From Streptomyces sp. NBC_00659 (lineage in GTDB: Bacteria > Actinomycetota > Actinomycetes > Streptomycetales > Streptomycetaceae): a stretch of DNA of 64,000 nt. Location of the stretch: NCBI RefSeq assembly GCF_036226925.1, contig NZ_CP109031.1, forward strand, positions 2,232,001 through 2,296,000. The letters run 5' to 3'. This document shows, piece by piece, positions 1-64,000 of the stretch. The position numbers and the translations under genes were made by a program. Each line of letters opens with the position of its first letter. The first letter of the stretch is position 1. Under the pieces are notes generated by a model. It worked only from the letters and a program-made list of their open reading frames with translations, did not search any database and was not told the origin of the DNA.

Positions 1-576
1 CGGGCTGCCTGGTCCGCCGTCGTCCGCGCCGGCCAGACGCTCACCGTCACCGACCTGCACGGCAACCAGGCCGTCGACTTCCTGGTGTACGACGCCGCGG
101 ACACCGCCGTCCGCTACAGCGCCCCCGACACGATCCAGGCCCAGGGCAACATCTTCCTGACCACGGGCAGCGTGCTGATGTCGAACGAGCACACACCGCT
201 GATGACCGTCGTCGAGGACGAGGTCGGCCGGCACGACACGGTCGGCGGCGCCTGCTCCAAGGAGTCGAACACCCTGCGCTACGGGCACCACACATGGTCC
301 CAGCACGCCTGCGTCGACAACTTCCTCGCCGAGGGCGCCCGTCACGGCCTCGGCAAGCGCGATCTCGTGTCCAACATCAACTGGTACATGAACGTGCCCG
401 TCGAGAAGGACGGCACCCTCGGCATCGTCGACGGCATCTCCGCCCCCGGACTGCGGCTGGCCCTGCGCGCCGAACGCGATGTGATCGTGCTGGTCTCCAA
501 CTGCCCCCAGATCAACAACCCGTGCAACGGCTTCGAGCCGACCGCGGTCGCGATGACGATCGGGGCCTCCGCATGA
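1..576 (+). CDS. Urea carboxylase-associated protein (UAAP2/DUF1989 type), 5' end outside window
   Basis: The reading frame is open from base 1, so the start lies upstream; about 191 residues are visible. It belongs to the DUF1989 family, the paired proteins encoded next to urea carboxylase in many bacteria. Their biochemical role is unsettled, and a part in urea/guanidine catabolism is inferred from context. Visible family features are DLHGNQAVDFLVY near the visible start, a Cys/His-containing centre (GGACSKESN, YGHHTWSQHACVDNF) and a C-terminal NCPQINNPCNGFEPT stretch. The cysteines and histidines could bind metal. The stop overlaps the start of the urea carboxylase gene (ATGA), so the two are translationally coupled. 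Confidence 0.85.
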   Translation, partial: RAAWSAVVRAGQTLTVTDLHGNQAVDFLVYDAADTAVRYSAPDTIQAQGNIFLTTGSVLMSNEHTPLMTVVEDEVGRHDTVGGACSKESNTLRYGHHTWSQHACVDNFLAEGARHGLGKRDLVSNINWYMNVPVEKDGTLGIVDGISAPGLRLALRAERDVIVLVSNCPQINNPCNGFEPTAVAMTIGASA

Positions 577-3500
577 GCTTCGACACCCTGCTGATCGCCA
601 ACCGCGGCGAGATCGCCGTCCGGATCATCCGCACGGCCCGTGAACTGGGCCTGCGCACCGTCGCCGTGTACTCCGACGCCGACCGCGCGGCACCCCACGT
701 CCGCCTCGCCGACGAGGCCGTACGGCTCGGCCCCGCCCCCGCGAAGGAGTCCTACCTCGACGGCGACCTGGTCCTGAAGGCCGCCAAGGACACCGGGGCC
801 GGGGCCATCCACCCCGGATACGGCTTCCTGTCCGAGGACGCGGCGTTCGCGCGGCGCTGCGAGGACGCCGGGATCGTGTTCGTCGGACCGACACCGGAGC
901 AGCTGGAGCTGTTCGGCGCCAAGCACACCGCGCGGGCGGCGGCCGAGGCGGCCGGGGTGCCGCTGGCGCCGGGCACGGGACTGCTCTCCGGTCTCCCCGA
1001 GGCGCTGGACGCGGCCGGCCGCATCGGCTACCCCGTCATGCTCAAGGCCACCGGCGGTGGCGGCGGCATCGGCATGTCGGCATGTCGATCCGCCGATGAA
1101 CTGACCGAGGCCTGGGACCGGGTGCAGCGCGTCGCGGCGGCCTCCTTCTCCTCGGCCGGGGTCTTCCTGGAGCGACTGGTCGAACACGCCCGCCATGTCG
1201 AGGTGCAGGTCTTCGGCGACGGCCGGGGCCGTGTCGTCACCTTCGGCGACCGCGACTGCTCGCTCCAGCGCCGCAACCAGAAGGTCCTGGAGGAGGCGCC
1301 CGCCCCCGGCCTGCCCTCCCGCATACGCGCCGAACTAGCCTCCGCAGCACGCGAGTTGTGCGCCTCGGTCGGCTACCGCTCGGCCGGGACCGTCGAGTTC
1401 GTCTACGACGCCGCCCGCGAGGAGGCGTACTTCCTGGAGGTCAACACCCGCCTCCAGGTGGAACACCCGGTCACCGAGGAGATCTACGGCGTCGACCTCG
1501 TCGCCTGGATGCTGCGCCTGGCCCGGGGCGAGTCCGATGTCGTACGGGACCCGGGGGCACCGCGGGGTCACGCCGTCGAGGCGCGGGTCTACGCCGAGGA
1601 CCCCTCGCGCGAACACCGGCCCAGCGCGGGCCTGTTGACGCGGGTCGAGTTCCCCGCCGGGGTCCGCGTGGACGGCTGGGTCGAGACCGGCACCGAGGTG
1701 ACCACTTCCTACGACCCGATGCTCGCGAAGGTCGTCGCGTACGGGACGGACCGGGCCGAGGCCCTGGAACGCCTCGACGAGGCACTGGCCGGGACCCGGG
1801 TGGACGGGATCGAGACGAACCTCGGTCTGGTGCGGGCCGCGCTCGCCGAACCGTCCTTCCGGCGGGCGGCGCACTCCACGGCCACGCTGGCCGGCGTGAA
1901 CGATCCCACCCCACGCGTCGAGGTCGTGTCCGGCGGCACGCTCACCACCGTGCAGGACTGGCCCGGACGCACCGGCCACTGGCAGGTCGGGGTACCGCCG
2001 TGCGGCCCCATGGACGACCTCTCCTTCCGGCTCGGCAACCGCGCGCTCGGCAACCCCGAGGGCGCACCGGGCCTCGAATGCACCCTGCAAGGACCGGCGT
2101 TGAGGTTCACCCACGCCACGACGGTGTGCGTCACGGGCGCACCCGCGCCGGTCACCGTGGACGGGGCCGCCGTCGCCCAGTGGGAGCCGGTGACCGTACC
2201 GGCCGGAGCCGTGCTGGAGGTCGCGGCGCCCGCCGGGCACGGCCTGCGCACCTATGTGCTGTTCGCGGGCGGCGGCCTTGACGTGCCCGCCTTCCTCGGC
2301 AGCGCCTCCACCTTCACGCTCGGCCGGTTCGGCGGCCACGGGGGCCGGACCCTGCGGACCGGTGACGTCCTGCACGGCGGAACGGTCACCGAAGCCGGGG
2401 CACCCGTGCCACCCGCCGAACGGCCCGGCCTCACCGCCGAGTGGCGGATCGGCGCCCTCGAAGGACCGCACGCCGCACCGGAGTTCTTCACCGAGGACGA
2501 CATCCACGACTTCTACGCCGCCGACTGGAAGGTCCACTTCAACTCGGCCCGCACCGGCGTACGGCTCATCGGTCCCAAGCCCCGCTGGGCCCGCACCGAC
2601 GGCGGCGAGGCCGGACTGCACCCGTCCAACATCCACGACACCCCCTATTCGGTCGGGGCCGTCGACTACACCGGTGACATGCCGGTGCTCCTCGGTCCGG
2701 ACGGCCCCTCCCTCGGCGGCTTCGTCTGCCCGGCGACCGTCGTCAGCACGGAACGCTGGAAGCTCGGCCAGCTCCGCCCCGGCGACACCGTGCGCTTCGC
2801 ACCGCTCGCCGACGACGGTTCGGCGCGGCCGGCGATCGTCGACGGCGGGGTGCTCGCCCGGGACGGCGACGTGACGTACCGCCGCAGCGGCGACGACAAC
2901 CTGCTGGTCGAGTTCGGTCCCATGCAACTGGACCTCGCCCTGCGGATGCGGGTCCACGCGCTGATGGAGGCGGTGGCGGCCGCGGATCTCGACGGCGTCA
3001 CGGACCTGACACCGGGCATCCGCTCGCTCCAGATCCAGGCGGACCCGCGCCGGCTCCCCCAGCGTGAACTCCTGGACACCGTACGGCGCACCGTCCGGGC
3101 CCTGCCCCCGAGCGATCAGCTCGTCGTCCCCTCCCGCACCGTCCATCTCCCGCTGTCCTGGGACGACCCGGCCACCCGCGAGGCCATCGCCCGCTACATG
3201 GCCGGCGTCCGCGACGACGCTCCCTGGTGCCCCTGGAACATCGAGTTCATCCGCCGGGTCAACGGCCTGGACTCGGTGGACGACGTCTACCGCACCGTCT
3301 TCGACGCCGAGTACCTGGTCCTCGGCCTGGGCGACGTCTACCTGGGCGCGCCGGTCGCCACCCCGCTCGACCCGCGCCACCGGCTGGTCACCACCAAGTA
3401 CAACCCCGCCCGCACCTGGACCGCCGAGAACTCGGTCGGGATCGGCGGCGCCTACCTCTGCGTCTACGGCATGGAGGGCCCCGGCGGCTACCAGTTCGTC

Positions 3501-4100
3501 GGCCGTACGACCCAGGTGTGGTCCGGGTGGCAGCAGCGCGGCGCGTTCGAGCCGGGCTCGCCCTGGCTGCTGCGCTTCTTCGACCGGATCAAGTGGTACC
3601 CGGTGGAGGCGGACGAACTCCTGGAGCTGCGGGCCGACATCATCTCCGGCCGCTTCGTCCCGCGCGTCGAGGAGGGCACCTTCTCGCTCGCCGCGTACGA
3701 GACCTTCCTCGCCGAGAACGCCGAGTCGATCGCGGAGTTCCGGGGCCGGCAGGGCGGCGCGTTCTCCGCCGAACGGGACGCCTGGGAGGCGGCGGGCGAG
3801 TTCACCCGCGCGGAGGCGGCCGCGGCCCCACCGGCTCCGGCCGCCGCGGTGAGCGTCCCGGAGGGCGGCTGGCTGATCGAGGCCGAGTTCGCCGCGTCGG
3901 TGTGGCAGCTGAACGTGGCTCCGGGCGAACAGGTCACGGCGGGGCAGCCGTTGCTCGCCCTCGAAGCGATGAAGATGGAGTCACGTGTCCCCGCCCCGGC
4001 CGACGGCGTGGTCCGGCAGATCCTCGCCCGGCCGGGTGACCAGGTGGAGGCGGGCACGCCACTGCTGGTACTCGCCCCTCTGGAACCGCCGGCGTCCTGA
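573..4100 (+). CDS. uca: Urea carboxylase (biotin-dependent)
   Basis: A 1175-residue enzyme that carboxylates urea to allophanate using ATP, bicarbonate and covalently bound biotin, in the cytoplasm. Domain order fits the family: biotin carboxylase (start LLIANRGEIAVRI, glycine-rich GGGGGIGMSA loop, EVNTRLQVEHPVTEE), then KipA/KipI-like carboxyltransferase halves in the middle and C-terminal part, and a biotinyl carrier domain at the C-terminus with EAMKMES; the biotinylated lysine is about residue 1134. The ATG overlaps the stop of the preceding UAAP gene. A longer in-frame extension upstream lies in a different frame of that gene and was rejected. With the downstream allophanate hydrolase it forms the two-step ATP-dependent route from urea to ammonia and CO2. 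Confidence 0.95.
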   Translation: MSFDTLLIANRGEIAVRIIRTARELGLRTVAVYSDADRAAPHVRLADEAVRLGPAPAKESYLDGDLVLKAAKDTGAGAIHPGYGFLSEDAAFARRCEDAGIVFVGPTPEQLELFGAKHTARAAAEAAGVPLAPGTGLLSGLPEALDAAGRIGYPVMLKATGGGGGIGMSACRSADELTEAWDRVQRVAAASFSSAGVFLERLVEHARHVEVQVFGDGRGRVVTFGDRDCSLQRRNQKVLEEAPAPGLPSRIRAELASAARELCASVGYRSAGTVEFVYDAAREEAYFLEVNTRLQVEHPVTEEIYGVDLVAWMLRLARGESDVVRDPGAPRGHAVEARVYAEDPSREHRPSAGLLTRVEFPAGVRVDGWVETGTEVTTSYDPMLAKVVAYGTDRAEALERLDEALAGTRVDGIETNLGLVRAALAEPSFRRAAHSTATLAGVNDPTPRVEVVSGGTLTTVQDWPGRTGHWQVGVPPCGPMDDLSFRLGNRALGNPEGAPGLECTLQGPALRFTHATTVCVTGAPAPVTVDGAAVAQWEPVTVPAGAVLEVAAPAGHGLRTYVLFAGGGLDVPAFLGSASTFTLGRFGGHGGRTLRTGDVLHGGTVTEAGAPVPPAERPGLTAEWRIGALEGPHAAPEFFTEDDIHDFYAADWKVHFNSARTGVRLIGPKPRWARTDGGEAGLHPSNIHDTPYSVGAVDYTGDMPVLLGPDGPSLGGFVCPATVVSTERWKLGQLRPGDTVRFAPLADDGSARPAIVDGGVLARDGDVTYRRSGDDNLLVEFGPMQLDLALRMRVHALMEAVAAADLDGVTDLTPGIRSLQIQADPRRLPQRELLDTVRRTVRALPPSDQLVVPSRTVHLPLSWDDPATREAIARYMAGVRDDAPWCPWNIEFIRRVNGLDSVDDVYRTVFDAEYLVLGLGDVYLGAPVATPLDPRHRLVTTKYNPARTWTAENSVGIGGAYLCVYGMEGPGGYQFVGRTTQVWSGWQQRGAFEPGSPWLLRFFDRIKWYPVEADELLELRADIISGRFVPRVEEGTFSLAAYETFLAENAESIAEFRGRQGGAFSAERDAWEAAGEFTRAEAAAAPPAPAAAVSVPEGGWLIEAEFAASVWQLNVAPGEQVTAGQPLLALEAMKMESRVPAPADGVVRQILARPGDQVEAGTPLLVLAPLEPPAS

Positions 4101-4409
4101 CGCCCCACCACCCGCCCGGCCCCGTATCCGCCGGCCCGGCCCCGTCCCCACCCGCGCACGAGCCCCGTCCCGGACCGCCCGCACCCGCCGCTCCGCCGGT
4201 CGACACCGTCCGCCACGGGCCGGACCGCCCCTCCGCGCCCTGCCCCGCAGCCGTCCGCCCGGTCCGAACCCGCCCCCTCCGTCGTCCGCACCTCTCAGGT
4301 CCGCCGTCGAACCCCGGTCCGCCGGGGCAGAAATCCGAAAGCGGCCCGGGGTGCGCGCCACGACCGCCGGACCGTCGGCGGGGGCGTCCTCCCAGCACAA
4401 GGAGTTCCG
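4101..4409. other. C-rich spacer between uca and atzF
   Basis: This 309-base gap has no convincing gene. About the first 200 bases of the + strand are strikingly rich in C and poor in G and A, interrupted by CCCGG and CCGTCC words. No strong hairpin followed by T residues is visible. The composition is what a Rho-loading (rut-like) RNA would look like; that is inference only. An AAGGAG ribosome site at 4399-4404 serves atzF. Confidence 0.4.
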
Positions 4410-6074
4410 ATGTCCGCCCTCACCCGAGTCCGCCTGGCGTACGCCCGTATCGAGGCCGTGGACCGCCCCGAGATCTGGATCGACCTGCGCCCCCGGGCGG
4501 AGGCCGAGCGCGAGGCCCGTGCCGTGGACGAGCGGGTCGCCGCCGGAGAGCGCCTCCCGCTCGCCGGCAGGCTCCTGGCCGTGAAGGGCAACATCGACGT
4601 GGCGGGCCTGCCCACCACCGCCGGCTGCCCGGCCTACGCCTACGCACCGGAGGCCGACGCCCCCGCGGTCGCCCGCCTCCGCGCGGCCGGAGCCGTCGTG
4701 CTCGGCACCACCAACCTGGACCAGTTCGCCACCGGCCTGGTCGGCACCCGCTCACCGCACGGCGCCGTCCGGGGCGCCCTGGACCCGGAAAGGATCAGCG
4801 GCGGCTCCAGCTCGGGATCGGCCGTGGCGGTGGCCCTGGGCATCGTCGACCTGGCGCTCGGCACGGACACCGCCGGCTCCGGCCGCGTGCCCGCCGCGTT
4901 CAACGGCATCGTCGGCCTGAAACCGACCCCCGGCCTGGTGCCGACGACCGGCGTCGTCCCGGCCTGCGCCTCCCTGGACTGCGTGACCGTGTTCGCCCGC
5001 ACCCTCCCGGAGGCCGAACAGGCCCTCGCCCATCTGACGTCCCCCTCCGGGCGCGAGCTGCCGCCCCTGGCACAACGCGCGCCCGGCCCCTGGCGCGTCG
5101 CCGTCCCACCGACAGCGCAGCTCGGCGAACTCGACGAGGGCTGGGCGCAGGCCTACGAGGCGGCGGTGAACCGGCTCGTCACCGCCGGGGCACAGGTGCG
5201 CACCCTCGACCTCACCCCGTTCACCGAGGCCGCCGCGATGCTCTACGAGGGCGCCTTCGTCGCCGAGCGCTACACCGCGGTGGGGAACTTTGTCGACAAG
5301 CTGACCTCCGAGGGGGGCGCCGGGCTCGACCCGACCGTCGCGGGAATCATCACCCGCGCGCGGGACATCCCGGCCCACCAGCTCTACGCGGACCAGGAGC
5401 GCCTGGCCTCCCTGCGCACCCGGGCCCTCGCGGAACTGGCCGACGCCGACGCGCTGCTCCTGCCCACCGCGCCCGGCCATCCCACGCTCGCCGAGGTCGC
5501 CGCCGACCCGCTGGGCGCCAACGCCCGCCTGGGCCGCTTCACCAACTCCACGAACCTGTTCGACCTGGCGGCGGTCGCCGTTCCGGCCGGGCGGACACCC
5601 GCGGGAGGTCCTTTCGGCGTGATGCTCATCGGACGTGCGTTCACCGATGAGCGGCTCGCACGGATCGCCCGTCTCCTGGAACCGGAGACCCGCCTCGCCG
5701 TGGTGGGGGCGCATCTGTCCGGCCAGCCGCTCAACGCCCAGCTGCTCTCCCTGGGCGCCCGCCTCGAACGTACGACGACCACCGCCGCCGTCTACAGGCT
5801 GCACGCCCTGGCGACCAGTCCGCCGAAACCGGGGCTCGTCCATGTCGGCGCGGGCGGCGCCGCTGTCGAGGCCGAGGTGTGGAGCCTGCCCGCGGACGGC
5901 CTGGGCCGGCTGCTGGCGGCACTCCCCCGCCCGATGACGCTGGGCAGCGTCGAACTGGCCGACGGCACCCATGTGCCCGGCTTCCTGTGCGAACCCGGCG
6001 CACTGGCCGAAGCGCCCGACATCACGTCCTACGGCGGCTGGCGCGGGTATCTCGGCCGCGAACGGGACCGGTGA
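4410..6074 (+). CDS. atzF: Allophanate hydrolase
   Basis: A 554-residue cytoplasmic amidase that hydrolyses allophanate, the urea carboxylase product, to two ammonia and two CO2. The N-terminal two thirds is an amidase-signature domain whose triad is visible: Lys59 (AVKGNID), cis-Ser133 (SGGSSSGS) and nucleophile Ser157 (GTDTAGS). The last 120 or so residues form the small C-terminal domain typical of full-length allophanate hydrolases (ending TSYGGWRGYLGRE), which separates it from general amidases. The start at ATG 4410 is fixed by AAGGAG five bases upstream. Unlike many genomes, where the two genes abut, a 309-bp C-rich spacer separates it from uca. Confidence 0.93.
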   Translation: MSALTRVRLAYARIEAVDRPEIWIDLRPRAEAEREARAVDERVAAGERLPLAGRLLAVKGNIDVAGLPTTAGCPAYAYAPEADAPAVARLRAAGAVVLGTTNLDQFATGLVGTRSPHGAVRGALDPERISGGSSSGSAVAVALGIVDLALGTDTAGSGRVPAAFNGIVGLKPTPGLVPTTGVVPACASLDCVTVFARTLPEAEQALAHLTSPSGRELPPLAQRAPGPWRVAVPPTAQLGELDEGWAQAYEAAVNRLVTAGAQVRTLDLTPFTEAAAMLYEGAFVAERYTAVGNFVDKLTSEGGAGLDPTVAGIITRARDIPAHQLYADQERLASLRTRALAELADADALLLPTAPGHPTLAEVAADPLGANARLGRFTNSTNLFDLAAVAVPAGRTPAGGPFGVMLIGRAFTDERLARIARLLEPETRLAVVGAHLSGQPLNAQLLSLGARLERTTTTAAVYRLHALATSPPKPGLVHVGAGGAAVEAEVWSLPADGLGRLLAALPRPMTLGSVELADGTHVPGFLCEPGALAEAPDITSYGGWRGYLGRERDR

Positions 6075-6150
6075 CCCGCCCGGGCCACGCGATCCGCATG
6101 AGCCGCTCACGGCACCCGGCCGAGAGCGGACCGGCAGGAGGACGGCCTGC

Positions 6151-6169
6151 CCCGCCCTGGCCGGGCGGG
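6151..6169. terminator. Weak hairpin between convergent atzF and helY
   Basis: CCCGCCC and GGGCGGG arms surround a TGGCC loop in the 230-bp gap between the two convergent genes. There is no T tract on either side, so termination is only suggested by position. Confidence 0.3.
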
Positions 6170-6304
6170 CGCCGGGCCGCCTGCCGGAGCTCCTGAGACA
6201 GGCGCGGCCGGTGACGTGCCCCTCCCCCGACGGGAAGACGGCACACCACCGGCCAGGCCGGCTCCGGCGCCCGGATCGCTCCGCGAGCGCCGGACCGCGG
6301 TTCG

Positions 6305-9121
6305 TCAGCCCACCGACGAGTAGGCCACCACTCCGCGCAGCAGGGCTTCGACCGCCTTGCGGGCGTTCTTGGCGACCGTCGACCTCTCGCCGCCCGAGAC
6401 GGGCGCGGCGGCCGCGATCTGGCCGAGGACGTCGATGACCTGCTTGCACCAGCGCACGAAGTCACCGGCGGGCATCTCGGCCTCGCGCAGCACCTCGTCC
6501 AGGCCCTTGCCGGACGCCCACTCGTGGGCGGCCCAGGCGAAGCCGAGGTCCGGCTCGCGCTGGCCGACCCCCTCGGTCTGGCTGATCCCGAAGTCCTCCT
6601 CCAGCGCGTCAAGACGGCCCCAGATGCGCACCATCTCGCCGAGCGCGGCCTTGGCCTTGCCGGACGGCACCTTCGGCGCCATCGCGTCGTCGGCGGCCCG
6701 GGACTCGTACACCAACGCCGAGACGCAGGCGGCCAGTTCGGCCGGGGAGAGTCCGTCCCAGACTCCGGCGCGCAGACATTCGCTGGCCAGCAGGTCGAGT
6801 TCGCCGTACAGGCGGGCGAGCCGCTTGCCGTGCTCGGTGACCTCGTCGGCACGCAGATAGTCCAGCTCGGTGAGCAGGGCGACGATCCGGTCGAAGGTGC
6901 GGGCGATGGTGTTCGTCCGGCCTTCTATCCGGCGCTCCAACTGCGAGGTGTCACGCTGCAGGCGGTGGTAGCGCTCGGCCCAACGGGCGTGGTCCTCGCG
7001 GTCGTTGCACCCGTGGCAGGGGTGCGCGCGGATCGCCGTGCGCAGCCGGGCGATCTCACGGTCGTCGGCGGCGTCGGCGCGCTTCTTGCGGTGCCGGTCC
7101 GGGACGATGTGCCCGGCCTTGGTGCGCAGGGCGGACGCCAGGTCGCGCCGGGACTGCGGCGAGCGCGGGTTGAAGGACTTGGGGATCCGCATCCGGTCGA
7201 GCGCCTCGACCGGTACGGGGAAGTCCATCGAGGCCAGCCGCTTCACCTGGCGCTCGGCGGTGAGCACCAGCGGGCGCGGGCCGTCGTGCTGCTCGAAGCC
7301 CCGGTGGCCGTTCGACCGGCCGGCGGGCAGCCCGGGTTCCAGCACCAGCGCAAGCCCTGCGTACTTGCCGGTCGGCACATGGATCACGTCACCCGGCTTC
7401 AGCCTCTCCAGGGCGACGGCCGCCTCGGCACGGCGCTGCGACATCCCCTGCTTGGCCAACTCGGTCTCGCGGTCCTTCAGTTCGCGCCGCAGCCCCATGT
7501 AGGCGTCGAAGTCCCCGAGATGGCAGGTCATCGACTCCTTGTAGCCCTCGAGACCCTCCTCGTTGCGCTGCACCTGCCGGGAGATCCCGACGACCGACTT
7601 GTCGGCCTGGAACTGCGCGAACGACGTCTCCAGCAGCTCGCGCGAGCGGTGCCGGCCGAACTGCTCGACCAGGTTCACCGCCATGTTGTACGACGGCTTG
7701 AAGCTGGAGCGCAGCGGATAGGTGCGGGTGCCCGCGAGTCCCGCGAGATGCTCGGGACTGAAGCCGCGCTGCCACAGCACGACCGCGTGGCCCTCGATGT
7801 CGATGCCGCGACGGCCGGCACGGCCGGTCAGCTGGGTGTACTCGCCGGGCGTGATGTCGGCGTGCTGCTCGCCGTTCCACTTGACGAGCTTCTCCAGCAC
7901 CACCGAGCGGGCAGGCATGTTGATGCCCAGCGCGAGGGTCTCCGTCGCGAAGACGGCCTTGACGAGGCCGCGGACGAAGAGCTCCTCGACGACCTCCTTG
8001 AACGTGGGCAGCATGCCCGCGTGGTGGGCCGCGATGCCGCGCTCCAGGCCCTCCAGCCATTCGAAGTAGCCGAGGACGTGCAGATCCTCGTCCGGGATGG
8101 AGGCGGTGCGCTCCTCGACGAGCTCACGCACGCGCGCCCGGGCCGCGTCGTCGTTCAGCCGCAGGCCGGCGTGCAGGCACTGCTGCACGGCGGCCTCGCA
8201 GGCCGCCCGGCTGAAGATGAACGTGATGGCGGGCAGCAGCCCTTCGGAGTCGAGCCGCTCGATGACCTCGGGCCGGCCCGGCGTCCAGATCCGCGAGCGC
8301 TGTCTGCGCTCCCGCTCCCGGTCGGCCTCGCGCATCGCGCGGCCCCGTCTGCGGTCCTGGTACGACGGACGGCTCGCCTCCATGCGCGCCATGCGCGTGA
8401 GGTCGGGGTTGACGGCCTTGCGCTGGCCCTCGCCCTCCTCGAAGAGGTCGTACATCCGCCGTCCGGCCAGCACATGCTGGAACAGCGGGACGGGCCGGTG
8501 CTCGGAGACGATCACCTGGGTGTCGCCGCGCACGGTGTCCAGCCAGTCGCCGAACTCCTCCGCGTTCGACACGGTCGCCGACAGCGACACCAGGGTCACC
8601 GACTCGGGGAGATGGATGATCACTTCCTCCCAGACGGCGCCGCGGAAGCGGTCGGAGAGGTAGTGCACCTCGTCCATCACCACATAGCCGAGACCGAGCA
8701 GGGTCTGCGAGCCCGCGTACAGCATGTTCCGCAGGACCTCGGTGGTCATGACGACCACCGGAGCCTCGGAGTTGACGCTGTTGTCGCCGGTGAGCAGACC
8801 GACCTTGTCCGCGCCGTACCGTCGGCACAGGTCGGCGTACTTCTGGTTGGAGAGCGCCTTGATCGGCGTGGTGTAGAAGCACTTCTTGCCCTGCTGGAGG
8901 GCGAGATGGACGGCGAACTCGCCGACGATCGTCTTGCCCGAACCGGTGGGCGCCGCCACCAGCACACCCTTGCCCGCTTCGAGCGCCTGGCAGGCCTCGA
9001 TCTGGAAGGGGTCGAGGCCGAAGTCGTACATCTCGCGGAAGGAGGCGAGCGCGGTGGCCTGCTCGGCAGCGCGCCTGCGTGCTGCCGCGTACCGCTCGGC
9101 CGGTGAGAGGTCCTCTGTCAT
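6305..9121 (-). CDS. helY: DExH-box RNA helicase, HelY/Mtr4-like
   Basis: A 938-residue superfamily 2 helicase of the Ski2/Mtr4 type. Motifs run in order: Q-like DPFQIEACQALE, Walker A APTGSGKT, TTPIKALSNQKY, Walker B DEVHYL, SATVSN, then the second RecA domain with TETLALGINMPA and motif VI QLTGRAGRRG. A long C-terminal arch/helical domain with four cysteines or histidines (HPCHGCNDREDH) follows. The likely role is unwinding structured RNA in RNA processing or decay; it is named HelY in mycobacteria, where it also lies near tatAC and pafBC. The start was set at ATG 9121 (MTEDLSPAERY) rather than 62 codons upstream, because the extension is Arg/Pro/Ser-rich and non-conserved in character. It follows the lipid-kinase-like gene by 85 bp. 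Confidence 0.93.
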   Translation of the reverse strand: MTEDLSPAERYAAARRRAAEQATALASFREMYDFGLDPFQIEACQALEAGKGVLVAAPTGSGKTIVGEFAVHLALQQGKKCFYTTPIKALSNQKYADLCRRYGADKVGLLTGDNSVNSEAPVVVMTTEVLRNMLYAGSQTLLGLGYVVMDEVHYLSDRFRGAVWEEVIIHLPESVTLVSLSATVSNAEEFGDWLDTVRGDTQVIVSEHRPVPLFQHVLAGRRMYDLFEEGEGQRKAVNPDLTRMARMEASRPSYQDRRRGRAMREADRERERRQRSRIWTPGRPEVIERLDSEGLLPAITFIFSRAACEAAVQQCLHAGLRLNDDAARARVRELVEERTASIPDEDLHVLGYFEWLEGLERGIAAHHAGMLPTFKEVVEELFVRGLVKAVFATETLALGINMPARSVVLEKLVKWNGEQHADITPGEYTQLTGRAGRRGIDIEGHAVVLWQRGFSPEHLAGLAGTRTYPLRSSFKPSYNMAVNLVEQFGRHRSRELLETSFAQFQADKSVVGISRQVQRNEEGLEGYKESMTCHLGDFDAYMGLRRELKDRETELAKQGMSQRRAEAAVALERLKPGDVIHVPTGKYAGLALVLEPGLPAGRSNGHRGFEQHDGPRPLVLTAERQVKRLASMDFPVPVEALDRMRIPKSFNPRSPQSRRDLASALRTKAGHIVPDRHRKKRADAADDREIARLRTAIRAHPCHGCNDREDHARWAERYHRLQRDTSQLERRIEGRTNTIARTFDRIVALLTELDYLRADEVTEHGKRLARLYGELDLLASECLRAGVWDGLSPAELAACVSALVYESRAADDAMAPKVPSGKAKAALGEMVRIWGRLDALEEDFGISQTEGVGQREPDLGFAWAAHEWASGKGLDEVLREAEMPAGDFVRWCKQVIDVLGQIAAAAPVSGGERSTVAKNARKAVEALLRGVVAYSSVG

Positions 9122-9206
9122 CGTGCTTTCGAGACTACCGGGAGGCACTGACACAAGGACGATCATTATCCGTATCAGCGGCTGTGAAACCCCGGATCCC
9201 CGCAGC

Positions 9207-10097
9207 TCAGGGAAGTGCGACGCGCACAGCGGCCCGTATGCACTCCGCGGTGAGCGGCAGCGGGCCCAGCGGCTCGCCGTCCGCGTACCCGGTGACGCCC
9301 TCGGCAAGGAGCTCGACGCGGGCCGCCCGGTGCACGCTCACCACGGGATGGCCGACGTGGGTGCCCCGGTAGACCCGCGGGAAGATCTTGAGCAGGGTCG
9401 AGCGGGAGCAGTCCCCGACCACCGTGATGTCGAACAGCCCGTCGCCGAGGCTCGCACCGGGACAGATCCTCATGCCGCCGCCGTACGACGAGCCGTTGCC
9501 GACGGCGACCAGCGTCGCCTCGGTCTCCAGCGTCTCGCCGCCGTCCAGCGTGATGCGGTACCCGACGGGCCGGAAGGCGGCCAGCTCGGCGACCATGGCG
9601 ACGTCGTACTTGAAACGGCCGACGGGCAGGCGCATCCGGTTCCCGCGGTCGTTGACGCGGGAGTCGAACCCGGAGGCGAGGACGGTGCCGAACCAGGTGC
9701 CGTTCACCCGGCCCAGGTCGACCTCGCGCAGCCTCTCGCCCCGCAGCGCCTCGGCGATCATCCGTCCGGCCGCCGCGGGGTCGCCCACGGGCAGGCCGAG
9801 GGCGCGCGCGAAGTCGTTGCCCGTCCCGGCGGCCACCAGACCGAAGGGGGTACGGGTCCCGGCGACGGCCTGGAGGGCCAGGTTCGCCATGCCGTCACCG
9901 CCGACCGCGACCAGGGCACCGGTGCCGGAAGCGACCGCCTCGCGCGCCCGCGCGAGGGCGTCCACCGGGTCCTCGCCCTGGACCGTCTCGACGGAGAATC
10001 CCGCGGCACGCAAAGCGGAAGCGGCCGGCAGCGCCGCTCGGGCGCCCCGGCCGCGGCCCGCGGTGGGGTTGACGAAGAGGGTGATCTCGCTGGTCAC
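9207..10097 (-). CDS. Diacylglycerol kinase-like lipid kinase (DAGK_cat family)
   Basis: The 296-residue protein has the DAGK catalytic fold: an NPTAGRGRG start, the nucleotide-binding GGDGMANLALQ motif (GGDGTxN class, with Met for Thr), and GLVAAGTGNDFARALG. The C-terminal beta-sandwich half carries GNGSSYGGGMRICPGASLGDG. Members phosphorylate diacylglycerol, ceramide or other lipids with ATP at the membrane face; the exact substrate cannot be read from the sequence. It starts at GTG 10097, 29 bp downstream of tatC on the same strand, so it is probably co-transcribed with tatAC and helY. The Met in place of Thr in the GGDG motif is a common variant in this subfamily. Confidence 0.88.
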   Translation of the reverse strand: MTSEITLFVNPTAGRGRGARAALPAASALRAAGFSVETVQGEDPVDALARAREAVASGTGALVAVGGDGMANLALQAVAGTRTPFGLVAAGTGNDFARALGLPVGDPAAAGRMIAEALRGERLREVDLGRVNGTWFGTVLASGFDSRVNDRGNRMRLPVGRFKYDVAMVAELAAFRPVGYRITLDGGETLETEATLVAVGNGSSYGGGMRICPGASLGDGLFDITVVGDCSRSTLLKIFPRVYRGTHVGHPVVSVHRAARVELLAEGVTGYADGEPLGPLPLTAECIRAAVRVALP

Positions 10098-10126
10098 AGG
10101 CTGACCCTACGAGGTCACGGACTCCG

Positions 10127-11074
10127 TCAGGTCACGTCGTCATAACCGTTGACCCGGTCCGTGGTGGCCTGCTCCGGAAGAGTCGGTGCGGTCGTCACGC
10201 TCTCGACGCCGCCGATGTCCTCAGGGGTGAGGTCGAGGTCGGACGCCTCGTCGTCGGCGGGACCGGACTCGTCGCGCCGGCGCCTGCGCCGGTCGTTGAG
10301 CAGGGAGAACAGGACCGCGCCGAAGTACAGGATCCAGATCGGCCCGGCGAGCGCGAGCATCGTCAGCGGGTCGGTGCTGGGAGTGGCGACGGCGGCGAAG
10401 ACCGTGATGCCGATGATCATGCCGCGCCACCAGCCGAGCATGCGCTTGCCGGTGATGATGCCCGTGAGGTTGAGCATCACCAGCAGCAGGGGCAGCTCGA
10501 AGGAGAGACCGAAGACCACCACCATGCGCGTGACCAGGTCGAGCAGGTCGTCCAGCGGCAGGAGGTTGTTCACGCCGTCCGGCGTGAACTCCATCAGGAC
10601 CTTCGCCGTGGTGGGAAGCACCTTGTAGGCGAAGAACGCGCCGCCGAAGAACAGCGGGACGCCGGTGCCGACGAACGCGTACGCGTACTTCTTCTCGCTC
10701 CTGTGCAGCCCCGGGGCGACGAACGCCCAGAGCTGGTAGAGCCACACCGGCGAGGCGAGCACGACGCCCGCCATCAGGGAGACCTTCAGCGCCAGGGTGA
10801 ACGGCGCGAGCAGACCGTTGATCGTGATCTGCGCGCACTGGTGGTTCTTGGGCTGCTTCGCCAGTTCGGCGAACGTCTCCGGGCACCCGACGGAGTTCAG
10901 GACCGGCTTGGTGAAGAAGTTGATGATGTCGTTGTAGTAGAAGGCCGCGACGACGGTCACGAGGACGATCGCCAGCACCGCCTTCGCGAGCCGGTTGCGG
11001 AGCTCGCGAAGATGGTCCGCGAGAGGCATACGCCCCTCGGGGTCCTTCTCCGTGTTGCGGGCAGACTTGAGCAA
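10127..11074 (-). CDS. tatC: Twin-arginine translocase subunit TatC
   Basis: A 315-residue polytopic membrane protein that recognises twin-arginine signal peptides and, with TatA, exports folded proteins. The TatC signatures are clear: MPLADHLRELRNRL at the N-terminus, SPVWLYQLWAFVAPGL, FELPLLLVMLNL, and VFAAVATPSTDPLTM near the last helices; six membrane segments are visible. The C-terminal 55 residues form a charged, acidic cytoplasmic tail. The chosen start is TTG 11074 (MLKSARNTEKDPEGR), preceded by GATGAGGA; no better ATG exists. It is 47 bp downstream of tatA, and no tatB lies in the window. Confidence 0.95.
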   Translation of the reverse strand: MLKSARNTEKDPEGRMPLADHLRELRNRLAKAVLAIVLVTVVAAFYYNDIINFFTKPVLNSVGCPETFAELAKQPKNHQCAQITINGLLAPFTLALKVSLMAGVVLASPVWLYQLWAFVAPGLHRSEKKYAYAFVGTGVPLFFGGAFFAYKVLPTTAKVLMEFTPDGVNNLLPLDDLLDLVTRMVVVFGLSFELPLLLVMLNLTGIITGKRMLGWWRGMIIGITVFAAVATPSTDPLTMLALAGPIWILYFGAVLFSLLNDRRRRRRDESGPADDEASDLDLTPEDIGGVESVTTAPTLPEQATTDRVNGYDDVT

Positions 11075-11121
11075 CCCACATCCTCATCTCATGCGGCGGG
11101 CCGGATGTCACCGGCCCTGCG

Positions 11122-11409
11122 TCAGCGCTGGGTCGTGTCCGTCGGCTCGTTGACCGGGCGCGAGCTGGTCACGTCGCCGGGAGCCGCCTGGATGGTGCGC
11201 TGAGCCGGGGTCTGCTCATCGGTGCTCGGCGGACCGGCCGGGGCCGGAGTGGTGCCGCCGTCGTCCTTCATCGCCTTGGCTTCGCTCTTGAGGATCCGGG
11301 CAGACTTGCCGAGGGAGCGCGCCATGTCCGGAAGCTTCTTCGCGCCGAACAGCAGGATGATGACGACGAGGATGAGAATGATCTCGGGAGCTCCGAGCCT
11401 TCCGAACAT
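11122..11409 (-). CDS. tatA: Twin-arginine translocase subunit TatA
   Basis: A 95-residue single-span protein with the usual TatA layout: a short periplasmic start, a hydrophobic helix ([18 protein letters not shown]), the FGAKKLP hinge, an amphipathic helix ([19 protein letters not shown]) and a Pro/Thr/Gln-rich unstructured tail. It oligomerises to form the Tat conduit. The ATG at 11409 has GAAGG about ten bases upstream. It is the first gene of the tatA-tatC pair. Confidence 0.95.
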
Positions 11410-11646
11410 AAGTCTTTACCTTCTCACCGAGGCTGCATGGTCGGGGTGCCGTCCGATCGATCGGACATGTGTCCGGTCATCGTGATGTCAGCGATCGTAA
11501 CGCTCAGGGGTAAACGCGGGGCAATCCCTGTGCGTACTCCCAGTTCGCGGCCCGCGCCTCGTTCTCCGGGCTGCGCCCCTGAGGGTACCTGGCCGCCGTA
11601 ACAAGTCGACAGGCTGGCGTGACGCATTGCGTATCCATGGAACGAC

Positions 11647-11841
11647 TCATACCGCGTCCATGGAGCGTGCCGCCCCGACCGCGGCTCTTTCCAGGTCGTC
11701 GGAGGCTGAGCCGATACGGCGGGCGGAATCGGCGACCTGGCGGCCCAGACGCTCCGCTTCCAGGAAGACACGGACGGCGAGAACCCCGAGAACCGTGATT
11801 CCCAGGAAACCCGCGGCGATCGCAAACATCGGCCAGAACAT
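11647..11841 (-). CDS. Small single-span membrane protein, unknown function
   Basis: A 64-residue protein beginning MFWPMFAIAAGFLGIT. An N-terminal hydrophobic helix (about residues 4-27) is followed by a charged amphipathic helix (VFLEAERLGRQVADSARRIG) that could form a coiled coil, much like a miniature DUF948-type protein. It sits between tatA and the zinc-ribbon/pafC genes on the same strand. I start it at ATG 11841, because the open frame further upstream is Pro/Ala/Ser-rich and overlaps the neighbouring gene out of frame. The function is unknown. Confidence 0.65.
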   Translation of the reverse strand: MFWPMFAIAAGFLGITVLGVLAVRVFLEAERLGRQVADSARRIGSASDDLERAAVGAARSMDAV

Positions 11842-11866
11842 GACGACGACCCTAGTACCCCCGGCG

Positions 11867-12271
11867 CTAGAGAGTGGAGTGCAGCCGCAGCGTGCGGACC
11901 CCGCCCCCGGTGAGGAGTTCGACGATGCGTTCTCCGGCGGGCTTGCGGACGGCGGATCCGCAGGCGGGGCAGGTGAACGAGTAGAACGTCGTGCGGCTGC
12001 TGGCGCCGATGGCCAGGCGCAGGGCACCGGGCGTGAGCTCGAAGCCGGCCCGGCAGTCGGGGCAGGCGGCCTTGAACATCACCTCGACCACCCGGCGCAT
12101 CCCGGCGAAGGCCGTCCCCACCGACATCTCCGGCGCGCCCGGGGCCGACCCGGCCCGTCCCGCCGTCCCCGTGGCCGACCCGGCGCGCCCCGGCGCCCCC
12201 GCCCGCCGCGCGGAACCCGGCTTCTCCGGGCTCCCCGGCCTTCCCTGCGCACCAGACGACGACGTCCTCAA
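11867..12271 (-). CDS. Zinc-ribbon-like protein, unknown function
   Basis: The conserved part is the last 70 residues: AACPDCRAGFELTPGALRLA then TCPACGSAVRKPAGERIVELL, i.e. two CPxC knuckles separated by about 35 residues, a plausible zinc ribbon. The first 50 residues are a Gly/Ala/Arg/Pro-rich stretch (PGRAGSATGTAGRAG) that may not be translated. A TTG at 12271 overlaps the pafC stop (TTGA) and would be coupled to it. ATG codons at 12127, 12100 or 12079 (MFKAACPDC) are alternatives without clearly better ribosome sites. The function is unknown; a role beside pafBC is only positional. Confidence 0.6.
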   Translation of the reverse strand: MRTSSSGAQGRPGSPEKPGSARRAGAPGRAGSATGTAGRAGSAPGAPEMSVGTAFAGMRRVVEVMFKAACPDCRAGFELTPGALRLAIGASSRTTFYSFTCPACGSAVRKPAGERIVELLTGGGVRTLRLHSTL

Positions 12272-13293
12272 AGCCCCTGCTCCCGCCCCTCGTACGGCCT
12301 GTCCGGGACCGCCCCGAGCCCGTCCGGCCCGTCGTAGGCGGCGAGCGCCTCGCGGGCCGCGCTGCGGGCGCTGTCCGCGAGAGCCTGCGGCGAGACGATC
12401 CGGCCGTCACCGCCGAGACGCAGGGCCAGCCGCCGCAGCGACGTGGGATCGGGGGTCCGCAAGGTGATACGCAGCCCGCCGTCCGGCAGCTCATCCGCGC
12501 TGTCGTGCGGGTAGTACTCGGCGACCCAGCGCCCGCCGGGACCCACCTCGACGACCACCTCCGGATCCTCGGCCGCGGGCTGGACCAGCCCCTCGGACAG
12601 GTCCCGCAGCTCGATCTCCGGCGGCGCGGACGGCTCGTCCAGGATGCGGATCTCGGCGACCCGGTCGAGCCGGAAGGTCCGGCGCGCCTCGGAGCGGCGA
12701 CACCAGGCCTCCACATAGGTGTGCCCGACGCTGACCAGGCGGATCGGGTCGATCTCGCGTTCGCTCAGCTCGTCCCGCGAGGGCGAGTAGTAGCGGATCC
12801 ACAGTCGGCGCCGCTCGGAGATCGCCCGGTCCACGTCGGCGAAGACGCCGCCCTCGGACTCGAAGGTCACCGACAGCCGGGAACTGGCACCCGCCGCCTC
12901 GCCCGAGGCGGCCTCCACCTTGGCGGTGGCCCGCAGCAGCGCCTGCCGGTCGCCCTCGCGCAGGCCGGGCAGGGTGGACACCGCGCGGGCGGCCACCAGC
13001 AGCGCGGTCGCCTCGTCGGCGGCGATCCGCAGCGGCTCGGCGACGTCGTCCGGGTTGTGCCACCAGATCCGGTCGCCGTCGGTGTCGATGTCGAGCAGAT
13101 CCCCGCCGCGGAAACTCGTCCCGCACAGCGGCAGCACGTCGAGGTCGGAGATCAGCTCGTCCTCGGTGATCCCGAAGGCGCGAGCGACATCACCGACCCG
13201 GGCGCCGGGGCGCTCGCGCAGATACGTCACCAGCGAGAGCATCCGCCGGGTCTGGTCGATCGCGTTCGTGGGCCTGGCCGGTTTTCCTGCCAC
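12268..13293 (-). CDS. pafC: WYL-domain transcriptional regulator PafC
   Basis: A 341-residue regulator with an N-terminal helix-turn-helix (RMLSLVTYLRERPGARVGDV, AFGITEDELISDLDVL), a central WYL domain (LWIRYYSPSRDELSEREIDP, GHTYVEAWCRRSEARRTFRL) and a WCX C-terminal extension. PafB and PafC act as a heterodimer that activates LexA/RecA-independent DNA-damage genes in mycobacteria; the genes are named for their link to pafA. The GTG at 13293 was chosen. It lies 17 bp past the pafB stop with AGGGGA just after that stop; the longer upstream frame runs inside pafB. Confidence 0.9.
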   Translation of the reverse strand: MAGKPARPTNAIDQTRRMLSLVTYLRERPGARVGDVARAFGITEDELISDLDVLPLCGTSFRGGDLLDIDTDGDRIWWHNPDDVAEPLRIAADEATALLVAARAVSTLPGLREGDRQALLRATAKVEAASGEAAGASSRLSVTFESEGGVFADVDRAISERRRLWIRYYSPSRDELSEREIDPIRLVSVGHTYVEAWCRRSEARRTFRLDRVAEIRILDEPSAPPEIELRDLSEGLVQPAAEDPEVVVEVGPGGRWVAEYYPHDSADELPDGGLRITLRTPDPTSLRRLALRLGGDGRIVSPQALADSARSAAREALAAYDGPDGLGAVPDRPYEGREQGL

Positions 13294-13309
13294 TTTCTTA
13301 CTTTTCCCC

Positions 13310-14263
13310 TCAGCCCTTGGCCACGGCACGCAGCCGGTCGACCACATCGGCCCGCAGTTCGGCGGGCTCCACGACCACCACGTCCGGCCCGAACTCGACG
13401 AGCCAGGCGTCCAGACCGTGCCCGTACGGAATCTCCAACTCGTCCCAGCCGTCGCCCAGTTCCCGCACGGAGACGGCCTTGGAGCGCAGCGGGTAGCCGG
13501 CGCCGGAACGCAGCCGGATCAGCGCCGAACGGTCGGTGATCTCCCCCGCCCAGCCGGCCACCGTCTCGCGCACGGTCACGACGTCGGGGACCTCGGCCGT
13601 GTAGCGGCCCGCACGCGCGCGGACCTTGCCGGTGATCCGGGAGAGCCTGAAGACGCGCTCGGCGCCGCGGTCACGGTCCCAGCCCGCGAGATACCAGTGG
13701 CCGCGCCAGCACTCCAGGGCCCAGGGCTCGACATGCCGGGTCCCGGGCTGCGCCGCGTTGCCCTTGCGGTAGTCGAAGACGACCGGGCGACGGTCGCGGC
13801 AGGCGAGCATCAGGGGCTCGAAGGCCGCCTCGTGGACGGGGATGTGCGGTTCGAGGGCGCCGTGGGATCCGTACGGGTCCACGTCCTCGGGCAGACCCGC
13901 GGCGCGCAGCTTCTGGAGCGCGCCGCTCGCGGCCCCGGCCAGCCGTGCCTGCTGCCAGACCTTGGCGGCCAGACCGAGGGCGGCGGCCTCCTCGGCGTCG
14001 AGGGTGATCGGCGGCAGGCGGTTGCTGTCGCGGCGGGCGAGGTAGCCGACGTCGCCGTCGAGGTTCTCCACCGTCTCGATGACCAGGCCGAGTTCGCGCA
14101 GATCGTCCTTGTCCCGCTCGAACATCCGGTTGAAGGCGTCATCCGAGCCGGCTTCGAGGTAGGCCTCGATGGACCCGCGGAGTTCCCGCTTGCTGAGCGG
14201 CCGCCGCGTCCCGAGCAGACACAGTGCGAGGTTCATCAGCCGCTCGGCCTTGGCAATGGCCAT
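13310..14263 (-). CDS. pafB: WYL-domain transcriptional regulator PafB
   Basis: A 317-residue partner of PafC. The N-terminal winged helix (AKAERLMNLALCLLGTRRPL, KRELRGSIEAY, FERDKDDLRELG) is followed by a WYL domain (RPVVFDYRKGNAAQPGTRHV, GHWYLAGWDRDRGAERVFRL) and a C-terminal WCX region. The ATG at 14263 is set by GGAAGGG six bases upstream. It opens the short pafB-pafC unit; the FKBP gene upstream on the same strand ends in its own terminator (14331-14358), so pafBC probably has a promoter in 14264-14330. Confidence 0.9.
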   Translation of the reverse strand: MAIAKAERLMNLALCLLGTRRPLSKRELRGSIEAYLEAGSDDAFNRMFERDKDDLRELGLVIETVENLDGDVGYLARRDSNRLPPITLDAEEAAALGLAAKVWQQARLAGAASGALQKLRAAGLPEDVDPYGSHGALEPHIPVHEAAFEPLMLACRDRRPVVFDYRKGNAAQPGTRHVEPWALECWRGHWYLAGWDRDRGAERVFRLSRITGKVRARAGRYTAEVPDVVTVRETVAGWAGEITDRSALIRLRSGAGYPLRSKAVSVRELGDGWDELEIPYGHGLDAWLVEFGPDVVVVEPAELRADVVDRLRAVAKG

Positions 14264-14330
14264 CGACGCCCTTCCTATGGTGCTTCCGACCGATGACCGT
14301 ACCGCCCCGGAGTGTCGCGGCAAAAGCCGA

Positions 14331-14358
14331 GGGCCCATGCCCGGACGGACATGGGCCC
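14331..14358 (-). terminator. Intrinsic terminator after the FKBP gene
   Basis: A perfect 9-bp stem (GGGCCCATG / CATGGGCCC) with a 10-nt loop lies 39 bases after the FKBP stop. On the minus strand the stem is followed by CTCGGCTTTTG, a short T run. It separates the FKBP gene from pafB. Confidence 0.7.
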
Positions 14359-14396
14359 CAGATGATCGGATCCAGGTCGGATCCGGTCTGCCGTGA

Positions 14397-14768
14397 TCAG
14401 ACCGCGATCAGGTCGACCACGAAGATCAGCGTCTCACCGGGCTTGATCGCCGGAGTCGGGCTCTGGTCGCCGTAGGCGAGGTGGGCGGGGATGGTCAGCC
14501 GGCGACGACCGCCGACCTTCATGCCCTGCACACCCTTGTCCCAGCCCTTGATGACACGGCCACCACCGAGCGGGAAACGGAACGGCTCGCCCCGGTTCCA
14601 GCTCGCGTCGAACTCCTCACCCGTGCTGAACGACACACCCACGTAGTGCACCGTGACGTTCTGACCCGACTTGGCCTCGGGGCCGTCGCCCTCCCAGATG
14701 TCCTTGATCTCAAGGTCCGCCGGCGGCTGGCCCTCGGGGAAATCGATCTCGGGCTTCTCGATGCTCAC
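14397..14768 (-). CDS. FKBP-type peptidyl-prolyl cis-trans isomerase
   Basis: A 123-residue cytoplasmic single-domain FKBP that speeds prolyl bond isomerisation during folding. Active-site features of the fold are present: VTVHYVGVSFSTGEEFDASW, the FPLGGGRVIKGWDKGVQGMK hairpin, RRRLTIPAHLAYGDQ and LIFVVDLIAV. The GTG at 14768 (MSIEKPEIDFPEG) has AGGAG seven bases upstream. No signal peptide is seen, in contrast to the double-domain FKBP lipoprotein 61 bp upstream on the same strand. Confidence 0.92.
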   Translation of the reverse strand: MSIEKPEIDFPEGQPPADLEIKDIWEGDGPEAKSGQNVTVHYVGVSFSTGEEFDASWNRGEPFRFPLGGGRVIKGWDKGVQGMKVGGRRRLTIPAHLAYGDQSPTPAIKPGETLIFVVDLIAV

Positions 14769-14829
14769 GTCTTTGCTCCTGCTTTGTGTACGTAAGGACA
14801 ACATGGACAGTCTTACATCCCCGGAGGGG

Positions 14830-15837
14830 TCAGAACGTCGCCAGGATGTCGACCGAGAAGACGAGAGTGGAGTCCTTCTCGATACCGCTGCCCGCCGGCG
14901 GGTTGTCGCCGTAGCCCAGAGCCGGCGGAATCACGATCAGGACGCGGCTGCCCACCTTCTTGCCCGTCAGCCCCTGCGCCCAGCCCTTGACGACCTGCTG
15001 CAGCGAGAACTGCGTCAGCTGGCCCCGCTTGTACGTCGAGTCGAACTCCTTGCCGCTGTCCCACAGCACACCCTCGTACTGCACCAGGACGCTGCTGTCG
15101 GCCTTGAGCTCGTCGCCGTCGCCCTCGATCACGTAGTTCGCCACGAGCTTCGTGGGAGCGGCCTTCTTCGGCACCGTGATCTTGGGAGCGGCGCCGTCCG
15201 TGTTCGTGCCGACCGTCGGCAGCGAGGCGTCGTTCTGCGGCACGTTCTTGCCCTTGGCGGAACTCTTGGAGTTGAACGTGCCCTCGATGTCCACCACGAA
15301 CACCAGCGTGTCCGTGCCCTTGATACCCGCCTGCGCGTTGCCCTCCGAGCCATAACCCCAGGTCGGCGGCACCGCCATCTCGACGCGGCTGCCGGTCTTC
15401 TTGCCGACCAGACCATAGCGCCAGCCGTCGATGATGCTGCCCTGCGCCAGCTGGATGAGCAGCGGCGCCCCCCGGTCGTAGGAGTTGTCGAAAACCTTCG
15501 CCGTGGCCCAGATCTGACCCAGGTAGTTGGCCTGGACGTAGTCGTTCTCCGCGACCGTCTTGCCGTTGCCCGCGATCACCGTCCTGACCGCGAGATCCTT
15601 CGACGGCTCCCCGGTGCCCTTGGCCACGGTCGGCTTCTCACCGAACTTCGTACCGGCCGTGATCGCCGGCAGCGGCCCGTCGACGATCTTCGGCGGGGGC
15701 GGCGCGGACGCCGCCGCGGACGCCGAAGGCGACGGGCTGTTGCTGGACTTCGCCGTGTCTGACTTGCCGTCGTCACCGCATCCGGCGAGCGTGACCAGTC
15801 CAGCGGGTACGGAGAGAAGGAGTGAGCGTCGGCGCAC
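14830..15837 (-). CDS. FKBP-type prolyl isomerase lipoprotein with two FKBP domains
   Basis: A 335-residue exported protein. It starts with a lipoprotein signal (LVTLAGCGDDG, lipobox cysteine at about residue 20), then a Ser/Pro/Ala linker. Two FKBP domains follow: one around residues 85-190 (VQANYLGQIWATAKVFDNSY, VEMAVPPTWGYG) and a second at about 225-335 (VLVQYEGVLWDSGKEFDSTY, VLIVIPPALGYGDNPPAGSG). It probably assists folding of exported proteins at the outer membrane face. The GTG at 15837 has GAGG eight bases before it. The second domain looks more canonical than the first, which has lost part of the active-site loop. Confidence 0.9.
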   Translation of the reverse strand: MRRRSLLLSVPAGLVTLAGCGDDGKSDTAKSSNSPSPSASAAASAPPPPKIVDGPLPAITAGTKFGEKPTVAKGTGEPSKDLAVRTVIAGNGKTVAENDYVQANYLGQIWATAKVFDNSYDRGAPLLIQLAQGSIIDGWRYGLVGKKTGSRVEMAVPPTWGYGSEGNAQAGIKGTDTLVFVVDIEGTFNSKSSAKGKNVPQNDASLPTVGTNTDGAAPKITVPKKAAPTKLVANYVIEGDGDELKADSSVLVQYEGVLWDSGKEFDSTYKRGQLTQFSLQQVVKGWAQGLTGKKVGSRVLIVIPPALGYGDNPPAGSGIEKDSTLVFSVDILATF

Positions 15838-15900
15838 GGTGGGGGCCTCGTATCGGTCGATCTTGGTGGATGGCGTGCGCGCAACTCTACGACGTGAGCA

Positions 15901-15929
15901 GGGCGCCGTACGGAAAACGTACGGCGCCC
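15901..15929 (-). terminator. Intrinsic terminator after pafA
   Basis: A perfect 12-bp stem (GGGCGCCGTACG / CGTACGGCGCCC) closes a GAAAA loop 37 bases past the pafA stop. On the minus strand the T-rich part is the loop itself rather than a tail. It separates pafA from the FKBP lipoprotein gene. Confidence 0.7.
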
Positions 15930-15965
15930 CGCGTTGCGTTCCGCGTCACCCACGGAACCCCCGGC

Positions 15966-17327
15966 TCACATTCCGGCGATCAGCTTCTCCACCCGATCGT
16001 CCACCGAACGGAACGGGTCCTTGCACAACACCGTGCGCTGCGCCTGATCGTTGAGCTTCAGGTGCACCCAGTCGACGGTGAAGTCCCGCCGCTGCTCCTG
16101 GGCCCGCCGGATGAAGTCACCGCGCAGACGCGCCCGAGTGGTCTGCGGCGGCACCGACTTGCCCTCGAAGATCTTCAAGTCGTTGCAGATCCGCGCGGCT
16201 TGCCCCTTCCTCTCCAGCAGGTAGTACAGGCCACGACGGCGGTGGATGTCGTGGTAGGCGAGGTCTATCTGCGCGACCCGGGGGTGCGACATGGTCATGT
16301 TGTGCTTCGCCCGGTACCGCTCGATGAGCTGGTACTTCATCACCCAGTCGATCTCGGTACCGATCCGGTCGAGGTCCTCGGCCTCGATCGAGTCGAGCAC
16401 ACGGCCCCACAGTTCGAGGACCTGTTCGACGGTCCCGGTGCGGATACCGCGGCGCTCACAGAAGTCCACGGCCTTCTCGTAGTACTCGCGCTGCACCTCC
16501 AGCGCGGAGGCCTCACGGCCACTGGCCAGGCGCACCTTCCGACGGCCCGTGATGTCATGACTGACCTCGCGGATCGCCCGAATGGGGTTCTCCAGAGTCA
16601 GGTCGCGCATCACGGTGCCCGCCTCGATCATGCGCAGCACGAGGTCCGTGGCACCGACCTTGAGAAGCATCGTCGTCTCGGACATGTTCGAGTCGCCGAC
16701 GATCACATGCAGACGGCGATAGCGCTCGGCGTCCGCGTGCGGCTCGTCACGCGTGTTGATGATGGGCCGGGACCGGGTCGTCGCCGAGCTGACGCCCTCC
16801 CAGATGTGCTCCGCCCGCTGGCTGACGCAGTACACGGCACCGCGCGGAGTCTGCAGCACCTTGCCCGCACCACACAGCAACTGCCTCGTGACCAGGAACG
16901 GAATGAGAATGTCCGCGAGCCGGGAGAACTCCCCGTGCCGGGCCACCAGATAGTTCTCGTGGCACCCGTAGGAGTTTCCTGCCGAGTCGGTGTTGTTCTT
17001 GAACAGATAGACGTCGCCCGCGATCCCTTCCTCGTGCAGGCGTCGTTCGGCGTCCACCAGAAGACCTTCGAGAATGCGCTCGCCGGCCTTGTCGTGGGTG
17101 ACGAGCTCCGTCACGTTGTCACATTCGGGTGTCGCGTATTCCGGATGTGATCCCACGTCGAGATAAAGGCGGGCACCGTTCCGCAGAAAGACATTGCTGC
17201 TGCGGCCCCATGACACGACACGGCGGAAGAGGTACCGCGCCACCTCGTCGGGAGACAGCCGACGCTGTCCCCTGAACGTACACGTGACGCCGTACTCGTT
17301 CTCCAGCCCGAAAATGCGGCGGTCCAT
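15966..17327 (-). CDS. pafA: Pup-protein ligase PafA
   Basis: A 453-residue glutamine-synthetase-like ligase. It phosphorylates the C-terminal glutamate of Pup with ATP and joins it to lysines of target proteins, marking them for the proteasome. Visible features are FGLENEYG (metal-binding Glu9 and Glu11), [15 protein letters not shown] with the catalytic Asp57, [19 protein letters not shown], and [13 protein letters not shown]. The family is paralogous to Dop, encoded at 22422-23933, but lacks the Dop loop. The ATG lies 9 bp after the MFS stop with no clear Shine-Dalgarno sequence, which suggests translational coupling to that gene or a leaderless transcript. Confidence 0.95.
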
Positions 17328-17336
17328 GACTGAACA

Positions 17337-18596
17337 TTACGCCCGATCCCCCGAGCTGAAACGGGGTTCGACGGCTCGGTTTGGATCATTTTCCGATGAG
17401 ACCGCAACAACCTCGCCCCTCCCGGTAGCTGCGAGGACCCTGCCCGTGGCCAGCAGAACCACCAGCGCGGCAGCTCCCGCGACCCCCGCAACGGCGAAGC
17501 CCCGCCCCGCCCCGCCCCACTCCACGACCGGCCCCGCGACACCCGTTCCCACCGAAGCACCCACGGTGAACGTCGTCACAAGCCAGGAAAAAGCCTCGGT
17601 GACCGTACCGGTGGGCGCGTGCCGGTCCACCAGCACGAAGGCACACGCGATGCTCGGCGCGAGGAACACCCCGGCAAGCGTCGCAAGCCCCGTCATGGCC
17701 ACCGGACCCGGCACCAGCACCAGCGGGACGTAACACACCGCCAGAAGGGCCACCAGCACCCGCAGTCGCCGCTCCGGCGCCCCGCCCCAGCGACGCGCGC
17801 CGTAGACCACACCGCCCAGCAGCGCCCCGAGCCCGATGCCCGCCATCAGCCAGCCGTACACCACGTCCCCGCCGTGCGCGTCGGCGTACGACACCGCCGC
17901 CACCGTGATCGAGCCGAGCGCCATCCCGACGAACAGGAACGCCCCGAGCAGGGCCAGCAGCCCCGGCGAACGCAGAGCACCCAGCCAGTGCGCCTCGCGC
18001 GGAGCCGAACGCCACGCGCGCGAGGGCTCCGAGACGACCACGGAGAGGGCACCGAGGACACCGATGACGGCCAGGATCAGCAGGGCGGCCTGCGCGGACC
18101 AGAGCGACACGCACAGCGTCACCAGCAAGGGCCCGACGGTGAACATGACTTCCTGCGCCACCGCGTCCATCGCGTACGCGGTGTGCACCTGCTCCTCCTT
18201 GCCCAGCACGGAGGGCCACAGCGCCCGCAGGCCGCCCTCCAGAGGAGGCGTGAAGAGCCCGGCCACGGCCATCGCGGCGCAGGCGAGCGCCACCGGCTCC
18301 GTTCCGGCCAGGGCGAAGGCGCCCATGCCGAGCGCCGAGACGACCGCGGCGGGCAGTTGCACCCGGGGCTGGCCGTACAGGTCCACCAGCCGGCCGAGCA
18401 GTGGCTGCCCGACCGCGTTGGCCACCCCGTACACCGCCGCGAGCGCGCCCGCCAGGCTGTACGTGCCTCCCCCGGCCCGCACGAACAGCACCACGGCGAT
18501 GGCCGCCGTGGCGTTCGGCAGCCGCCCCACCAGCGTCCCCGCGAGCAGCCTGGCGGCATGCCTCGCCCTGAGGATCTCCAGGTATCCCGCGGCCAT
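17337..18596 (-). CDS. Major facilitator superfamily transporter
   Basis: A 419-residue membrane protein with about twelve hydrophobic segments, typical of MFS efflux-type carriers. The N-terminal part reads LLAGTLVGRLPNATAAIAVV and GVANAVGQPLLGRLVDLYGQ, the latter resembling the loop 2-3 signature; a central hydrophilic loop (SEPSRAWRSAPREAHW) divides the halves. The substrate is unknown. The start is ATG 18596 with GGAAGGG six bases before it. It is divergent from the LacI-type gene across a 107-bp gap with paired TACGTA motifs, and pafA follows nine bases downstream, so it may be controlled by the regulator and influence pafA expression. Confidence 0.85.
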   Translation of the reverse strand: MAAGYLEILRARHAARLLAGTLVGRLPNATAAIAVVLFVRAGGGTYSLAGALAAVYGVANAVGQPLLGRLVDLYGQPRVQLPAAVVSALGMGAFALAGTEPVALACAAMAVAGLFTPPLEGGLRALWPSVLGKEEQVHTAYAMDAVAQEVMFTVGPLLVTLCVSLWSAQAALLILAVIGVLGALSVVVSEPSRAWRSAPREAHWLGALRSPGLLALLGAFLFVGMALGSITVAAVSYADAHGGDVVYGWLMAGIGLGALLGGVVYGARRWGGAPERRLRVLVALLAVCYVPLVLVPGPVAMTGLATLAGVFLAPSIACAFVLVDRHAPTGTVTEAFSWLVTTFTVGASVGTGVAGPVVEWGGAGRGFAVAGVAGAAALVVLLATGRVLAATGRGEVVAVSSENDPNRAVEPRFSSGDRA

Positions 18597-18632
18597 GGCA
18601 TGCCCTTCCGGTAGCGCGTGACGTCCAAGTGT

Positions 18633-18659
18633 TACGTATAACGTCTCCCTCCATACGTA
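18633..18659. promoter_or_regulatory. Paired TACGTA boxes between divergent MFS and LacI genes
   Basis: Two palindromic TACGTA hexamers sit at 18633-18638 and 18654-18659, 21 bp apart, i.e. two helical turns, in the short divergent intergenic region. The first is embedded in GTTACGTATAAC. Such spacing suits a dimeric regulator, and the adjacent LacI-type protein is the natural candidate (inference). Confidence 0.45.
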
Positions 18660-18703
18660 CCATGTGCGCTGACCGGGAGTCCAGACGAAGGAGCAGGCCC
18701 ACG

Positions 18704-19717
18704 GTGGCAAGAGGTAGCACGCGCCCCACCAGCCGGGACGTCGCCGAGGCCGCCGGGGTCTCCCAGGCAGCCGTCTCCCTCGTCCTCGGCGACAAGTGGC
18801 GCGGCCGCGTCTCCGCCGCGACCGCCGACCGCGTCCGCGACGCGGCCCAGGAACTCGGCTACCGCCCCAACCTGGCCGCCCGCAACCTCCGCCTCGGCCG
18901 CACCCGCACCGTCCTGCTGGTCGTCCCCGCCCTCACCACCGAATTCTTCGCGGGCGTATACACCGGCGCCGCCCGCGTAGCCGCCCAGCACGGCTTCGGA
19001 GTCGTCCTCTACCCCTCCCCCGAAGGCATCGGCCCCGCCCGCGACCCCTTCGGCTCCGCCCAGGCCGCCCTCGACGGCGTCATCGCCTCCTCCATGGCGG
19101 CCGACGCCCTCACCGCGATCCGCGGCGACCAGCTTCCCCTCGTCATGCTCGACAGCGACCCCGCCGGCAGCCAGGGCGCCGCCACCGTCAACCTCGACAT
19201 CGCCGACGGCGTACGCCAGGTCACCGACCACCTCCTCGCACTCGGCCACCGCCGCTTCCTGCACCTCGCGGCCGACATCCCCTCCTGGACCTTCGAGGTC
19301 CGCGCCCGCGAACTGGCCTCCTGCCTCGTCGAAGTCCCCGGAACCAGCCTGCGGGTCGCCCACGCCCCCATCTCCTTCGAAGACGCCCTGGCCGCCGCGC
19401 AGACCGCACTCTCCACCCCGGGCCCCCGCCCCACCGCGATCGTCTGCGACGACGACAAACTCGCCGCGGGCGCCTACAAAGCCGCCCGCCGCCTCGGCCT
19501 GCGCATCCCCGACGACATCTCCGTCACCGGACTCGACGACCTCGCCCTGGCCCGCGCCCTCGACCCCGAACTCACCACGGTCCGCCTGGACGCCGAACGA
19601 TTCGGCGAACAGGGCATGAAAGCCCTCCTGGCCGTCCTCGACGGCCGCACGCCCCCACAGGAGGACATCCCCGTCGAACTCGTCGTACGGGGCTCCACGG
19701 CCCCTCCTGGCACCTAG
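18704..19717 (+). CDS. LacI-family transcriptional regulator
   Basis: A 337-residue regulator. The N-terminal LacI helix-turn-helix is intact (TSRDVAEAAGVSQAAVSLVL, with hinge helix YRPNLAARNLRLGRT), followed by a periplasmic-binding-like sugar/effector domain (VLLVVPALTTEFFAGVYTGA, SVTGLDDLALARALDPELTT). It probably represses the divergent MFS gene and itself. GTG 18704 was preferred, with AAGGAG ten bases upstream, because the usual LacI HTH begins within ten residues of it; an open frame continues upstream to 18629. The effector is unknown. Confidence 0.88.
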   Translation: MARGSTRPTSRDVAEAAGVSQAAVSLVLGDKWRGRVSAATADRVRDAAQELGYRPNLAARNLRLGRTRTVLLVVPALTTEFFAGVYTGAARVAAQHGFGVVLYPSPEGIGPARDPFGSAQAALDGVIASSMAADALTAIRGDQLPLVMLDSDPAGSQGAATVNLDIADGVRQVTDHLLALGHRRFLHLAADIPSWTFEVRARELASCLVEVPGTSLRVAHAPISFEDALAAAQTALSTPGPRPTAIVCDDDKLAAGAYKAARRLGLRIPDDISVTGLDDLALARALDPELTTVRLDAERFGEQGMKALLAVLDGRTPPQEDIPVELVVRGSTAPPGT

Positions 19718-19738
19718 GGCCCTCGCCTCCCACAGCAC

Positions 19739-19782
19739 ACGGAAGGGGCCGCACCGGTCTGCACCGGGGCGGCCCCTTCCGT
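19739..19782. terminator. Bidirectional terminator between lacI-type gene and prcA
   Basis: A perfect 14-bp stem (19739-19752 with 19769-19782; core GGAAGGGGCCGC / GCGGCCCCTTCC) with a 16-nt loop lies between convergent genes, 22 bases past the regulator stop. It can serve both strands; T tracts are weak. Confidence 0.75.
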
Positions 19783-19819
19783 ACGAACACCCGAACGGGC
19801 ACGAGGTCCGACCACGACC

Positions 19820-20566
19820 TCACTCGTCGTCGTCGGCGTCCTCGGCCTCCGTCGCCGTCTCCGCGCCCCCGGCCTCCAGCAACCTGTCCAGCTGGCGGCC
19901 GACGATCCGCTTGAACTTCCGCTTCTGCGGCCGCGTCCGGTCCAGCACCGCGACCTCCAGCCGCTCCGCCGGAATCTCCCGCTCGCCACCGTTCGGCTCC
20001 CGGGACAGCGACTGGACAGCCAGCTTCAGCGCCTCGGCCAGCGACATGCCGTCCCGGTGCTGCGTATCCAGATACGTACTGATCTGCTCGGCGTTACCGC
20101 CGACAGCGACCGAACCGTGCTCGTCCACGATCGAACCGTCGTGCGGCAGCCGGTAGATCTGGTCACCGTCCGGCGTCTCCCCGACCTCGGCGACCACCAG
20201 CTCCACCTCGTACGGCTTCTCCGCCGCCGACGAGAAGATCGTGCCCAGCGTCTGGGCGTACACATTGGCCAGACCACGAGCGGTCACATCGGCACGGTCG
20301 TACGTGTAGCCACGCAGATCGGCGTAACGCACACCGCCGATCCGCAGGTTCTCGTACTCGTTGTACTTACCGGCGGCCGCGAAGCCGATCCGGTCGTAGA
20401 TCTCGCTGAACTTGTGCAGCGCGCGGGACGGGTTCTCGCCGACGAACACGATGCCGTCGGCGTACTGCAGCACGACCAGGCTGCGGCCACGGGCGATGCC
20501 CTTGCGGGCGTACTCCGCCCGGTCGGCCATCGCCTGCTGGGGTGAGACATAGAACGGCGTCGACAC
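19820..20566 (-). CDS. prcA: Proteasome alpha subunit
   Basis: A 248-residue alpha-type subunit that forms the outer gating rings of the 20S core. Family features are the N-terminal gating segment [20 protein letters not shown] with the alpha-specific helix ([18 protein letters not shown]), [20 protein letters not shown], and an acidic C-terminus (EAEDADDDE). There is no N-terminal catalytic threonine, as expected. The GTG at 20566 is 57 bp after the prcB stop on the same strand; AAAGGGA lies upstream. It is the last gene of the dop-pup-prcBA cluster. Confidence 0.96.
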
Positions 20567-20623
20567 CGGCTATCCGTCCCTTTCTGTCGAAGTCACTGGA
20601 TCACCTGGGAAAAGAGGCCGGAC

Positions 20624-21469
20624 TCAGAGCAGCGCGGCGCGCGGGCCGTCGGGCTGCTCCAGTCGCCGCTCCAGGATCGTGCGGGCGATCTCGGAGGACT
20701 CCTCGTCGGTGAGCCGGCGGAAGCCGCTCTCGGTGATCACGGTGACGATCGGGTAGATCCGGCGCGCGACATCGGGACCACCGGTCGCCGAGTCGTCGTC
20801 GGCCGCGTCGTAGAGGGCCTGGATGACCAGCGTCGTCGCCTGGTCCTCCGTCAGATCCCTGGCGTAGAGCTTCTTCATGGCACCGCGCGCGAAGAGCGAG
20901 CCGGAGCCCGTGGCCGCGTAGCCGTGCTCCTCGGAGCGGCCGCCGGTGACGTCGTAGGAGAAGATGCGGCCCTTGCCGCGGTCCACGTCGAAGCCCGCGA
21001 ACAGGGGGACCACGGCGAGACCCTGCATGGCCATGCCGAGGTTGGAACGGATCATCGTGGACAGGCGGTTCGCCTTGCCCTCCAGGGAGAGCTGCGCGCC
21101 CTCCACCTTCTCGAAGTGCTCCAGCTCCAGCTGGAACAGCTTCACCATCTCCACGGCCAGACCCGCCGTGCCGGCGATGCCCACCGCCGAGTACTCGTCG
21201 GCCGGGAAGACCTTCTCGATGTCGCGCTGGGCGATGACGTTCCCCATCGTGGCCCGCCGGTCACCGGCGAGGACGACTCCACCGGGGAACGTGACGGCGA
21301 CGATCGTCGTGCCGTGCGGGGCCTCGATCACACCCTGGACGGGCGGCAGTTGCCGCTTGCCCGGGAGCATCTCCGGCTGGTGCTCGGACAGGAAGTCCAT
21401 GAAGGACGACGACCCGGGCGTCAGGAAGGCAGCCGGTAGACGCCCGGTGCTACGAGTGTTGGCTTCCAC
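20624..21469 (-). CDS. prcB: Proteasome beta subunit (catalytic)
   Basis: A 281-residue precursor of the proteolytic subunit. A propeptide of about 53 residues ([27 protein letters not shown]) precedes HG|TTIVAV, and autocleavage exposes the N-terminal nucleophile Thr54. [13 protein letters not shown] provides the lysine/arginine region equivalent and [20 protein letters not shown] the conserved second half. GTG 21469 has GGAGGG seven bases upstream. Its first 49 bases overlap the end of the endonuclease VII-like gene, an unusual arrangement that couples the two translationally. Confidence 0.96.
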
Positions 21470-22014
21470 GCGTTTCCCTCCAGGTAGGCGGCAGCCCGAC
21501 GAACAGCGTCGGGATCGTCTCCCAACTTGCCGATGGCCGAATTGCAGTTGAAGCACAGTACGCCACGGACACTACCCGTCTTGTGGCAGTGATCCACATG
21601 AATGGCAGGAGCTTTCAGGCAGATCACGCAGAGCCCCTTTTGAGAGGCGACCATCGCGTCGCGCTGAGCTTCAGTGAGGCCGTAGTTGCGTTTCAGGTGC
21701 CCAGCACGTCCCTCGGCAGCTCGACACGCCTTGCAACGCGTCGACAGCCCGTCCGAAGCCGTTGCATTGCGATGCCACTCGCTCCACGGCTTGACCTCAC
21801 CGCATTTGAGGCACAGTTTGTGTCCCTCGGGCACATCCACCTGAGGGCGAACTTTCCGCCCGAGGCTCAGCTGACGCTTTCGGTGATAGTCCGACGCACA
21901 ATCTCGACAGTGATGCTGCAGACCGTCCAGATTGGACCGCTTACGAGCGAAGGCCGCGTGCGGTTTGACTTCGCCGCACCGCACGCAACACTTCACACCC
22001 TCTTCATTCCCCAA
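21421..22014 (-). CDS. Endonuclease VII-like HNH protein with duplicated zinc knuckles
   Basis: A 197-residue protein. Its C-terminal half is a recombination endonuclease VII-type His-Me finger: [20 protein letters not shown] followed by [20 protein letters not shown], with paired cysteines for zinc. The N-terminal half holds two related treble-clef repeats ([20 protein letters not shown] and [20 protein letters not shown], each closed by a CxxC). It probably cuts branched or damaged DNA; a proteasome-related role is unproven. Base composition is visibly less GC-rich than prcB or dop. The start is TTG 22014 with GGGGGA upstream; GTG 21996 is an alternative. Its end overlaps prcB by 49 bp. Confidence 0.82.
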
Positions 22015-22046
22015 CCCGAAGTCCCCCGCGACCTTGGATTCGAAGG

Positions 22047-22265
22047 TTACTCGCCGCCTTTCTGAACGAATGACCTCACGAAGTCCTCGGCGTTCTCCTC
22101 CAAGACATCGTCGATCTCGTCAAGAACCGAGTCGACGTCGTCGCTCAGCTTTTCCTGGCGTTCCTTGAGGTCGTCGGTCGCTTGCGCGTCCTGTGTCTGC
22201 TCCTCGGCCTCCTCGGTGGAACGCGTCGCCTTCTGCTGTCCGCCGCCGGTGTCCTTGGTCGCCAT
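22047..22265 (-). CDS. pup: Prokaryotic ubiquitin-like protein Pup
   Basis: A 72-residue intrinsically disordered tag. ATKDTGGGQQKATRS at the N-terminus is followed by a helical central part (DLKERQEKLSDDVDSVLDEI) that binds the coiled coil of the ATPase, and ends FVQKGGE. The last codon is GAG, so the protein ends in Glu rather than Gln and can be used by PafA without prior deamidation by Dop. ATG 22265 is preferred; a GTG three codons upstream (MRVMATK) is possible, and GAGGG is close to the ATG. It lies between dop and the endonuclease VII-like gene. Confidence 0.96.
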   Translation of the reverse strand: MATKDTGGGQQKATRSTEEAEEQTQDAQATDDLKERQEKLSDDVDSVLDEIDDVLEENAEDFVRSFVQKGGE

Positions 22266-22300
22266 AACCCTCACCCCGCTCGGTTCGACGTTCTTGATCA

Positions 22301-22318
22301 GACCCTACAAGCAGGGTC
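22301..22318 (-). promoter_or_regulatory. Hairpin and possible promoter in the pup leader
   Basis: GACCCT / AGGGTC arms with a 6-nt loop lie 36-53 bases upstream of the pup ATG in the 156-bp dop-pup gap. No T run follows, so it is not a convincing terminator. Read on the minus strand the distal arm contains TAGGGT, a weak -10-like hexamer. An internal pup promoter is plausible but unproven. Confidence 0.25.
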
Positions 22319-22421
22319 CGACATCGGCCCCGCAGTTGCCACAACGCACGGGGACCATCTCGATGATTCCCGTAACGCCGGGTATTCCACCCTGTCCGGC
22401 CGGTGCCGTCCCGGGGGAAGC

Positions 22422-23933
22422 TCAGTTGCCCGACAGCACCCTGACCAGGTCCTCGGCCGTACGGCAGCGGTCCAGGAGTGCCTTGACGTGATTACGCGTT
22501 CCGCGAAGCGGCTCCAGGGTTGGGACGCGCTGGAGCGAGTCCCGGCCGGGCAGGTCGAAGATCACCGAGTCCCAGGAGGCCGCCGCAACGTCGTCCGCGT
22601 ACTGCTCCAGGCAGCGTCCGCGGAAGTAGGCGCGGGTGTCCTCCGGCGGTGTCGTGCGGGCCCGCTCGACCTCACTCTCGTCCAGCAGGCGCTTGATCTT
22701 GCCCCGGGCCGCCAGACGGTTGTAGAGGCCCTTCTCGGCCCGTACGTCGGCGTACTGGAGGTCGACCAGGTGCAGCCGGGCGTGGTCCCAGTCGAGGTCG
22801 TCGCGGCGCCGGTAGCCCTCCATGAGCTCCCGCTTGGCGACCCAGTCGAGCTCTCCGGCGAGGCTCATCGGGTCGTTCTCCAGGCGGTTCAGGGTGTCCT
22901 CCCAGCGCAGGAGGACGTCCATGGTCTGTTCGTCGGCGTCCGCCCCGAACCGCTCCTCCACGTATTTGCGCGACAGCTCGAAGTACTCCATCTGCAGTTG
23001 CACGGCGGTGAGTGTGCGGCCGCTGCGGAGCGTGACCAGGCGCTTGAGGGTCGGGTCGTGGGAGACCTGGTGGAGGGTGCGTACGGGCTGGTCGACGGCC
23101 AGGTCGACGGCGATGAAGCCGTCCTCGATCATGGAGAGGACCAGTGCCGTCGTGCCCAGCTTGAGGTAGGTCGAGATCTCGGAGAGGTTGGCGTCTCCGA
23201 TGATCACGTGCAGCCGGCGGTACTTCTCGGCGTCGGCGTGCGGTTCGTCGCGGGTGTTGATGATGGGGCGCTTGAGCGTCGTCTCCAGGCCTACCTCGAC
23301 CTCGAAGTAGTCGGCGCGCTGGCTGAGCTGAAAGCCGTGCTCGTGTCCGTCCTGGCCGATGCCGACGCGGCCCGCTCCGGTGACGACCTGGCGTGAGACG
23401 AAGAACGGCGTGAGGTGCCGCACGATGTCCGAGAAGGGGGTCTCCCGCTTCATCAGGTAGTTCTCGTGCGTGCCGTAGGAGGCGCCCTTGTTGTCGGTGT
23501 TGTTCTTGTAGAGGTGGATCGGCTGGGCGCCGGGAAGCTGGGCGGCGCGCTCCGCGGCCTCGGCCATGATGCGCTCGCCGGCCTTGTCCCACAGGACCGC
23601 GTCCCGCGGGTTGGTGACTTCGGGGGAGCTGTATTCCGGGTGTGCGTGGTCGACGTACAGCCGTGCACCGTTGGTGAGGATGACATTGGCCAGGCCGATG
23701 TCCTCGTCGGTGAGCTGGCTGGTGTCGGCGGCCTCCCGGGCGAGGTCGAAGCCTCGCGCGTCCCGCAGCGGGTTCTCCTCCTCGAAGTCCCAGCGGGCGC
23801 GGCGCGCCCGGTGCATCGCCGCCGCGTAGGCGTTGACGATCTGGGACGAGGTGAGCATGGCATTGGCGTTGGGGTGACCGGGGACGGAGATCCCGTACTC
23901 CGTCTCGATGCCCATTACTCGCCGTACGGTCAT
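22422..23933 (-). CDS. dop: Pup deamidase/depupylase Dop
   Basis: A 503-residue PafA paralogue that removes Pup from substrates and, where Pup ends in Gln, deamidates it. Features are [20 protein letters not shown], an insertion around residues 40-80 that includes the Dop-loop region ([20 protein letters not shown]), [14 protein letters not shown] with nucleophilic Asp95, [20 protein letters not shown], and [26 protein letters not shown] six bases before ATG 23933 gives a strong ribosome site. Because the Pup encoded here ends in Glu, the deamidase function should be dispensable and the gene's main task is depupylation (inference). Confidence 0.95.
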
Positions 23934-24124
23934 GCGGCCCTCCTTGCCCGGCGGCGCCCTCGGTCGGGGGCGCTGCTCAAGTACCGCTGGCGCTCCGGTG
24001 CGTGTGCGGTGCCCGTCCCCGCACTGCGCGACTCGGCGGTACGAAAGAGCCTAGAACGCCTTTGCGCTGGTGGGGAGATCATTTGCGTCATTGCTGTGCT
24101 CCGGCTTTGTCCTGAAAAACAGTC

Positions 24125-24157
24125 GGCTGCGGGTACCCGTCGGGGGCACCCGCAGCC
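24125..24157 (-). terminator. Intrinsic terminator between arc and dop
   Basis: A perfect 10-bp stem (GGCTGCGGGT / ACCCGCAGCC) is extended by imperfect pairs. On the minus strand it is followed by GACTGTTTTTC (T run complementary to 24115-24119). It lies 11 bases past the arc stop, a textbook factor-independent terminator. Confidence 0.85.
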
Positions 24158-24167
24158 GCCCTGTCTT

Positions 24168-25934
24168 TTACAGGTACTGACCGGTGTTGGCCACCGTGTC
24201 GATGGAGCGTCCGGTGTCCGCGCCCTGCTTTCCGGTGATGAGCGTACGGATGTACACGATCCGTTCGCCCTTCTTTCCGGAGATCCTGGCCCAGTCGTCG
24301 GGGTTGGTGGTGTTGGGCAGGTCCTCGTTCTCCTTGAACTCGTCCACGCATGCCTGGAGGAGGTGGGAGACCCGGAGGCCCTTCTGGCTGTGCTCCAAGA
24401 AGTCCTTGATGGCCATCTTCTTGGCGCGGCCCACGATGTTCTCGATCATGGCGCCGGAATTGAAGTCCTTGAAGTAAAGGACTTCCTTGTCACCGTTGGC
24501 GTAGGTGACCTCCAGGAAGCGGTTCTCCTCGGATTCGGCGTACATCTGCTCCACGGCTGTCTGGATCATGCCGTGGACGGTGGCCGCCCTGTCGCCGCCG
24601 TGCTCTCCCACGTCCTCAGGGTGCAGCGGGAGACGCTCGGTGAGGTACTTCTGGAAGATGTCCTTCGCCGCCTCGGCGTCCGGGCGTTCGATCTTGATCT
24701 TCACGTCGAGCCGGCCTGGGCGCAGGATGGCGGGGTCGATCATGTCCTCGCGGTTCGAGGCGCCGATGACCACGACGTTCTGCAGGCCTTCCACGCCGTC
24801 GATCTCGGCGAGCAGCTGCGGGACGATGGTGTTCTCCACGTCCGAGCTGACGCCTGATCCCCGGGTGCGGAAGAGGGATTCCATCTCGTCGAAGAAGACG
24901 ATGACGGGGGTGCCCTCGCTGGCCTTCTCCCGTGCGCGCTGGAAGATGAGTCGGATCTGCCGCTCGGTCTCGCCGACGTACTTGTTCAGGAGCTCGGGGC
25001 CCTTGATGTTGAGGAAGAAGCTCTTGCCGGTGGCCTGTCCGGTCACCTCGGCGACCTTTTTGGCCAGCGAGTTGGCCACGGCCTTGGCGATGAGCGTCTT
25101 TCCGCATCCGGGAGGCCCGTACAGCAGGACGCCCTTGGGCGGCCGCAGCTCGTGCTCCTTGAAGAGGTCGGGGTAGAGGTAGGGGAGCTCGACGGCGTCG
25201 CGGATCATCTCGATCTGGCCGCCCAGACCGCCGATCTGCTCGTAGCCGATGTCCGGGACCTCTTCGAGGACGAGTTCCTCGACCTCGCTCTTCGGAACGA
25301 TCTCGTAGACATAGCCGGAACGGGGTTCGAGGAGCAGGGCGTCCCCGGGACGGATATTGACGTCCAGGAGCGGCTCGGCGAGCCGTACCACCCGTTCCTC
25401 GTCGGTGTGCCCCTGCACGAGGGCGCGCTCGCCGTCCTCCAGGATCTCCTTGAGGGTGACGATCTCGCCCACGCTCTCGTACTCCATGGCCTCGACCACG
25501 TTGAGAGCTTCGTTGAGCATCACTTCCTGGCCGCGCCTGAGCTCGTCGAGCTCGACGCTGGGGCTGACGTTCACCCGGAGCTTGCGGCCCCCGGTGAAGA
25601 TGTCGGCCGTGCCGTCCTCGTTCGCCGTGAGGAAGACACCGAAGCCGGCCGGCGGCTGTGCGAGCCGGTCGACCTCCTCCTTGAGGGCCACGATCTGGTC
25701 GCGGGCCTCACGGAGTGTGTTCGCCAGTCGTTCGTTCTGTGCGGACACGCCTGCCAGGTTGGTCTGCAACTCGACGATCCGCTCTTCGAGAATCCTCGTG
25801 TGTCGCGGAGAGTCGGCGAGCTTGCGTCGCAGGACGGCGATCTCCTGCTCAAGGTAGGCAATCTGCCCGGCGGGGTCATCGGACCCTCTTCCCGGGCGGA
25901 TGCCGCGGTTCATGTCGTCGTCGTGGGCTGCCAC
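24168..25934 (-). CDS. arc: Proteasomal ATPase ARC/Mpa
   Basis: A 588-residue AAA+ unfoldase that captures pupylated proteins and threads them into the 20S core. An N-terminal coiled coil (about residues 22-92: [20 protein letters not shown]) binds Pup. Two OB-fold interdomain segments follow (about 95-225), then a AAA module with Walker A GPPGCGKT at 273-280, Walker B FFDE at 347-350, and an SRH arginine segment (RPGRLDVKI). The C-terminal GQYL is the docking motif for the alpha ring. GTG 25934 has AGGAGGT seven bases upstream. The hairpin downstream suggests its transcript normally ends before dop. Confidence 0.96.
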
Positions 25935-26187
25935 GGTCCTCACCTCCTCCAAGGGGAGCTGGACGCTTCCAGACCCTACCTGGGTGGGTGTCGATTGAAA
26001 CCCCTAGATCACAAAGACTGTCGGGGTGTGTCCGATCTTCACCCTTGCGCTCTCCCTCACGCCAGGGGAATACCCACCGAACATGCTTGGGAAGCGGGCG
26101 GAGGTAGGGTCGAAGTGTTCAACACCCGTCAGAGCTGGCCCGATTCCCCAGTCTTCGGTCCGCTCGACGCAGAAAACGGCAGGAGAA

Positions 26188-26493
26188 ATGACCGTGCAGC
26201 AGGAGGCCGGAGTCGACGGCGAGGCGCTTGAGGTCTGGATCGACCAGGATCTCTGTACCGGCGACGGGATCTGTGTCCAGTACGCGCCCGAGGTCTTTGA
26301 GCTGGACATTGACGGCCTGGCCTATGTGAAGAGCGCCGAGGACGAGCTTCTGCAGGCCGTGGGGGCCACAACGCCCGTACCCCTGCCGCTTCTGCGCGAT
26401 GTGGCGGACTCGGCGAAGGAGTGCCCGGGGGACTGCATCCATGTCCGTCGCGTTTCGGACAAGGTCGAGATCTTCGGCCCTGACGCGGAGTGA
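26188..26493 (+). CDS. Ferredoxin
   Basis: A 101-residue acidic ferredoxin of the short actinobacterial Fer4_15 type, usually an electron donor to P450s or other oxidoreductases. Cluster ligands are in CTGDGIC (Cys-x5-Cys) and KECPGDCIHV, which provides the third Cys-Pro and one extra Cys, so either a 3Fe-4S or 4Fe-4S cluster is possible. The ATG at 26188 lies very close to AGGAG (26181-26185); GTG 26194 has more normal spacing and is an alternative. It is divergent from arc and closed by a terminator. Confidence 0.88.
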   Translation: MTVQQEAGVDGEALEVWIDQDLCTGDGICVQYAPEVFELDIDGLAYVKSAEDELLQAVGATTPVPLPLLRDVADSAKECPGDCIHVRRVSDKVEIFGPDAE

Positions 26494-26533
26494 CCGTTCG
26501 GGCACCCCGCGTCATCGTGTGACCGGGTTCCTC

Positions 26534-26558
26534 ACACCCTCCGCGTCGCGGAGGGTGT
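26534..26558 (+). terminator. Intrinsic terminator after the ferredoxin gene
   Basis: A perfect 11-bp stem (ACACCCTCCGC / GCGGAGGGTGT) with a 3-nt loop is followed by TGCCTTTTGTT, 40 bases past the stop. Confidence 0.85.
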
Positions 26559-26592
26559 TGCCTTTTGTTCGGGTCTTGCGCCGGGGGCGCGT

Positions 26593-27168
26593 TCAGGCAC
26601 CGCGCGCTTCGGACGGTGTCGAGCGGATGAACGCGCCGTTCTTCCACTGCCACTTGGCGTTCTGCCTCAGGTCGGGGCAGCAACTCGGTACGTCGGCCGA
26701 GGAGTAGCCGAGCAGCGTGGCGGTGACGTCTCCGTCGCCGACCGCGAAGTCCGTGACGCTGAGGCGGTCCTTGGGGTCGATCAGGGTCGCGACGACCCGG
26801 GGCCGCTGTGCTCCCTCGGCCTGGGTGAGGACGTAGACGCCGCTGGGCGGGGTGCCCGAGCCGGCGTCGCAGCGGACGACGGCCACGGTCTCCGGGCGGC
26901 CGTCGCCGTCCAGGTCTCCGGAGGCCTTCTTCTCGACGAGGACCTTGACGGGTCCGCAGACGATCGGGAAGTCGACGCCGGTCGGGTCGGGGGCTGCCGC
27001 CGGTGCCGTCGCCGCGCTGGGGCCTGCGCCGGGCTGGGCCGCCGTCGCCGGGTCGGGCTGGACGAGGGAGGACAGCGCCACGACTCCGGCGATGGCGGTG
27101 GCCGTGGCGACCCACTGGATGGGGCTGGTCTGCGTGTGTGCCAGTTCCGGGACAACGGATTGCTGCAC
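26593..27168 (-). CDS. Membrane-anchored or exported protein of unknown function
   Basis: A 191-residue protein with an N-terminal hydrophobic segment (WVATATAIAGVVALSSLVQ, about residues 18-36) that acts as signal peptide or anchor. A Pro/Ala-rich linker precedes an extracytoplasmic domain with VCGPVKVLVEKKASGDLDGD, a calcium-loop-like DLDGDGRPE (VCBS/FG-GAP style), and a CCPDL motif; four cysteines could form two disulfides. GTG 27168 with GGGAG upstream was chosen; another GTG at 27225 would add 19 residues. It is convergent with the ferredoxin gene. I do not recognise a named family. Confidence 0.65.
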   Translation of the reverse strand: MQQSVVPELAHTQTSPIQWVATATAIAGVVALSSLVQPDPATAAQPGAGPSAATAPAAAPDPTGVDFPIVCGPVKVLVEKKASGDLDGDGRPETVAVVRCDAGSGTPPSGVYVLTQAEGAQRPRVVATLIDPKDRLSVTDFAVGDGDVTATLLGYSSADVPSCCPDLRQNAKWQWKNGAFIRSTPSEARGA

Positions 27169-27360
27169 TTGGGGTTTCTCCCGCGAGGGCTGTGCCGGTG
27201 GGGTGGGTGTCCCGCATGGTGCCACACGTCACAGGCTGGCGGAACGGCGGGGTCCGGACTTGTGGGGCGTTCCGGCGCGGTCTTCGGCGGGGCCCCTGCA
27301 CGGCTCCGGCCGGGACGCCGGGAGGGGTCCGGAGGGGCGCGCTGTCCGCCGGGTCCCGGC

Positions 27361-27402
27361 GGGCCTTGGCGCTGTGCCCACGGGCCGTGGCGCTGTGCCC
27401 AG
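27361..27402. repeat. Two tandem 21-bp repeats
   Basis: The units begin GGGCCTTGGCGC and GGGCCGTGGCGC and differ at two positions. They lie in the non-coding gap upstream of the anchored protein gene. Confidence 0.7.
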
Positions 27403-27504
27403 GGGGGATGGCGGGGCGGTCGTCGGGGCTCGGGTGCGGTTCGGTCCCGGGGACGCGTGCGTGAGGGGCGTGTACGGGGCTGCCGTCGGCGGCGTCGGCC
27501 GCCG

Positions 27505-27601
27505 ACGGGCTGCAGGTCGGCGAACGGGCTGCAGGCCGACGGCGGACTCCGGGCCGGCAGCAGACTGCGGGCCTACGGCGGGTGGACTGCAGGCCGGCGG
27601 C
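27505..27601. repeat. Degenerate ~19-bp tandem repeats
   Basis: About five successive copies carry CTGCAGG(C/T)CG or variants (27505, 27524, 27543, 27562 and about 27581). The first two are nearly identical and the later ones diverge. The function is unknown. Confidence 0.55.
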
Positions 27602-27948
27602 GCTGTCTCGGACGCCCGCCGACCGGCCGGAGACAGTGCTGGAGGAACCCCGGCGTCGCTCCGCCGCGGCCCTGCGGCAGGCCCGTGCCGTGGGCGTTGC
27701 GGGAGGCACTCCGGGAGGCCTGTCGGCGCGCTCCGCGGTCCCCCACCGCCCAGGCCGCCGGGGGACCGCCGGGCTTTCGCCCGGCGCACCTCGTTGCCTC
27801 TTGGCAGACCTTGCCCGCGGACCTCACGGCCCGTCGGCTGCCTTGTGAACGGCCCGCCGGCCGGGCTCGGGGGCCGGTCGCCTCGGCTTCCCGGGTCCGT
27901 CCACCGGTTTCTGGTGGCGGGTCAGCCGGTGTGCCAACACCAAAACAC

Positions 27949-27988
27949 TGTGGCCGAGTTCCCGGAGGGTTCCGGGAACTCGGCCACA
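27949..27988 (-). terminator. Strong intrinsic terminator after trmI
   Basis: A perfect 18-bp stem (27949-27966 with 27971-27988, core TGGCCGAGTTCCCGG) has a GGGT loop and is followed on the minus strand by CAGTGTTTTGG. It is 20 bases past the stop. Confidence 0.88.
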
Positions 27989-28008
27989 GGCGTGGTGTGT
28001 TGGGTACG

Positions 28009-28911
28009 TCAGCGGGCGGCGCCGCCGTCGGCGTTGGGACCGGAGTAGTCCTCGCCGTACGCGCCCTTGGCGGGGCGGCGGCGGCGCATGGGCGGCTCGA
28101 CGCCGTCCGCGAGGCGGCGGGCGGTCAGCAGGAAGCCGGTGTGGCCGATCATGCGGTGGTCCGGGCGGACGGCCAGGCCCTCGATGTGCCAGTTGCGGAT
28201 CATCGATTCCCAGGCGGTCGGCTCGTTGAAGCAGCCGATCTCGCGGATGGATTCGACGGTCCGGGCGAGCTGGGTGGTCGTCGCCACGTAGCAGCAGAGG
28301 ATGCCGCCGGGGACGAGCGCCTTGGAGACGGCCTCCAGGCACTCCCAGGGAGCGAGCATGTCGAGGATGACCCGGTCGACGTCGGCGTCGCTCAGGTTGT
28401 CCTGGAGGTCGCCGACGGTGAGCTGCCAGGCGGGGTGGGGTCCGCCGAAGTAGCGCTCCACGTTCTGCTGGGCGATCTCGGCGAAGTCCTCGCGGCGCTC
28501 GTAGGAGTGCAGCATGCCCTGGTCGCCGATGGCGCGCAGCAGGAAGCTGCTCAGCGAGCCGGAGCCGACTCCCGCTTCCACGACGCGGGCGCCGGGGAAG
28601 ATGTCGGCGAAGGCCAGGATCTGCCCCGCGTCCTTGGGGTAGACCACGGCGGCGCCGCGGGGCATGGACAGGACGTAGTCGGGGAGCAGGGGGCGCAGCG
28701 CGAGATAGGCGACGTTTCCCGTGGTGCGGACAACGCTGCCCTCGGGAGCGCCGATCAGCTCGTCGTGGGGGAAGGAACCCTTGTGGGTGTGGAAGTTCTT
28801 CCCGGCCTCGAGCGTGAACGTGTAGTGGCGGCCCTTGGGGTCGGTCAGCTGAACCTGGTCCCCGACCTTGAAGGGCCCGCGCCTGCGGGCGGCACCGGTC
28901 GGTTCGGACAT
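28009..28911 (-). CDS. trmI: tRNA (adenine-58-N1)-methyltransferase TrmI
   Basis: A 300-residue SAM-dependent methyltransferase that makes m1A58 in the T-loop of tRNAs, as a homotetramer. The N-terminal beta domain (GDQVQLTDPKGRHYTFTLEA) precedes a Rossmann domain with VVEAGVGSGSLSSFLLRAI (motif I), the YERREDFAEIAQQNVER segment (end of motif II) and VDRVILDMLAPWECLE with the catalytic aspartate. The Arg-rich C-terminal tail (PPMRRRRPAKG) is likely flexible. ATG 28911 opens MSEPTGAARRRG. The gene is a constant neighbour of arc in actinobacteria. Confidence 0.93.
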   Translation of the reverse strand: MSEPTGAARRRGPFKVGDQVQLTDPKGRHYTFTLEAGKNFHTHKGSFPHDELIGAPEGSVVRTTGNVAYLALRPLLPDYVLSMPRGAAVVYPKDAGQILAFADIFPGARVVEAGVGSGSLSSFLLRAIGDQGMLHSYERREDFAEIAQQNVERYFGGPHPAWQLTVGDLQDNLSDADVDRVILDMLAPWECLEAVSKALVPGGILCCYVATTTQLARTVESIREIGCFNEPTAWESMIRNWHIEGLAVRPDHRMIGHTGFLLTARRLADGVEPPMRRRRPAKGAYGEDYSGPNADGGAAR

Positions 28912-28952
28912 GTGAACAGCCTACCGGTCCCCGGCGGGGCCGCCGACCACGG

Positions 28953-30692
28953 TCAGGAGGGGCGGGCCATGGCTTTGACGAAGGCGCGTTCCACGTCGGC
29001 GGCGGACAGGACGCCGTAGATCTCGCCGGAGTCCTCGACGACGAGGTACTCGGTGGCGGGGCTGGCGCGCAGGACGTCGAGGAGGTCCTCTCCGGCGAGT
29101 TCGGCGGAGACCCGCATGCCGTCGGTGAGGTCCTGGGCGAGGCCGCTGACGGCGACCCAGGGGCGGCGGTGTTCGGGGACGCCGACGATGGCGGCTTCGC
29201 GGACCAGGGAGAGGGGTTCGCCGTCGGCGTCGACGACGACGAGGGCGCGGGCGCCGACGTCGTTGGCGCGGCGCAGTGCCTCGGAGAGGGGGGTGGTGGT
29301 CTCGACGGGGACGGCGCGGCGGGTGAGGGAGCGGGCGCGCAGTTCCGGCAGGTGTTCGCGCAGGCGGGCCATGCGGAGGCTGTTGCCGGCGCCGGTCCAG
29401 ATGATGGCGGCGAGGATGGCGGCGAGGAGGGCGTCGGTGATGGTGTCCATGCTGCCGGCGTTCTCGGGGGCCGCGCCGAGTGTCTCGGACTGGGTGAGGA
29501 GGGGCAGTCCGACGAGTACGGAGACGGCGAGGGCGCGGCCGACCCATGCGGCGGCGACGGTGCCGCTCATGGCTCTGCCGGTGATCTTCCAGACGACGGC
29601 GCGGAGCATGCGGCCGCCGTCGAGGGGGAGGCCCGGGAGGAGGTTGAAGGCGGCGACGATGAGGTTGGAGATCATCAGGCCGGCGAGCAGGACGCCGGGG
29701 ACGGTGCCGGGCTCGACGGGCAGCATGGCGAGGTAGAAGAGGCCGGACAGGACGAGGGAGAGGAGGGGGCCGACGAAGGCGAGGACGAATTCGCGGCCGG
29801 GGGTCTCGGCTTCCTTCTCGATCTCGGAGACGCCGCCGAAGAACTGGAGCTGGATGCGGCGGACCGGGAGTTTGAAGCGGAGGGCGGCGACGGTGTGGGC
29901 GAGTTCGTGGACGAGTACGGAGGCGTAGAAGGCGACGGCGAAGAAGAGGGAGACGAGGTAGCGGGCCGCGCCGAGTTCGGGCAGGACGCGGTCGAGCTGG
30001 CCGCCGAAGACCCAGGTGATCAGGGCGGCTACGAGGAACCAGCTGGGTGCGACGTACACGGGTACGCCGAAGGGCCGGCCCATGAGGAGTCCGCCTCCGG
30101 GTTCCTTGGGCCGGCGCGGGGGGCGTCCTTTGGTGGTGCCGGTGCGGCGGGCGCCGGTGAGCCCGTCCTGGTCCTGGCCCTGGATCCGGCCGAAGGCCGG
30201 CTCGGAGGGCTCGGCGGGCTGGGAGGGTTCGCCGTGGGCTGCGATCTCCTCGGTGCGCTCGGTGGAGGCGGGTGTCTTCGCCAGGGGGTCGCGGGCCGGT
30301 TCGGGGTGGGCCGTGGTCTCGGGCGCGGGTGCGGGGGTCGCCTCGGGTCCGGGCCGACCGCGATCCGTGGAGCTGTCGTGGGGGCCGCGATCCGTGGTGC
30401 TGTCGTGGGGGCCGGTCTCCGCCTGGTCGGGTGCTTCGTCGCCCGGGCGGGGGGTGTCCTCGGACCGTGCGGGGGGCTCGCTCGCGGCCCGGGTGCCGGT
30501 GTCCGTGCCGGACTGCGTCCGGGTCCGGGAGTCGTGATCGGGGGCCGTGGGGTCCGGCCCGGTGGTCTCGGGCCCTGCCGGTCCGGGGTGCGCGTCGGAG
30601 GCCGGACCGGTGGAGGCCGAGGGCCTCCCGTGGCGCTCGGTCGCCTCGCCGGTGCCGGACCGCGGCTGCCCGCTCCCGCCGCTCTCGTCCAC
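28953..30692 (-). CDS. Site-2-type M50 metalloprotease with CBS domains
   Basis: A 579-residue membrane protease. The first 200 or so residues are a Pro/Thr/Asp/Glu-rich disordered extension with short tandem repeats (GPHDSTTDRG, then GPHDSSTDRG). The membrane part holds zinc-binding HELAH (VLVHELAHTVAALRF) and the third ligand in NLLPGLPLDGGRM, with about six hydrophobic segments. The last 130 residues form a CBS pair (TTPLSEALRRANDVGARALV, EIYGVLSAADVERAFVKAM). It resembles mycobacterial Rip3-type proteases that clip membrane substrates such as anti-sigma factors; the substrate is unknown. GTG 30692 has GAGGGGA five bases upstream. trmI lies 41 bp downstream. Confidence 0.88.
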   Translation of the reverse strand: MDESGGSGQPRSGTGEATERHGRPSASTGPASDAHPGPAGPETTGPDPTAPDHDSRTRTQSGTDTGTRAASEPPARSEDTPRPGDEAPDQAETGPHDSTTDRGPHDSSTDRGRPGPEATPAPAPETTAHPEPARDPLAKTPASTERTEEIAAHGEPSQPAEPSEPAFGRIQGQDQDGLTGARRTGTTKGRPPRRPKEPGGGLLMGRPFGVPVYVAPSWFLVAALITWVFGGQLDRVLPELGAARYLVSLFFAVAFYASVLVHELAHTVAALRFKLPVRRIQLQFFGGVSEIEKEAETPGREFVLAFVGPLLSLVLSGLFYLAMLPVEPGTVPGVLLAGLMISNLIVAAFNLLPGLPLDGGRMLRAVVWKITGRAMSGTVAAAWVGRALAVSVLVGLPLLTQSETLGAAPENAGSMDTITDALLAAILAAIIWTGAGNSLRMARLREHLPELRARSLTRRAVPVETTTPLSEALRRANDVGARALVVVDADGEPLSLVREAAIVGVPEHRRPWVAVSGLAQDLTDGMRVSAELAGEDLLDVLRASPATEYLVVEDSGEIYGVLSAADVERAFVKAMARPS

Positions 30693-30853
30693 GATGTCCC
30701 CTCGTTCGAAGCGTCCCCCGCCCCCGGTTCATGCGGAGCGGGAGGGTCTGGGTCGATGGTATGCGGCCGTCGCGGTGCGTTCCGCCCCGGCACCCCTTCT
30801 GTTTTGCGTGCCGTCGTGCCCGCCGGGACCGGTTCACTGTCGGTGGCGGGCCG

Positions 30854-30859
30854 TATGGT
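30854..30859 (+). promoter_or_regulatory. Candidate -10 for a leaderless RecB-like nuclease mRNA
   Basis: TATGGT ends nine bases before the ATG, the distance expected if transcription starts at the start codon. A -35 is not clear (GGTTCA about 17 bp upstream). Confidence 0.35.
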
Positions 30860-30867
30860 CTGTTGTC

Positions 30868-31779
30868 ATGGAAACCAGCACCGAGGGCGCCGTGCCCGAA
30901 GAAGCGGCCGTGACCGGCGGGGCCGTCGCCGACGGTCCGGCTCCCGCGGTCGCGCGCGCGCCCGCCTCGCTGTCGCCTTCGCGTGCCAGTGACTTCATGC
31001 AGTGTCCGTTGCTGTACCGGTTCCGGGTGATCGACAAGCTGCCGGAGAAGCCGAGTGAGGCGGCGACCAGGGGGACGCTGGTGCACGCGGTCCTGGAGCG
31101 GCTGTTCGACGCGCCGGCCGTGGACCGGACGGCACCGCGTGCCAAGTCGTTGATCCCCGCGCAGTGGGACCGGCTGCGGGAGACGAAGCCGGAGGTCGTG
31201 GAGCTGTTCGCGGACGACCCGGAGGGCGAGCGGCTGGCGCGCTGGCTGTCCGAGGCGGAGCGGCTGGTGGAGCGCTGGTTCACGCTGGAGGATCCGACGC
31301 GGCTGGAGCCGGCCGAGCGGGAGCTGTTCGTGGAGGCGCGGCTGGACTCCGGGCTGACGCTGCGCGGGATCATCGACCGGGTCGATGTGGCGCCGTCGGG
31401 CGAGGTCCGGATCGTGGACTACAAGACGGGGAAGGCGCCACGGCCCGAGTACGCCGAGGGTGCTCTGTTCCAGATGAAGTTCTACGCGCTGGTGGTGTGG
31501 CGGCTGAAGCGGGTGGTTCCGCGCCGTCTTCAGCTCGTCTATCTGGGCAGCGGTGACGTGGTGACGTACGACCCCGAGATCGGGGATCTGGAGCGGGTCG
31601 AGCGCAAGCTGCTCGCGCTGTGGGAAGCGATCCGGGAGGCGACGGAGACGGGTGAGTGGCGGCCGCGTCCCACGAAGCTCTGCGGCTGGTGTGATCACCA
31701 GGCGGTGTGTCCGGAATTCGGCGGTACTCCCCCGGTGTATCCGCTCCCGGTCAGGGCGCCCGGGTCGGGCACCGGGTAG
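30868..31779 (+). CDS. RecB-family PD-(D/E)XK nuclease
   Basis: A 303-residue protein with the PDDEXK_1 fold. LSPSRASDFMQCPLLYRFRV gives the first cysteine, RGTLVHAVLERLF the helical histidine motif, GIIDRVDVAPSGEVRIVDYK the D...(x)DYK active site, and CGWCDHQAVCPEF the three C-terminal cysteines. The four cysteines suggest an iron-sulfur cluster as in AddB/Cas4. It is likely a DNA exonuclease in repair. ATG 30868 (METSTEG) has no Shine-Dalgarno sequence but TATGGT nine bases upstream, so a leaderless message is likely; the open frame upstream is low-complexity. It is divergent from the M50 protease. Confidence 0.88.
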   Translation: METSTEGAVPEEAAVTGGAVADGPAPAVARAPASLSPSRASDFMQCPLLYRFRVIDKLPEKPSEAATRGTLVHAVLERLFDAPAVDRTAPRAKSLIPAQWDRLRETKPEVVELFADDPEGERLARWLSEAERLVERWFTLEDPTRLEPAERELFVEARLDSGLTLRGIIDRVDVAPSGEVRIVDYKTGKAPRPEYAEGALFQMKFYALVVWRLKRVVPRRLQLVYLGSGDVVTYDPEIGDLERVERKLLALWEAIREATETGEWRPRPTKLCGWCDHQAVCPEFGGTPPVYPLPVRAPGSGTG

Positions 31780-31817
31780 CAGGGCAGAATGGGGCCGGAC
31801 TAGCGAAGGAGACTTAC

Positions 31818-32489
31818 GTGGCCATCCGCGTCCTACTGGTCGACGACCAGCCGCTGCTGCGCACCGGCTTCCGGATGATTCTGGAGGCGGAGCCGGATCT
31901 CGCGGTCGTCGGCGAGGCCGGTGACGGTCTCCAGGCACTCGATCAGGTTCGTGCCCTGCAGCCCGATGTGGTTCTGATGGACATCCGTATGCCGCGGATG
32001 GACGGTGTGGAGGCGACGCGGCAGATCACCGGGCCGGGACGGGACGGTCCGGCGAAGGTCCTGGTGCTGACGACGTTCGACCTCGACGAGTACGTGGTGG
32101 AGGCGCTTCGGGCGGGGGCCAGCGGTTTCCTCCTCAAGGACGCGCCGGCCAATGAGCTGGTGCAGGCGATCCGGGTGGTCGCGGCGGGCGAGGCGATGCT
32201 CGCGCCGAGCATCACGCGTCGTCTGCTGGACAAGTACGCGGGTCATCTGCCGTCCGGGGACGATCCGGTTCCGGACACGTTGCACACGCTGACCGACCGT
32301 GAGGTCGAGGTGCTGAAGCTGGTGGCGCGCGGTCTGTCGAACGCGGAGATCGCGGCGGATTTGTTCGTCAGCGAGACGACGGTCAAGACGCATGTGGGGC
32401 ATGTCCTGACGAAGCTGGGGCTGCGTGACCGGGTGCAGGCCGCGGTGTACGCGTACGAGAGCGGGCTGGTGCGTCCCGGGGCGCAGTAG
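31818..32489 (+). CDS. NarL/LuxR-type response regulator, orphan
   Basis: A 223-residue two-component regulator. The receiver (residues 1-120) has the acidic pair in LLVDDQPLLRTGF, the phospho-acceptor Asp in VVLMDIRMPRMDG, Thr in VLVLTTFD, and Lys in GFLLKDAP. The output domain is LuxR-type (LTDREVEVLKLVARGLSNAE, FVSETTVKTHVGHVLTKLGL). GTG 31818 has GAAGGAG six bases upstream. No histidine kinase gene is adjacent. It follows the nuclease gene by 38 bp and ends in a very strong terminator, so the two may share a transcript. Confidence 0.93.
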   Translation: MAIRVLLVDDQPLLRTGFRMILEAEPDLAVVGEAGDGLQALDQVRALQPDVVLMDIRMPRMDGVEATRQITGPGRDGPAKVLVLTTFDLDEYVVEALRAGASGFLLKDAPANELVQAIRVVAAGEAMLAPSITRRLLDKYAGHLPSGDDPVPDTLHTLTDREVEVLKLVARGLSNAEIAADLFVSETTVKTHVGHVLTKLGLRDRVQAAVYAYESGLVRPGAQ

Positions 32490-32520
32490 CGCCGGCCGGT
32501 ACCGGTCTGTCCGAGGCAGC

Positions 32521-32561
32521 GCGAAGGGCGCCCGTTCCCCTGGGGAACGGGCGCCCTTCGC
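32521..32561 (+). terminator. Strong terminator after the response regulator
   Basis: A perfect 20-bp inverted repeat (32521-32540 with 32542-32561; core GGGCGCCCGTTCCCC) lies 31 bases past the stop. No long T tract follows; stability alone makes it convincing. Confidence 0.82.
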
Positions 32562-32696
32562 GTGTGACGGTCAGGTGCGGTGCCCGGCGGGACCTCGGAC
32601 GGTCCCGCGGTGTGCGTGCGGGCATGTGCCAGGGCGTGGATGCCGTCACGTGCCACGGCGTGGGTACGGGCACGTTCCGCGTCGTTGAAGCCGAAA

Positions 32697-32747
32697 GACC
32701 CGGGACCGTCGGGTCCCGGGTCGGGCCCGGGGCTTCACAGCCCCGGG
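32697..32747 (-). terminator. Two tandem hairpins after the substrate-binding protein gene
   Basis: GACCCGGGAC / GTCCCGGGTC (32697-32722, loop 6) and CCCGGGGCT / AGCCCCGGG (32726-32747, loop 4) lie back to back. On the minus strand they are followed by TTTCGGCTT. They probably form a double terminator. Confidence 0.7.
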
Positions 32748-32763
32748 TCGGATGATGCTTGGG

Positions 32764-34368
32764 TCACTCGCTGACGCCGCGGCTCAGCTCCCACAGCTGA
32801 AGGGTGGAGGAGGAGTTGAGCGCCCACTCCGAGCCCGTGATGTCGTCACGCGCGGCAATGTACTGCTTGCCCTGCCAGAGCGGGATGATGGGAACATCGT
32901 CGGCCACGATGCTCTGGATCTCGTTGAGGCTCTTGGACGCGGTGAGGCGGTCGGCCTCGCGGCGGGAGTCCGGGATCAGGTCGTTGTTGATCTTGCTGTT
33001 CACGTACGGCGAGCCAAGGAAGTTGTCCTTGTCGAGGAACGGCGCCAGGTAGTTGTCGGCGTCGGGGAAGTCGGGGAACCAACCCATCCCGTAGACGTCG
33101 TAGGCGCCCTTCTGCTCGGCCGGGCGGAACTTGGCCCAGGGCGTGCCCTGGATGTCGACGTCGAAGAGGCCGCTCTTGTTGAGCTGGTTCTTCAGAACCT
33201 GGAACTCCTGCTCGGTGACCGCACCGTAGTGGTCGGTCGTGTAGTGCAGGGTCATCTTGACCGGAGTGGTGATGCCGGCCTTGGTGAGCAGCCCCTGGGC
33301 CCTGCTGACGCTCGGGTCGCCGTACTTGTTGAAGAAGGCGTTGGAGTGGCCCGTGATGGTCGCCGGGACGAGCGAGTACAGCGGCTCGGCCTGGGAACCG
33401 TAGACCTTGGAGATGAGCTCGCCGCGGTTGATCACCTGGGCCATGGCCTGGCGGACGGCCGCCGACTTCACCGACGTGGCGTTGGTGTTGAAGGCCAGGT
33501 AGCGGATCTCGAGGCCGGGCATCTCGTTCAGGTTGACGTTGCCACCCGAAGCGTTGTCCAGCTTGTTGATCTGGTCCGGCGTCATCGAGCGCGTCATCAG
33601 GTCGATGTCGCCCTTTTCGAGGGCCGCACCCATGGTGTCGGCGTCCGTGAAGGAGCGCAGCTCGACCTGGGAGTTCTTGACGTTCAGCTGACCCTTGTAC
33701 CGGGAGTTCTTCGTGAAGACGGCCTTGGTGACGGTGTCGTCGCTGGCCTCGATCTTCACGCTGTACGGACCGGAGCCGTCCACGGAGAAGCCGTCGCGCA
33801 GCTTGTTCTTCTCGTAGTCGTTCGGGTTCACGATGCCGGCGACCGGGGTCGACAGCTTGAACGGGAAGGTCGCGTCGGCGATCTTGAGGTGGAAGATCAC
33901 CTCGCGGTCGCCGCGGGTCTCGACGGTGTCGATGGTGGACAGCAGGCCGGCCACACCACTGTCGGCCTTGATGGCCCGCGCACGGTCGATCGAGAACTTG
34001 ACGTCCTTCGCGGTGATCGAGTCACCGTTGGAGAACTCCAGGCCCTCGCGCAGGGTGCACGAGTAGCGCTCGTTCCCGCTGTCGGTGAACCCGCACTTCT
34101 CGGCCGCCTCGGGCTGGGGCTCGCCGTCACCACGCGGCTGGACCATCAGCGTCTGCACGGTCTGGCGCAGGACGTTCCAGGTGCCGACGTCGTACGCGTA
34201 CGCCGGGTCGAACGGTGCCGGGGCTTCCTTCGACGCGGTGAACTGGTCCGTGGTACCAACAACGATGGCATCGCCGCTGTCGCCCCCGCTGGCGGACCCG
34301 CCGCACGCGGCGAGCACTGGGGCGAGCAGGCCGACCACGGCCGGCATCACCAAAGTCTTGCGGTTCAT
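32764..34368 (-). CDS. ABC transporter peptide/solute-binding lipoprotein (SBP family 5)
   Basis: A 534-residue exported lipoprotein. The signal has lipobox VLAACGGS (Cys22). The family 5 fold features include GLEFSNGDSITAKDVKFSID (the family signature), DGFSVDGSGPYSV and GMGWFPDFPDADNYLAPF. It would capture oligopeptides or similar ligands for an ABC importer, but no permease or ATPase gene is adjacent, so it works with a system encoded elsewhere. ATG 34368 has GGAG ten bases upstream. A plausible promoter lies at 34459-34486. Confidence 0.9.
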   Translation of the reverse strand: MNRKTLVMPAVVGLLAPVLAACGGSASGGDSGDAIVVGTTDQFTASKEAPAPFDPAYAYDVGTWNVLRQTVQTLMVQPRGDGEPQPEAAEKCGFTDSGNERYSCTLREGLEFSNGDSITAKDVKFSIDRARAIKADSGVAGLLSTIDTVETRGDREVIFHLKIADATFPFKLSTPVAGIVNPNDYEKNKLRDGFSVDGSGPYSVKIEASDDTVTKAVFTKNSRYKGQLNVKNSQVELRSFTDADTMGAALEKGDIDLMTRSMTPDQINKLDNASGGNVNLNEMPGLEIRYLAFNTNATSVKSAAVRQAMAQVINRGELISKVYGSQAEPLYSLVPATITGHSNAFFNKYGDPSVSRAQGLLTKAGITTPVKMTLHYTTDHYGAVTEQEFQVLKNQLNKSGLFDVDIQGTPWAKFRPAEQKGAYDVYGMGWFPDFPDADNYLAPFLDKDNFLGSPYVNSKINNDLIPDSRREADRLTASKSLNEIQSIVADDVPIIPLWQGKQYIAARDDITGSEWALNSSSTLQLWELSRGVSE

Positions 34369-34820
34369 GCTCGTGTTTCTCCAGAGCTGTAGGTTCCGCG
34401 AACCGGCATGCAGGGGTGGCGCGGCGGGTCACGGGGTTACGGCGATGTTCTCGCGATGACATTAGTCCGCACCACAAGGTCGGCAATCCGATGCGGGAGC
34501 CGCCTTTCGCTCACGCTGCGAAACGGGGCGTGGACGCACCGATAACCCGACACGGGAAGGATTAGTGCAGGGTTTCACCAATCGGGACAGAAGGGCACGT
34601 CGCGGCTCCACGAAAGGGCGGTGCGGGCACAAGCCGGTCCCGCTGTCGACCCTCCGCCACGTGGCGAACGTCACACAGTAAAATTGATTGAAGCTTCCGG
34701 AATTGGTCGTTCCGCCCCGATATGCATTCCACCGAGCCCTCGCTCGCGGTTATCACACGGAACGGCCGAGCCTTTGCCGCGCATTCGACTCGGCACGCTG
34801 CGTAATGATTCCGGCGACGT
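34369..34820. other. 452-bp gap with an AT-richer island
   Basis: No supported gene. The right part (about 34560-34810) is visibly richer in A and T than its surroundings (e.g. CAGTAAAATTGATTGAAG at 34676). The left part holds the promoter for the binding protein. Open frames on either strand are short and lack family features. Confidence 0.4.
34459..34486 (-). promoter_or_regulatory. Putative promoter of the substrate-binding protein gene
   Basis: Read on the minus strand, TTGCCG and TAATGT are separated by 16 bp, about 91 bases upstream of the start codon. This resembles a vegetative sigma (HrdB-type) promoter. Confidence 0.35.
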
Positions 34821-35534
34821 TCAGTGATCGCGTGAGTGGGCTTTTGTCATCAGACGATGCAGAAAGGGCAGGTCGACCTCTTCGAGGGAATTCACGACGG
34901 TGCGACGGGCGGCCGGGGCGATGGGCGCGACCGAGGGCACCGCGATCACCTGGCAGCCCGCGGCCTCGGCGGAGGCGATACCGGTCGAGGTGTCCTCGAT
35001 GACGGCGCAGCGTGCCGGTTCGGCGTCGAGCCGGGCGGCCGCGAGGAGGTACGGGTCGGGGAACGGCTTGGTCCGCTCCACCTCGTCGCCCGCGACGGTC
35101 AGGTGGAAGAAGTGCGAGCCGATCGCGTCCAGGACGCGGTCGATGATCCGCCGGTGCGAGGCGGAGACGAGCGCGGTGGGGATCTCGTGCGCCGCGAGTT
35201 CGGCGAGCAGCCGGGCGGCGCCCGGCATCAGCGGCAGGGAGTGGCCGATGCGCTCCTCGAAACCGTCGTTGAGCAGCACGGACAGTTCGGGCAGCGTGAT
35301 GTCGGCGCCGGTGGCCTCGATGAGGAAACCCGCGCTGCGGGTCATCGGGCCGCCGACCACCACATGGCGCCAGGAGTCGTCCAGCGCGTGTCCGAGGGTC
35401 GCGAAGACCGCGACCTCCACGTCCCACCAGAAGCCCTCGGTGTCCACCAGGGTTCCGTCCATGTCGAGGAGTACGGCCTGCAGGGCTGAGCCTTCGGCCG
35501 TACGGATTCCGAGCGCGGGGACCGTACTGGTCAT
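34821..35534 (-). CDS. HAD-superfamily hydrolase (phosphatase)
   Basis: A 237-residue HAD subfamily IA enzyme. The nucleophile motif is LLDMDGTLVDTEGFWW, motif II is LVSASHRR, the Lys is in ERTKPFPDPYLLAAARLDAE, and the acidic motif is CAVIEDTSTGIASAEAAGC. A helical cap follows motif I. Likely substrates are small phosphorylated metabolites (beta-phosphoglucomutase/phosphoglycolate phosphatase-like). ATG 35534 has AAGGAGG nine bases upstream. It lies downstream of metH on the same strand with a 139-bp gap that holds an AT-rich palindrome. Confidence 0.88.
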   Translation of the reverse strand: MTSTVPALGIRTAEGSALQAVLLDMDGTLVDTEGFWWDVEVAVFATLGHALDDSWRHVVVGGPMTRSAGFLIEATGADITLPELSVLLNDGFEERIGHSLPLMPGAARLLAELAAHEIPTALVSASHRRIIDRVLDAIGSHFFHLTVAGDEVERTKPFPDPYLLAAARLDAEPARCAVIEDTSTGIASAEAAGCQVIAVPSVAPIAPAARRTVVNSLEEVDLPFLHRLMTKAHSRDH

Positions 35535-35611
35535 CCTGGCGCACCTCCTTGAGGGACGACCAGGCCGGTCGCTCCCTGGAGCGCCAGGGGACAACCGGCC
35601 TGCGATGGACC

Positions 35612-35630
35612 GATAAGTGTACGACTTATC
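35612..35630. promoter_or_regulatory. AT-rich palindrome upstream of the HAD gene
   Basis: GATAAGT and ACTTATC arms (7 bp) surround GTACG, in a region otherwise above 70% GC. It sits 78 bases upstream of the HAD start and 44 bases past metH. It could be an operator; no T tail supports a terminator. Confidence 0.4.
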
Positions 35631-35673
35631 CGATCAGCGTGCGCCACGGCGCGTGCCGCGGCGCGTCGGAACC

Positions 35674-38600
35674 TCACCGTGCGTTGAAGTACTTGGCCTC
35701 GGGGTGGTGGATCACGATGGCGTCGGTCGACTGCTCGGGGTGGAGCTGGAACTCCTCGGAGAGGTGGACGCCGATGCGCTCGGGTTCCAGGAGCTGCGCG
35801 ATCTTGGCGCGGTCCTCCAGGTTCGGGCAGGCGCCGTAGCCGAGGGAGAAGCGGGCGCCGCGGTACTTCAGGGCGAACATGTCCTCGACCTCGGACGGGT
35901 CCTCCCCCGCGAAGCCCAGCTCCGAGCGCACCCGCGCGTGCCAGTACTCGGCGAGGGCTTCGGCGAGCTGCACGGACAGCCCGTGCAGTTCGAGGTAGTC
36001 GCGGTAGGCGTTGGCCTCGAAGAGCTTGGCGGTCTCTTCACCGATCCGCGAGCCCACGGTGACGACCTGGAGGCCGACCACGTCGGTCTCCCCCGACTCC
36101 TCGGGGCGGAAGAAGTCCGCCAGGCACAGCCGGCGGCCGCGGCTCTGGCGGGGGAAGGTGAACCGGGTCCGCTCGTTGCCCTGGTCGTCGAGGATGATCA
36201 GGTCGTCGTCCTTGGAGACGCAGGGGAAGTAGCCGTAGACCACGGCGGCTTCCAGCAGGTTGTCCCGCTGGAGGCGGTCGAGCAGCCCGCGCAGTCGCGG
36301 CCGGCCCTCGGTCTCGACGAGTTCCTCGTAGGTCGGGCCGTCGCCGGCGCGGGCCTGCTTGAGGCCCCACTGACCCTTGAAGAGGGCGCCCTCGTCCAGC
36401 CAGGAGGCGTACTCCTTGAGCTGGATGCCCTTGATCACGCGGGTGCCGGTGAAGGGGGCCTTCGGTACGGGGTTGTCGGTGGAGATGTCGGAGCGGACGT
36501 GGCCCTCCTGCGGGCGCTCCTCGATCTCGGCGGACGCGGTGGCCCGCACCCGGCGCTGCTTGAGTTCGGGCAGGACCGCGCCGGGCACTCCGCGCTTGAC
36601 GCCGATCAGGGCGTCCATCAGGCGCAGGCCCTCGAAGGCGTCGCGGGCGTAGCGGACCTCGCCCTGGTAGATCTCGTGGAGGTCCTGTTCGACGTAGGCG
36701 CGGGTCAGGGCGGCGCCGCCGAGGATGACGGGGTAGTCGGCGGACATGCCGCGCTGGTTGAGCTCCTCCAGGTTCTCCTTCATGATCACTGTGGATTTGA
36801 CCAGGAGTCCGGACATGCCGATGACGTCGGCCCTGTGCTCCCGGGCGGCGTCCAGGATCGCGGAGACGGGCTGCTTGATGCCGAGGTTGACGACGTTGTA
36901 GCCGTTGTTGGACAGGATGATGTCGACGAGGTTCTTGCCGATGTCGTGGACGTCGCCGCGCACGGTGGCCAGCACGATGGTGCCCTTGCCCTCGGAGTCC
37001 GACTTCTCCATGTGGGGTTCGAGGTAGGCGACGGCCGTCTTCATGACCTCGGCGGACTGCAGCACGAACGGCAGCTGCATCTGGCCGGAGCCGAACAGTT
37101 CACCGACCACCTTCATGCCGTCCAGCAGCGTCTCGTTGACGATGTCGAGGGCCGGACGGTCCTGCAGCGCCTCGGCCAGGTCGGTCTCCAGGCCGTTCTT
37201 CTCCCCGTCGATGATCCGCCGCTTGAGGCGTTCGTCCAGCGGCAGCGCGGCCAGCTCCTCGGCCTTGCCCGCCTTCAGCGACTTGGTGGTGGCGCCCTCG
37301 AACAGCGCCATCAGCTTCTGCAGCGGGTCATATCCCTCGGCCCTGCGGTCATGAATGAGGTCGAGGGCGGTGGTGACCTCCTCCTCGCTGAACCGGGCGA
37401 TCGGCAGGATCTTGGAGGCGTGCACGATCGCCGAGTCCAGGCCCGCCCTGACACACTCGTCGAGGAAGACCGAGTTGAGCAGGATGCGGGCGGCCGGGTT
37501 CAGACCGAAGGAGATGTTGGACAGGCCGAGCGTGGTCTGCACGTCCGGGCGGCGGCGCTTGAGCTCGCGGATCGCCTCGATCGTCGCGATGCCGTCCTTG
37601 CGGGACTCCTCCTGACCGGTACAGATCGTGAAGGTCAGGGTGTCGATGAGGATGTCGGACTCATGGATGCCCCAGTTGCCCGTCAGGTCCTCGATGAGGC
37701 GTTCGGCGATGGCGACCTTGGTCTCCACCGTGCGGGCCTGGCCCTGTTCGTCGATGGTCAGCGCGATCAGCGCGGCACCGTGCTCGCGGGCGAGCTGGGT
37801 GACCTTCGCGAACCGGGACTCGGGTCCGTCGCCGTCCTCGTAGTTGACCGAGTTCAGGACCGCACGTCCGCCCAGGCGCTCCAGGCCCGCACGCAGCACC
37901 GGAACCTCGGTGGAGTCCAGCACGATCGGCAGCGTGGAGGCGGTGGCGAACCGGCCGGCCAGCTCGTCCATGTCCGCGACCCCGTCCCGGCCGACGTAGT
38001 CGACGCACAGGTCGAGCATGTGCGCGCCCTCACGGATCTGGTCGCGGGCCATCTCCACACAGTCGTCCCAGCGCCCCTCCAGCATCGCCTCGCGGAACTT
38101 CTTCGAGCCGTTGGCGTTGGTGCGCTCACCGATCGCCATGTAGGCGGTGTCCTGGCGGAAGGAGACCGTCTGGTAGAGCGAGGCCGCACCGGGCTCGGGC
38201 CGCGGGCTGCGCTCGGGGGGCGTCAGACCGTTCACCCGCTCCACCACCTGGCGCAGATGCTCGGGGGTCGTGCCGCAACAGCCGCCGATCAGGGACAGGC
38301 CGTAATCCCGGACGAAGTTCTCCTGCGCGTCGGCCAGGCCCTCCGCGTCGAGCGGGAAATGGGCGCCGTTCTTCGTCAGGACCGGCAGACCCGCGTTCGG
38401 CATGCACAGCAGGGGGATGCGGGAGTGCCGGGTGAGGTAGCGCAGGTGCTCGCTCATCTCGGCGGGGCCGGTCGAGCAGTTCAGGCCGATCATGTCGATG
38501 CCCAGCGGCTCCAGCGCGGTCAGCGCCGCACCGATCTCCGAGCCCAGCAGCATCGTGCCGGTCGTCTCGAAAGCCATCGAGACCACCAGCGGCACCCGCA

Positions 38601-39201
38601 CCCCGGTCGCCTCCATCGCACGGTGCGCGCCCAGCACGGAGGACTTCGTCTGCAGCAGGTCCTGGGTGGTCTCCACGATCAGCGCGTCGGCACCGCCCGC
38701 GAGCAGGCCCTCGGCATTGGCCTGGAAACCGTCACGCAGCGTCCCGTAGGAGACATGGCCGAGCGTGGGCAGCTTCGTGCCCGGACCGATCGAGCCCAGC
38801 ACCCAGCGCTGACGGCCGTCACGGGCACCGAAGGAGTCGGCGACCTCACGGGCGATCCTGGCCCCGGCCTCGGAAAGCTCATGGACACGGTCCGCGATGT
38901 CGTACTCCGCCATCGCCGAGTGATTCGCACCGAAGGTGTTCGTCTCCACGCAGTCGACGCCGACCTCGAAGTACGCCTCGTGGACGGAGCGCACGATGTC
39001 GGGGCGGGTGACGTTCAGGATCTCGTTGCAGCCTTCCAGCTGCTGGAAGTCCTCCAGGGTGGGGTCCTGCTCCTGGAGCATCGTGCCCATCGCGCCGTCG
39101 GCCACCACCACACGGGTGGCGAGCGCTTCTCGGAGTGCTTCGGTTCGCTTCCGGCCTTCGGAAAGACCGGACGAAAGGGACGGGTTCGGCAACGAGGCCA
39201 T
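35674..39201 (-). CDS. metH: Cobalamin-dependent methionine synthase
   Basis: A full-length 1175-residue enzyme that transfers a methyl group from methyltetrahydrofolate to homocysteine through B12. The homocysteine domain starts VVADGAMGTMLQ and carries the zinc cysteines (NCSTGPAEM, GGCCGTTPEH). The pterin domain has AYMAIGERTNANGSKKFREA. The B12 cap and Rossmann domain carry the cobalt-ligand motif DVHDIGKN. The C-terminal reactivation domain contains SRGRRLCLADFFRPEE and RFSLGYGACPNLEDR. ATG 39201 has AGGGAG eight bases upstream. No cobalamin riboswitch was recognised in the 266 bases to gylR. Confidence 0.97.
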   Translation of the reverse strand: MASLPNPSLSSGLSEGRKRTEALREALATRVVVADGAMGTMLQEQDPTLEDFQQLEGCNEILNVTRPDIVRSVHEAYFEVGVDCVETNTFGANHSAMAEYDIADRVHELSEAGARIAREVADSFGARDGRQRWVLGSIGPGTKLPTLGHVSYGTLRDGFQANAEGLLAGGADALIVETTQDLLQTKSSVLGAHRAMEATGVRVPLVVSMAFETTGTMLLGSEIGAALTALEPLGIDMIGLNCSTGPAEMSEHLRYLTRHSRIPLLCMPNAGLPVLTKNGAHFPLDAEGLADAQENFVRDYGLSLIGGCCGTTPEHLRQVVERVNGLTPPERSPRPEPGAASLYQTVSFRQDTAYMAIGERTNANGSKKFREAMLEGRWDDCVEMARDQIREGAHMLDLCVDYVGRDGVADMDELAGRFATASTLPIVLDSTEVPVLRAGLERLGGRAVLNSVNYEDGDGPESRFAKVTQLAREHGAALIALTIDEQGQARTVETKVAIAERLIEDLTGNWGIHESDILIDTLTFTICTGQEESRKDGIATIEAIRELKRRRPDVQTTLGLSNISFGLNPAARILLNSVFLDECVRAGLDSAIVHASKILPIARFSEEEVTTALDLIHDRRAEGYDPLQKLMALFEGATTKSLKAGKAEELAALPLDERLKRRIIDGEKNGLETDLAEALQDRPALDIVNETLLDGMKVVGELFGSGQMQLPFVLQSAEVMKTAVAYLEPHMEKSDSEGKGTIVLATVRGDVHDIGKNLVDIILSNNGYNVVNLGIKQPVSAILDAAREHRADVIGMSGLLVKSTVIMKENLEELNQRGMSADYPVILGGAALTRAYVEQDLHEIYQGEVRYARDAFEGLRLMDALIGVKRGVPGAVLPELKQRRVRATASAEIEERPQEGHVRSDISTDNPVPKAPFTGTRVIKGIQLKEYASWLDEGALFKGQWGLKQARAGDGPTYEELVETEGRPRLRGLLDRLQRDNLLEAAVVYGYFPCVSKDDDLIILDDQGNERTRFTFPRQSRGRRLCLADFFRPEESGETDVVGLQVVTVGSRIGEETAKLFEANAYRDYLELHGLSVQLAEALAEYWHARVRSELGFAGEDPSEVEDMFALKYRGARFSLGYGACPNLEDRAKIAQLLEPERIGVHLSEEFQLHPEQSTDAIVIHHPEAKYFNAR

Positions 39202-39400
39202 GAAGGTGCTCCCTGGAGTGCGACGGCTGTCGGCTTTGCGCTTCCCATGGAAGGCGCACGCCGTCAGGGTATCCGCAGCACCGCGAATCAGGCATGGGCG
39301 TCCACGACACGGACGGTCGTGGCATGGGTGACGGCGGTGTGGAGACGGACGGAACGTGGGGCGACCACCCATTGGCGGGAGCTCGGTGACGACCGGTAGT

Positions 39401-39417
39401 GTTCGACATTGCCGAAC
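39401..39417. promoter_or_regulatory. Candidate GylR operator upstream of gylR
   Basis: GTTCGACATTGCCGAAC, with GTTCG / CGAAC arms and a 7-bp centre, lies 51 bases before the gylR start, next to a -10-like TAGTGT (39397-39402). The same motif recurs before glpF (40703-40719, 14/17 identical). Assignment to GylR is inference. Confidence 0.6.
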
Positions 39418-39467
39418 GGGAGCGGGTAGTCGCGCCGGCGGTCGAAGGGGACGGAGGCAGCACGGCG

Positions 39468-40232
39468 ATGGCACGGAACATCCAGTCGCTCGAACGGGCA
39501 GCGGCCATGCTGCGGCTGCTCGCGGGCGGCGAGCGACAGCTCGGCCTGTCGGACATCGCCTCCTCGCTGGGCCTGGCCAAGGGTACGGCCCACGGCATCC
39601 TGCGCACCCTCCAGCAGGAGGGGTTCGTCGAGCAGGACACGGTCTCCGGGCGCTATCAACTGGGCGCCGAACTGCTGCGACTGGGCACCACGTACCTCGA
39701 CGTCCACGAACTGCGTGCGCGCGCCCTGGTGTGGACCGACGACCTGGCCCGCTCCAGCGGCGAGAGCGTCTACCTGGGCGTGCTGCACCAGCAGGGCGTC
39801 CTGATCGTGCACCACGTCTTCCGGCCGGACGACAGCCGGCAGGTCCTGGAGGTGGGGGCGATGCAGCCTCTGCACTCCACGGCCCTGGGCAAGGTGCTGT
39901 CGGCGTACGACCCGGTGGCGCACAGCGAGGTCCTGGAGGTCGAGCGCAAGGCGTTCACCCCGCGGACGATCAGCGAACTGGACGACTTCGAGGGCGTCCT
40001 CGACGTGACCCGCGCGCGAGGGTACGCGGACGACGTCGAGGAGACGTGGACGGGGGTCGCCTCGGTGGCCGCCCCGATCCACAACCGGCGCCGCATGCCG
40101 GTGGGCGCGGTGGGCATCACCGGGGCCGTGGAGCGGGTGTGCAAGGACGGGGAGCTGCGTCCGGAACTGGTCGCCGCGGTGCGCGACTGCGCCCGCGCGG
40201 TATCGCGCGACCTGGGCGCCGGCCGGTTCTGA
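39468..40232 (+). CDS. gylR: Glycerol operon regulator GylR (IclR family)
   Basis: A 254-residue regulator. The N-terminal winged helix (ERAAAMLRLLAGGERQLGLS, LGLAKGTAHGILRTLQQEGF) precedes the IclR effector domain (SVYLGVLHQQGVLIVHHVFR, STALGKVLSAYDP, GAVGITGAVERV). In S. coelicolor GylR represses gylR and gylCAB until glycerol-3-phosphate is formed. ATG 39468 follows GGAGG by ten bases. It precedes glpF-glpK-glpD in the same orientation and is divergent from metH. A further in-frame ATG/GTG upstream is not needed. Confidence 0.95.
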   Translation: MARNIQSLERAAAMLRLLAGGERQLGLSDIASSLGLAKGTAHGILRTLQQEGFVEQDTVSGRYQLGAELLRLGTTYLDVHELRARALVWTDDLARSSGESVYLGVLHQQGVLIVHHVFRPDDSRQVLEVGAMQPLHSTALGKVLSAYDPVAHSEVLEVERKAFTPRTISELDDFEGVLDVTRARGYADDVEETWTGVASVAAPIHNRRRMPVGAVGITGAVERVCKDGELRPELVAAVRDCARAVSRDLGAGRF

Positions 40233-40233
40233 C

Positions 40234-40416
40234 GCGAACGCCGTTCGCCGGGCCGTCCCACCGCGCGCTGTCCGTGGAACACCTGACGTCTGTCAGCCGC
40301 CAGGGGCCGTTCGACGCCTGGGGCCCACCGTTCGCCTGACGACCCGAACACTGTTCGCCCGGCGGCCCTGACCGTACACACCGCCCGCCGGGCGGTTTCG
40401 ACCCGTACGCCGTTCG
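40234..40416. repeat. Three CGAACnCnGTTCG inverted repeats
   Basis: GCGAACG-C-CGTTCGC (40234-40248), CGAACA-C-TGTTCG (40345-40357) and CGTACG-C-CGTTCG (40404-40416, one mismatch) share orientation and a single-base centre. Their half-sites are those of the GylR-like motif in reversed order. The role is unknown. Confidence 0.6.
40381..40395 (+). terminator. Possible gylR terminator hairpin
   Basis: CCGCCCG and CGGGCGG arms around one base are followed by TTTCG, 150 bases past gylR. Modest support; could be read through into glpF. Confidence 0.35.
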
Positions 40417-40643
40417 CGCAACCGTTCCCGGACGCACACCGTCACGGGTCCCTTCCGACGCGCGCGTCGGCCTCGGCGTGCGCCGCTCCCGGTCTCGTAC
40501 CCGGCGAGGTCCGGGATTCACAGCGGCCGAGGCCGGGATTCACAGGAGCCGAGGCCGGGAAGCGGAATGCTTCCCGGCCTTCTTCGCATGCCCTCGGACG
40601 AGTGACGACGCACCGATAGCACACATCAATCAATAACGATCGC

Positions 40644-40719
40644 GTTTTCGATAACCGAACCCTTGACGAGGCGACGAAGCGAGAGCGAGACTCCCGTCCA
40701 TCGGTCGGCATTGTCGAAC
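40644..40719 (+). promoter_or_regulatory. glpF promoter region with two GylR-like sites
   Basis: GTTTTCGATAACCGAAC (40644-40660) and GGTCGGCATTGTCGAAC (40703-40719) flank a good -35, TTGACG at 40663-40668; a weak -10 (GAGACT, 40687-40692) lies 18 bp further on. The second site matches the gylR upstream site at 14 of 17 positions. Confidence 0.5.
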
Positions 40720-40847
40720 ACCTACCGGCAATAGACGTTAGGGTGTGGCAATGCCGGGGCCGACATCGCTCTCACTCCCCGAGAGCACGAACCACCGGAG
40801 GGACCCGGGGTTCGGCTTCCCCTGGACGAAGGACAAAGGAGTCGCGG

Positions 40848-41642
40848 GTGTCCAGCTCCGACATCTTCATCGGCGAGACCATCGGTACCGCCGTTCTCAT
40901 CCTGCTGGGCGGTGGCGTGTGCGCCGCCGTCACGCTGAAGGCCTCCAAGGCGCGAGCCGCCGGATGGCTGGCCATCGCCTTCGGGTGGGGCTTCGCGGTC
41001 ATGACCGCGGTCTACATCTCGGCGCCGCTGTCCGGCGCGCACCTCAACCCGGCCGTCTCCCTCGCCCTCGCGATCAAGGACGACGACTACAGCAACCTCG
41101 CCACCTACTGGGGCGGGCAGCTGCTCGGCGCCATGATCGGCGCGGCGCTGGTCTGGGTGGCCTACTACGGCCAGTTCCTCGCGCACCTCACCGACCGCGA
41201 GATCGTCGGCGGTCCGGGTGCGCAGGCCACCAGGACCAAGGCCGTCGAGGCCCAGGAGACCGGCGCGGGACCGGTGCTCGGCATCTTCTCCACCGGCCCC
41301 GAGATCCGTAACGCCGTGCAGAACCTCGCCACCGAGATCATCGGCACCGTGGTGCTGATCCTCGCGATCCTCACGCAGGGACTGAACAACGACGGCGACG
41401 GCCTGGGCGTCCTCGGCGCCCTGATCACCTCCTTCGTGGTGGTGGGCATCGGCCTCTCCCTCGGTGGCCCCACCGGCTACGCGATCAACCCGGCCCGTGA
41501 CCTCGGTCCGCGCATCGTGCACGCCCTGCTCCCCCTGCCCAACAAGGGTGGTTCCGACTGGAGCTACGCCTGGATACCGGTCGTCGGCCCGCTCATCGGC
41601 GGCGCGATCGCAGCAGGCATATACAACGTCGCCTTCGCCTAG
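40848..41642 (+). CDS. glpF: Glycerol uptake facilitator
   Basis: A 264-residue aquaglyceroporin (gylC in S. coelicolor) that lets glycerol diffuse into the cell. Six membrane segments and two half-helices are visible, with both pore motifs: [15 protein letters not shown] and [14 protein letters not shown]. The Asp after the second NPAR is characteristic of glycerol facilitators. GTG 40848 has AAAGGAG six bases upstream. It opens the glpF-glpK-glpD operon. Confidence 0.95.
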
Positions 41643-41757
41643 GAGCCCTGCTCCAGCACGCTTGGAAGCCGCGCCCCATGCACCATGAGCCGCACAGCAC
41701 CGCTTTGAAGCACCGCGCCGTATACAGCCCCTCTCCCACGGACACCAGGAGCACACC

Positions 41758-43296
41758 GTGACCGACGCACACACCGCCGGCCCCTTCATCGCCGCCATCG
41801 ACCAGGGCACCACCTCGTCGCGCTGCATCGTCTTCGACCGCGACGGACGCATCGTCTCCGTCGACCAGAAGGAGCACGAGCAGATCTTCCCGAAGCCGGG
41901 CTGGGTCGAGCACGACGCCACCGAGATCTGGACCAACGTCCAGGAGGTCGTCGCCGGAGCCATCTCGAAGGCCGGCATCACCCGTGACGACATCAAGGCC
42001 ATCGGCATCACCAACCAGCGTGAGACCACGCTGCTGTGGGACAAGAACACCGGTGAGCCCGTCCACAACGCGCTCGTCTGGCAGGACACCCGCACCGACG
42101 CCCTCTGCCGGGAGCTCGGCCGCAACGTCGGGCAGGACCGTTTCCGCCGCGAGACCGGCCTGCCGCTCGCGTCGTACTTCGCCGGCCCCAAGGCCCGCTG
42201 GCTCCTGGACAACGTCGAGGGCCTGCGCGAGCGCGCCGAGGCCGGGGACATCCTCTTCGGCACCATGGACACCTGGGTCATCTGGAACCTGACCGGCGGT
42301 GTCGACGGCGGCAAGCACGTCACCGACGTCACCAACGCCTCCCGCACCATGCTGATGAACCTGCACACCCTGGCGTGGGACGACAAGATCGCCGAGTCCA
42401 TCGGCGTCCCGCTGGCGATGCTGCCCGAGATCCGCTCCTCCGCCGAGGTGTACGGCGAGGTCACCGGCGGCCCGCTCGGCGACCTGCTCGGCGGCATCCC
42501 GGTCGCCTCCGCGCTCGGCGACCAGCAGGCGGCCCTGTTCGGCCAGACCTGTTTCTCCGAGGGCGAGGCCAAGTCCACCTACGGCACCGGCACGTTCATG
42601 CTGATGAACACCGGTGACAAGATCATCAACTCGTACTCGGGCCTGCTGACCACGGTCGGCTACCGGATCGGCGACCAGAAGCCGGTCTACGCCCTGGAAG
42701 GCTCCATCGCCGTCACCGGCTCGCTCGTGCAGTGGATGCGCGACCAGATGGGCCTGATCAAGTCCGCCGCCGAGATCGAGACGCTCGCGTCCTCGGTCGA
42801 GGACAACGGCGGCGCGTACTTCGTGCCGGCCTTCTCCGGTCTGTTCGCCCCGTACTGGCGTCCCGACGCCCGCGGTGTGATCACCGGCCTGACCCGGTAC
42901 GTCACCAAGGCGCACATCGCGCGCGCCGTCCTGGAGGCCACCGCCTGGCAGACCCGTGAGATCAGCGACGCCATGACCAAGGACTCCGGCGTCGAGCTCA
43001 CGGCACTCAAGGTCGACGGCGGCATGACCTCCAACAACCTGCTGATGCAGACCCTGGCCGACGTCCTGGACGCCCCCGTGGTGCGCCCGATGGTCGCCGA
43101 GACCACCTGCCTCGGCGCCGCCTACGCCGCCGGTCTGGCCGTCGGCTTCTGGACCAACACCGAGGACCTGCGCGCCAACTGGCGCCGGGCCGCGGAATGG
43201 ACCCCCAACATGGACGCGGACGTCCGCGACCGTGAGTACAAGAGCTGGCTCAAGGCCGTCGAACGGACCATGGGCTGGATCGAAGACGAGAACTGA
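41758..43296 (+). CDS. glpK: Glycerol kinase
   Basis: A 512-residue FGGY-family kinase that phosphorylates glycerol to glycerol-3-phosphate, trapping it in the cell and generating the inducer. Motifs are [18 protein letters not shown] (phosphate 1), [32 protein letters not shown] (phosphate 2) and [16 protein letters not shown] (adenosine). GTG 41758 has GGAG eight bases before it. It follows glpF by 115 bp and glpD by 19 bp downstream. Confidence 0.96.
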
Positions 43297-43315
43297 CGAG
43301 GAGTAAGAACCCGCA

Positions 43316-44932
43316 ATGACCAGCCAGTCCACCCTGCAGTCCGTGCCTGCCCTCGGTACGCACCCGGCCTCCGGCTCCAACCCGAGCCGCGCCGAGACCC
43401 GGGAGCAGCTCTCCAAGGCGACGTACGACCTTCTCGTCATCGGCGGCGGCATCCTGGGCATCTCCACCGCCTGGCACGCCGCGCAGTCCGGGCTGCGGGT
43501 GGCTCTGGTCGACGCCGGCGACTTCGCCGGCGCCACCTCCTCCGCGTCCTCCAAGCTCCTCCACGGCGGTCTGCGCTACCTGCAGACCGGCGCGGTGAAG
43601 CTGGTGGCGGAGAACCACTTCGAGCGCCGTGCGGTCTCCCGCCAGGTGGCTCCCCACCTGGCGAACCCGCTCACGTTCTACCTTCCCGTGTACAAGGGCG
43701 GGCCGCACGGCGCGGCGAAGCTCGGAGCGGGCGTCTTCGCCTACTCCGCCCTGTCGGCGTTCGGTGACGGCGTGGGACATCTGCTCAGCCCCTCCAAGGC
43801 CGCGCAGGACGTGCCCGAGCTGCGCACCGCCAACCTCAAGGCCGTGGCCGTGTACGGCGACGACCAGATGAACGACTCCCGCATGGCCCTGATGACGGTC
43901 CGCGCGGCCGTCGAGTCGGGGGCCGCGGTCCTGAACCACGCCGAGGTCACGGGCCTGCGCTTCACCCGGGGCCGGGTGACGGGTGCGGAGCTGCGGGACC
44001 GGCTGTCCGGCGACGAGTTCGGCGTGAACGCCCGGCTCGTGCTGAACGCGACCGGCCCGTGGGTCGACCACCTGCGCAAGCTGGAGGACCCGAACGCGGC
44101 TCCCTCCATACGTCTGTCCAAGGGCGCGCACCTGGTCCTGAAGCGCACCTCCCCGTGGAAGGCGGCCCTGGCCACCCCGATCGACAAGTACCGCATCACC
44201 TTCGCCCTCCCCTGGGAGGACATGCTCCTGCTCGGCACCACCGACGAGGAGTACGAGGGCGACCCGGCGGACGTCTCGGTCAACGAGAAGGACACGGCCC
44301 AGATACTCGACGAGGCCGCGTTCTCCATCCGCGACCAGCAGCTCTCGCGCGACCTGATCACGTACTCCTTCGCCGGTCTGCGGGTGCTGCCCGGCGGCCC
44401 CGGCGACACGTCGAAGGCCAAGCGCGAGACGGTCGTCACCGAGGGCCGCGGCGGCATGCTGTCCGTCGCGGGCGGCAAGTGGACCACCTTCCGGCACATC
44501 GGCCGTACGGTCATGAAGAAGCTGGAGTCGCTGCCCGGCCACCCGCTGGGCGAGGACTTCGAGCCGATGTCCACGCTGCCGAAGAAGCTGCCGCTGCCCG
44601 GTGTCGCCAACCCGCGCGCGGTCGCCCACCGCCTGCTGGTGGACGGACCGGCTCCCGGTCCGCGCATGGCCGCCGACACGGCCCGGCATCTGGCCACCCA
44701 CTACGGCTCGCTGGCCTTCGACATCGCCCGGCTGGCCAACGAGAACCCGGCGCTCGGCGAGCGCGTCCACCCGGACGCCCCGGAGATCTGGGCGCAGGTC
44801 GTCTACGCCCGGGACAACGAGTGGGCCGAGACGGCGGACGACGTGCTGCGCCGCCGTACGACGCTGACGATCCGCGGTCTGGCCACGGACGAGGTCCGCG
44901 GCAAGGTACAGGATCTGCTCGACGGCAAGTAG
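43316..44932 (+). CDS. glpD: Glycerol-3-phosphate dehydrogenase (FAD-dependent)
   Basis: A 538-residue membrane-associated flavoenzyme that oxidises glycerol-3-phosphate to dihydroxyacetone phosphate, passing electrons to the quinone pool. FAD-binding DLLVIGGGILGISTAWHAAQ, the ATSSASSKLLHGGLRYLQTG signature, VLNATGPWVD and the late GGMLSVAGGKWTTFR are present, and the C-terminal DAO_C domain follows. The ATG is preceded by GAGGAG about 12 bases upstream, a rather long spacing. The gene ends in a hairpin with a ten-G loop. Confidence 0.96.
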   Translation: MTSQSTLQSVPALGTHPASGSNPSRAETREQLSKATYDLLVIGGGILGISTAWHAAQSGLRVALVDAGDFAGATSSASSKLLHGGLRYLQTGAVKLVAENHFERRAVSRQVAPHLANPLTFYLPVYKGGPHGAAKLGAGVFAYSALSAFGDGVGHLLSPSKAAQDVPELRTANLKAVAVYGDDQMNDSRMALMTVRAAVESGAAVLNHAEVTGLRFTRGRVTGAELRDRLSGDEFGVNARLVLNATGPWVDHLRKLEDPNAAPSIRLSKGAHLVLKRTSPWKAALATPIDKYRITFALPWEDMLLLGTTDEEYEGDPADVSVNEKDTAQILDEAAFSIRDQQLSRDLITYSFAGLRVLPGGPGDTSKAKRETVVTEGRGGMLSVAGGKWTTFRHIGRTVMKKLESLPGHPLGEDFEPMSTLPKKLPLPGVANPRAVAHRLLVDGPAPGPRMAADTARHLATHYGSLAFDIARLANENPALGERVHPDAPEIWAQVVYARDNEWAETADDVLRRRTTLTIRGLATDEVRGKVQDLLDGK

Positions 44933-44943
44933 GCGCCCACGGC

Positions 44944-44992
44944 CGGGCTGAGGGGCGGCTCCCACGGGGGGGGGGTGCCGCCCCTCGGCCCG
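44944..44992 (+). terminator. glpD terminator with a ten-G homopolymer in its loop
   Basis: A stem of about 16 bp (GGGCTGAGGGGCGGC / GCCGCCCCTCGGCCC, one G-T pair) encloses a 17-nt loop with ten consecutive G at 44966-44975, 12 bases past glpD. No T tail. The remaining gap to 45229 shows nothing else except the parJ ribosome site. Confidence 0.7.
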
Positions 44993-45229
44993 TGTGCGGG
45001 CGCCGCGCGCTTCGTGGCCGCTTCCTGCGCGGCAACCCTCACGGCTGCCCGGCGAGTTGACCGGGACGGCCCGGAGGCGCGGGCGGGGCGGGGTGGCGGG
45101 CTCGCGTGTTTCCGGGCCTTCGACGGGGCAGTGATCCGTTCACTCCCCCGTGCAAGGGGGCTGCGGAGGTCCCCTCGGCACGCCGTAAGGTTGAGGCGTA
45201 CGCGAGGGCACATCGGAAGGAGGCGCTGG

Positions 45230-46414
45230 GTGATCGAGCTGGAGGGGGTTCCCGAGCTGATCGACCCAGTCATGGTGGCCGCGTTCGAGGGCTGGAACGA
45301 CGCCGGCGACGCCGCCTCCGCCGCGGTCGCGCATCTGGATCGGGAATGGAAGGGCGAGGTGTTCGCGGCGCTGGACGCCGAGGACTACTACGACTTCCAG
45401 GTGAACCGTCCGACCGTGTGGCTGGACGCCGGCGTGCGCAAGATCACCTGGCCGACCACGCGTCTGTCGGTGGTCCGGATCGGCGGCGAGAAGCCGCGCG
45501 ATCTGGTGCTGGTCCGCGGCATCGAGCCGTCGATGCGTTGGCGCTCGTTCTGCAACGAACTGCTCGGTTTCGCGCACGAACTGGGCGTGGAGCTGGTGGT
45601 CATCCTGGGTGCGTTGCTCGGCGACACCCCGCACACCCGTCCGGTGCCGGTCAGCGGAGTCACCTCCGACGCCGACCTGGCCCGCACGATGGATCTGGAG
45701 GAGACCAAGTACGAGGGCCCCACGGGCATCGTCGGCATCCTCCAGGAGGCGTGCACGCACGCGGGCGTACCCGCCGTGTCCCTGTGGGCGGCCGTACCGC
45801 ACTACGTGTCGCAGCCGCCCAACCCGAAGGCGACGCTGGCGCTGCTCAACCGCCTGGAAGACCTCATCGACCTGCGCATTCCGCTGGGCGAGCTGCCCGA
45901 GGACGCGCGTGCCTGGCAGTTGGGCGTCGACCAGCTCGCCGCCGAGGACAGCGAGGTCGCCGAGTACGTGCAGACGCTGGAGGAGGCACGGGACACCGCC
46001 GAGCTGCCGGAGGCGTCCGGCGAGGCGATCGCCCGCGAGTTCGAGCGGTATCTGCGCCGCAGGGACGGCGGCGGTCCGACGGCGGGGGCTCCGGGCCACG
46101 CGACGGAGAGCGGCGAGCCGGCCTCGTACCTCCGCGACACTCCCGGCGGCCGCACCCGGCCGCCGCTGGCCCAGCGCCCCGAGTCCGACAACGGGCAGGA
46201 CACCGGCCCGGACGAGGAGTCGGGGAAGGACAGGGAGCCGGGCAGCGCCGGCGACGGCACCGGGCCGGACGCCCACGACCGCGGGTCCGACTCCGGGGAC
46301 ACCCCGGGCACGTCGAGCACGCAGGCCGCGCCGGACGCGCCGGACGCGCCGGAGTCCACGGACACGCCGGATTCCTCCGGCCCCTCCGACGCGGACGACT
46401 CCACCGAGGACTGA
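45230..46414 (+). CDS. parJ: ParJ / PAC2-family actinobacterial signature protein
   Basis: A 394-residue protein. The first 285 residues form a PAC2-like domain (ELIDPVMVAAFEGWNDAGDA, VLVRGIEPSMRWRSFCNELL, VVILGALLGDTPHTRPVPV, PHYVSQPPNPKATLALLNRL). The last 110 are a disordered, acidic, Asp/Ser/Pro-rich tail. By position next to glpD it corresponds to SCO1662, which I recall as ParJ, a ParA-binding protein that affects chromosome segregation during sporulation. GTG 45230 has GGAAGGAGG six bases upstream. The symbol rests on synteny and family, not on a search. Confidence 0.82.
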   Translation: MIELEGVPELIDPVMVAAFEGWNDAGDAASAAVAHLDREWKGEVFAALDAEDYYDFQVNRPTVWLDAGVRKITWPTTRLSVVRIGGEKPRDLVLVRGIEPSMRWRSFCNELLGFAHELGVELVVILGALLGDTPHTRPVPVSGVTSDADLARTMDLEETKYEGPTGIVGILQEACTHAGVPAVSLWAAVPHYVSQPPNPKATLALLNRLEDLIDLRIPLGELPEDARAWQLGVDQLAAEDSEVAEYVQTLEEARDTAELPEASGEAIAREFERYLRRRDGGGPTAGAPGHATESGEPASYLRDTPGGRTRPPLAQRPESDNGQDTGPDEESGKDREPGSAGDGTGPDAHDRGSDSGDTPGTSSTQAAPDAPDAPESTDTPDSSGPSDADDSTED

Positions 46415-46422
46415 CAGGACCC

Positions 46423-46457
46423 GAAGGGGCGGTGCGCGCCACGCGTACCGCCCCTTC
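46423..46457 (+). terminator. Terminator after parJ
   Basis: GAAGGGGCGGT and ACCGCCCCTTC arms (11 bp, perfect) with a 13-nt loop lie eight bases past the stop; no T tract. Confidence 0.75.
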
Positions 46458-46655
46458 CGGCTGTCCGGGTCCATCGCCGCGGCCCCGCCTTCACGTCCCC
46501 GCACGCCCCCCACACGTCCTCAGGAGTGCTGTCCCGGCGCACCATAGGCGGCCGACCACCACTGCCGCCCCGCTGCATGACATCCGTCTCGTCTACCTTC
46601 GGCCTGAATTCGGCGTGACATCTGTTTCAGGACGGATTGCACACGTTGCCCAATT

Positions 46656-46678
46656 CAACTTGTCGGCAAACCAAGTTG
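46656..46678 (+). promoter_or_regulatory. CAACTTG/CAAGTTG inverted repeat
   Basis: Two 7-bp arms are separated by 9 bp in the AT-richer region about 180 bases before the protease start codon. It is a candidate operator for the protease/Q-rich module. Confidence 0.4.
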
Positions 46679-46793
46679 GCGAATTCGGGGTGGACGGGAC
46701 GCCGTGGGCGTGCCAGGTTGTGCCTCGAAGGCGCCGCCCCGGCAAGGGACATGGCGCATGCCGCCGGCCGGAGGACAGCGCACGGCACGGCGT

Positions 46794-46840
46794 ACGGCAC
46801 ACGCAGGGAACGGCACACGCAGGGACCGGCACCCCAGGGA
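46794..46840. repeat. 16-bp tandem repeats in the protease 5' leader
   Basis: Two identical copies of ACGGCACACGCAGGGA (46794-46809, 46810-46825) are followed by a degenerate third (46826-46840), ending 20 bases before the start codon, just upstream of the GAAGGGAG ribosome site. Confidence 0.75.
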
Positions 46841-46859
46841 TCGAAGGGAGCGGTACGCG

Positions 46860-48608
46860 ATGACCGACCAGGTACAGCCGGCGCAGGGCCCGGGAACGAC
46901 CGGGCCGGGGCCCGACGGAGCGGGATTCACCTACCGAGGAGCCGAGCGGGAGCTGATCGTCGTCGCCCGTCCGGAAGCCAGGCTGCGCGCACGGGCCGAG
47001 GGCGTCCGCTCGGCGGCGGGCGCCGACGTCTCGGCCCTCGACATGTTCCTCAGCGACGAACAGCTCGTCCTGGAGCCGCTGTTCGGCAGCGAGGAACGTC
47101 TCCGGCAGTCCGCGGCGGCGGGCACCGGGAGCGGTCCCGACCTCGCGCTCTTCTACCGGCTGCGCGGCGCGGGCAGCCGCGCCCAGGAACTGCGCGCCCG
47201 GATCGCCGCGCTGCCGGGGATCGACGCGGCGTACGTGAAACCCGGCGCCGTTCCCGCGGCGCCGGAACCGGGACCGTGGACCGGCGGGAGCTCCGAGGAC
47301 GGCCGGCGGCTGAAGGAGGGGGCGCCCGTCACCCCCGACTTCACCAGCAGGCAGGGCTACTTGCGCCCGGCGCCCGAGGGCGTCGACGCGTACTGGGCGT
47401 GGCAGCGGCCGGGCGGTTCGGGCCGGGGCGTCACCGTGATCGACGTGGAGGGCGCCTGGCAGCTCGGACACGAGGACCTGGCGTCGAAGCTCGCCGGCGT
47501 GGTCGTCGGCACTCCGCACACGGACCTCGCCTGGCGCAACCACGGAACCGCGGCCATCGGCGTGATCGGCGGCGACCGCGATGAGCACGGGATCACCGGG
47601 ATCGTTCCGGACGCCGTGACCGCGGCCGCGTCCGTCCGGGGCATCGGGACGGCCGCGGCGATCCACGCGGCGGCGGAACGGCTGGGCCCCGGCGACATCA
47701 TCCTGGTCGAACTGCACGCTCCGGGGCCCCGGTTCGACTTCGAGGAGCGCGACAGCCAGGCGGGCTACATCGCCCTCGAATGGTGGCCCGACGACTTCGC
47801 CGCCGTCCAGGACGCGACCTCCCGGGGCATCCTCGTGGTGGCGGCGGCCGGAAACGGCGCCGAGTCGCTGGACGACGCGCTCTACGAGCGGCGCCCGCCG
47901 GAGTTCCCGGAGTGGTGGCGCAATCCCTTCAACCCCTCCAATCCGTCCTCCGGGGCGATCCTGGTCGGCGCGGGCGCACCGCCGCCCGGCACACACGGCC
48001 GCGACCACGGGCCGGACCGTTCACGGCTCGCGTTCTCCAACCACGGCGCGCGCGTGGACGCGCAGGGCTGGGGCCGCGAGGTCACGACCACCGGTGGCTT
48101 CTGGGACCGGCCCGGCGATCTGCAGGGCGGGGCCGAGGAGATCGCCTGGTACACGGACACGTTCTCCGGGACCTCTTCCGCCTCCCCGGTGGTGGTCGGC
48201 GCTCTGGCGGCGCTTCAGGGCATGCTCAGGGCCGCGGGCCGGCCGCCGATGTCCCCGGAACGTGCGCGCGAACTGCTGCGGTCCACGGGTTCCCCGCAGC
48301 AGGACGCGCCGGACCGGCCCGCGTCCCAGCGGATCGGCAGCCGGCCCGACATCAAGGCGGCGGTCACCCGTCTGCTGCCGGAGGCGGTCGGCTCCGGCCG
48401 GGCCGAACGGTACTGGGACGAGTTGCTGCCGTATCCGCGCGAACTCCCGCCGAGGCTCCGGCTGTACGTGTCCGGCGCCTGGCGCAACCTCGACCACCCG
48501 TCCCCCGAGGTCCGTCAGGCGGTGCACTCCGCCTTCGCGGGGGGACGGCCCGATGTACGGGTCTGGTTCTCGGACGACGAGATCGTCGGCCTGGTCGTGA
48601 CGGGCTGA
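46860..48608 (+). CDS. Subtilisin-like (S8) serine protease with novel C-terminal domain
   Basis: A 582-residue protein. An uncharacterised N-terminal domain (about 25-130, YRGAERELIVVARPEARLRA) precedes an S8 catalytic domain with Asp195 (VTVIDVEGAW), His228 (WRNHGTAAIG), oxyanion Asn332 (VAAAGNGAES) and Ser439 (TFSGTSSASP). All key residues are present. There is no signal peptide or membrane segment, so a cytoplasmic enzyme is likely, unusual for this family. The last 50 residues (LYVSGAWRNLDHPSPEV, HSAFAGG) match the end of the next protein without gaps. ATG 46860 has GAAGGGAG nine bases upstream. Regulated proteolysis within a two-gene module is inferred. Confidence 0.85.
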   Translation: MTDQVQPAQGPGTTGPGPDGAGFTYRGAERELIVVARPEARLRARAEGVRSAAGADVSALDMFLSDEQLVLEPLFGSEERLRQSAAAGTGSGPDLALFYRLRGAGSRAQELRARIAALPGIDAAYVKPGAVPAAPEPGPWTGGSSEDGRRLKEGAPVTPDFTSRQGYLRPAPEGVDAYWAWQRPGGSGRGVTVIDVEGAWQLGHEDLASKLAGVVVGTPHTDLAWRNHGTAAIGVIGGDRDEHGITGIVPDAVTAAASVRGIGTAAAIHAAAERLGPGDIILVELHAPGPRFDFEERDSQAGYIALEWWPDDFAAVQDATSRGILVVAAAGNGAESLDDALYERRPPEFPEWWRNPFNPSNPSSGAILVGAGAPPPGTHGRDHGPDRSRLAFSNHGARVDAQGWGREVTTTGGFWDRPGDLQGGAEEIAWYTDTFSGTSSASPVVVGALAALQGMLRAAGRPPMSPERARELLRSTGSPQQDAPDRPASQRIGSRPDIKAAVTRLLPEAVGSGRAERYWDELLPYPRELPPRLRLYVSGAWRNLDHPSPEVRQAVHSAFAGGRPDVRVWFSDDEIVGLVVTG

Positions 48609-48671
48609 GGACGTGGTCCCACCGGACCGAGACGGAACGCAACCAACCATGGATGGAAGGTGGCACCCCGC

Positions 48672-49268
48672 ATGAGCACGATCCCGCAGATGAGCCAGCA
48701 GGGACAGCAGGGACAGCAGGGACAGCAGCAGTACCCGAGCACGTCGCCCTACCAGCAGCAGGGCATGGCCCAGCAGCAGCCGTTCGGACAGCAGATGCCC
48801 ATCGGGCAGCAGACGCTCATCGGACAGCAGGCGCCGATGGGGCAGCAGGCTCAGCAGTCCTTCGGCCGGCACGAGACCGGGCAGCAGGTTCCGCAGTACC
48901 TCCAGCAGCAGCTCCAGCAGCTCGGCCAGCAGCAGCCGTTCCAGCAGCTGCTCCAGCAGCTCGGCGGTCAGCAGCAGCACCAACAGCACCAGCAGATCCA
49001 GCAGGGTGAGCCGCTGATCCTGCCGAGCGCCGTCGAGACCCGGGCCCTGTCCATCGGCATGGCCCAGCACTTCCAGGACGTCGTGACGCCGCTGCCCGGC
49101 CAGCCGCAGGCCCTGTACCTGTTCATCGACAACGGCTGGCGCAGGCTCGTCCACCCCGACCCGGTGACCCACGACGTGGTCCAGAAGGCCTTCGCCTTCG
49201 GGCAGCAGGTCTACGGGATCTACGACACCGGCACCGGCACACTCCAGTCCGTCATCGTGACCAGGTAG
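48672..49268 (+). CDS. Glutamine-rich prion-like protein sharing the protease's C-terminal domain
   Basis: A 198-residue protein in two parts. Residues 1-111 contain 50 glutamines in QQ and QQQ runs spaced by Gly, Pro, Met and Leu (GQQGQQGQQQ, GQQMPIGQQTLIGQQ, LQQQLQQLGQQQ), with almost no charge: a low-complexity, prion-like region. Residues 145-198 form a small domain (LYLFIDNGWRRLVHPDPVTH, KAFAFGQQVYGIYDTGTG) homologous to the end of the S8 protease encoded 63 bp upstream. ATG 48672 has GAAGGTGG nine bases upstream. No signal peptide. It may be a substrate, inhibitor or scaffold for the protease; the function is unknown. Confidence 0.85.
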   Translation: MSTIPQMSQQGQQGQQGQQQYPSTSPYQQQGMAQQQPFGQQMPIGQQTLIGQQAPMGQQAQQSFGRHETGQQVPQYLQQQLQQLGQQQPFQQLLQQLGGQQQHQQHQQIQQGEPLILPSAVETRALSIGMAQHFQDVVTPLPGQPQALYLFIDNGWRRLVHPDPVTHDVVQKAFAFGQQVYGIYDTGTGTLQSVIVTR

Positions 49269-49290
49269 GGACGGAGGTTCCAGGAACATG

Positions 49291-49327
49291 GCGAGTGCCG
49301 GGCGGAGAATCCCCGCCCGGCACTCGC
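49291..49327. terminator. Bidirectional terminator between the Q-rich gene and mshC
   Basis: A perfect 15-bp stem (GCGAGTGCCGGGCGG / CCGCCCGGCACTCGC) with a 7-nt loop lies between convergent genes. Confidence 0.85.
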
Positions 49328-49367
49328 GTGTCCCGCCGCGCTCGGTGGAGTGCGGCGGGACGAGGTC

Positions 49368-50597
49368 CTACAGGGCGACGCCGAGGAGGGCGTCGACGGC
49401 CCGCGAGACGATGCCGGGGGCGCCCTCGTCCGTGCCGCCCGTCTCGTGCTGGAGCGCCGCCCAGCGGTCGACCGCGGCGAGCGCGGCCGGTGCGTCGAGG
49501 TCCTCGGCGAGCGCGGCGCGGATCTCCTCGACGAGCGCGTCCGCGGACGGCCCGTCGGGACGCGACACCGCGGCCCGCCAGTCGTCCAGGCGCGCGACGG
49601 CCTCTTCGAGGACGCTGTCCGTCCACTCCCAGTCGGAGCGGTAGTGGTGGGCCAGCAGCGCCAGCCGGATGGCGGCGGGGTCGACCCCGTCACGCCGCAG
49701 CCGGGACACGAAGACGAGGTTTCCCTTGGACTTCGACATCTTCTCGCCGTCGAGCGCGACCATGCCGGCGTGGACGTAGGCCTTGGCCATGGGGAACTCG
49801 CCGGTCAGCACCTGGGCGTGCGAGGCGCCCATCTCGTGGTGCGGGAAGGCGAGATCGGAGCCGCCGCCCTGGACGTCGAAGCTCATGCCCAGGTGGTCGA
49901 GGGCGATGGCGACGCACTCGATGTGCCAGCCGGGCCGGCCGCGGCCCAGCGAGCCGCCGTCCCAGCTCGGCTCGCCGTCACGGGCGGCCATCCACAGCAT
50001 CGGGTCGAGGGGGTTCTTCTTGCCGGGCCGGTCCGGGTCGCCGCCGCGCTCGGCGGAGAGCAGGCGCATCGTCGCGGCGTCCAGGTTGGACACCTTGCCG
50101 AAGGCGGGGTCGGCCTCGACGGAGAAGTAGACGTCGCCTTCGAGTTCGTAGGCGGCTCCGGCGTCCCGCAGCCGCTCGACGAGCGGCACGATGCCGGGTA
50201 TCGCCTCGACGGCGCCTATGTAGTGGCGCGGCGGCAGCATCCGCAGGGCGGTCATGTCCTCGCGGAAGAGGGCGGTCTCCTTCTCGGCGAGTCCCACCCA
50301 GTCGACGCCGTCGCGCTCGGCCCGCTCCAGCAGCGGGTCGTCGACGTCCGTCACGTTCTGGACGTAGTGAACCTGCCGCTTGGTGTCGAGCCACACGCGC
50401 TGCACCAGGTCGAACGCGTTGTAGGTCGCCGCGTGTCCCATGTGGGTGGCGTCGTACGGCGTGATGCCGCAGACATAGATTCGGGCGACGGGACCGGGGT
50501 CGAGGGTGACGAGCCCACCGGTCGCGGTGTCGTGGATCCGTAGGTCGCGGCCCTCACCAGGCAGGGCGGGGACCTCAGAAGCGGGCCAGGCATACAT
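49368..50597 (-). CDS. mshC: Mycothiol ligase MshC (cysteine:GlcN-Ins ligase)
   Basis: A 409-residue class I aminoacyl-tRNA-synthetase-like enzyme. It adenylates cysteine and joins it to GlcN-inositol in mycothiol synthesis, the main thiol of actinobacteria. Features are [20 protein letters not shown] (HIGH-equivalent and zinc Cys), [14 protein letters not shown] (second Cys/His zinc region), [19 protein letters not shown], and [13 protein letters not shown]. It is shorter than CysRS and begins with the MshC-type N-terminus ([20 protein letters not shown]). ATG 50597 has only a weak AGG upstream. Confidence 0.95.
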
Positions 50598-50691
50598 GGC
50601 ATGAGCCTAACCGGACGGGACTTCCGTATACGAACTGGGCATGAACTGACGTTGGCAAGGCCGTGTCGCGCGGTGCGGACACGCCGCCGCG

Positions 50692-51519
50692 CTACACCGG
50701 GGGCCAGGGAATCGCGGGCCAGTCCCCGCTCGGTTCCGGGTGCTTTCCGGACGCGAGCATGGCCTCGACCCGCGCGCGCGTGGCCTCGGTCTCGACGGCG
50801 GTGACGAGTTCGGCCAGGCGGGTGGCCAGGGGCGCGCCCGGGGCCAGGGCGTCACGCAGGGAGGCCAGGACCCGAAGTGCCTCGTCCGTGAGCGGCTCCC
50901 CCGCCCATCCCCACAGCAGGGTGCGCAGTTTGTTCTCGGCGTTGAAGGTGACCCCGTGGTCGATGGCGTAGAGGCGGCCTTCCTGCGCGGGCAGCAGATG
51001 GCCGCCCTTGCGGTCGGCGTTGTTGATCACGGCGTCGAGGACGGCGAGCCGCCGCAGCCGGGCGTCGTCGGCGTGCACGAGCAGGGCCGTCCCGCCCTCG
51101 CCGACCTCGGCGAAACCGATCGCCTTCCAGCCCTCGGCGGGCTCCTCGCCCTCCACGAGGGCGAGGAGCCCCTCACCGTCCTCGGCGGCGGACGGCTCGA
51201 TCCACATCTGGCACATGCCCTCGCCGTACGGCCCGTCGCGCAGCACGGTGGTGGGCACGAGCCCCCAGCCGGTCGCCTCGGAGACCTCGTAGGCCGCGAC
51301 CTCGCGCTGGGCGAGCGTGCCGTCGGGGAAGTCCCACAGCGGCCGCTCCCCGGCGACGGGCTTGTAGACGCAGAAGGCTTCGCGGCCCTCGTAGGACACG
51401 GAGCAGTAGAGCACCGCGTTCGAGGCCTCGCGGATCTGTCCGCGTACCTTCAGCTCGCCCCGGGCGAGCAGCTCGGCGGTCGTCACGCTCCGCGGCGGTA
51501 TCCGTTCTGGCGCGGACAT
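50692..51519 (-). CDS. SCO1664-family protein, kinase-like fold
   Basis: A 275-residue conserved actinobacterial protein of the SCO1664 family, related to PI3K/HipA-like kinases. Visible kinase-like features are FCVYKPVAGERPLWDFPDGT (Lys), LAQREVAAYEVSEATGWGLV, VLDAVINNADRKGGHLL (catalytic loop with Asp/Asn) and LYAIDHGVTFNAENKLRTLL (metal-binding DHG). The substrate is unknown. ATG 51519 has GGAAGGA six bases upstream and overlaps the end of the DUF3090 gene by 37 bp. It is consistently found with mshC, suggesting a link to mycothiol or to the phosphatase. Confidence 0.85.
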   Translation of the reverse strand: MSAPERIPPRSVTTAELLARGELKVRGQIREASNAVLYCSVSYEGREAFCVYKPVAGERPLWDFPDGTLAQREVAAYEVSEATGWGLVPTTVLRDGPYGEGMCQMWIEPSAAEDGEGLLALVEGEEPAEGWKAIGFAEVGEGGTALLVHADDARLRRLAVLDAVINNADRKGGHLLPAQEGRLYAIDHGVTFNAENKLRTLLWGWAGEPLTDEALRVLASLRDALAPGAPLATRLAELVTAVETEATRARVEAMLASGKHPEPSGDWPAIPWPPV

Positions 51520-52073
51520 ACGTGTCCTTCCGGGTCGAGCGGGAGGCTGCACAGCGGGCAGGGGGGCCGGCCGGCGTTGACGACGTCGAGTGCGCGCTTG
51601 GCGAAGGCTCTGGCCTGCGCGCCGGTGAGCCGGACCCGGAGCATGGGCGGGCCGTTCTCCTCGTCCTGGAGCAGCCGTTCCTCGGCCTCGGCGAGGTCCT
51701 CGTCGGACTCCGCCTCGACTTCCACGAGGGCCTGCGCCTCGACGATCATGCGCTGTTCTTCACCGTCCCAGGCCAGCGCCATGGTGCCGACCCGGAACTC
51801 CTCCTCCACGGGGGTGTCGAGGGGGGCGGTGTCGGACACCTCGGTCGGGGCCATCGCCGGGACCGGGGCGCTGCCACCGGTGCGCCGGACGACCTCGTCG
51901 AGGAGTTCGTCCATCCGCTCGGCGAGCGCGGCGACCTGGGTCTTCTCCAGAGCCACACTCGTCACCCGGGGGCCGGAGGATGCCTGCAGGAAGAAGGTAC
52001 GACGTCCGGGCAACCCGACCGTACCGGCCACGAAGCGGTCCGGGGGGTCGTAGAGGAACACCTGACGGGACAC
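51483..52073 (-). CDS. DUF3090 family protein with C-terminal zinc ribbon
   Basis: A 196-residue protein conserved in actinobacteria. The N-terminus reads SRQVFLYDPPDRFVAGTVGL, and the middle is acidic and helical (ESDEDLAEAEERLLQDEENG). The C-terminus has CPLCSLPLDPEGHVCPRQNG, a four-Cys/His zinc ribbon. The function is unknown; it is always next to the SCO1664-family gene, here with a 37-bp overlap. GTG 52073 with GGAG seven bases upstream was chosen over ATG 52097, which lacks a ribosome site. Confidence 0.85.
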   Translation of the reverse strand: MSRQVFLYDPPDRFVAGTVGLPGRRTFFLQASSGPRVTSVALEKTQVAALAERMDELLDEVVRRTGGSAPVPAMAPTEVSDTAPLDTPVEEEFRVGTMALAWDGEEQRMIVEAQALVEVEAESDEDLAEAEERLLQDEENGPPMLRVRLTGAQARAFAKRALDVVNAGRPPCPLCSLPLDPEGHVCPRQNGYRRGA

Positions 52074-52190
52074 GTCCTGTCTCCATTGAATCGGCATGGG
52101 GACCGGCTGACGGCGCCGGCCCTCATCGGCTGAGAACGGGTTGACAACTGCTGTGCTGGTTCGACCGCTTCACCCTACTGCGGCCGACGA

Positions 52191-52877
52191 TCACGGTGCG
52201 CCCGCACCGCCCCCGACCGGTGCGTCGCCGCCCGGCGGTTCCTCGCGCGGGGCCAGGGAGGCGAAATCACCGGTGTCCCCGAGACGCACGAGAAAGGGCC
52301 TCAGCCGGGTGTAACGGATCGCGGTGATGGAACACGGTTCGACAGAGATCCGTTGAAAGAGGTCGAGATGAAGTCCGAGTGCGTCGGCGACCAGCGACTT
52401 GATGATGTCGCCGTGCGAACACATGAGGTAGACCGCGTCACCGCCGTGGTCGCGCTCCACGCGCGCGTTCCACTCGCGTACCGCCTCGGCGGCGCGGGTC
52501 TGCATGGCGCGCATCGATTCGCCGCCCGGGAACGCGGCCGCGGACGGGTGCGCCTGGACGACGTCCATGAGCGGCTCGTCCTTGAGTTCGGCGAGCTTGC
52601 GGCCCGACCAGTCGCCGTAGTGGGCCTCCCCGATCCGTTCCTCGGTGTGCACGGGGACGTCGGGGCGGGCCTCCAGCAGGGGCTGGACGGTCTCCCGGCA
52701 GCGCTGGAGGGGGCTGGTGACGACCTCGGCGATCGGCAGCCCGGCCAGCCGGCCGGGCAGGGCCGCGGCCTGCTGCGTACCGCGCTCGTCGAGGGCGACG
52801 CCGGGCGTCCAGCCGGCGAGCAGTCCCGCGGTGTTGGCGGTGGAACGTCCGTGCCGGACGAGGATCAGGGTGGGCAT
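52191..52877 (-). CDS. Histidine phosphatase (phosphoglycerate mutase-like, MSMEG_4193 type)
   Basis: A 228-residue enzyme of histidine phosphatase branch 1. The phospho-acceptor histidine is in LILVRHGRSTAN (His9), with the Arg pocket in TSPLQRCRET and the second His in LMCSHGDIIKSL. It belongs to the subgroup that neighbours mshC, DUF3090 and the SCO1664-family gene in actinobacteria; the substrate is not known. ATG 52877 lacks a clear Shine-Dalgarno sequence. The Gly/Pro/Ala-rich last 20 residues are probably flexible. It is divergent from corA. Confidence 0.87.
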   Translation of the reverse strand: MPTLILVRHGRSTANTAGLLAGWTPGVALDERGTQQAAALPGRLAGLPIAEVVTSPLQRCRETVQPLLEARPDVPVHTEERIGEAHYGDWSGRKLAELKDEPLMDVVQAHPSAAAFPGGESMRAMQTRAAEAVREWNARVERDHGGDAVYLMCSHGDIIKSLVADALGLHLDLFQRISVEPCSITAIRYTRLRPFLVRLGDTGDFASLAPREEPPGGDAPVGGGAGAP

Positions 52878-52975
52878 GCGGCCCAGCGTAAACGGAGGGC
52901 CCGGAAAGTCGGCGGGCCCTGTGGAAAGCGGCTCCCCATGTGCGGCGGGGCCCCGGCGGCGGGAGAATCCGCACC

Positions 52976-53974
52976 GTGATCGTCGACTGCGCCATCTACC
53001 GTGACGGCCGGCGGACCGAGGACCGCGGTGACCTCTCCGACGCCCTGGCCCAGTGCCGCGCCGGGGGCGACGCCTTCGTGTGGATCGGCCTGTACGAGCC
53101 CACGGAGAACGAGTTCGAGCTGGTCACGGAGGAGTTCGCGCTCCACCCGCTGGCGGTCGAGGACGCCCTCAAGGCCCATCAGCGCCCCAAGCTCGAGGTG
53201 TACGAGGATTCGCTCTTCGTCGTCCTGAAGCCGGTGGCGTACGAGCCGGAGAGCGACACGGTCACCTCCGGCGAGGTCATGGTGTTCGTCGGCGACTCGT
53301 TCGTGGTGACCGTGCGGCACGGCGAGGAGTCGCCTCTCAAGGCGGTCCGGGAGCGTCTGGAGTCGGATCCCGAGACGATGCGGCACGGGCCGACGGCGGT
53401 GCTGTACGCGATCGCCGACGCCGCGGTGGACCACTATCTGGAGGTGGCCACCGAGCTCGGCACCGACCTGGAGCACCTGGAGGCCGAGGTCTTCTCCCCG
53501 CAGTCCGGAGGCTCGCGGAACACCGCGTCGCGGATCTACGCGTTCAAGCGGCAGGTCCAGGAGTTCCGCAGGGCGACGGTCCCGCTGGCGGTGCCGCTGG
53601 CCCGGCTCTCGGGTCCGGGCCCCAAAGCGGCGGACGTGCCGTTCGTGAACGAGAAGGCGCAGCCGTTCTTCCGTGACGTCAACGACCACCTCCTGCGGGT
53701 CAACGAGTCGGTGGAGGGTCTGGACCGGCTCGTGTCGGACATCCTCTCGGCTCATCTGGCCCAGATGAGCGTGCGGCAGAACGACGACATGCGGAAGATC
53801 TCCGCGTGGGCGGCCATGGCGGCGGTCCCCACGATGGTGGCGGGGATCTACGGCATGAACTTCGACCACATGCCCGAGCTGCACTGGCTGTGGTCGTATC
53901 CGGTGGTGATCGGGAGCCTGGTCGTCCTGGAGTTCCTGCTGTTCCGGCTCTTCAAGCGGAGGGGCTGGCTGTAG
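52976..53974 (+). CDS. corA: CorA-family magnesium/divalent cation transporter
   Basis: A 332-residue channel-like transporter, expected to be a pentamer in the membrane. A large cytoplasmic N-terminal domain is followed by a long stalk helix and two C-terminal membrane segments with the signature YGMNFDHMPEL between them; the C-terminus is basic (FRLFKRRGWL). GTG 52976 with GGGAG ten bases upstream was chosen. It converges with the ferritin-like gene, the stops being nine bases apart. Confidence 0.93.
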   Translation: MIVDCAIYRDGRRTEDRGDLSDALAQCRAGGDAFVWIGLYEPTENEFELVTEEFALHPLAVEDALKAHQRPKLEVYEDSLFVVLKPVAYEPESDTVTSGEVMVFVGDSFVVTVRHGEESPLKAVRERLESDPETMRHGPTAVLYAIADAAVDHYLEVATELGTDLEHLEAEVFSPQSGGSRNTASRIYAFKRQVQEFRRATVPLAVPLARLSGPGPKAADVPFVNEKAQPFFRDVNDHLLRVNESVEGLDRLVSDILSAHLAQMSVRQNDDMRKISAWAAMAAVPTMVAGIYGMNFDHMPELHWLWSYPVVIGSLVVLEFLLFRLFKRRGWL

Positions 53975-53983
53975 GCGGGCCGG

Positions 53984-54775
53984 TCACGCGCATTCGGCCG
54001 CGGCCGTGGCGGGGCCGTCGAGCGCGCCGCGCCGCTCGGGCGTCTTCAGGGTGACCATGCGGCGCCAGCCCGCGGCCCGCTCGTAGGCGTACACGGCGTG
54101 GATGCCCGCGGCGAGGACGGCCGCCCTGGCCCTGGACCAGCCGAGGACGCGGCCCATGCGGGCCATCACGGCGAGGCTGACGTCCCGGTAGATCCGGATC
54201 TCGGCGAGCGCGCACTCGCGCAGGGCCCGCTGGATGGCGCGGCCGTGGCCGGCGTAGGCGAAGCGCAGCAGTTCCTCGTGGCAGTAGGCGAGGTGGTTGT
54301 CCTCGTCGGCCGCGATCATCCGCACCGCGCGGCCGATGTCGGGGTGGTCGGCGAAGTACCTGCGCAGCAGGTCCATCTGCTCGGAGGCGCGCTGTTCGGT
54401 GACCCGGCTGTGGGCCAGATAGGTGACGATGTCCTGCACGGTGAGGGGCTCGTCGCCCTTGAGCTTGTCGTGTGCGAGGCCGATGCCGTGCCGCTCCAGG
54501 AGCATCGTGTAGTCGGTGTCGGACGGTACCTCGACGGGTTCGAGGCCGCGCTTCTTCATGAGGGCGTTGAAGATCCGGCCGTGCTTGTCCTCGTCGGCGC
54601 CGTGCCGGGCGATCTTGGGGGCGAGGGCACGCTCGCTCTCCGGGACCAGGGCGGCGATCCGGCCGTTCTCCCAGCCGCCCTGCGACTCCCCGCCGGCGGC
54701 GATGGAACAGAAGAGGCGGTACGACTCGTCGTTGTCGAGGATTTCCTGGAACAGGCTCTTGGCGGACAGCATCAT
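53984..54775 (-). CDS. Ferritin-like domain protein
   Basis: A 263-residue all-helical protein. Likely di-iron ligands are ARHGADEDKHGRIFNAL and MIAADEDNHLAYCHEELLRF, the E...ExxH pattern of ferritin-like carboxylate oxygenase/rubrerythrin folds. The C-terminal part is Arg/Ala-rich. It may be an oxidase or an iron-handling protein; the substrate is unknown. ATG 54775 with GAGAGGG five bases upstream is preferred (a second ATG follows directly), and the open frame further upstream overlaps no conserved segment. Confidence 0.75.
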   Translation of the reverse strand: MMLSAKSLFQEILDNDESYRLFCSIAAGGESQGGWENGRIAALVPESERALAPKIARHGADEDKHGRIFNALMKKRGLEPVEVPSDTDYTMLLERHGIGLAHDKLKGDEPLTVQDIVTYLAHSRVTEQRASEQMDLLRRYFADHPDIGRAVRMIAADEDNHLAYCHEELLRFAYAGHGRAIQRALRECALAEIRIYRDVSLAVMARMGRVLGWSRARAAVLAAGIHAVYAYERAAGWRRMVTLKTPERRGALDGPATAAAECA

Positions 54776-54927
54776 TGACACCCTCTCTGCAGAGTTGTGC
54801 AGAAAACGAGTCAAATGGGTTGCTTGCAACCCGGCAACCGATGTGTCCGACAAATCCGCCGAACGATGGACGGCGCGGCTGATCCGGACGCGTAACCAAG
54901 CGGCCGTCGGCGCGTTGTTCCCCGTGA

Positions 54928-54968
54928 CGGCCGTGGCGGGGAAGACCCCCGAGCCCCCACCACGGCCG
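54928..54968 (-). terminator. Hairpin after the LLM oxidoreductase gene
   Basis: CGGCCGTGG and CCACGGCCG arms (9 bp) enclose an inner CGGGG/CCCCC hairpin, about 30 bases past the LLM stop on the minus strand. Moderate support, no T run. Confidence 0.45.
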
Positions 54969-54999
54969 CAGAACTTTCCCGGCGGCGGTTCCGCCGGGG

Positions 55000-56055
55000 C
55001 TACGCGAGTCCGGCCCGCTCCAGGGCCTCGGAGCCGGCCCGCAGCGAGGCGATCCGGTCCTCCAGCGTGAAGCCCGCGGGGGCCAGCGTGAGCGTGGTGA
55101 CGCCGACGGCGGCGTACGCCTTCATGCGCTCGGCGATGCGCTCCACCGAGCCGAGCAGCGTCGTCTGGTCGATCAGCGAGTGCGGAATCGCGGCGGCCGC
55201 CCCGTCCTTGTCGCCGGACAGGTACTTGGTCTGGATCTCGGCGGCTTCCTTCTCGTAGCCCATGCGCTGGGCGAGCTGGTTGTAGAAGTTCTGCTTGAAG
55301 CTGCCCATGCCGCCGACGTACAGCGCGGTGTACGGGCGGAACATGTCGGCGAGCGCGGGGACGTCCTTGTCGTCGCCGACGGCGAGCGGCAGGGTCGGGC
55401 AGACGTCGAACCCCTCCATCGTCTTGCCGGCCTTCTCGCGGCCCGCGCGCAGGTGGCTGATCGCGGTGTCCTCGAGGTGCTCGGCCGAGGGGAAGATGAG
55501 CAGCGCGCCGTCCGCGATCTCGCCGGTCTGCTCGAGGTTCTTCGGGCCGATCGCGGCGATGTACAGCGGGATGTGCTCGCGCTCCGGGTGCACGGTCAGC
55601 TTGAGCGGCTTGCCCGGACCGCCGGGCAGCGGCAGGGTCCAGTGCTCACCGTCGTGGGACAGCCGCTCGCGCGTCATGGCCTTGCGCACGATCTCCACGT
55701 ACTCGCGGGTGCGGGCCAGCGGCTTGTCGAACTTGACGCCGTACCAGCCCTCGGAGACCTGCGGGCCTGAGACGCCGAGGCCGAGGCGGAAACGGCCCCC
55801 CGACAGCGAGTCGAGGGTCGCGGCGGTCATCGCGGTCATCGCGGGCTGGCGGGCCGGGATCTGGAAGATGGCCGAACCGACGTCGATGCGCTCGGTCTGG
55901 GCGGCGACCCAGCTGAGCACGGTGGCCGCGTCGGAGCCGTACGCCTCGGCCGCCCAGCAGACGGCGTATCCGAGCCGGTCGGCCTCCTGGGCGACGGCGA
56001 GGTTGTCCGCGTCCATTCCGGCGCCCCAGTAGCCGAGATTGATGCCGAGCTGCAT
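55000..56055 (-). CDS. LLM-class F420-dependent oxidoreductase
   Basis: A 351-residue luciferase-like TIM-barrel enzyme. Features are GINLGYWGAGMDADNLAVAQ, GYAVCWAAEAYGSDAATVLS, RIDVGSAIFQIPARQPAMTA, and GRFRLGLGVSGPQVSEGWYG. It matches the F420-dependent family common in actinobacteria. The substrate is unknown. ATG 56055 has AAGGAG eight bases upstream, and a TetR-style palindrome overlaps the region just before it, suggesting regulation by a repressor encoded elsewhere. Confidence 0.88.
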   Translation of the reverse strand: MQLGINLGYWGAGMDADNLAVAQEADRLGYAVCWAAEAYGSDAATVLSWVAAQTERIDVGSAIFQIPARQPAMTAMTAATLDSLSGGRFRLGLGVSGPQVSEGWYGVKFDKPLARTREYVEIVRKAMTRERLSHDGEHWTLPLPGGPGKPLKLTVHPEREHIPLYIAAIGPKNLEQTGEIADGALLIFPSAEHLEDTAISHLRAGREKAGKTMEGFDVCPTLPLAVGDDKDVPALADMFRPYTALYVGGMGSFKQNFYNQLAQRMGYEKEAAEIQTKYLSGDKDGAAAAIPHSLIDQTTLLGSVERIAERMKAYAAVGVTTLTLAPAGFTLEDRIASLRAGSEALERAGLA

Positions 56056-56066
56056 GGCCGATCTCC

Positions 56067-56080
56067 TTACCGATCAGTAA
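56067..56080 (-). promoter_or_regulatory. TTACCGATCAGTAA palindrome at the LLM oxidoreductase start
   Basis: This 14-bp site is symmetric at 12 of 14 positions with a GATC core, resembles TetR-family operators, and lies 12 bases upstream of the start codon, overlapping the Shine-Dalgarno end. Confidence 0.45.
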
Positions 56081-56351
56081 CGTCCCTTGTGCCCGAGACC
56101 CTAGCGTGCGGGCGCCCCGGCGGGGAGCGGCGCGTTCTCGTTCCCGGTACGGGCGCGGCGCGCCGCCGGGGCCGCCCGTGCCCGGCGCCTCGCGGCCCCT
56201 CGCGTCCGTCCGGCGCCGCCTTCGCGCGTGTCCGCGTGCGCCGGTGACGTCCGCCGCCCCGTGGCACCGGCCGTCCCGGACCGCCCCCGCCGGGATTTCC
56301 GTTGTCCACAGGCCCCCACACCGCCGGTGCCGGACAGTAATCTCGGCGTCC

Positions 56352-57335
56352 ATGGAGCAGAGGCATCTCGGCCGTACCGGCCTGCGTGTTTCCCGGATCG
56401 GACTCGGCACCCTCACCTGGGGGCGCGACACCGACGAGCATGACGCCGCGGACCTCTTGAAGACGTTCTGGGAAGCGGGCGGGAACCTCGTCGACACGGC
56501 GGACGTGTACGGCGACGGGGACGCCGAGTATCTCCTCGGGCAGCTGATGGAAGGGCTCGTTCCGCGCCGGGACCTGGTCATCTCGACGAAGGCGGGCAGC
56601 GTGCGCGAGCCGGACCGCCGCTTCGACGGCTCGCGCAGTCATCTGCTGTCGGCGCTGGACGCCTCGCTCGCCCGCCTGGGCACCGACTACGTGGACGTGT
56701 GGCACGTGCACGGCTACGACCCCCTGACACCTCTCGACGAGACCCTCCAGGCCCTCGACCTGGCCGTCAGCAGCGGCCGCGCGCGCTACGCGGGCGTGTC
56801 CAACTTCTGCGGCTGGCAGCTCGCCAAGGCCGCCACCTGGCAGCTCTCGGCGCCCGGTATACGCACCCGGCTGGCCAGTACGCAGATGGAGTACTCCCTG
56901 TTGCAGCGCGGCGTCGAGCGGGAGGTGCTGCCCGCCGCCCTCGACCTGGGCGTCGGCCTGCTGCCCTCCTCGCCGCTCGGGCGTGGTGTGCTCACCGGCA
57001 AGTACCGGGGCGGGACGCCGGCCGACTCCCGGGGCGGTTCGGAAGACCTCGCACCCTTCGTGGCGCCGTATCTCGACGACACGGCGAGCGGCGTCGTGGA
57101 GGCGGTGACGACCGCGGCGGACGGCCTCGCCGTGACCGCGCTCCAGGTGGCGCTCGCCTGGGTCCGCGACCGGCCGGGGGTCGTCGCCCCCATCGTCGGC
57201 GCGCGCAACGCACAGCAGCTCACGGCCGCGTTGTCAGTGGAGGCGCTTAGTCTTCCTGACGAGATCTGCCGGGCGCTCGACGACGTGTCGGCCCCGGTGC
57301 ACCACTATCCCGATCACGACTGGAGCACGCTGTGA
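56352..57335 (+). CDS. Aldo/keto reductase
   Basis: A 327-residue NADPH-dependent TIM-barrel reductase. The tetrad residues are visible: Asp and Tyr in VDTADVYGDGDAEYLLG, Lys in LVISTKAGS, His in DVWHVHGYDP. The NADP region has PSSPLGRGVLTGKY and PIVGARNAQQL. The substrate is unknown. ATG 56352 has no ribosome site, but TAATCT ends nine bases upstream, so leaderless translation is possible. Its stop overlaps the next gene's GTG (GTGA), so the two are translationally coupled. Confidence 0.9.
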   Translation: MEQRHLGRTGLRVSRIGLGTLTWGRDTDEHDAADLLKTFWEAGGNLVDTADVYGDGDAEYLLGQLMEGLVPRRDLVISTKAGSVREPDRRFDGSRSHLLSALDASLARLGTDYVDVWHVHGYDPLTPLDETLQALDLAVSSGRARYAGVSNFCGWQLAKAATWQLSAPGIRTRLASTQMEYSLLQRGVEREVLPAALDLGVGLLPSSPLGRGVLTGKYRGGTPADSRGGSEDLAPFVAPYLDDTASGVVEAVTTAADGLAVTALQVALAWVRDRPGVVAPIVGARNAQQLTAALSVEALSLPDEICRALDDVSAPVHHYPDHDWSTL

Positions 57336-59626
57336 GCACGGAGCCCGAGACCACTCAGGACGCGGAGCCGGGGACGCCGGGCGCGGACACGGCCGCCGAC
57401 GCCCCTGAGCCGACGGGCGAGGACGTGGACCGGGCGGACCCGCGCCCCGGGGACGGCGACGGGGACGGCCCGGGGGACGCCTCCGGGGACGGGGACGGCT
57501 CCGGGGACGAGGGCACCGAAGCGGGCGACGGCACGGGCGCCGAGGGAACCGCGTCCGCCGAAGGCGCCGCGCAGGTGTCCGAGGCGGCCGCCGAGTTGGC
57601 TGCCCAGCGCGTGGAACGGGAGCGGATCGAGCGGCGGAAGGCGGAGAAGCAGGCGCCGATCGAGGCCGGGGGCAAGCTCAGCGGCACGGCCGCGGACCTG
57701 CTCGCGGCGGTGCGGGCCGTGGAGAGCGGCGAGAAGCCCGTGGCCACCGCCTTCCGCGAGCCGGATCCCGCTCCGCGCAGGGCCGCTCCGGAACCCGCAC
57801 GGCAACCGCGGCCCATGGTGGCTCCGGCCGCACCGGCACCCGGCGCGGCGCCGGAGGCGGTCGCCGCCGTCCGCGCCGTGCTGGCCGGAACCGGCGCACC
57901 CGAGACGCTCGCGGCGCAGGTCGTCGCGGTTCTGGGCGAGGGCGCGGACGACCGGCTGCGCGAGGACCCCTGGCAGTTGCTGCGGGTGCCCGGAGTGCGC
58001 CCCGAGCAGGCCGACGGGTTCGCCCGGACGCTGCTCGGCGCGGAATGCCGCCCGGACGACGAACGCCGTGGCACGGCGCTGACCGTGTGGCTGCTGGAGC
58101 AGGCGGCCGTCGCCGGGCACACCGCGCTGGACGCCCCGGCCCTCGCCGCCGCGCTCTCCCAGCGCTCGGTGCCGGACCCGGACGCGGCCGTGCAGAGCGC
58201 TCTCGCGGAGGGCGAGGCCCTGGTCTTCCAGGACGCGCTGGACGTCGCTCCCCCGGCCCCGGCGGCCCCGGACGACACGGAGGAGCCGCAGGAACCGCAG
58301 GAACAGCCGGTGCGGATCCTGATCGGCCTGGAGCGGTACGCGCTGGCCGAGGAGAGCCTCGCCGACGGACTCGCCCGGCTGATGAACTCGGTGCCGAAGC
58401 AGGACGGTCCGGCCGCCGAATGGGAGCGGGCCGCTGCCTCGGCACCCCGCTCCGCCGGGGAGCTGATCCGGGCGGTCGCCGCCCACGGCCTCGTGCTGCA
58501 CACCGGCGGCGAGGCCTCGCGGTCCGAGGCGGCGGCGCTGCTGCACGCGGCACGCGCGCTCGGCCTGCGCGGCTGGGCCGCCGCGCACACCTCCGGCGGG
58601 CGCGACGCCTTCGCGGCCGGGCACGAGCCTGCGGACGGCGCCGCGGAGCACCCCACGGACGGCGCGGCGACGGAAGCCGCCACCGTCGCCGGACTTCTCT
58701 CCGGCTCCGAAGGACCGGGCCTGGACGCGGAGGGCGCCCTGGACCTGGACGTCCTGGTGGTCCTGGACGCTCCGCAGCTCGACGTCGAGACGGCGGCGAT
58801 GCTCGTGGAGTCGCTGCCGGACGGGGCGAGGCTCGTGCTGAGCGGTGATCCGGGCGTGCTGTGGTCGGCGGGCCCGGGCCGGGTCTTCGCGGACCTGCTC
58901 GCCGGCCGCGCCTGCCCGCAGGTGGCCTCGCGGACCCCTGACCCCGGGCCCATCGGCGAACTGGTCTCCGGGATCGGCATCGGCGAGCTCAACCAGGTCG
59001 AGGCGCCCGGCAAGGAGGTCGTGATCGTCCCGGTGCGCGACGCGGGCGAGGCGGTCCACCGGACGGTCCAGCTCGTCGCGGACTCGGTGCCGCGCGCGAT
59101 CGGCGTCCCGGCCGAACAGACACAGGTCATCACCCCGGGGCACGGTGGCGCGGTCGGCACCCGCGCGCTGAACACCGCGCTCAAGGAGCGGCTGAACCCC
59201 GGTCCCGGCCGTTTCGGCGGCTTCGACCCGGGCGACCGGATCGTCCACTCCCCCGCACCGGGCCGGGTGCTGCAGGGCCGCGTGGTGAAGGCCGACGCCG
59301 AGGGGCTGCACCTGGACTGCTCGGGCGCCCCCGTGGTCGTACCGAAGGAGCGGGTGGAGCAGACCGTGCGGCACGGCTGGGCGCTCACCGCGCACCAGGC
59401 GGTCGGTCTGCGCTGGCCGGCCGCGGTCGTGGTGCTCCCGGGCGACGCCGCGGCGGCCCTGACCCGGCCCTGGGTCTACACGGCCTTCGGGCGGGCCGAG
59501 CGTCATCTCTCCGTCGTGCACGGGGTGGAGCAGGCGTTGCCGCACGCGGTGGCCGAGGTCCCGCAGAAGCCGCGCACGACCCGCCTCCAGTCCCTGCTGA
59601 AGGCGCAGACACCGACGACGGGCTGA
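57332..59626 (+). CDS. RecD2-like protein with a decayed ATPase core
   Basis: A 764-residue protein. The first 110 residues are acidic and disordered (Asp/Gly/Glu-rich). A helix-hairpin-helix-like region follows (DPWQLLRVPGVRPEQADGFA), as in RecD2/TraA helicases. The expected P-loop at about residue 389-400 reads HTGGEASRSEAA, without GKT, and the Walker B position reads VVLDAPQLD instead of DEAxM. The C-terminal part keeps RecD-like segments (TPGHGGAVGTRALNTALKER, GDRIVHSPAPGRVLQGRVV, WALTAHQAVGLRWPAAVVV). It probably binds DNA without helicase activity. GTG 57332 overlaps the reductase stop. Confidence 0.75.
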   Translation: MSTEPETTQDAEPGTPGADTAADAPEPTGEDVDRADPRPGDGDGDGPGDASGDGDGSGDEGTEAGDGTGAEGTASAEGAAQVSEAAAELAAQRVERERIERRKAEKQAPIEAGGKLSGTAADLLAAVRAVESGEKPVATAFREPDPAPRRAAPEPARQPRPMVAPAAPAPGAAPEAVAAVRAVLAGTGAPETLAAQVVAVLGEGADDRLREDPWQLLRVPGVRPEQADGFARTLLGAECRPDDERRGTALTVWLLEQAAVAGHTALDAPALAAALSQRSVPDPDAAVQSALAEGEALVFQDALDVAPPAPAAPDDTEEPQEPQEQPVRILIGLERYALAEESLADGLARLMNSVPKQDGPAAEWERAAASAPRSAGELIRAVAAHGLVLHTGGEASRSEAAALLHAARALGLRGWAAAHTSGGRDAFAAGHEPADGAAEHPTDGAATEAATVAGLLSGSEGPGLDAEGALDLDVLVVLDAPQLDVETAAMLVESLPDGARLVLSGDPGVLWSAGPGRVFADLLAGRACPQVASRTPDPGPIGELVSGIGIGELNQVEAPGKEVVIVPVRDAGEAVHRTVQLVADSVPRAIGVPAEQTQVITPGHGGAVGTRALNTALKERLNPGPGRFGGFDPGDRIVHSPAPGRVLQGRVVKADAEGLHLDCSGAPVVVPKERVEQTVRHGWALTAHQAVGLRWPAAVVVLPGDAAAALTRPWVYTAFGRAERHLSVVHGVEQALPHAVAEVPQKPRTTRLQSLLKAQTPTTG

Positions 59627-59656
59627 TCGGCACCCGCGCTCCCGCGACTCCGGAAA

Positions 59657-59699
59657 ACGCGGGTGGCGGTCACCGGAATCCGGTGACCGCCACCCGCGT
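59657..59699. terminator. Bidirectional terminator between convergent genes
   Basis: A perfect 20-bp stem (59657-59676 with 59680-59699; core GGGTGGCGGTCACCGG) with a 3-nt loop is flanked by AAAA on the left, giving a T run for the minus-strand gene. Confidence 0.9.
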
Positions 59700-59722
59700 A
59701 CGCCGGTCCGTGCCGGGCCGGC

Positions 59723-60439
59723 TCAGCGATCCGCGTCCAGTGGGTCCAGTGGGTCCAGGGACTCGGTCTCCCCGTCGGAGCCGAGGTCGTTGTCCAGTTC
59801 GTCGTCCAGGTCGTCGTCCGACTCCTCGTCGAACACCGCGCTGACGTCGAAGCGGCAGACGACACGCTGCGGGTCGATCGACTCGAAGGGTGTCTCCAGC
59901 CATTCACCGGGCTCGGCCGGTTCGTCGGAGGCAGTCACCCAGAGCGTGGAGTCGCCCTCCTCCAGTCCGAATTCCTTGTGCCGGGTGGCGATCTCGTCCG
60001 GCTCGAACTCTCCGAAGAGGACCCCGAGCGCGCCGTGAACGGTGCCGGACGCCGCGTCGAAGCCCTCGTCGGCGGTGGCGCCGTCCTCCTCCACCGCCTC
60101 CACCCGCTGGGCCTGTGCCAGCAGTCGCTGCGGCTCCACCACCGCGTAGTCCCGGCGGATCACCACGCTCAGCGCGTTCGGCTCCTCGGGTCCGGTGTAC
60201 GGAGGCAGGGTGTCGTCACCGCCGGGGATCTCGAAGGGCGTGACCTCGTCGTAGCGGTCGTAGAGGAGCTCGTCATACTCCTCGGCCGCCGCGGCGAGCT
60301 CGTTGAAAGCCTCGTAGACGGCCGGGTCGTCATCGCCCGTCCTGCGCTCGACCGCGGCCAGGTGGCGGTCGAGTGCGGTCTTGACCGCCTCTGCGGCGGC
60401 GCGTACCTCGGCAGCGGTGGGCTGCACAGCATCAGACAT
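59723..60439 (-). CDS. Acidic conserved Streptomyces-type protein, unknown function
   Basis: A 238-residue, strongly acidic cytoplasmic protein starting MSDAVQPTAAEVRAAAEAVK. The first 80 residues are helical (LDRHLAAVERRTGDDDPAVY, AAAEEYDELLYDRYDEVTPF). A beta-rich middle follows (SVVIRRDYAVVEPQRLLAQA, VHGALGVLFGEFEPDEIATR), and the C-terminus is Asp-rich (DEESDDDLDDELDNDLGSDG). I recognise no named domain. ATG 60439 has no Shine-Dalgarno sequence, and TAGCGT lies about 13 bases upstream, so a leaderless message is possible. It is divergent from the DUF5703 gene across 47 bp. Confidence 0.75.
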   Translation of the reverse strand: MSDAVQPTAAEVRAAAEAVKTALDRHLAAVERRTGDDDPAVYEAFNELAAAAEEYDELLYDRYDEVTPFEIPGGDDTLPPYTGPEEPNALSVVIRRDYAVVEPQRLLAQAQRVEAVEEDGATADEGFDAASGTVHGALGVLFGEFEPDEIATRHKEFGLEEGDSTLWVTASDEPAEPGEWLETPFESIDPQRVVCRFDVSAVFDEESDDDLDDELDNDLGSDGETESLDPLDPLDADR

Positions 60440-60486
60440 AGTGCAGACGCTATCCGTACAGGGCCTCTGCCCGCACAATAGATGCG

Positions 60487-60675
60487 ATGCCGGAATACGA
60501 ATTTGTCGACGTGTACGTACCTCGCGGGGTCTCCCGCAAGGACACGACACGTCTGCTGACGGACCATGCAGAGTACGGACACTGGGAGTTGGACCGCCTG
60601 AGCCTGCTCCGTGACGGCAGCCGCAGAGTGCGGTTGCGCCGGCGGATCATCCGCCAGGTACGCGCCACGTGGTGA
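60487..60675 (+). CDS. Small basic protein, DUF5703 family
   Basis: A 62-residue protein (MPEYEFVDVYVPRGVSRKD) with a beta-rich first half and an Arg-rich C-terminal helix (RRVRLRRRIIRQVRATW), matching the short conserved DUF5703 proteins of actinobacteria. The basic tail could bind nucleic acid. No ribosome site precedes the ATG, so it may be leaderless. It is followed by a terminator shared with chpC. Confidence 0.8.
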   Translation: MPEYEFVDVYVPRGVSRKDTTRLLTDHAEYGHWELDRLSLLRDGSRRVRLRRRIIRQVRATW

Positions 60676-60691
60676 CGGAAGGCCGCTGAGC

Positions 60692-60725
60692 CGGCGCGGG
60701 CCCCGTCATCACGAGGCCCGCGCCG
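60692..60725. terminator. Terminator between DUF5703 gene and chpC
   Basis: A perfect 11-bp stem (CGGCGCGGGCC / GGCCCGCGCCG) with a 12-nt loop lies 17 bases past the DUF5703 stop, in the convergent gap. Confidence 0.75.
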
Positions 60726-60859
60726 TCACTCCACGGGGGGAAGGCTGTGGCGCCCCGGTCCCGGTCGTGCCGCGCAGCGATCAGACCTGCGCGCCGGGTG
60801 ATGTCCACGCCTTACTCTCCGATGCGACCATCGCACCGTCAGCCTGTCAGGCCAGGGCT

Positions 60860-61840
60860 TCACGCCGCGGCGCGCGCCCTGCGGTAGAGCACGGCGCCGG
60901 CCAGCAGCGCGGCGGCTCCCGCCGGTACGGCCGCTCCGATCGGCAGCTCACTGCCCGTGTGGGCCAGCTGGGGCGCACCGTCCGTGCCCGGCGTCCGCAC
61001 GGCGGCCCCCGAGCCGGGCCGGCCGACCTGCACGGCACCGGCGCGGTGCTTGCCGCCGCCCGAGGTGGACGTACCCGGGTGACCCGGGGTTCCGGGGTTG
61101 CCCGGCTGACCGGGCTGGCCAGGGTGGCTGGGGTGACCGGGGGTTCCGGGGTTGCCCGGGTGGCTGGGGTGACCGGGGTGGCCAGGGTGACCGGGCTCGC
61201 CCGGGTGACCTGGGTGACCTGGGTGCTCACAGTGACCGTCGTGACCCGGGTGACCGGGCTGACCCGGGTGACCAGGGTGGCCGGGGTGACTCGGATGTCC
61301 GGGCCGGCCGGGGTGGTGTGTCTGGTGGCCGCCGGTGGACGCGTCGTTCGCGCAGCTGTCGCCCGCCGCCGCGTTGCCGATCCCCACGACGTTCACGCTG
61401 TTGCCGCAGACGTTCACCGGGGCGTCGACCGGCACCTGTACGTGGTTGCCGGAGCCCACGCCCGGCGAGTGGGCGGCGCTGCCGACGGCCCGTGAACCGC
61501 CGCCGGAGTGGGTCCCCCGGCCGGCGTGACCGCCCTGGCCGCTGTGACCGCCCTGACCGGACCGGCCTTCGGACGAAGCGCCTCGGCCGCCTCGGCCGCC
61601 GCGGTTGACGCAGGTGTTGCCCATCGCCGGGTTGAGCAGCCCGACCACGTTCACGGTGTTTCCGCAGACGTTGACCGGCACGTGCACCGGCGCCTGCACC
61701 GTGTTGCCCGACAGCACGCCGGGAGAGTCCGACGCGGAGCCGATCGCCCCCGAGTCGGCGTGCGCGGAGACGCCGGTGACCGCGAGCACACCACCGGCCG
61801 CCACCACGGTCATCAGGCCCTTGCGGGTGACCTGTCGCAT
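60860..61840 (-). CDS. chpC: Long, cell-wall-anchored chaplin (ChpC type) with collagen-like segment
   Basis: A 326-residue surface protein. A signal peptide (to about Ala28, VSAHA-DSG) is followed by two chaplin domains (about 29-78, VPVNVCGNTVNVVGLLNP; and 117-164, APVNVCGNSVNVVGIGNA), each with one Cys pair. A collagen-like stretch of Gly-His-Pro/Gly-x-Pro triplets occupies about 175-265. The sortase signal LAHTG (292-296), a hydrophobic helix and a basic tail (YRRARAAA) complete it. Chaplins form the amyloid coat that lets aerial hyphae leave water; the long ones are wall-anchored by class E sortases. ATG 61840 has AGGGA nine bases upstream. Confidence 0.92.
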   Translation of the reverse strand: MRQVTRKGLMTVVAAGGVLAVTGVSAHADSGAIGSASDSPGVLSGNTVQAPVHVPVNVCGNTVNVVGLLNPAMGNTCVNRGGRGGRGASSEGRSGQGGHSGQGGHAGRGTHSGGGSRAVGSAAHSPGVGSGNHVQVPVDAPVNVCGNSVNVVGIGNAAAGDSCANDASTGGHQTHHPGRPGHPSHPGHPGHPGQPGHPGHDGHCEHPGHPGHPGEPGHPGHPGHPSHPGNPGTPGHPSHPGQPGQPGNPGTPGHPGTSTSGGGKHRAGAVQVGRPGSGAAVRTPGTDGAPQLAHTGSELPIGAAVPAGAAALLAGAVLYRRARAAA

Positions 61841-61858
61841 AGCTGAAATCCCTGCCTT

Positions 61859-61901
61859 CAGTCCTTGGGACGTGGACCGACAGTCCTTGGGACGCGGACC
61901 G
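61859..61901. repeat. Two 21-bp direct repeats upstream of chpC
   Basis: CAGTCCTTGGGACG(T/C)GGACCG occurs at 61859-61879 and 61881-61901 with one mismatch and a 22-bp period, beginning 19 bases upstream of the chpC start. On the minus strand this is a leader or promoter-proximal tandem site. Confidence 0.75.
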
Positions 61902-61910
61902 TCGAGAACA

Positions 61911-61934
61911 CGCGCACGCCACAGGACGTGCGCG
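61911..61934. promoter_or_regulatory. CGCGCACG inverted repeat upstream of chpC
   Basis: CGCGCACG and CGTGCGCG arms (8 bp, perfect) separated by 8 bp lie directly before the 21-bp direct repeats. A candidate regulator site, unassigned. Confidence 0.4.
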
Positions 61935-61945
61935 GGAAAGCCGGT

Positions 61946-61980
61946 CGGCCCCGGAGCGCATGGCACGCACTCCGGGGCCG
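61946..61980 (-). terminator. Terminator after chpH
   Basis: CGGCCCCGGAG and CTCCGGGGCCG (11 bp, perfect, 13-nt loop) lie about 75 bases past the chpH stop; the minus strand continues ACCGGCTTTCCC. Confidence 0.65.
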
Positions 61981-62055
61981 ACGGACTCAGACCTTCACGA
62001 AGTGACCCTCATGAGGTGACCCATGGGATCCCCCCACAGGGGAGGAGGCGCAACG

Positions 62056-62289
62056 TCAGCCGTTGAAGCAGGTGTTGCCGAAGGCGGGGTTCAGCAGCCC
62101 GATCACGGAGACCGTGTTGCCGCAGACGTTCACCGGAACGTGGACGGGCACCTGAACGACGTTGCCGGAGGCGACGCCCGGGGACTGCACAGCGGCACCC
62201 TGGGCGCCCGAGTCGGCGACGGCCAGACCCGCACCCGCGAGAACCAGGCCACCCGTGGCAGCGGCGGCGGCGACGATCTTCTTGATCAT
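62056..62289 (-). CDS. chpH: Short chaplin (ChpH type)
   Basis: A 77-residue secreted chaplin. A signal peptide of about 25 residues (KKIVAAAAATGGLVLAGAGL, ending AVADSG) is followed by a single chaplin domain (VVQVPVHVPVNVCGNTVSVI, NPAFGNTCFNG) with two cysteines for an intramolecular disulfide. It is a major amyloid surface protein for aerial growth and spore coating. ATG 62289 has AGGAGG about five bases upstream, a very strong ribosome site. It pairs with chpC, as chpC/chpH do in S. coelicolor (SCO1674/1675). Confidence 0.95.
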   Translation of the reverse strand: MIKKIVAAAAATGGLVLAGAGLAVADSGAQGAAVQSPGVASGNVVQVPVHVPVNVCGNTVSVIGLLNPAFGNTCFNG

Positions 62290-62504
62290 TATTCCTCCTG
62301 ATAGGCAAACGCGGTCCAATGCAGCGGATCGCAACACCTGTAACGAGGAGGAAGTAGTAGGGCTATGGGCTTATGGTCGCATTCACCCATCCCGGGCGAT
62401 CCCCGCACGCGCGGGCGAATGCCGGCGTCAACACCCCGCACCTCCACGGCGGCGCGGCAGGTCAGCCCGCAGGCACCGTGCCGGGGCGTTCCGCCGGCGG
62501 CACG

Positions 62505-63830
62505 TCACGACGCGTCGATGAATCGGTCCAGTACTCGGACGCCGAACTGGAGCGCGTCCACCGGCACCCGTTCGTCGACGCCGTGGAACATGCCCGCGAA
62601 GTCCAGCTCCGGGGGCAGCTTCAGCGGGGCGAACCCGAAGCAGCGGATGCCGAGATCGGCGAAGGACTTGGCGTCGGTACCGGCCGAGAGCATGTAGGGA
62701 ACGGCACGCGCGATCGGGTCCTCGGCGGAGAGCGCGGTCTGCATGGCGTCGACGAGGGCCCCGTCGAAGCCGGTCTCCAGCGCCTTGTCCGCGTGCACGT
62801 CCTCGCGCTTGACCCGGGGGCCGAGGATCCGGTCGAGGTCGGCGAGGAACTCCTCCTCGTAGCCCGGCAGATAGCGGCCGTCGACATGCGCGGTGGCCTG
62901 GCCCGGAATCACGTTGACCTTGTAGCCGGCGCCCAGCTGGGTCGGGTTGGCCGTGTTCTGCAGGGAGGCGCCGATGAGCTTGGCGATGCCGCCGAGCCTG
63001 GCGAGCGTCTCGTCCATGTTCTCCGGGTCGAGCTCGGTGCCCAGGGCGTCGCCGAGCTCGTCGAGGAAGTGCCGCAGGGTCTTCGTCACCCGCACCGGGA
63101 ACTTGTGCCTGCCGAGCCTCCCGACAGCCTCGGACAGCTCCGTGATCGCGTTGTCCTTGTGGATCATCGACCCGTGCCCGGCGGTGCCGTCCACGGTCAG
63201 CTTCATCCAGTGCATGCCCTTCTGCGCGGTCTCCACGAGGTACAGCCGCAGCTTCTCGTTGACCGTGAAGGAGAACCCGCCGACCTCGCCGATCGCCTCG
63301 GTGACGCCCTCGAAGAGATCGGGGTGCTTGTCGACCAGATGCCGGGCGCCCCACGTGCCGCCGGCCTCCTCGTCGGCGAGGAAGGCGAGGACGATGTCGC
63401 GCGGAGGCTTGCGGCCGGTGCGCATCCGCTCCCGCACGACCGCCAGGGTCATGGCGTCCATGTCCTTCATGTCGACCGCGCCGCGGCCCCAGACCATCCC
63501 GTCGGCGATCTCGCCCGAGAAGGGGTCGTGGGTCCAGTCCGCCGCGTTGGCCGGTACGACATCGGTGTGGCCGTGGATGAGGAGCGCGGGCCGCGAGGGG
63601 TCCTCGCCCTCGATGCGGGCCACGGTGGAGGCACGCCCCTTGTGCGACTCGAAGACGCGCGGCTCGAGGCCGACCTCGGCGAGCTTCTCGGCGACGTACT
63701 CCGCGGCCTTGCGCTCGCCGGGGCCCGAGTGGTCCCCGTAGTTGCTGGTGTCGATCCGGATCAGCTCACGACAGAGGTCCACGACCTCGTCCTCGCCCGT
63801 GACGTTCCTGGTCGTGCCGCTCTCGCTCAC
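62505..63830 (-). CDS. M20-family metallopeptidase
   Basis: A 441-residue di-zinc aminoacylase/carboxypeptidase-type enzyme. Zinc ligands and catalytic residues are visible: His and Asp in LLIHGHTDVVPANAADW, bridging Asp in WGRGAVDMKDMDAMTLAVV, the Glu pair in LAFLADEEAGGTWGARHLVD, and the late His in FAGMFHGVDERVPVDAL. A dimerisation domain interrupts the fold (TAGHGSMIHKDNAITEL). There is no signal peptide, so it is cytoplasmic. The substrate (peptide, acyl-amino acid) is not known. GTG 63830 with GGGAGGA seven bases upstream was chosen. It lies upstream of chpH on the same strand. Confidence 0.9.
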   Translation of the reverse strand: MSESGTTRNVTGEDEVVDLCRELIRIDTSNYGDHSGPGERKAAEYVAEKLAEVGLEPRVFESHKGRASTVARIEGEDPSRPALLIHGHTDVVPANAADWTHDPFSGEIADGMVWGRGAVDMKDMDAMTLAVVRERMRTGRKPPRDIVLAFLADEEAGGTWGARHLVDKHPDLFEGVTEAIGEVGGFSFTVNEKLRLYLVETAQKGMHWMKLTVDGTAGHGSMIHKDNAITELSEAVGRLGRHKFPVRVTKTLRHFLDELGDALGTELDPENMDETLARLGGIAKLIGASLQNTANPTQLGAGYKVNVIPGQATAHVDGRYLPGYEEEFLADLDRILGPRVKREDVHADKALETGFDGALVDAMQTALSAEDPIARAVPYMLSAGTDAKSFADLGIRCFGFAPLKLPPELDFAGMFHGVDERVPVDALQFGVRVLDRFIDAS

Positions 63831-64000
63831 GCTGGTTCCTCCCACTGTCGCCGCTGGTGGTCCCCCTCATCCTCTCCCCGACCCGCCTTCCCGCCCAAGA
63901 GCGGCCCCCACCCGTCACACGCAGTTCACGCCGCGACGGGGGGTGATCGGGGACCCTCGAAAGCCTGGTAATGTTTCACCTGTCGCCGCGAGGGAAACCC
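63831..64000. other. Intergenic end of the window
   Basis: No gene seen in the last 170 bases. TAATGT at 63969-63974 could be a -10 element for a + strand gene beyond the window. Confidence 0.3.

Follow-up and report, generated by a model that had tools for sequence, protein, structure and literature searches.

The closest published idea, whose grammar appears by analogy to be that of the gene pair analyzed here, is the effector-associated domain (EAD), which is proposed to couple proteins homotypically in the conflict systems of multicellular prokaryotes (PMC7159879). As set out in the sections of that account available to us, a small non-enzymatic domain is found in two adjacent genes, one of which possibly encodes a peptidase, as is the case here. 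The nearest working precedent for a partner holding a signal-less S8 protease would be PopC–PopD of Myxococcus xanthus, where a subtilisin-like protease without a signal peptide is likewise accompanied by a dedicated, complex-forming protein; unlike the present pair, no domain common to PopC and PopD is mentioned in the available portions of that paper (PMC6434023). Intracellular subtilisins (ISPs) are also signal-less S8 proteases, and their pro-peptide is described as carrying a LIPY/F motif (PMC6220982). In the titles and abstract openings of a mainly open-access literature, we found no published account of an S8 protease paired with a Gln-rich protein.

The window, which is the whole stretch of 64,000 nucleotides analyzed, comes from a 9.66 Mb Streptomyces genome in one contig that carries an S8 protease gene and a Gln-rich partner gene, also called the twin. 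The features are as follows.

46600..46700, + strand: conserved stretch 5′ of the protease gene, perhaps the module's promoter or operator (300-bp upstream alignment)
46860..48608, + strand: S8 subtilase, 582 residues (PF00082, hydrophobicity scan, catalytic-residue counts)
46950..47240, + strand: propeptide-like N-terminal domain of the protease, residues 31–127 (AlphaFold2, Foldseek)
47325..48377, + strand: S8 catalytic domain, residues 156–506, with D195/H228/N332/S439 (Pfam, model, alignment)
48396..48605, + strand: C-terminal domain A (CTD-A) of the protease, residues 513–582 (hhalign, joint profile)
48672..49268, + strand: Gln-rich partner (twin), 198 residues (open reading frame; counterpart in 80 loci)
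48672..49016, + strand: N-terminal part of the partner, Gln-rich and disordered-looking (composition, pLDDT)
48906..48965, + strand: conserved 20-residue motif QQLQQLGQQQPFQQLLQQLG within the Gln-rich part (alignment columns)
49041..49265, + strand: CTD-A of the partner, predicted OB-fold, b-b-b-a-b-b (model)

The protease reading frame runs from an ATG at 46860 to a stop at 48606–48608, and Pfam matches it to PF00082 alone (46.9 bits; cut-off 21.8), while the NCBIfam mycosin model TIGR03921 reaches 35.1 bits against a cut-off of 278.75. A preliminary description of this DNA had reported an S8 protease with Asp195, His228, Asn332 and Ser439 and without a signal peptide, and both observations hold. 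The four residues are near-invariant, being kept in 80/81, 81/81, 81/81 and 81/81 proteases (the window and 80 loci), with a single exception at Asp195 (L081). Secreted subtilisins are expected to begin with a signal peptide and to have an I9-type propeptide domain. A Kyte–Doolittle scan of about the first 50 residues finds no hydrophobic segment near this N-terminus (best 19-residue mean 0.07). Residues 31–127 form a separate, confidently modelled domain (AlphaFold2 mean pLDDT 86–95 in nine of ten ten-residue blocks and 62 in one), yet have no Pfam propeptide match; a Foldseek search with the protease model gives long alignments to pro-subtilisins, for example 2z2z, and also returns fervidolysin and ISPs, the B. 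clausii ISP structures among them. On its sequence, then, the protease looks like a propeptide-bearing subtilase outside the Sec route. Unlike the ISPs, it has the propeptide-like domain, an extra C-terminal domain and a twin gene, and the LIPY/F motif is absent by eye from its 582-residue translation. AlphaFold2 gave no confident model of the C-terminal domain.

The partner begins with an ATG at 48672, and the 63-bp gap after the protease given in the preliminary description is borne out by the coordinates. Across 80 loci, Gln makes up 29–51% of its N-terminal part, where pLDDT is mostly below 50. The Gln-rich protein has nothing above the Pfam cut-off (Histone, at E 0.36, is the only match) and nothing in NCBIfam or PADLOC. 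Its C-terminal domain is predicted to be an OB-fold, matching AB5-type B subunits, eIF5A/HEX-1 and SilF at 1–17% identity; CTD-A had no match among PDB sequences at E ≤ 1. This modelled likeness is one of fold only and carries no functional inference.

We found that the protease and its partner end in homologous domains of about 70–80 residues. When the partner was used as a query against the whole genome, the protease was matched at E 4.6e-6 and the next two matches stood at E 0.2 and 0.5. A profile comparison of the two C-termini from 80 loci, as the preliminary description had proposed, gave a mutual match (hhalign probability 98%, P 2e-13, 60 columns), and when the genome is searched with a joint profile of both copies (A1), two places and no others match at E ≤ 10. 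The homology claimed earlier therefore stands, while its limits do not: in the protease, the domain starts near residue 513 (G-x-AExYWD-x-x-x-P) and not at 530. The histidine that had been highlighted (H546/H161) proves variable, the position being N, D, H, S or R in other proteases and mostly N, with some S, in partners, and the Trp of the shared motif becomes Phe or Leu in many partners. The protease and partner copies fall into two clean clades (81/81, support 1.0), a split that points to one old duplication; in this they differ from adjacent EAD copies.

Linkage of the two genes is tight. Judging by synteny, we take the window gene upstream of the protease to be parJ and that downstream of the partner to be mshC. 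In all of the 80 loci examined (80 of 190 relatives found in genome contigs, all Streptomyces), the protease is followed by a Gln-rich open reading frame with CTD-A; a parJ match lies upstream in 80/80 and an mshC match downstream in 78/80, with none within the stretch examined in the other two. Some loci have extra genes between parJ and the protease or between the partner and mshC, never between protease and partner. These gap genes, which in L062 and L012 are presumably aldehyde-dehydrogenase-like, a secreted propeller-like protein and a GH31-like glycosidase, were rejected as further components because the fillers differ between the two loci. CTD-A was present in 7 of 394 genomes in a class draw, all from one of 137 genera, and in 36 of 246 genomes in a genus draw. 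Two copies are adjacent, with the same contig and strand, in 32 of these 36 (taken as protease and partner from the spacing of their coordinates), and four have one copy. The neighbourhood survey suggested earlier finds the two genes tightly linked, and on sequence evidence they are a real two-gene module.

The same layout recurs with a second domain. A tblastn search of plasmids returned a Haloferax mediterranei protease that is 53% identical to the window protease and ends in CTD-B; after a gap of 62 bp, the adjacent gene encodes a stand-alone CTD-B (84 residues) that shares 76% identity with the copy on the protease. Treating CTD-A and CTD-B as one family was rejected (hhalign probability 0–0.4%). 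On visual inspection, CTD-B is the final domain in each of the best 120 of 5243 homologues of the Haloferax enzyme (Haloferax, Massilia and Acidobacteria are among the sources), in a list biased to CTD-B by a query that itself carries it. The class search showed that Streptomyces G356 has a second such protease with an adjoining stand-alone CTD-B gene, and CTD-B profile searches matched 2 of 246 genus genomes and 7 of 302 family genomes, all nine genomes being examined. The S8 proteases of G356, G1175, G1052 and G1105 each have a twin 12–84 bp downstream, and across Haloferax and Streptomycetaceae a stand-alone CTD-B gene is next in 5/5 cases. In G752 and G1126, CTD-B is instead carried by an astacin (PF01400, E 8e-49 for the G752 protein) with no hydrophobic start by eye. 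The stand-alone CTD-B lies about 320 bp downstream, beyond one small low-complexity gene of about 92–93 residues that overlaps the twin's start codon and may be a parallel to the Gln-rich tail; these two loci are near-identical and were counted as one origin. A twin is present in 7/7 CTD-B protease loci with known context and in 0/3 places where CTD-B is not assigned to a protease (L162, L179 and L180: a Tat-like signal with CTD-B, a propeller-like protein and an unassigned open reading frame).

By sequence, two unrelated domains and two protease classes show one and the same layout, in which an enzyme is accompanied by a separate copy of its tail. In CTD-B trees, the twin groups with its own protease's domain in Haloferax (UFBoot 86) and the astacins (93), which moderately resembles the tendency of adjacent EAD copies to be closest relatives (as far as the available text of PMC7159879 describes it). 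Within the Streptomycetaceae S8 group, twins (72) and protease domains (92) form separate clades. The trees lend moderate support to a twin arrangement that arose repeatedly. Database matches to CTD-B are few: Pfam, NCBIfam and PHROGs give none for the Haloferax stand-alone domain, 14 residues of the astacin twin align with one PHROG (E 0.002), the L162 domain has Peptidase_A4 at E 0.016, below the cut-off, and one PDB sequence matches at E 0.64. A twin in every protease relative was also considered and rejected on ten other S8-relative loci: five proteases end after the catalytic domain, with no C-terminal extension of 25 residues and so nothing to compare, and in the other five no open reading frame of the stretch matches the extension at E ≤ 0.1. 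The extension of the L114 protease is a DUF346 repeat array. The twin rule is, on these comparisons, apparently tied to CTD-A and CTD-B and not to the whole S8 subfamily.

As a chance control, we compared the last 80 residues of proteins with their direct neighbours in 25 chosen stretches, which are non-random and overlap in content and hence give a rough base rate. Fourteen of 469 comparisons match at E ≤ 1e-3, and 12 of the 14 come from these modules (CTD-A pairs being counted in each direction). Outside the modules, 2/457 match, namely a pair at 14397–15837 of the window and a pair in L070 at E 8e-4. The CTD-A pair of L059 escaped this test, as did both astacin modules.

It is very likely, judging from these sequences, that the small twin works together with the protease. 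A physical partnership via the terminal domain is favored because independent pairings of a protease with a copy of its own domain are best explained in this way, and the case for recognition via the shared domain is strengthened by finding the layout again with a second, unrelated domain and with another, unrelated class of protease. We propose that the two genes would form a two-component module of a signal-less, propeptide-bearing subtilase and a catalytically inert twin. The protease's C-terminal domain would act in oligomerization and, being repeated in the twin, would let the two co-assemble into a mixed complex with the twin as a scaffold or spacer subunit. The flexible Gln-rich tail of the Streptomyces twin and its motif would serve to gather or position the protease, or to offer it targets. 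Co-assembly, the twin's part as a scaffold or regulator, and action inside the cell are what we infer from the sequences, and we give the mixed complex a probability of roughly one half.

Four features favor this mixed assembly over an obligatory inhibitor or a dedicated substrate: twins that consist of a bare 84-residue domain, the OB topology, the conserved C-terminal domain of the protease and the dispensability of the twin. Of the three parts of the protease, the C-terminal domain is the most conserved, as would be expected for an assembly surface (mean pairwise distance 0.119, compared to 0.142 for the core and 0.215 for the N-terminal domain). The predicted OB topology of the partner, as in several oligomers, was counted for co-assembly. 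Confidence was kept at one half because covariation is weak (the protease–partner distance correlation given the flanks is 0.12) and the partner evolves faster than the protease, its C-terminal domain included, neither of which is predicted by the mixed-assembly view.

The strongest competing explanation, though an unlikely one, is a retention or inhibitor pair in the manner of PopC–PopD, where the twin, bound to the protease in the cytoplasm, would prevent its activity or export for as long as the twin is present. The signal-less S8 protease does have a companion gene closely spaced downstream, and a PopD complex blocking PopC secretion is described in the available text (PMC6434023). That text also presents PopC as an N-terminal part without recognized domains followed by a C-terminal subtilisin domain. 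The protease here already bears a propeptide-like domain. Moreover, three genomes have the protease with its C-terminal domain and no partner was found, an awkward fact for an inhibitor that must always be present. In G762 and G852 the protease still lies between parJ and mshC; in G768 it lies elsewhere, next to MreB- and TerB-like genes. That the protease can persist without the partner argues against an indispensable antidote. In the fourth single-copy genome (G911), the catalytic core and the partner have been lost and the start of the open reading frame runs almost directly into the C-terminal domain.

An enzyme–substrate pair is also unlikely, and we rank it below the inhibitor. Here, the shared domain would dock the Gln-rich protein and the protease would cut at the LQQLGQQQPFQQLLQQLG motif, freeing the tail. 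Conservation of the 20-residue motif indeed exceeds that of the remaining Gln-rich part. Identity in columns 79–98 of alignment A5 (86 sequences) is 0.70–1.00, with 16/20 columns at ≥ 0.90, values partly inflated where Gln aligns with Gln; the non-Gln columns L81, G85, P89, L93, L94 and G98 are 0.93–1.00 identical, and a strict regular expression for the motif matches in 57/81. The faster evolution of the partner, and its presence without the protease in 0/4 single-copy genomes, are on the same side. However, the CTD-B twins are bare domains of 84–86 residues that offer nothing to cut off, and cleavage therefore cannot be the general function.

We consider it improbable that the pair belongs to a conflict system in which the shared domain, as an EAD, would bring the protease to a sensor. 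The EAD signature is indeed a small non-enzymatic domain that occurs again in the neighbouring gene (as given in the available text of PMC7159879), and presence is patchy (36/246 genomes). Against this, the five neighbours scanned (FGGY kinase, FAD oxidoreductase, tRNA-synthetase-like, PI3/4-kinase-like and DUF3090) include no NTPase or sensor domain and no VMAP, iSTAND, GAP1 or MoxR/vWA component, fusion to a core component (VMAP, iSTAND, GAP1 or Ubl) is absent from both CTD-A copies in the genome, and the second protein has no recognized effector or sensor domain. PADLOC has no match for the module. The genome holds two copies of the domain, as do 32/36 genomes, while EAD systems often have more.

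The module is also, unlike EAD systems, resident at a housekeeping locus. In S. coelicolor, parJ (SCO1662) is described as encoding a PAC2-like protein acting on ParA (PMC4255298). We picked twelve genomes for a comparison of the parJ–mshC interval, eleven without CTD-A and G768. Both genes are present in the eleven Streptomyces without CTD-A, with a spacing of 0–732 bp in ten (match end to end) and 3.2 kb in one, so that the insertion noted in the preliminary description is seen as an indel; in G768, a parJ match was not found in the stretch examined. Protease distances track those of parJ and mshC (Spearman 0.84, p 0.003, 299 permutations, 77 loci and the window), and the partner domain's correlation with the flanks is 0.43. 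In a FastTree of parJ and mshC, with branch support left aside, presence and absence of the module interleave. Relatives of the protease in plasmids (tblastn, 15 records, best 55.5% identity) and phages (4 records, best 34%) are all below 60% identity, a scan of viral contigs gave four weak S8 matches, and a CTD-B scan of them gave none. Because the protease distances track the flanks and presence and absence interleave, long residence with repeated loss appears to fit better than a mobile unit; a mobile or phage origin was rejected. These results do not support a mobile conflict system, or the earlier view that the pair arrived as a unit; in some genomes the partner has been lost and the protease kept.

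Least probable of all is that the twin is a functionless leftover of a partial tandem duplication, since, although the partner is sometimes lost and its C-terminal domain evolves fast, it is kept in 80/80 loci, its N-terminal motif is conserved and its fold is predicted well, and the layout recurs in Haloferax and with an astacin.

Returning to mixed assembly, we tentatively suggest a possible general design, whereby signal-less proteases of any class and with any adaptor domain are encoded with a stand-alone twin of that adaptor, and the stoichiometry of the mixed assembly sets the site and strength of action. This design would span bacterial and archaeal proteases, subtilase or astacin, with the OB-like CTD-A or the unrelated CTD-B; the arrangement itself occurs in certain soil bacteria and at least one archaeon. 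Should the twin prove a genuine co-subunit, it would offer a simple control of proteases inside the cells of Streptomyces and a haloarchaeon, with no need for the NTPase or death-domain machinery found in described systems. Functions would then also be given to two small domains that have no match above the cut-off in the Pfam and NCBIfam searches made, and to an unexplained Gln-rich bacterial protein.

A scan for the sigma-70 consensus upstream of the protease found nothing. About 100 bp of this region are strongly conserved, with many columns above 80–95% in a 300-bp alignment of the window and its relatives, and this conservation suggests that the module may have its own promoter. Within it, the window has CAACTTG-(9)-CAAGTTG, which is imperfect in several relatives.

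C-terminal domains are exchanged within the protease family, because one relative of the signal-less S8 subtilase (58%; L114, 5322-7955) ends in an array of DUF346 repeats. The domain common to the subtilase and its Gln-rich partner (CTD-A) is also carried by a protease at a second kind of locus, which adjoins MreB- and TerB-like genes, and the Gln-rich partner is absent beside that protease (L124, 4881-8632).

One Streptomyces genome, in which the partner and the protease's catalytic core have both been lost, has a CTD-only open reading frame between parJ and mshC (L126, 8197-8595). A partner-less protease in another genome (L125, 8062-9972, minus strand) has an altered sequence directly past the catalytic Ser, GTSSAVRVV, and is perhaps decaying. 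The catalytic Asp195 is replaced by Val in one of the 81 proteases (L081).

The unrelated tail domain of Haloferax and Streptomycetaceae proteases (CTD-B) was found alone at L179 (6645-7355, minus strand), preceded by a Tat-like signal sequence, as judged by eye; no twin of CTD-B was found at that locus. The same domain occurs in two modules:

L161, 5881-7549: three-gene astacin module
L175, 5410-7083: three-gene astacin module

In both, an astacin with CTD-B is followed by a low-complexity Ala/Gly/Pro-rich protein and then by a stand-alone CTD-B, whose gene is joined to the low-complexity gene by an ATGA overlap. The astacin of this type of module scores barely above the cut-off of the NCBIfam LegP model (304.8 versus 300).

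Alignment of the upstream regions delimited one further feature:

Window 46600-46700: strongly conserved stretch of about 100 bp, 5' of the protease gene

It contains the inverted repeat CAACTTG-9-CAAGTTG, of which several relatives have an imperfect version.

Another gene cluster is separated from the protease module by about 21 kb:

Window 15966-25943, minus strand: presumed proteasome/Pup-like cluster, with translations that we take to be PafA-, PrcA/B-, Pup-, Dop- and Mpa/ARC-like

Two adjoining genes at window 14397-15837 (minus strand), which presumably resemble tandem FKBP-type isomerases, have their C-terminal 80 residues in common (42% identity, E = 6e-20).
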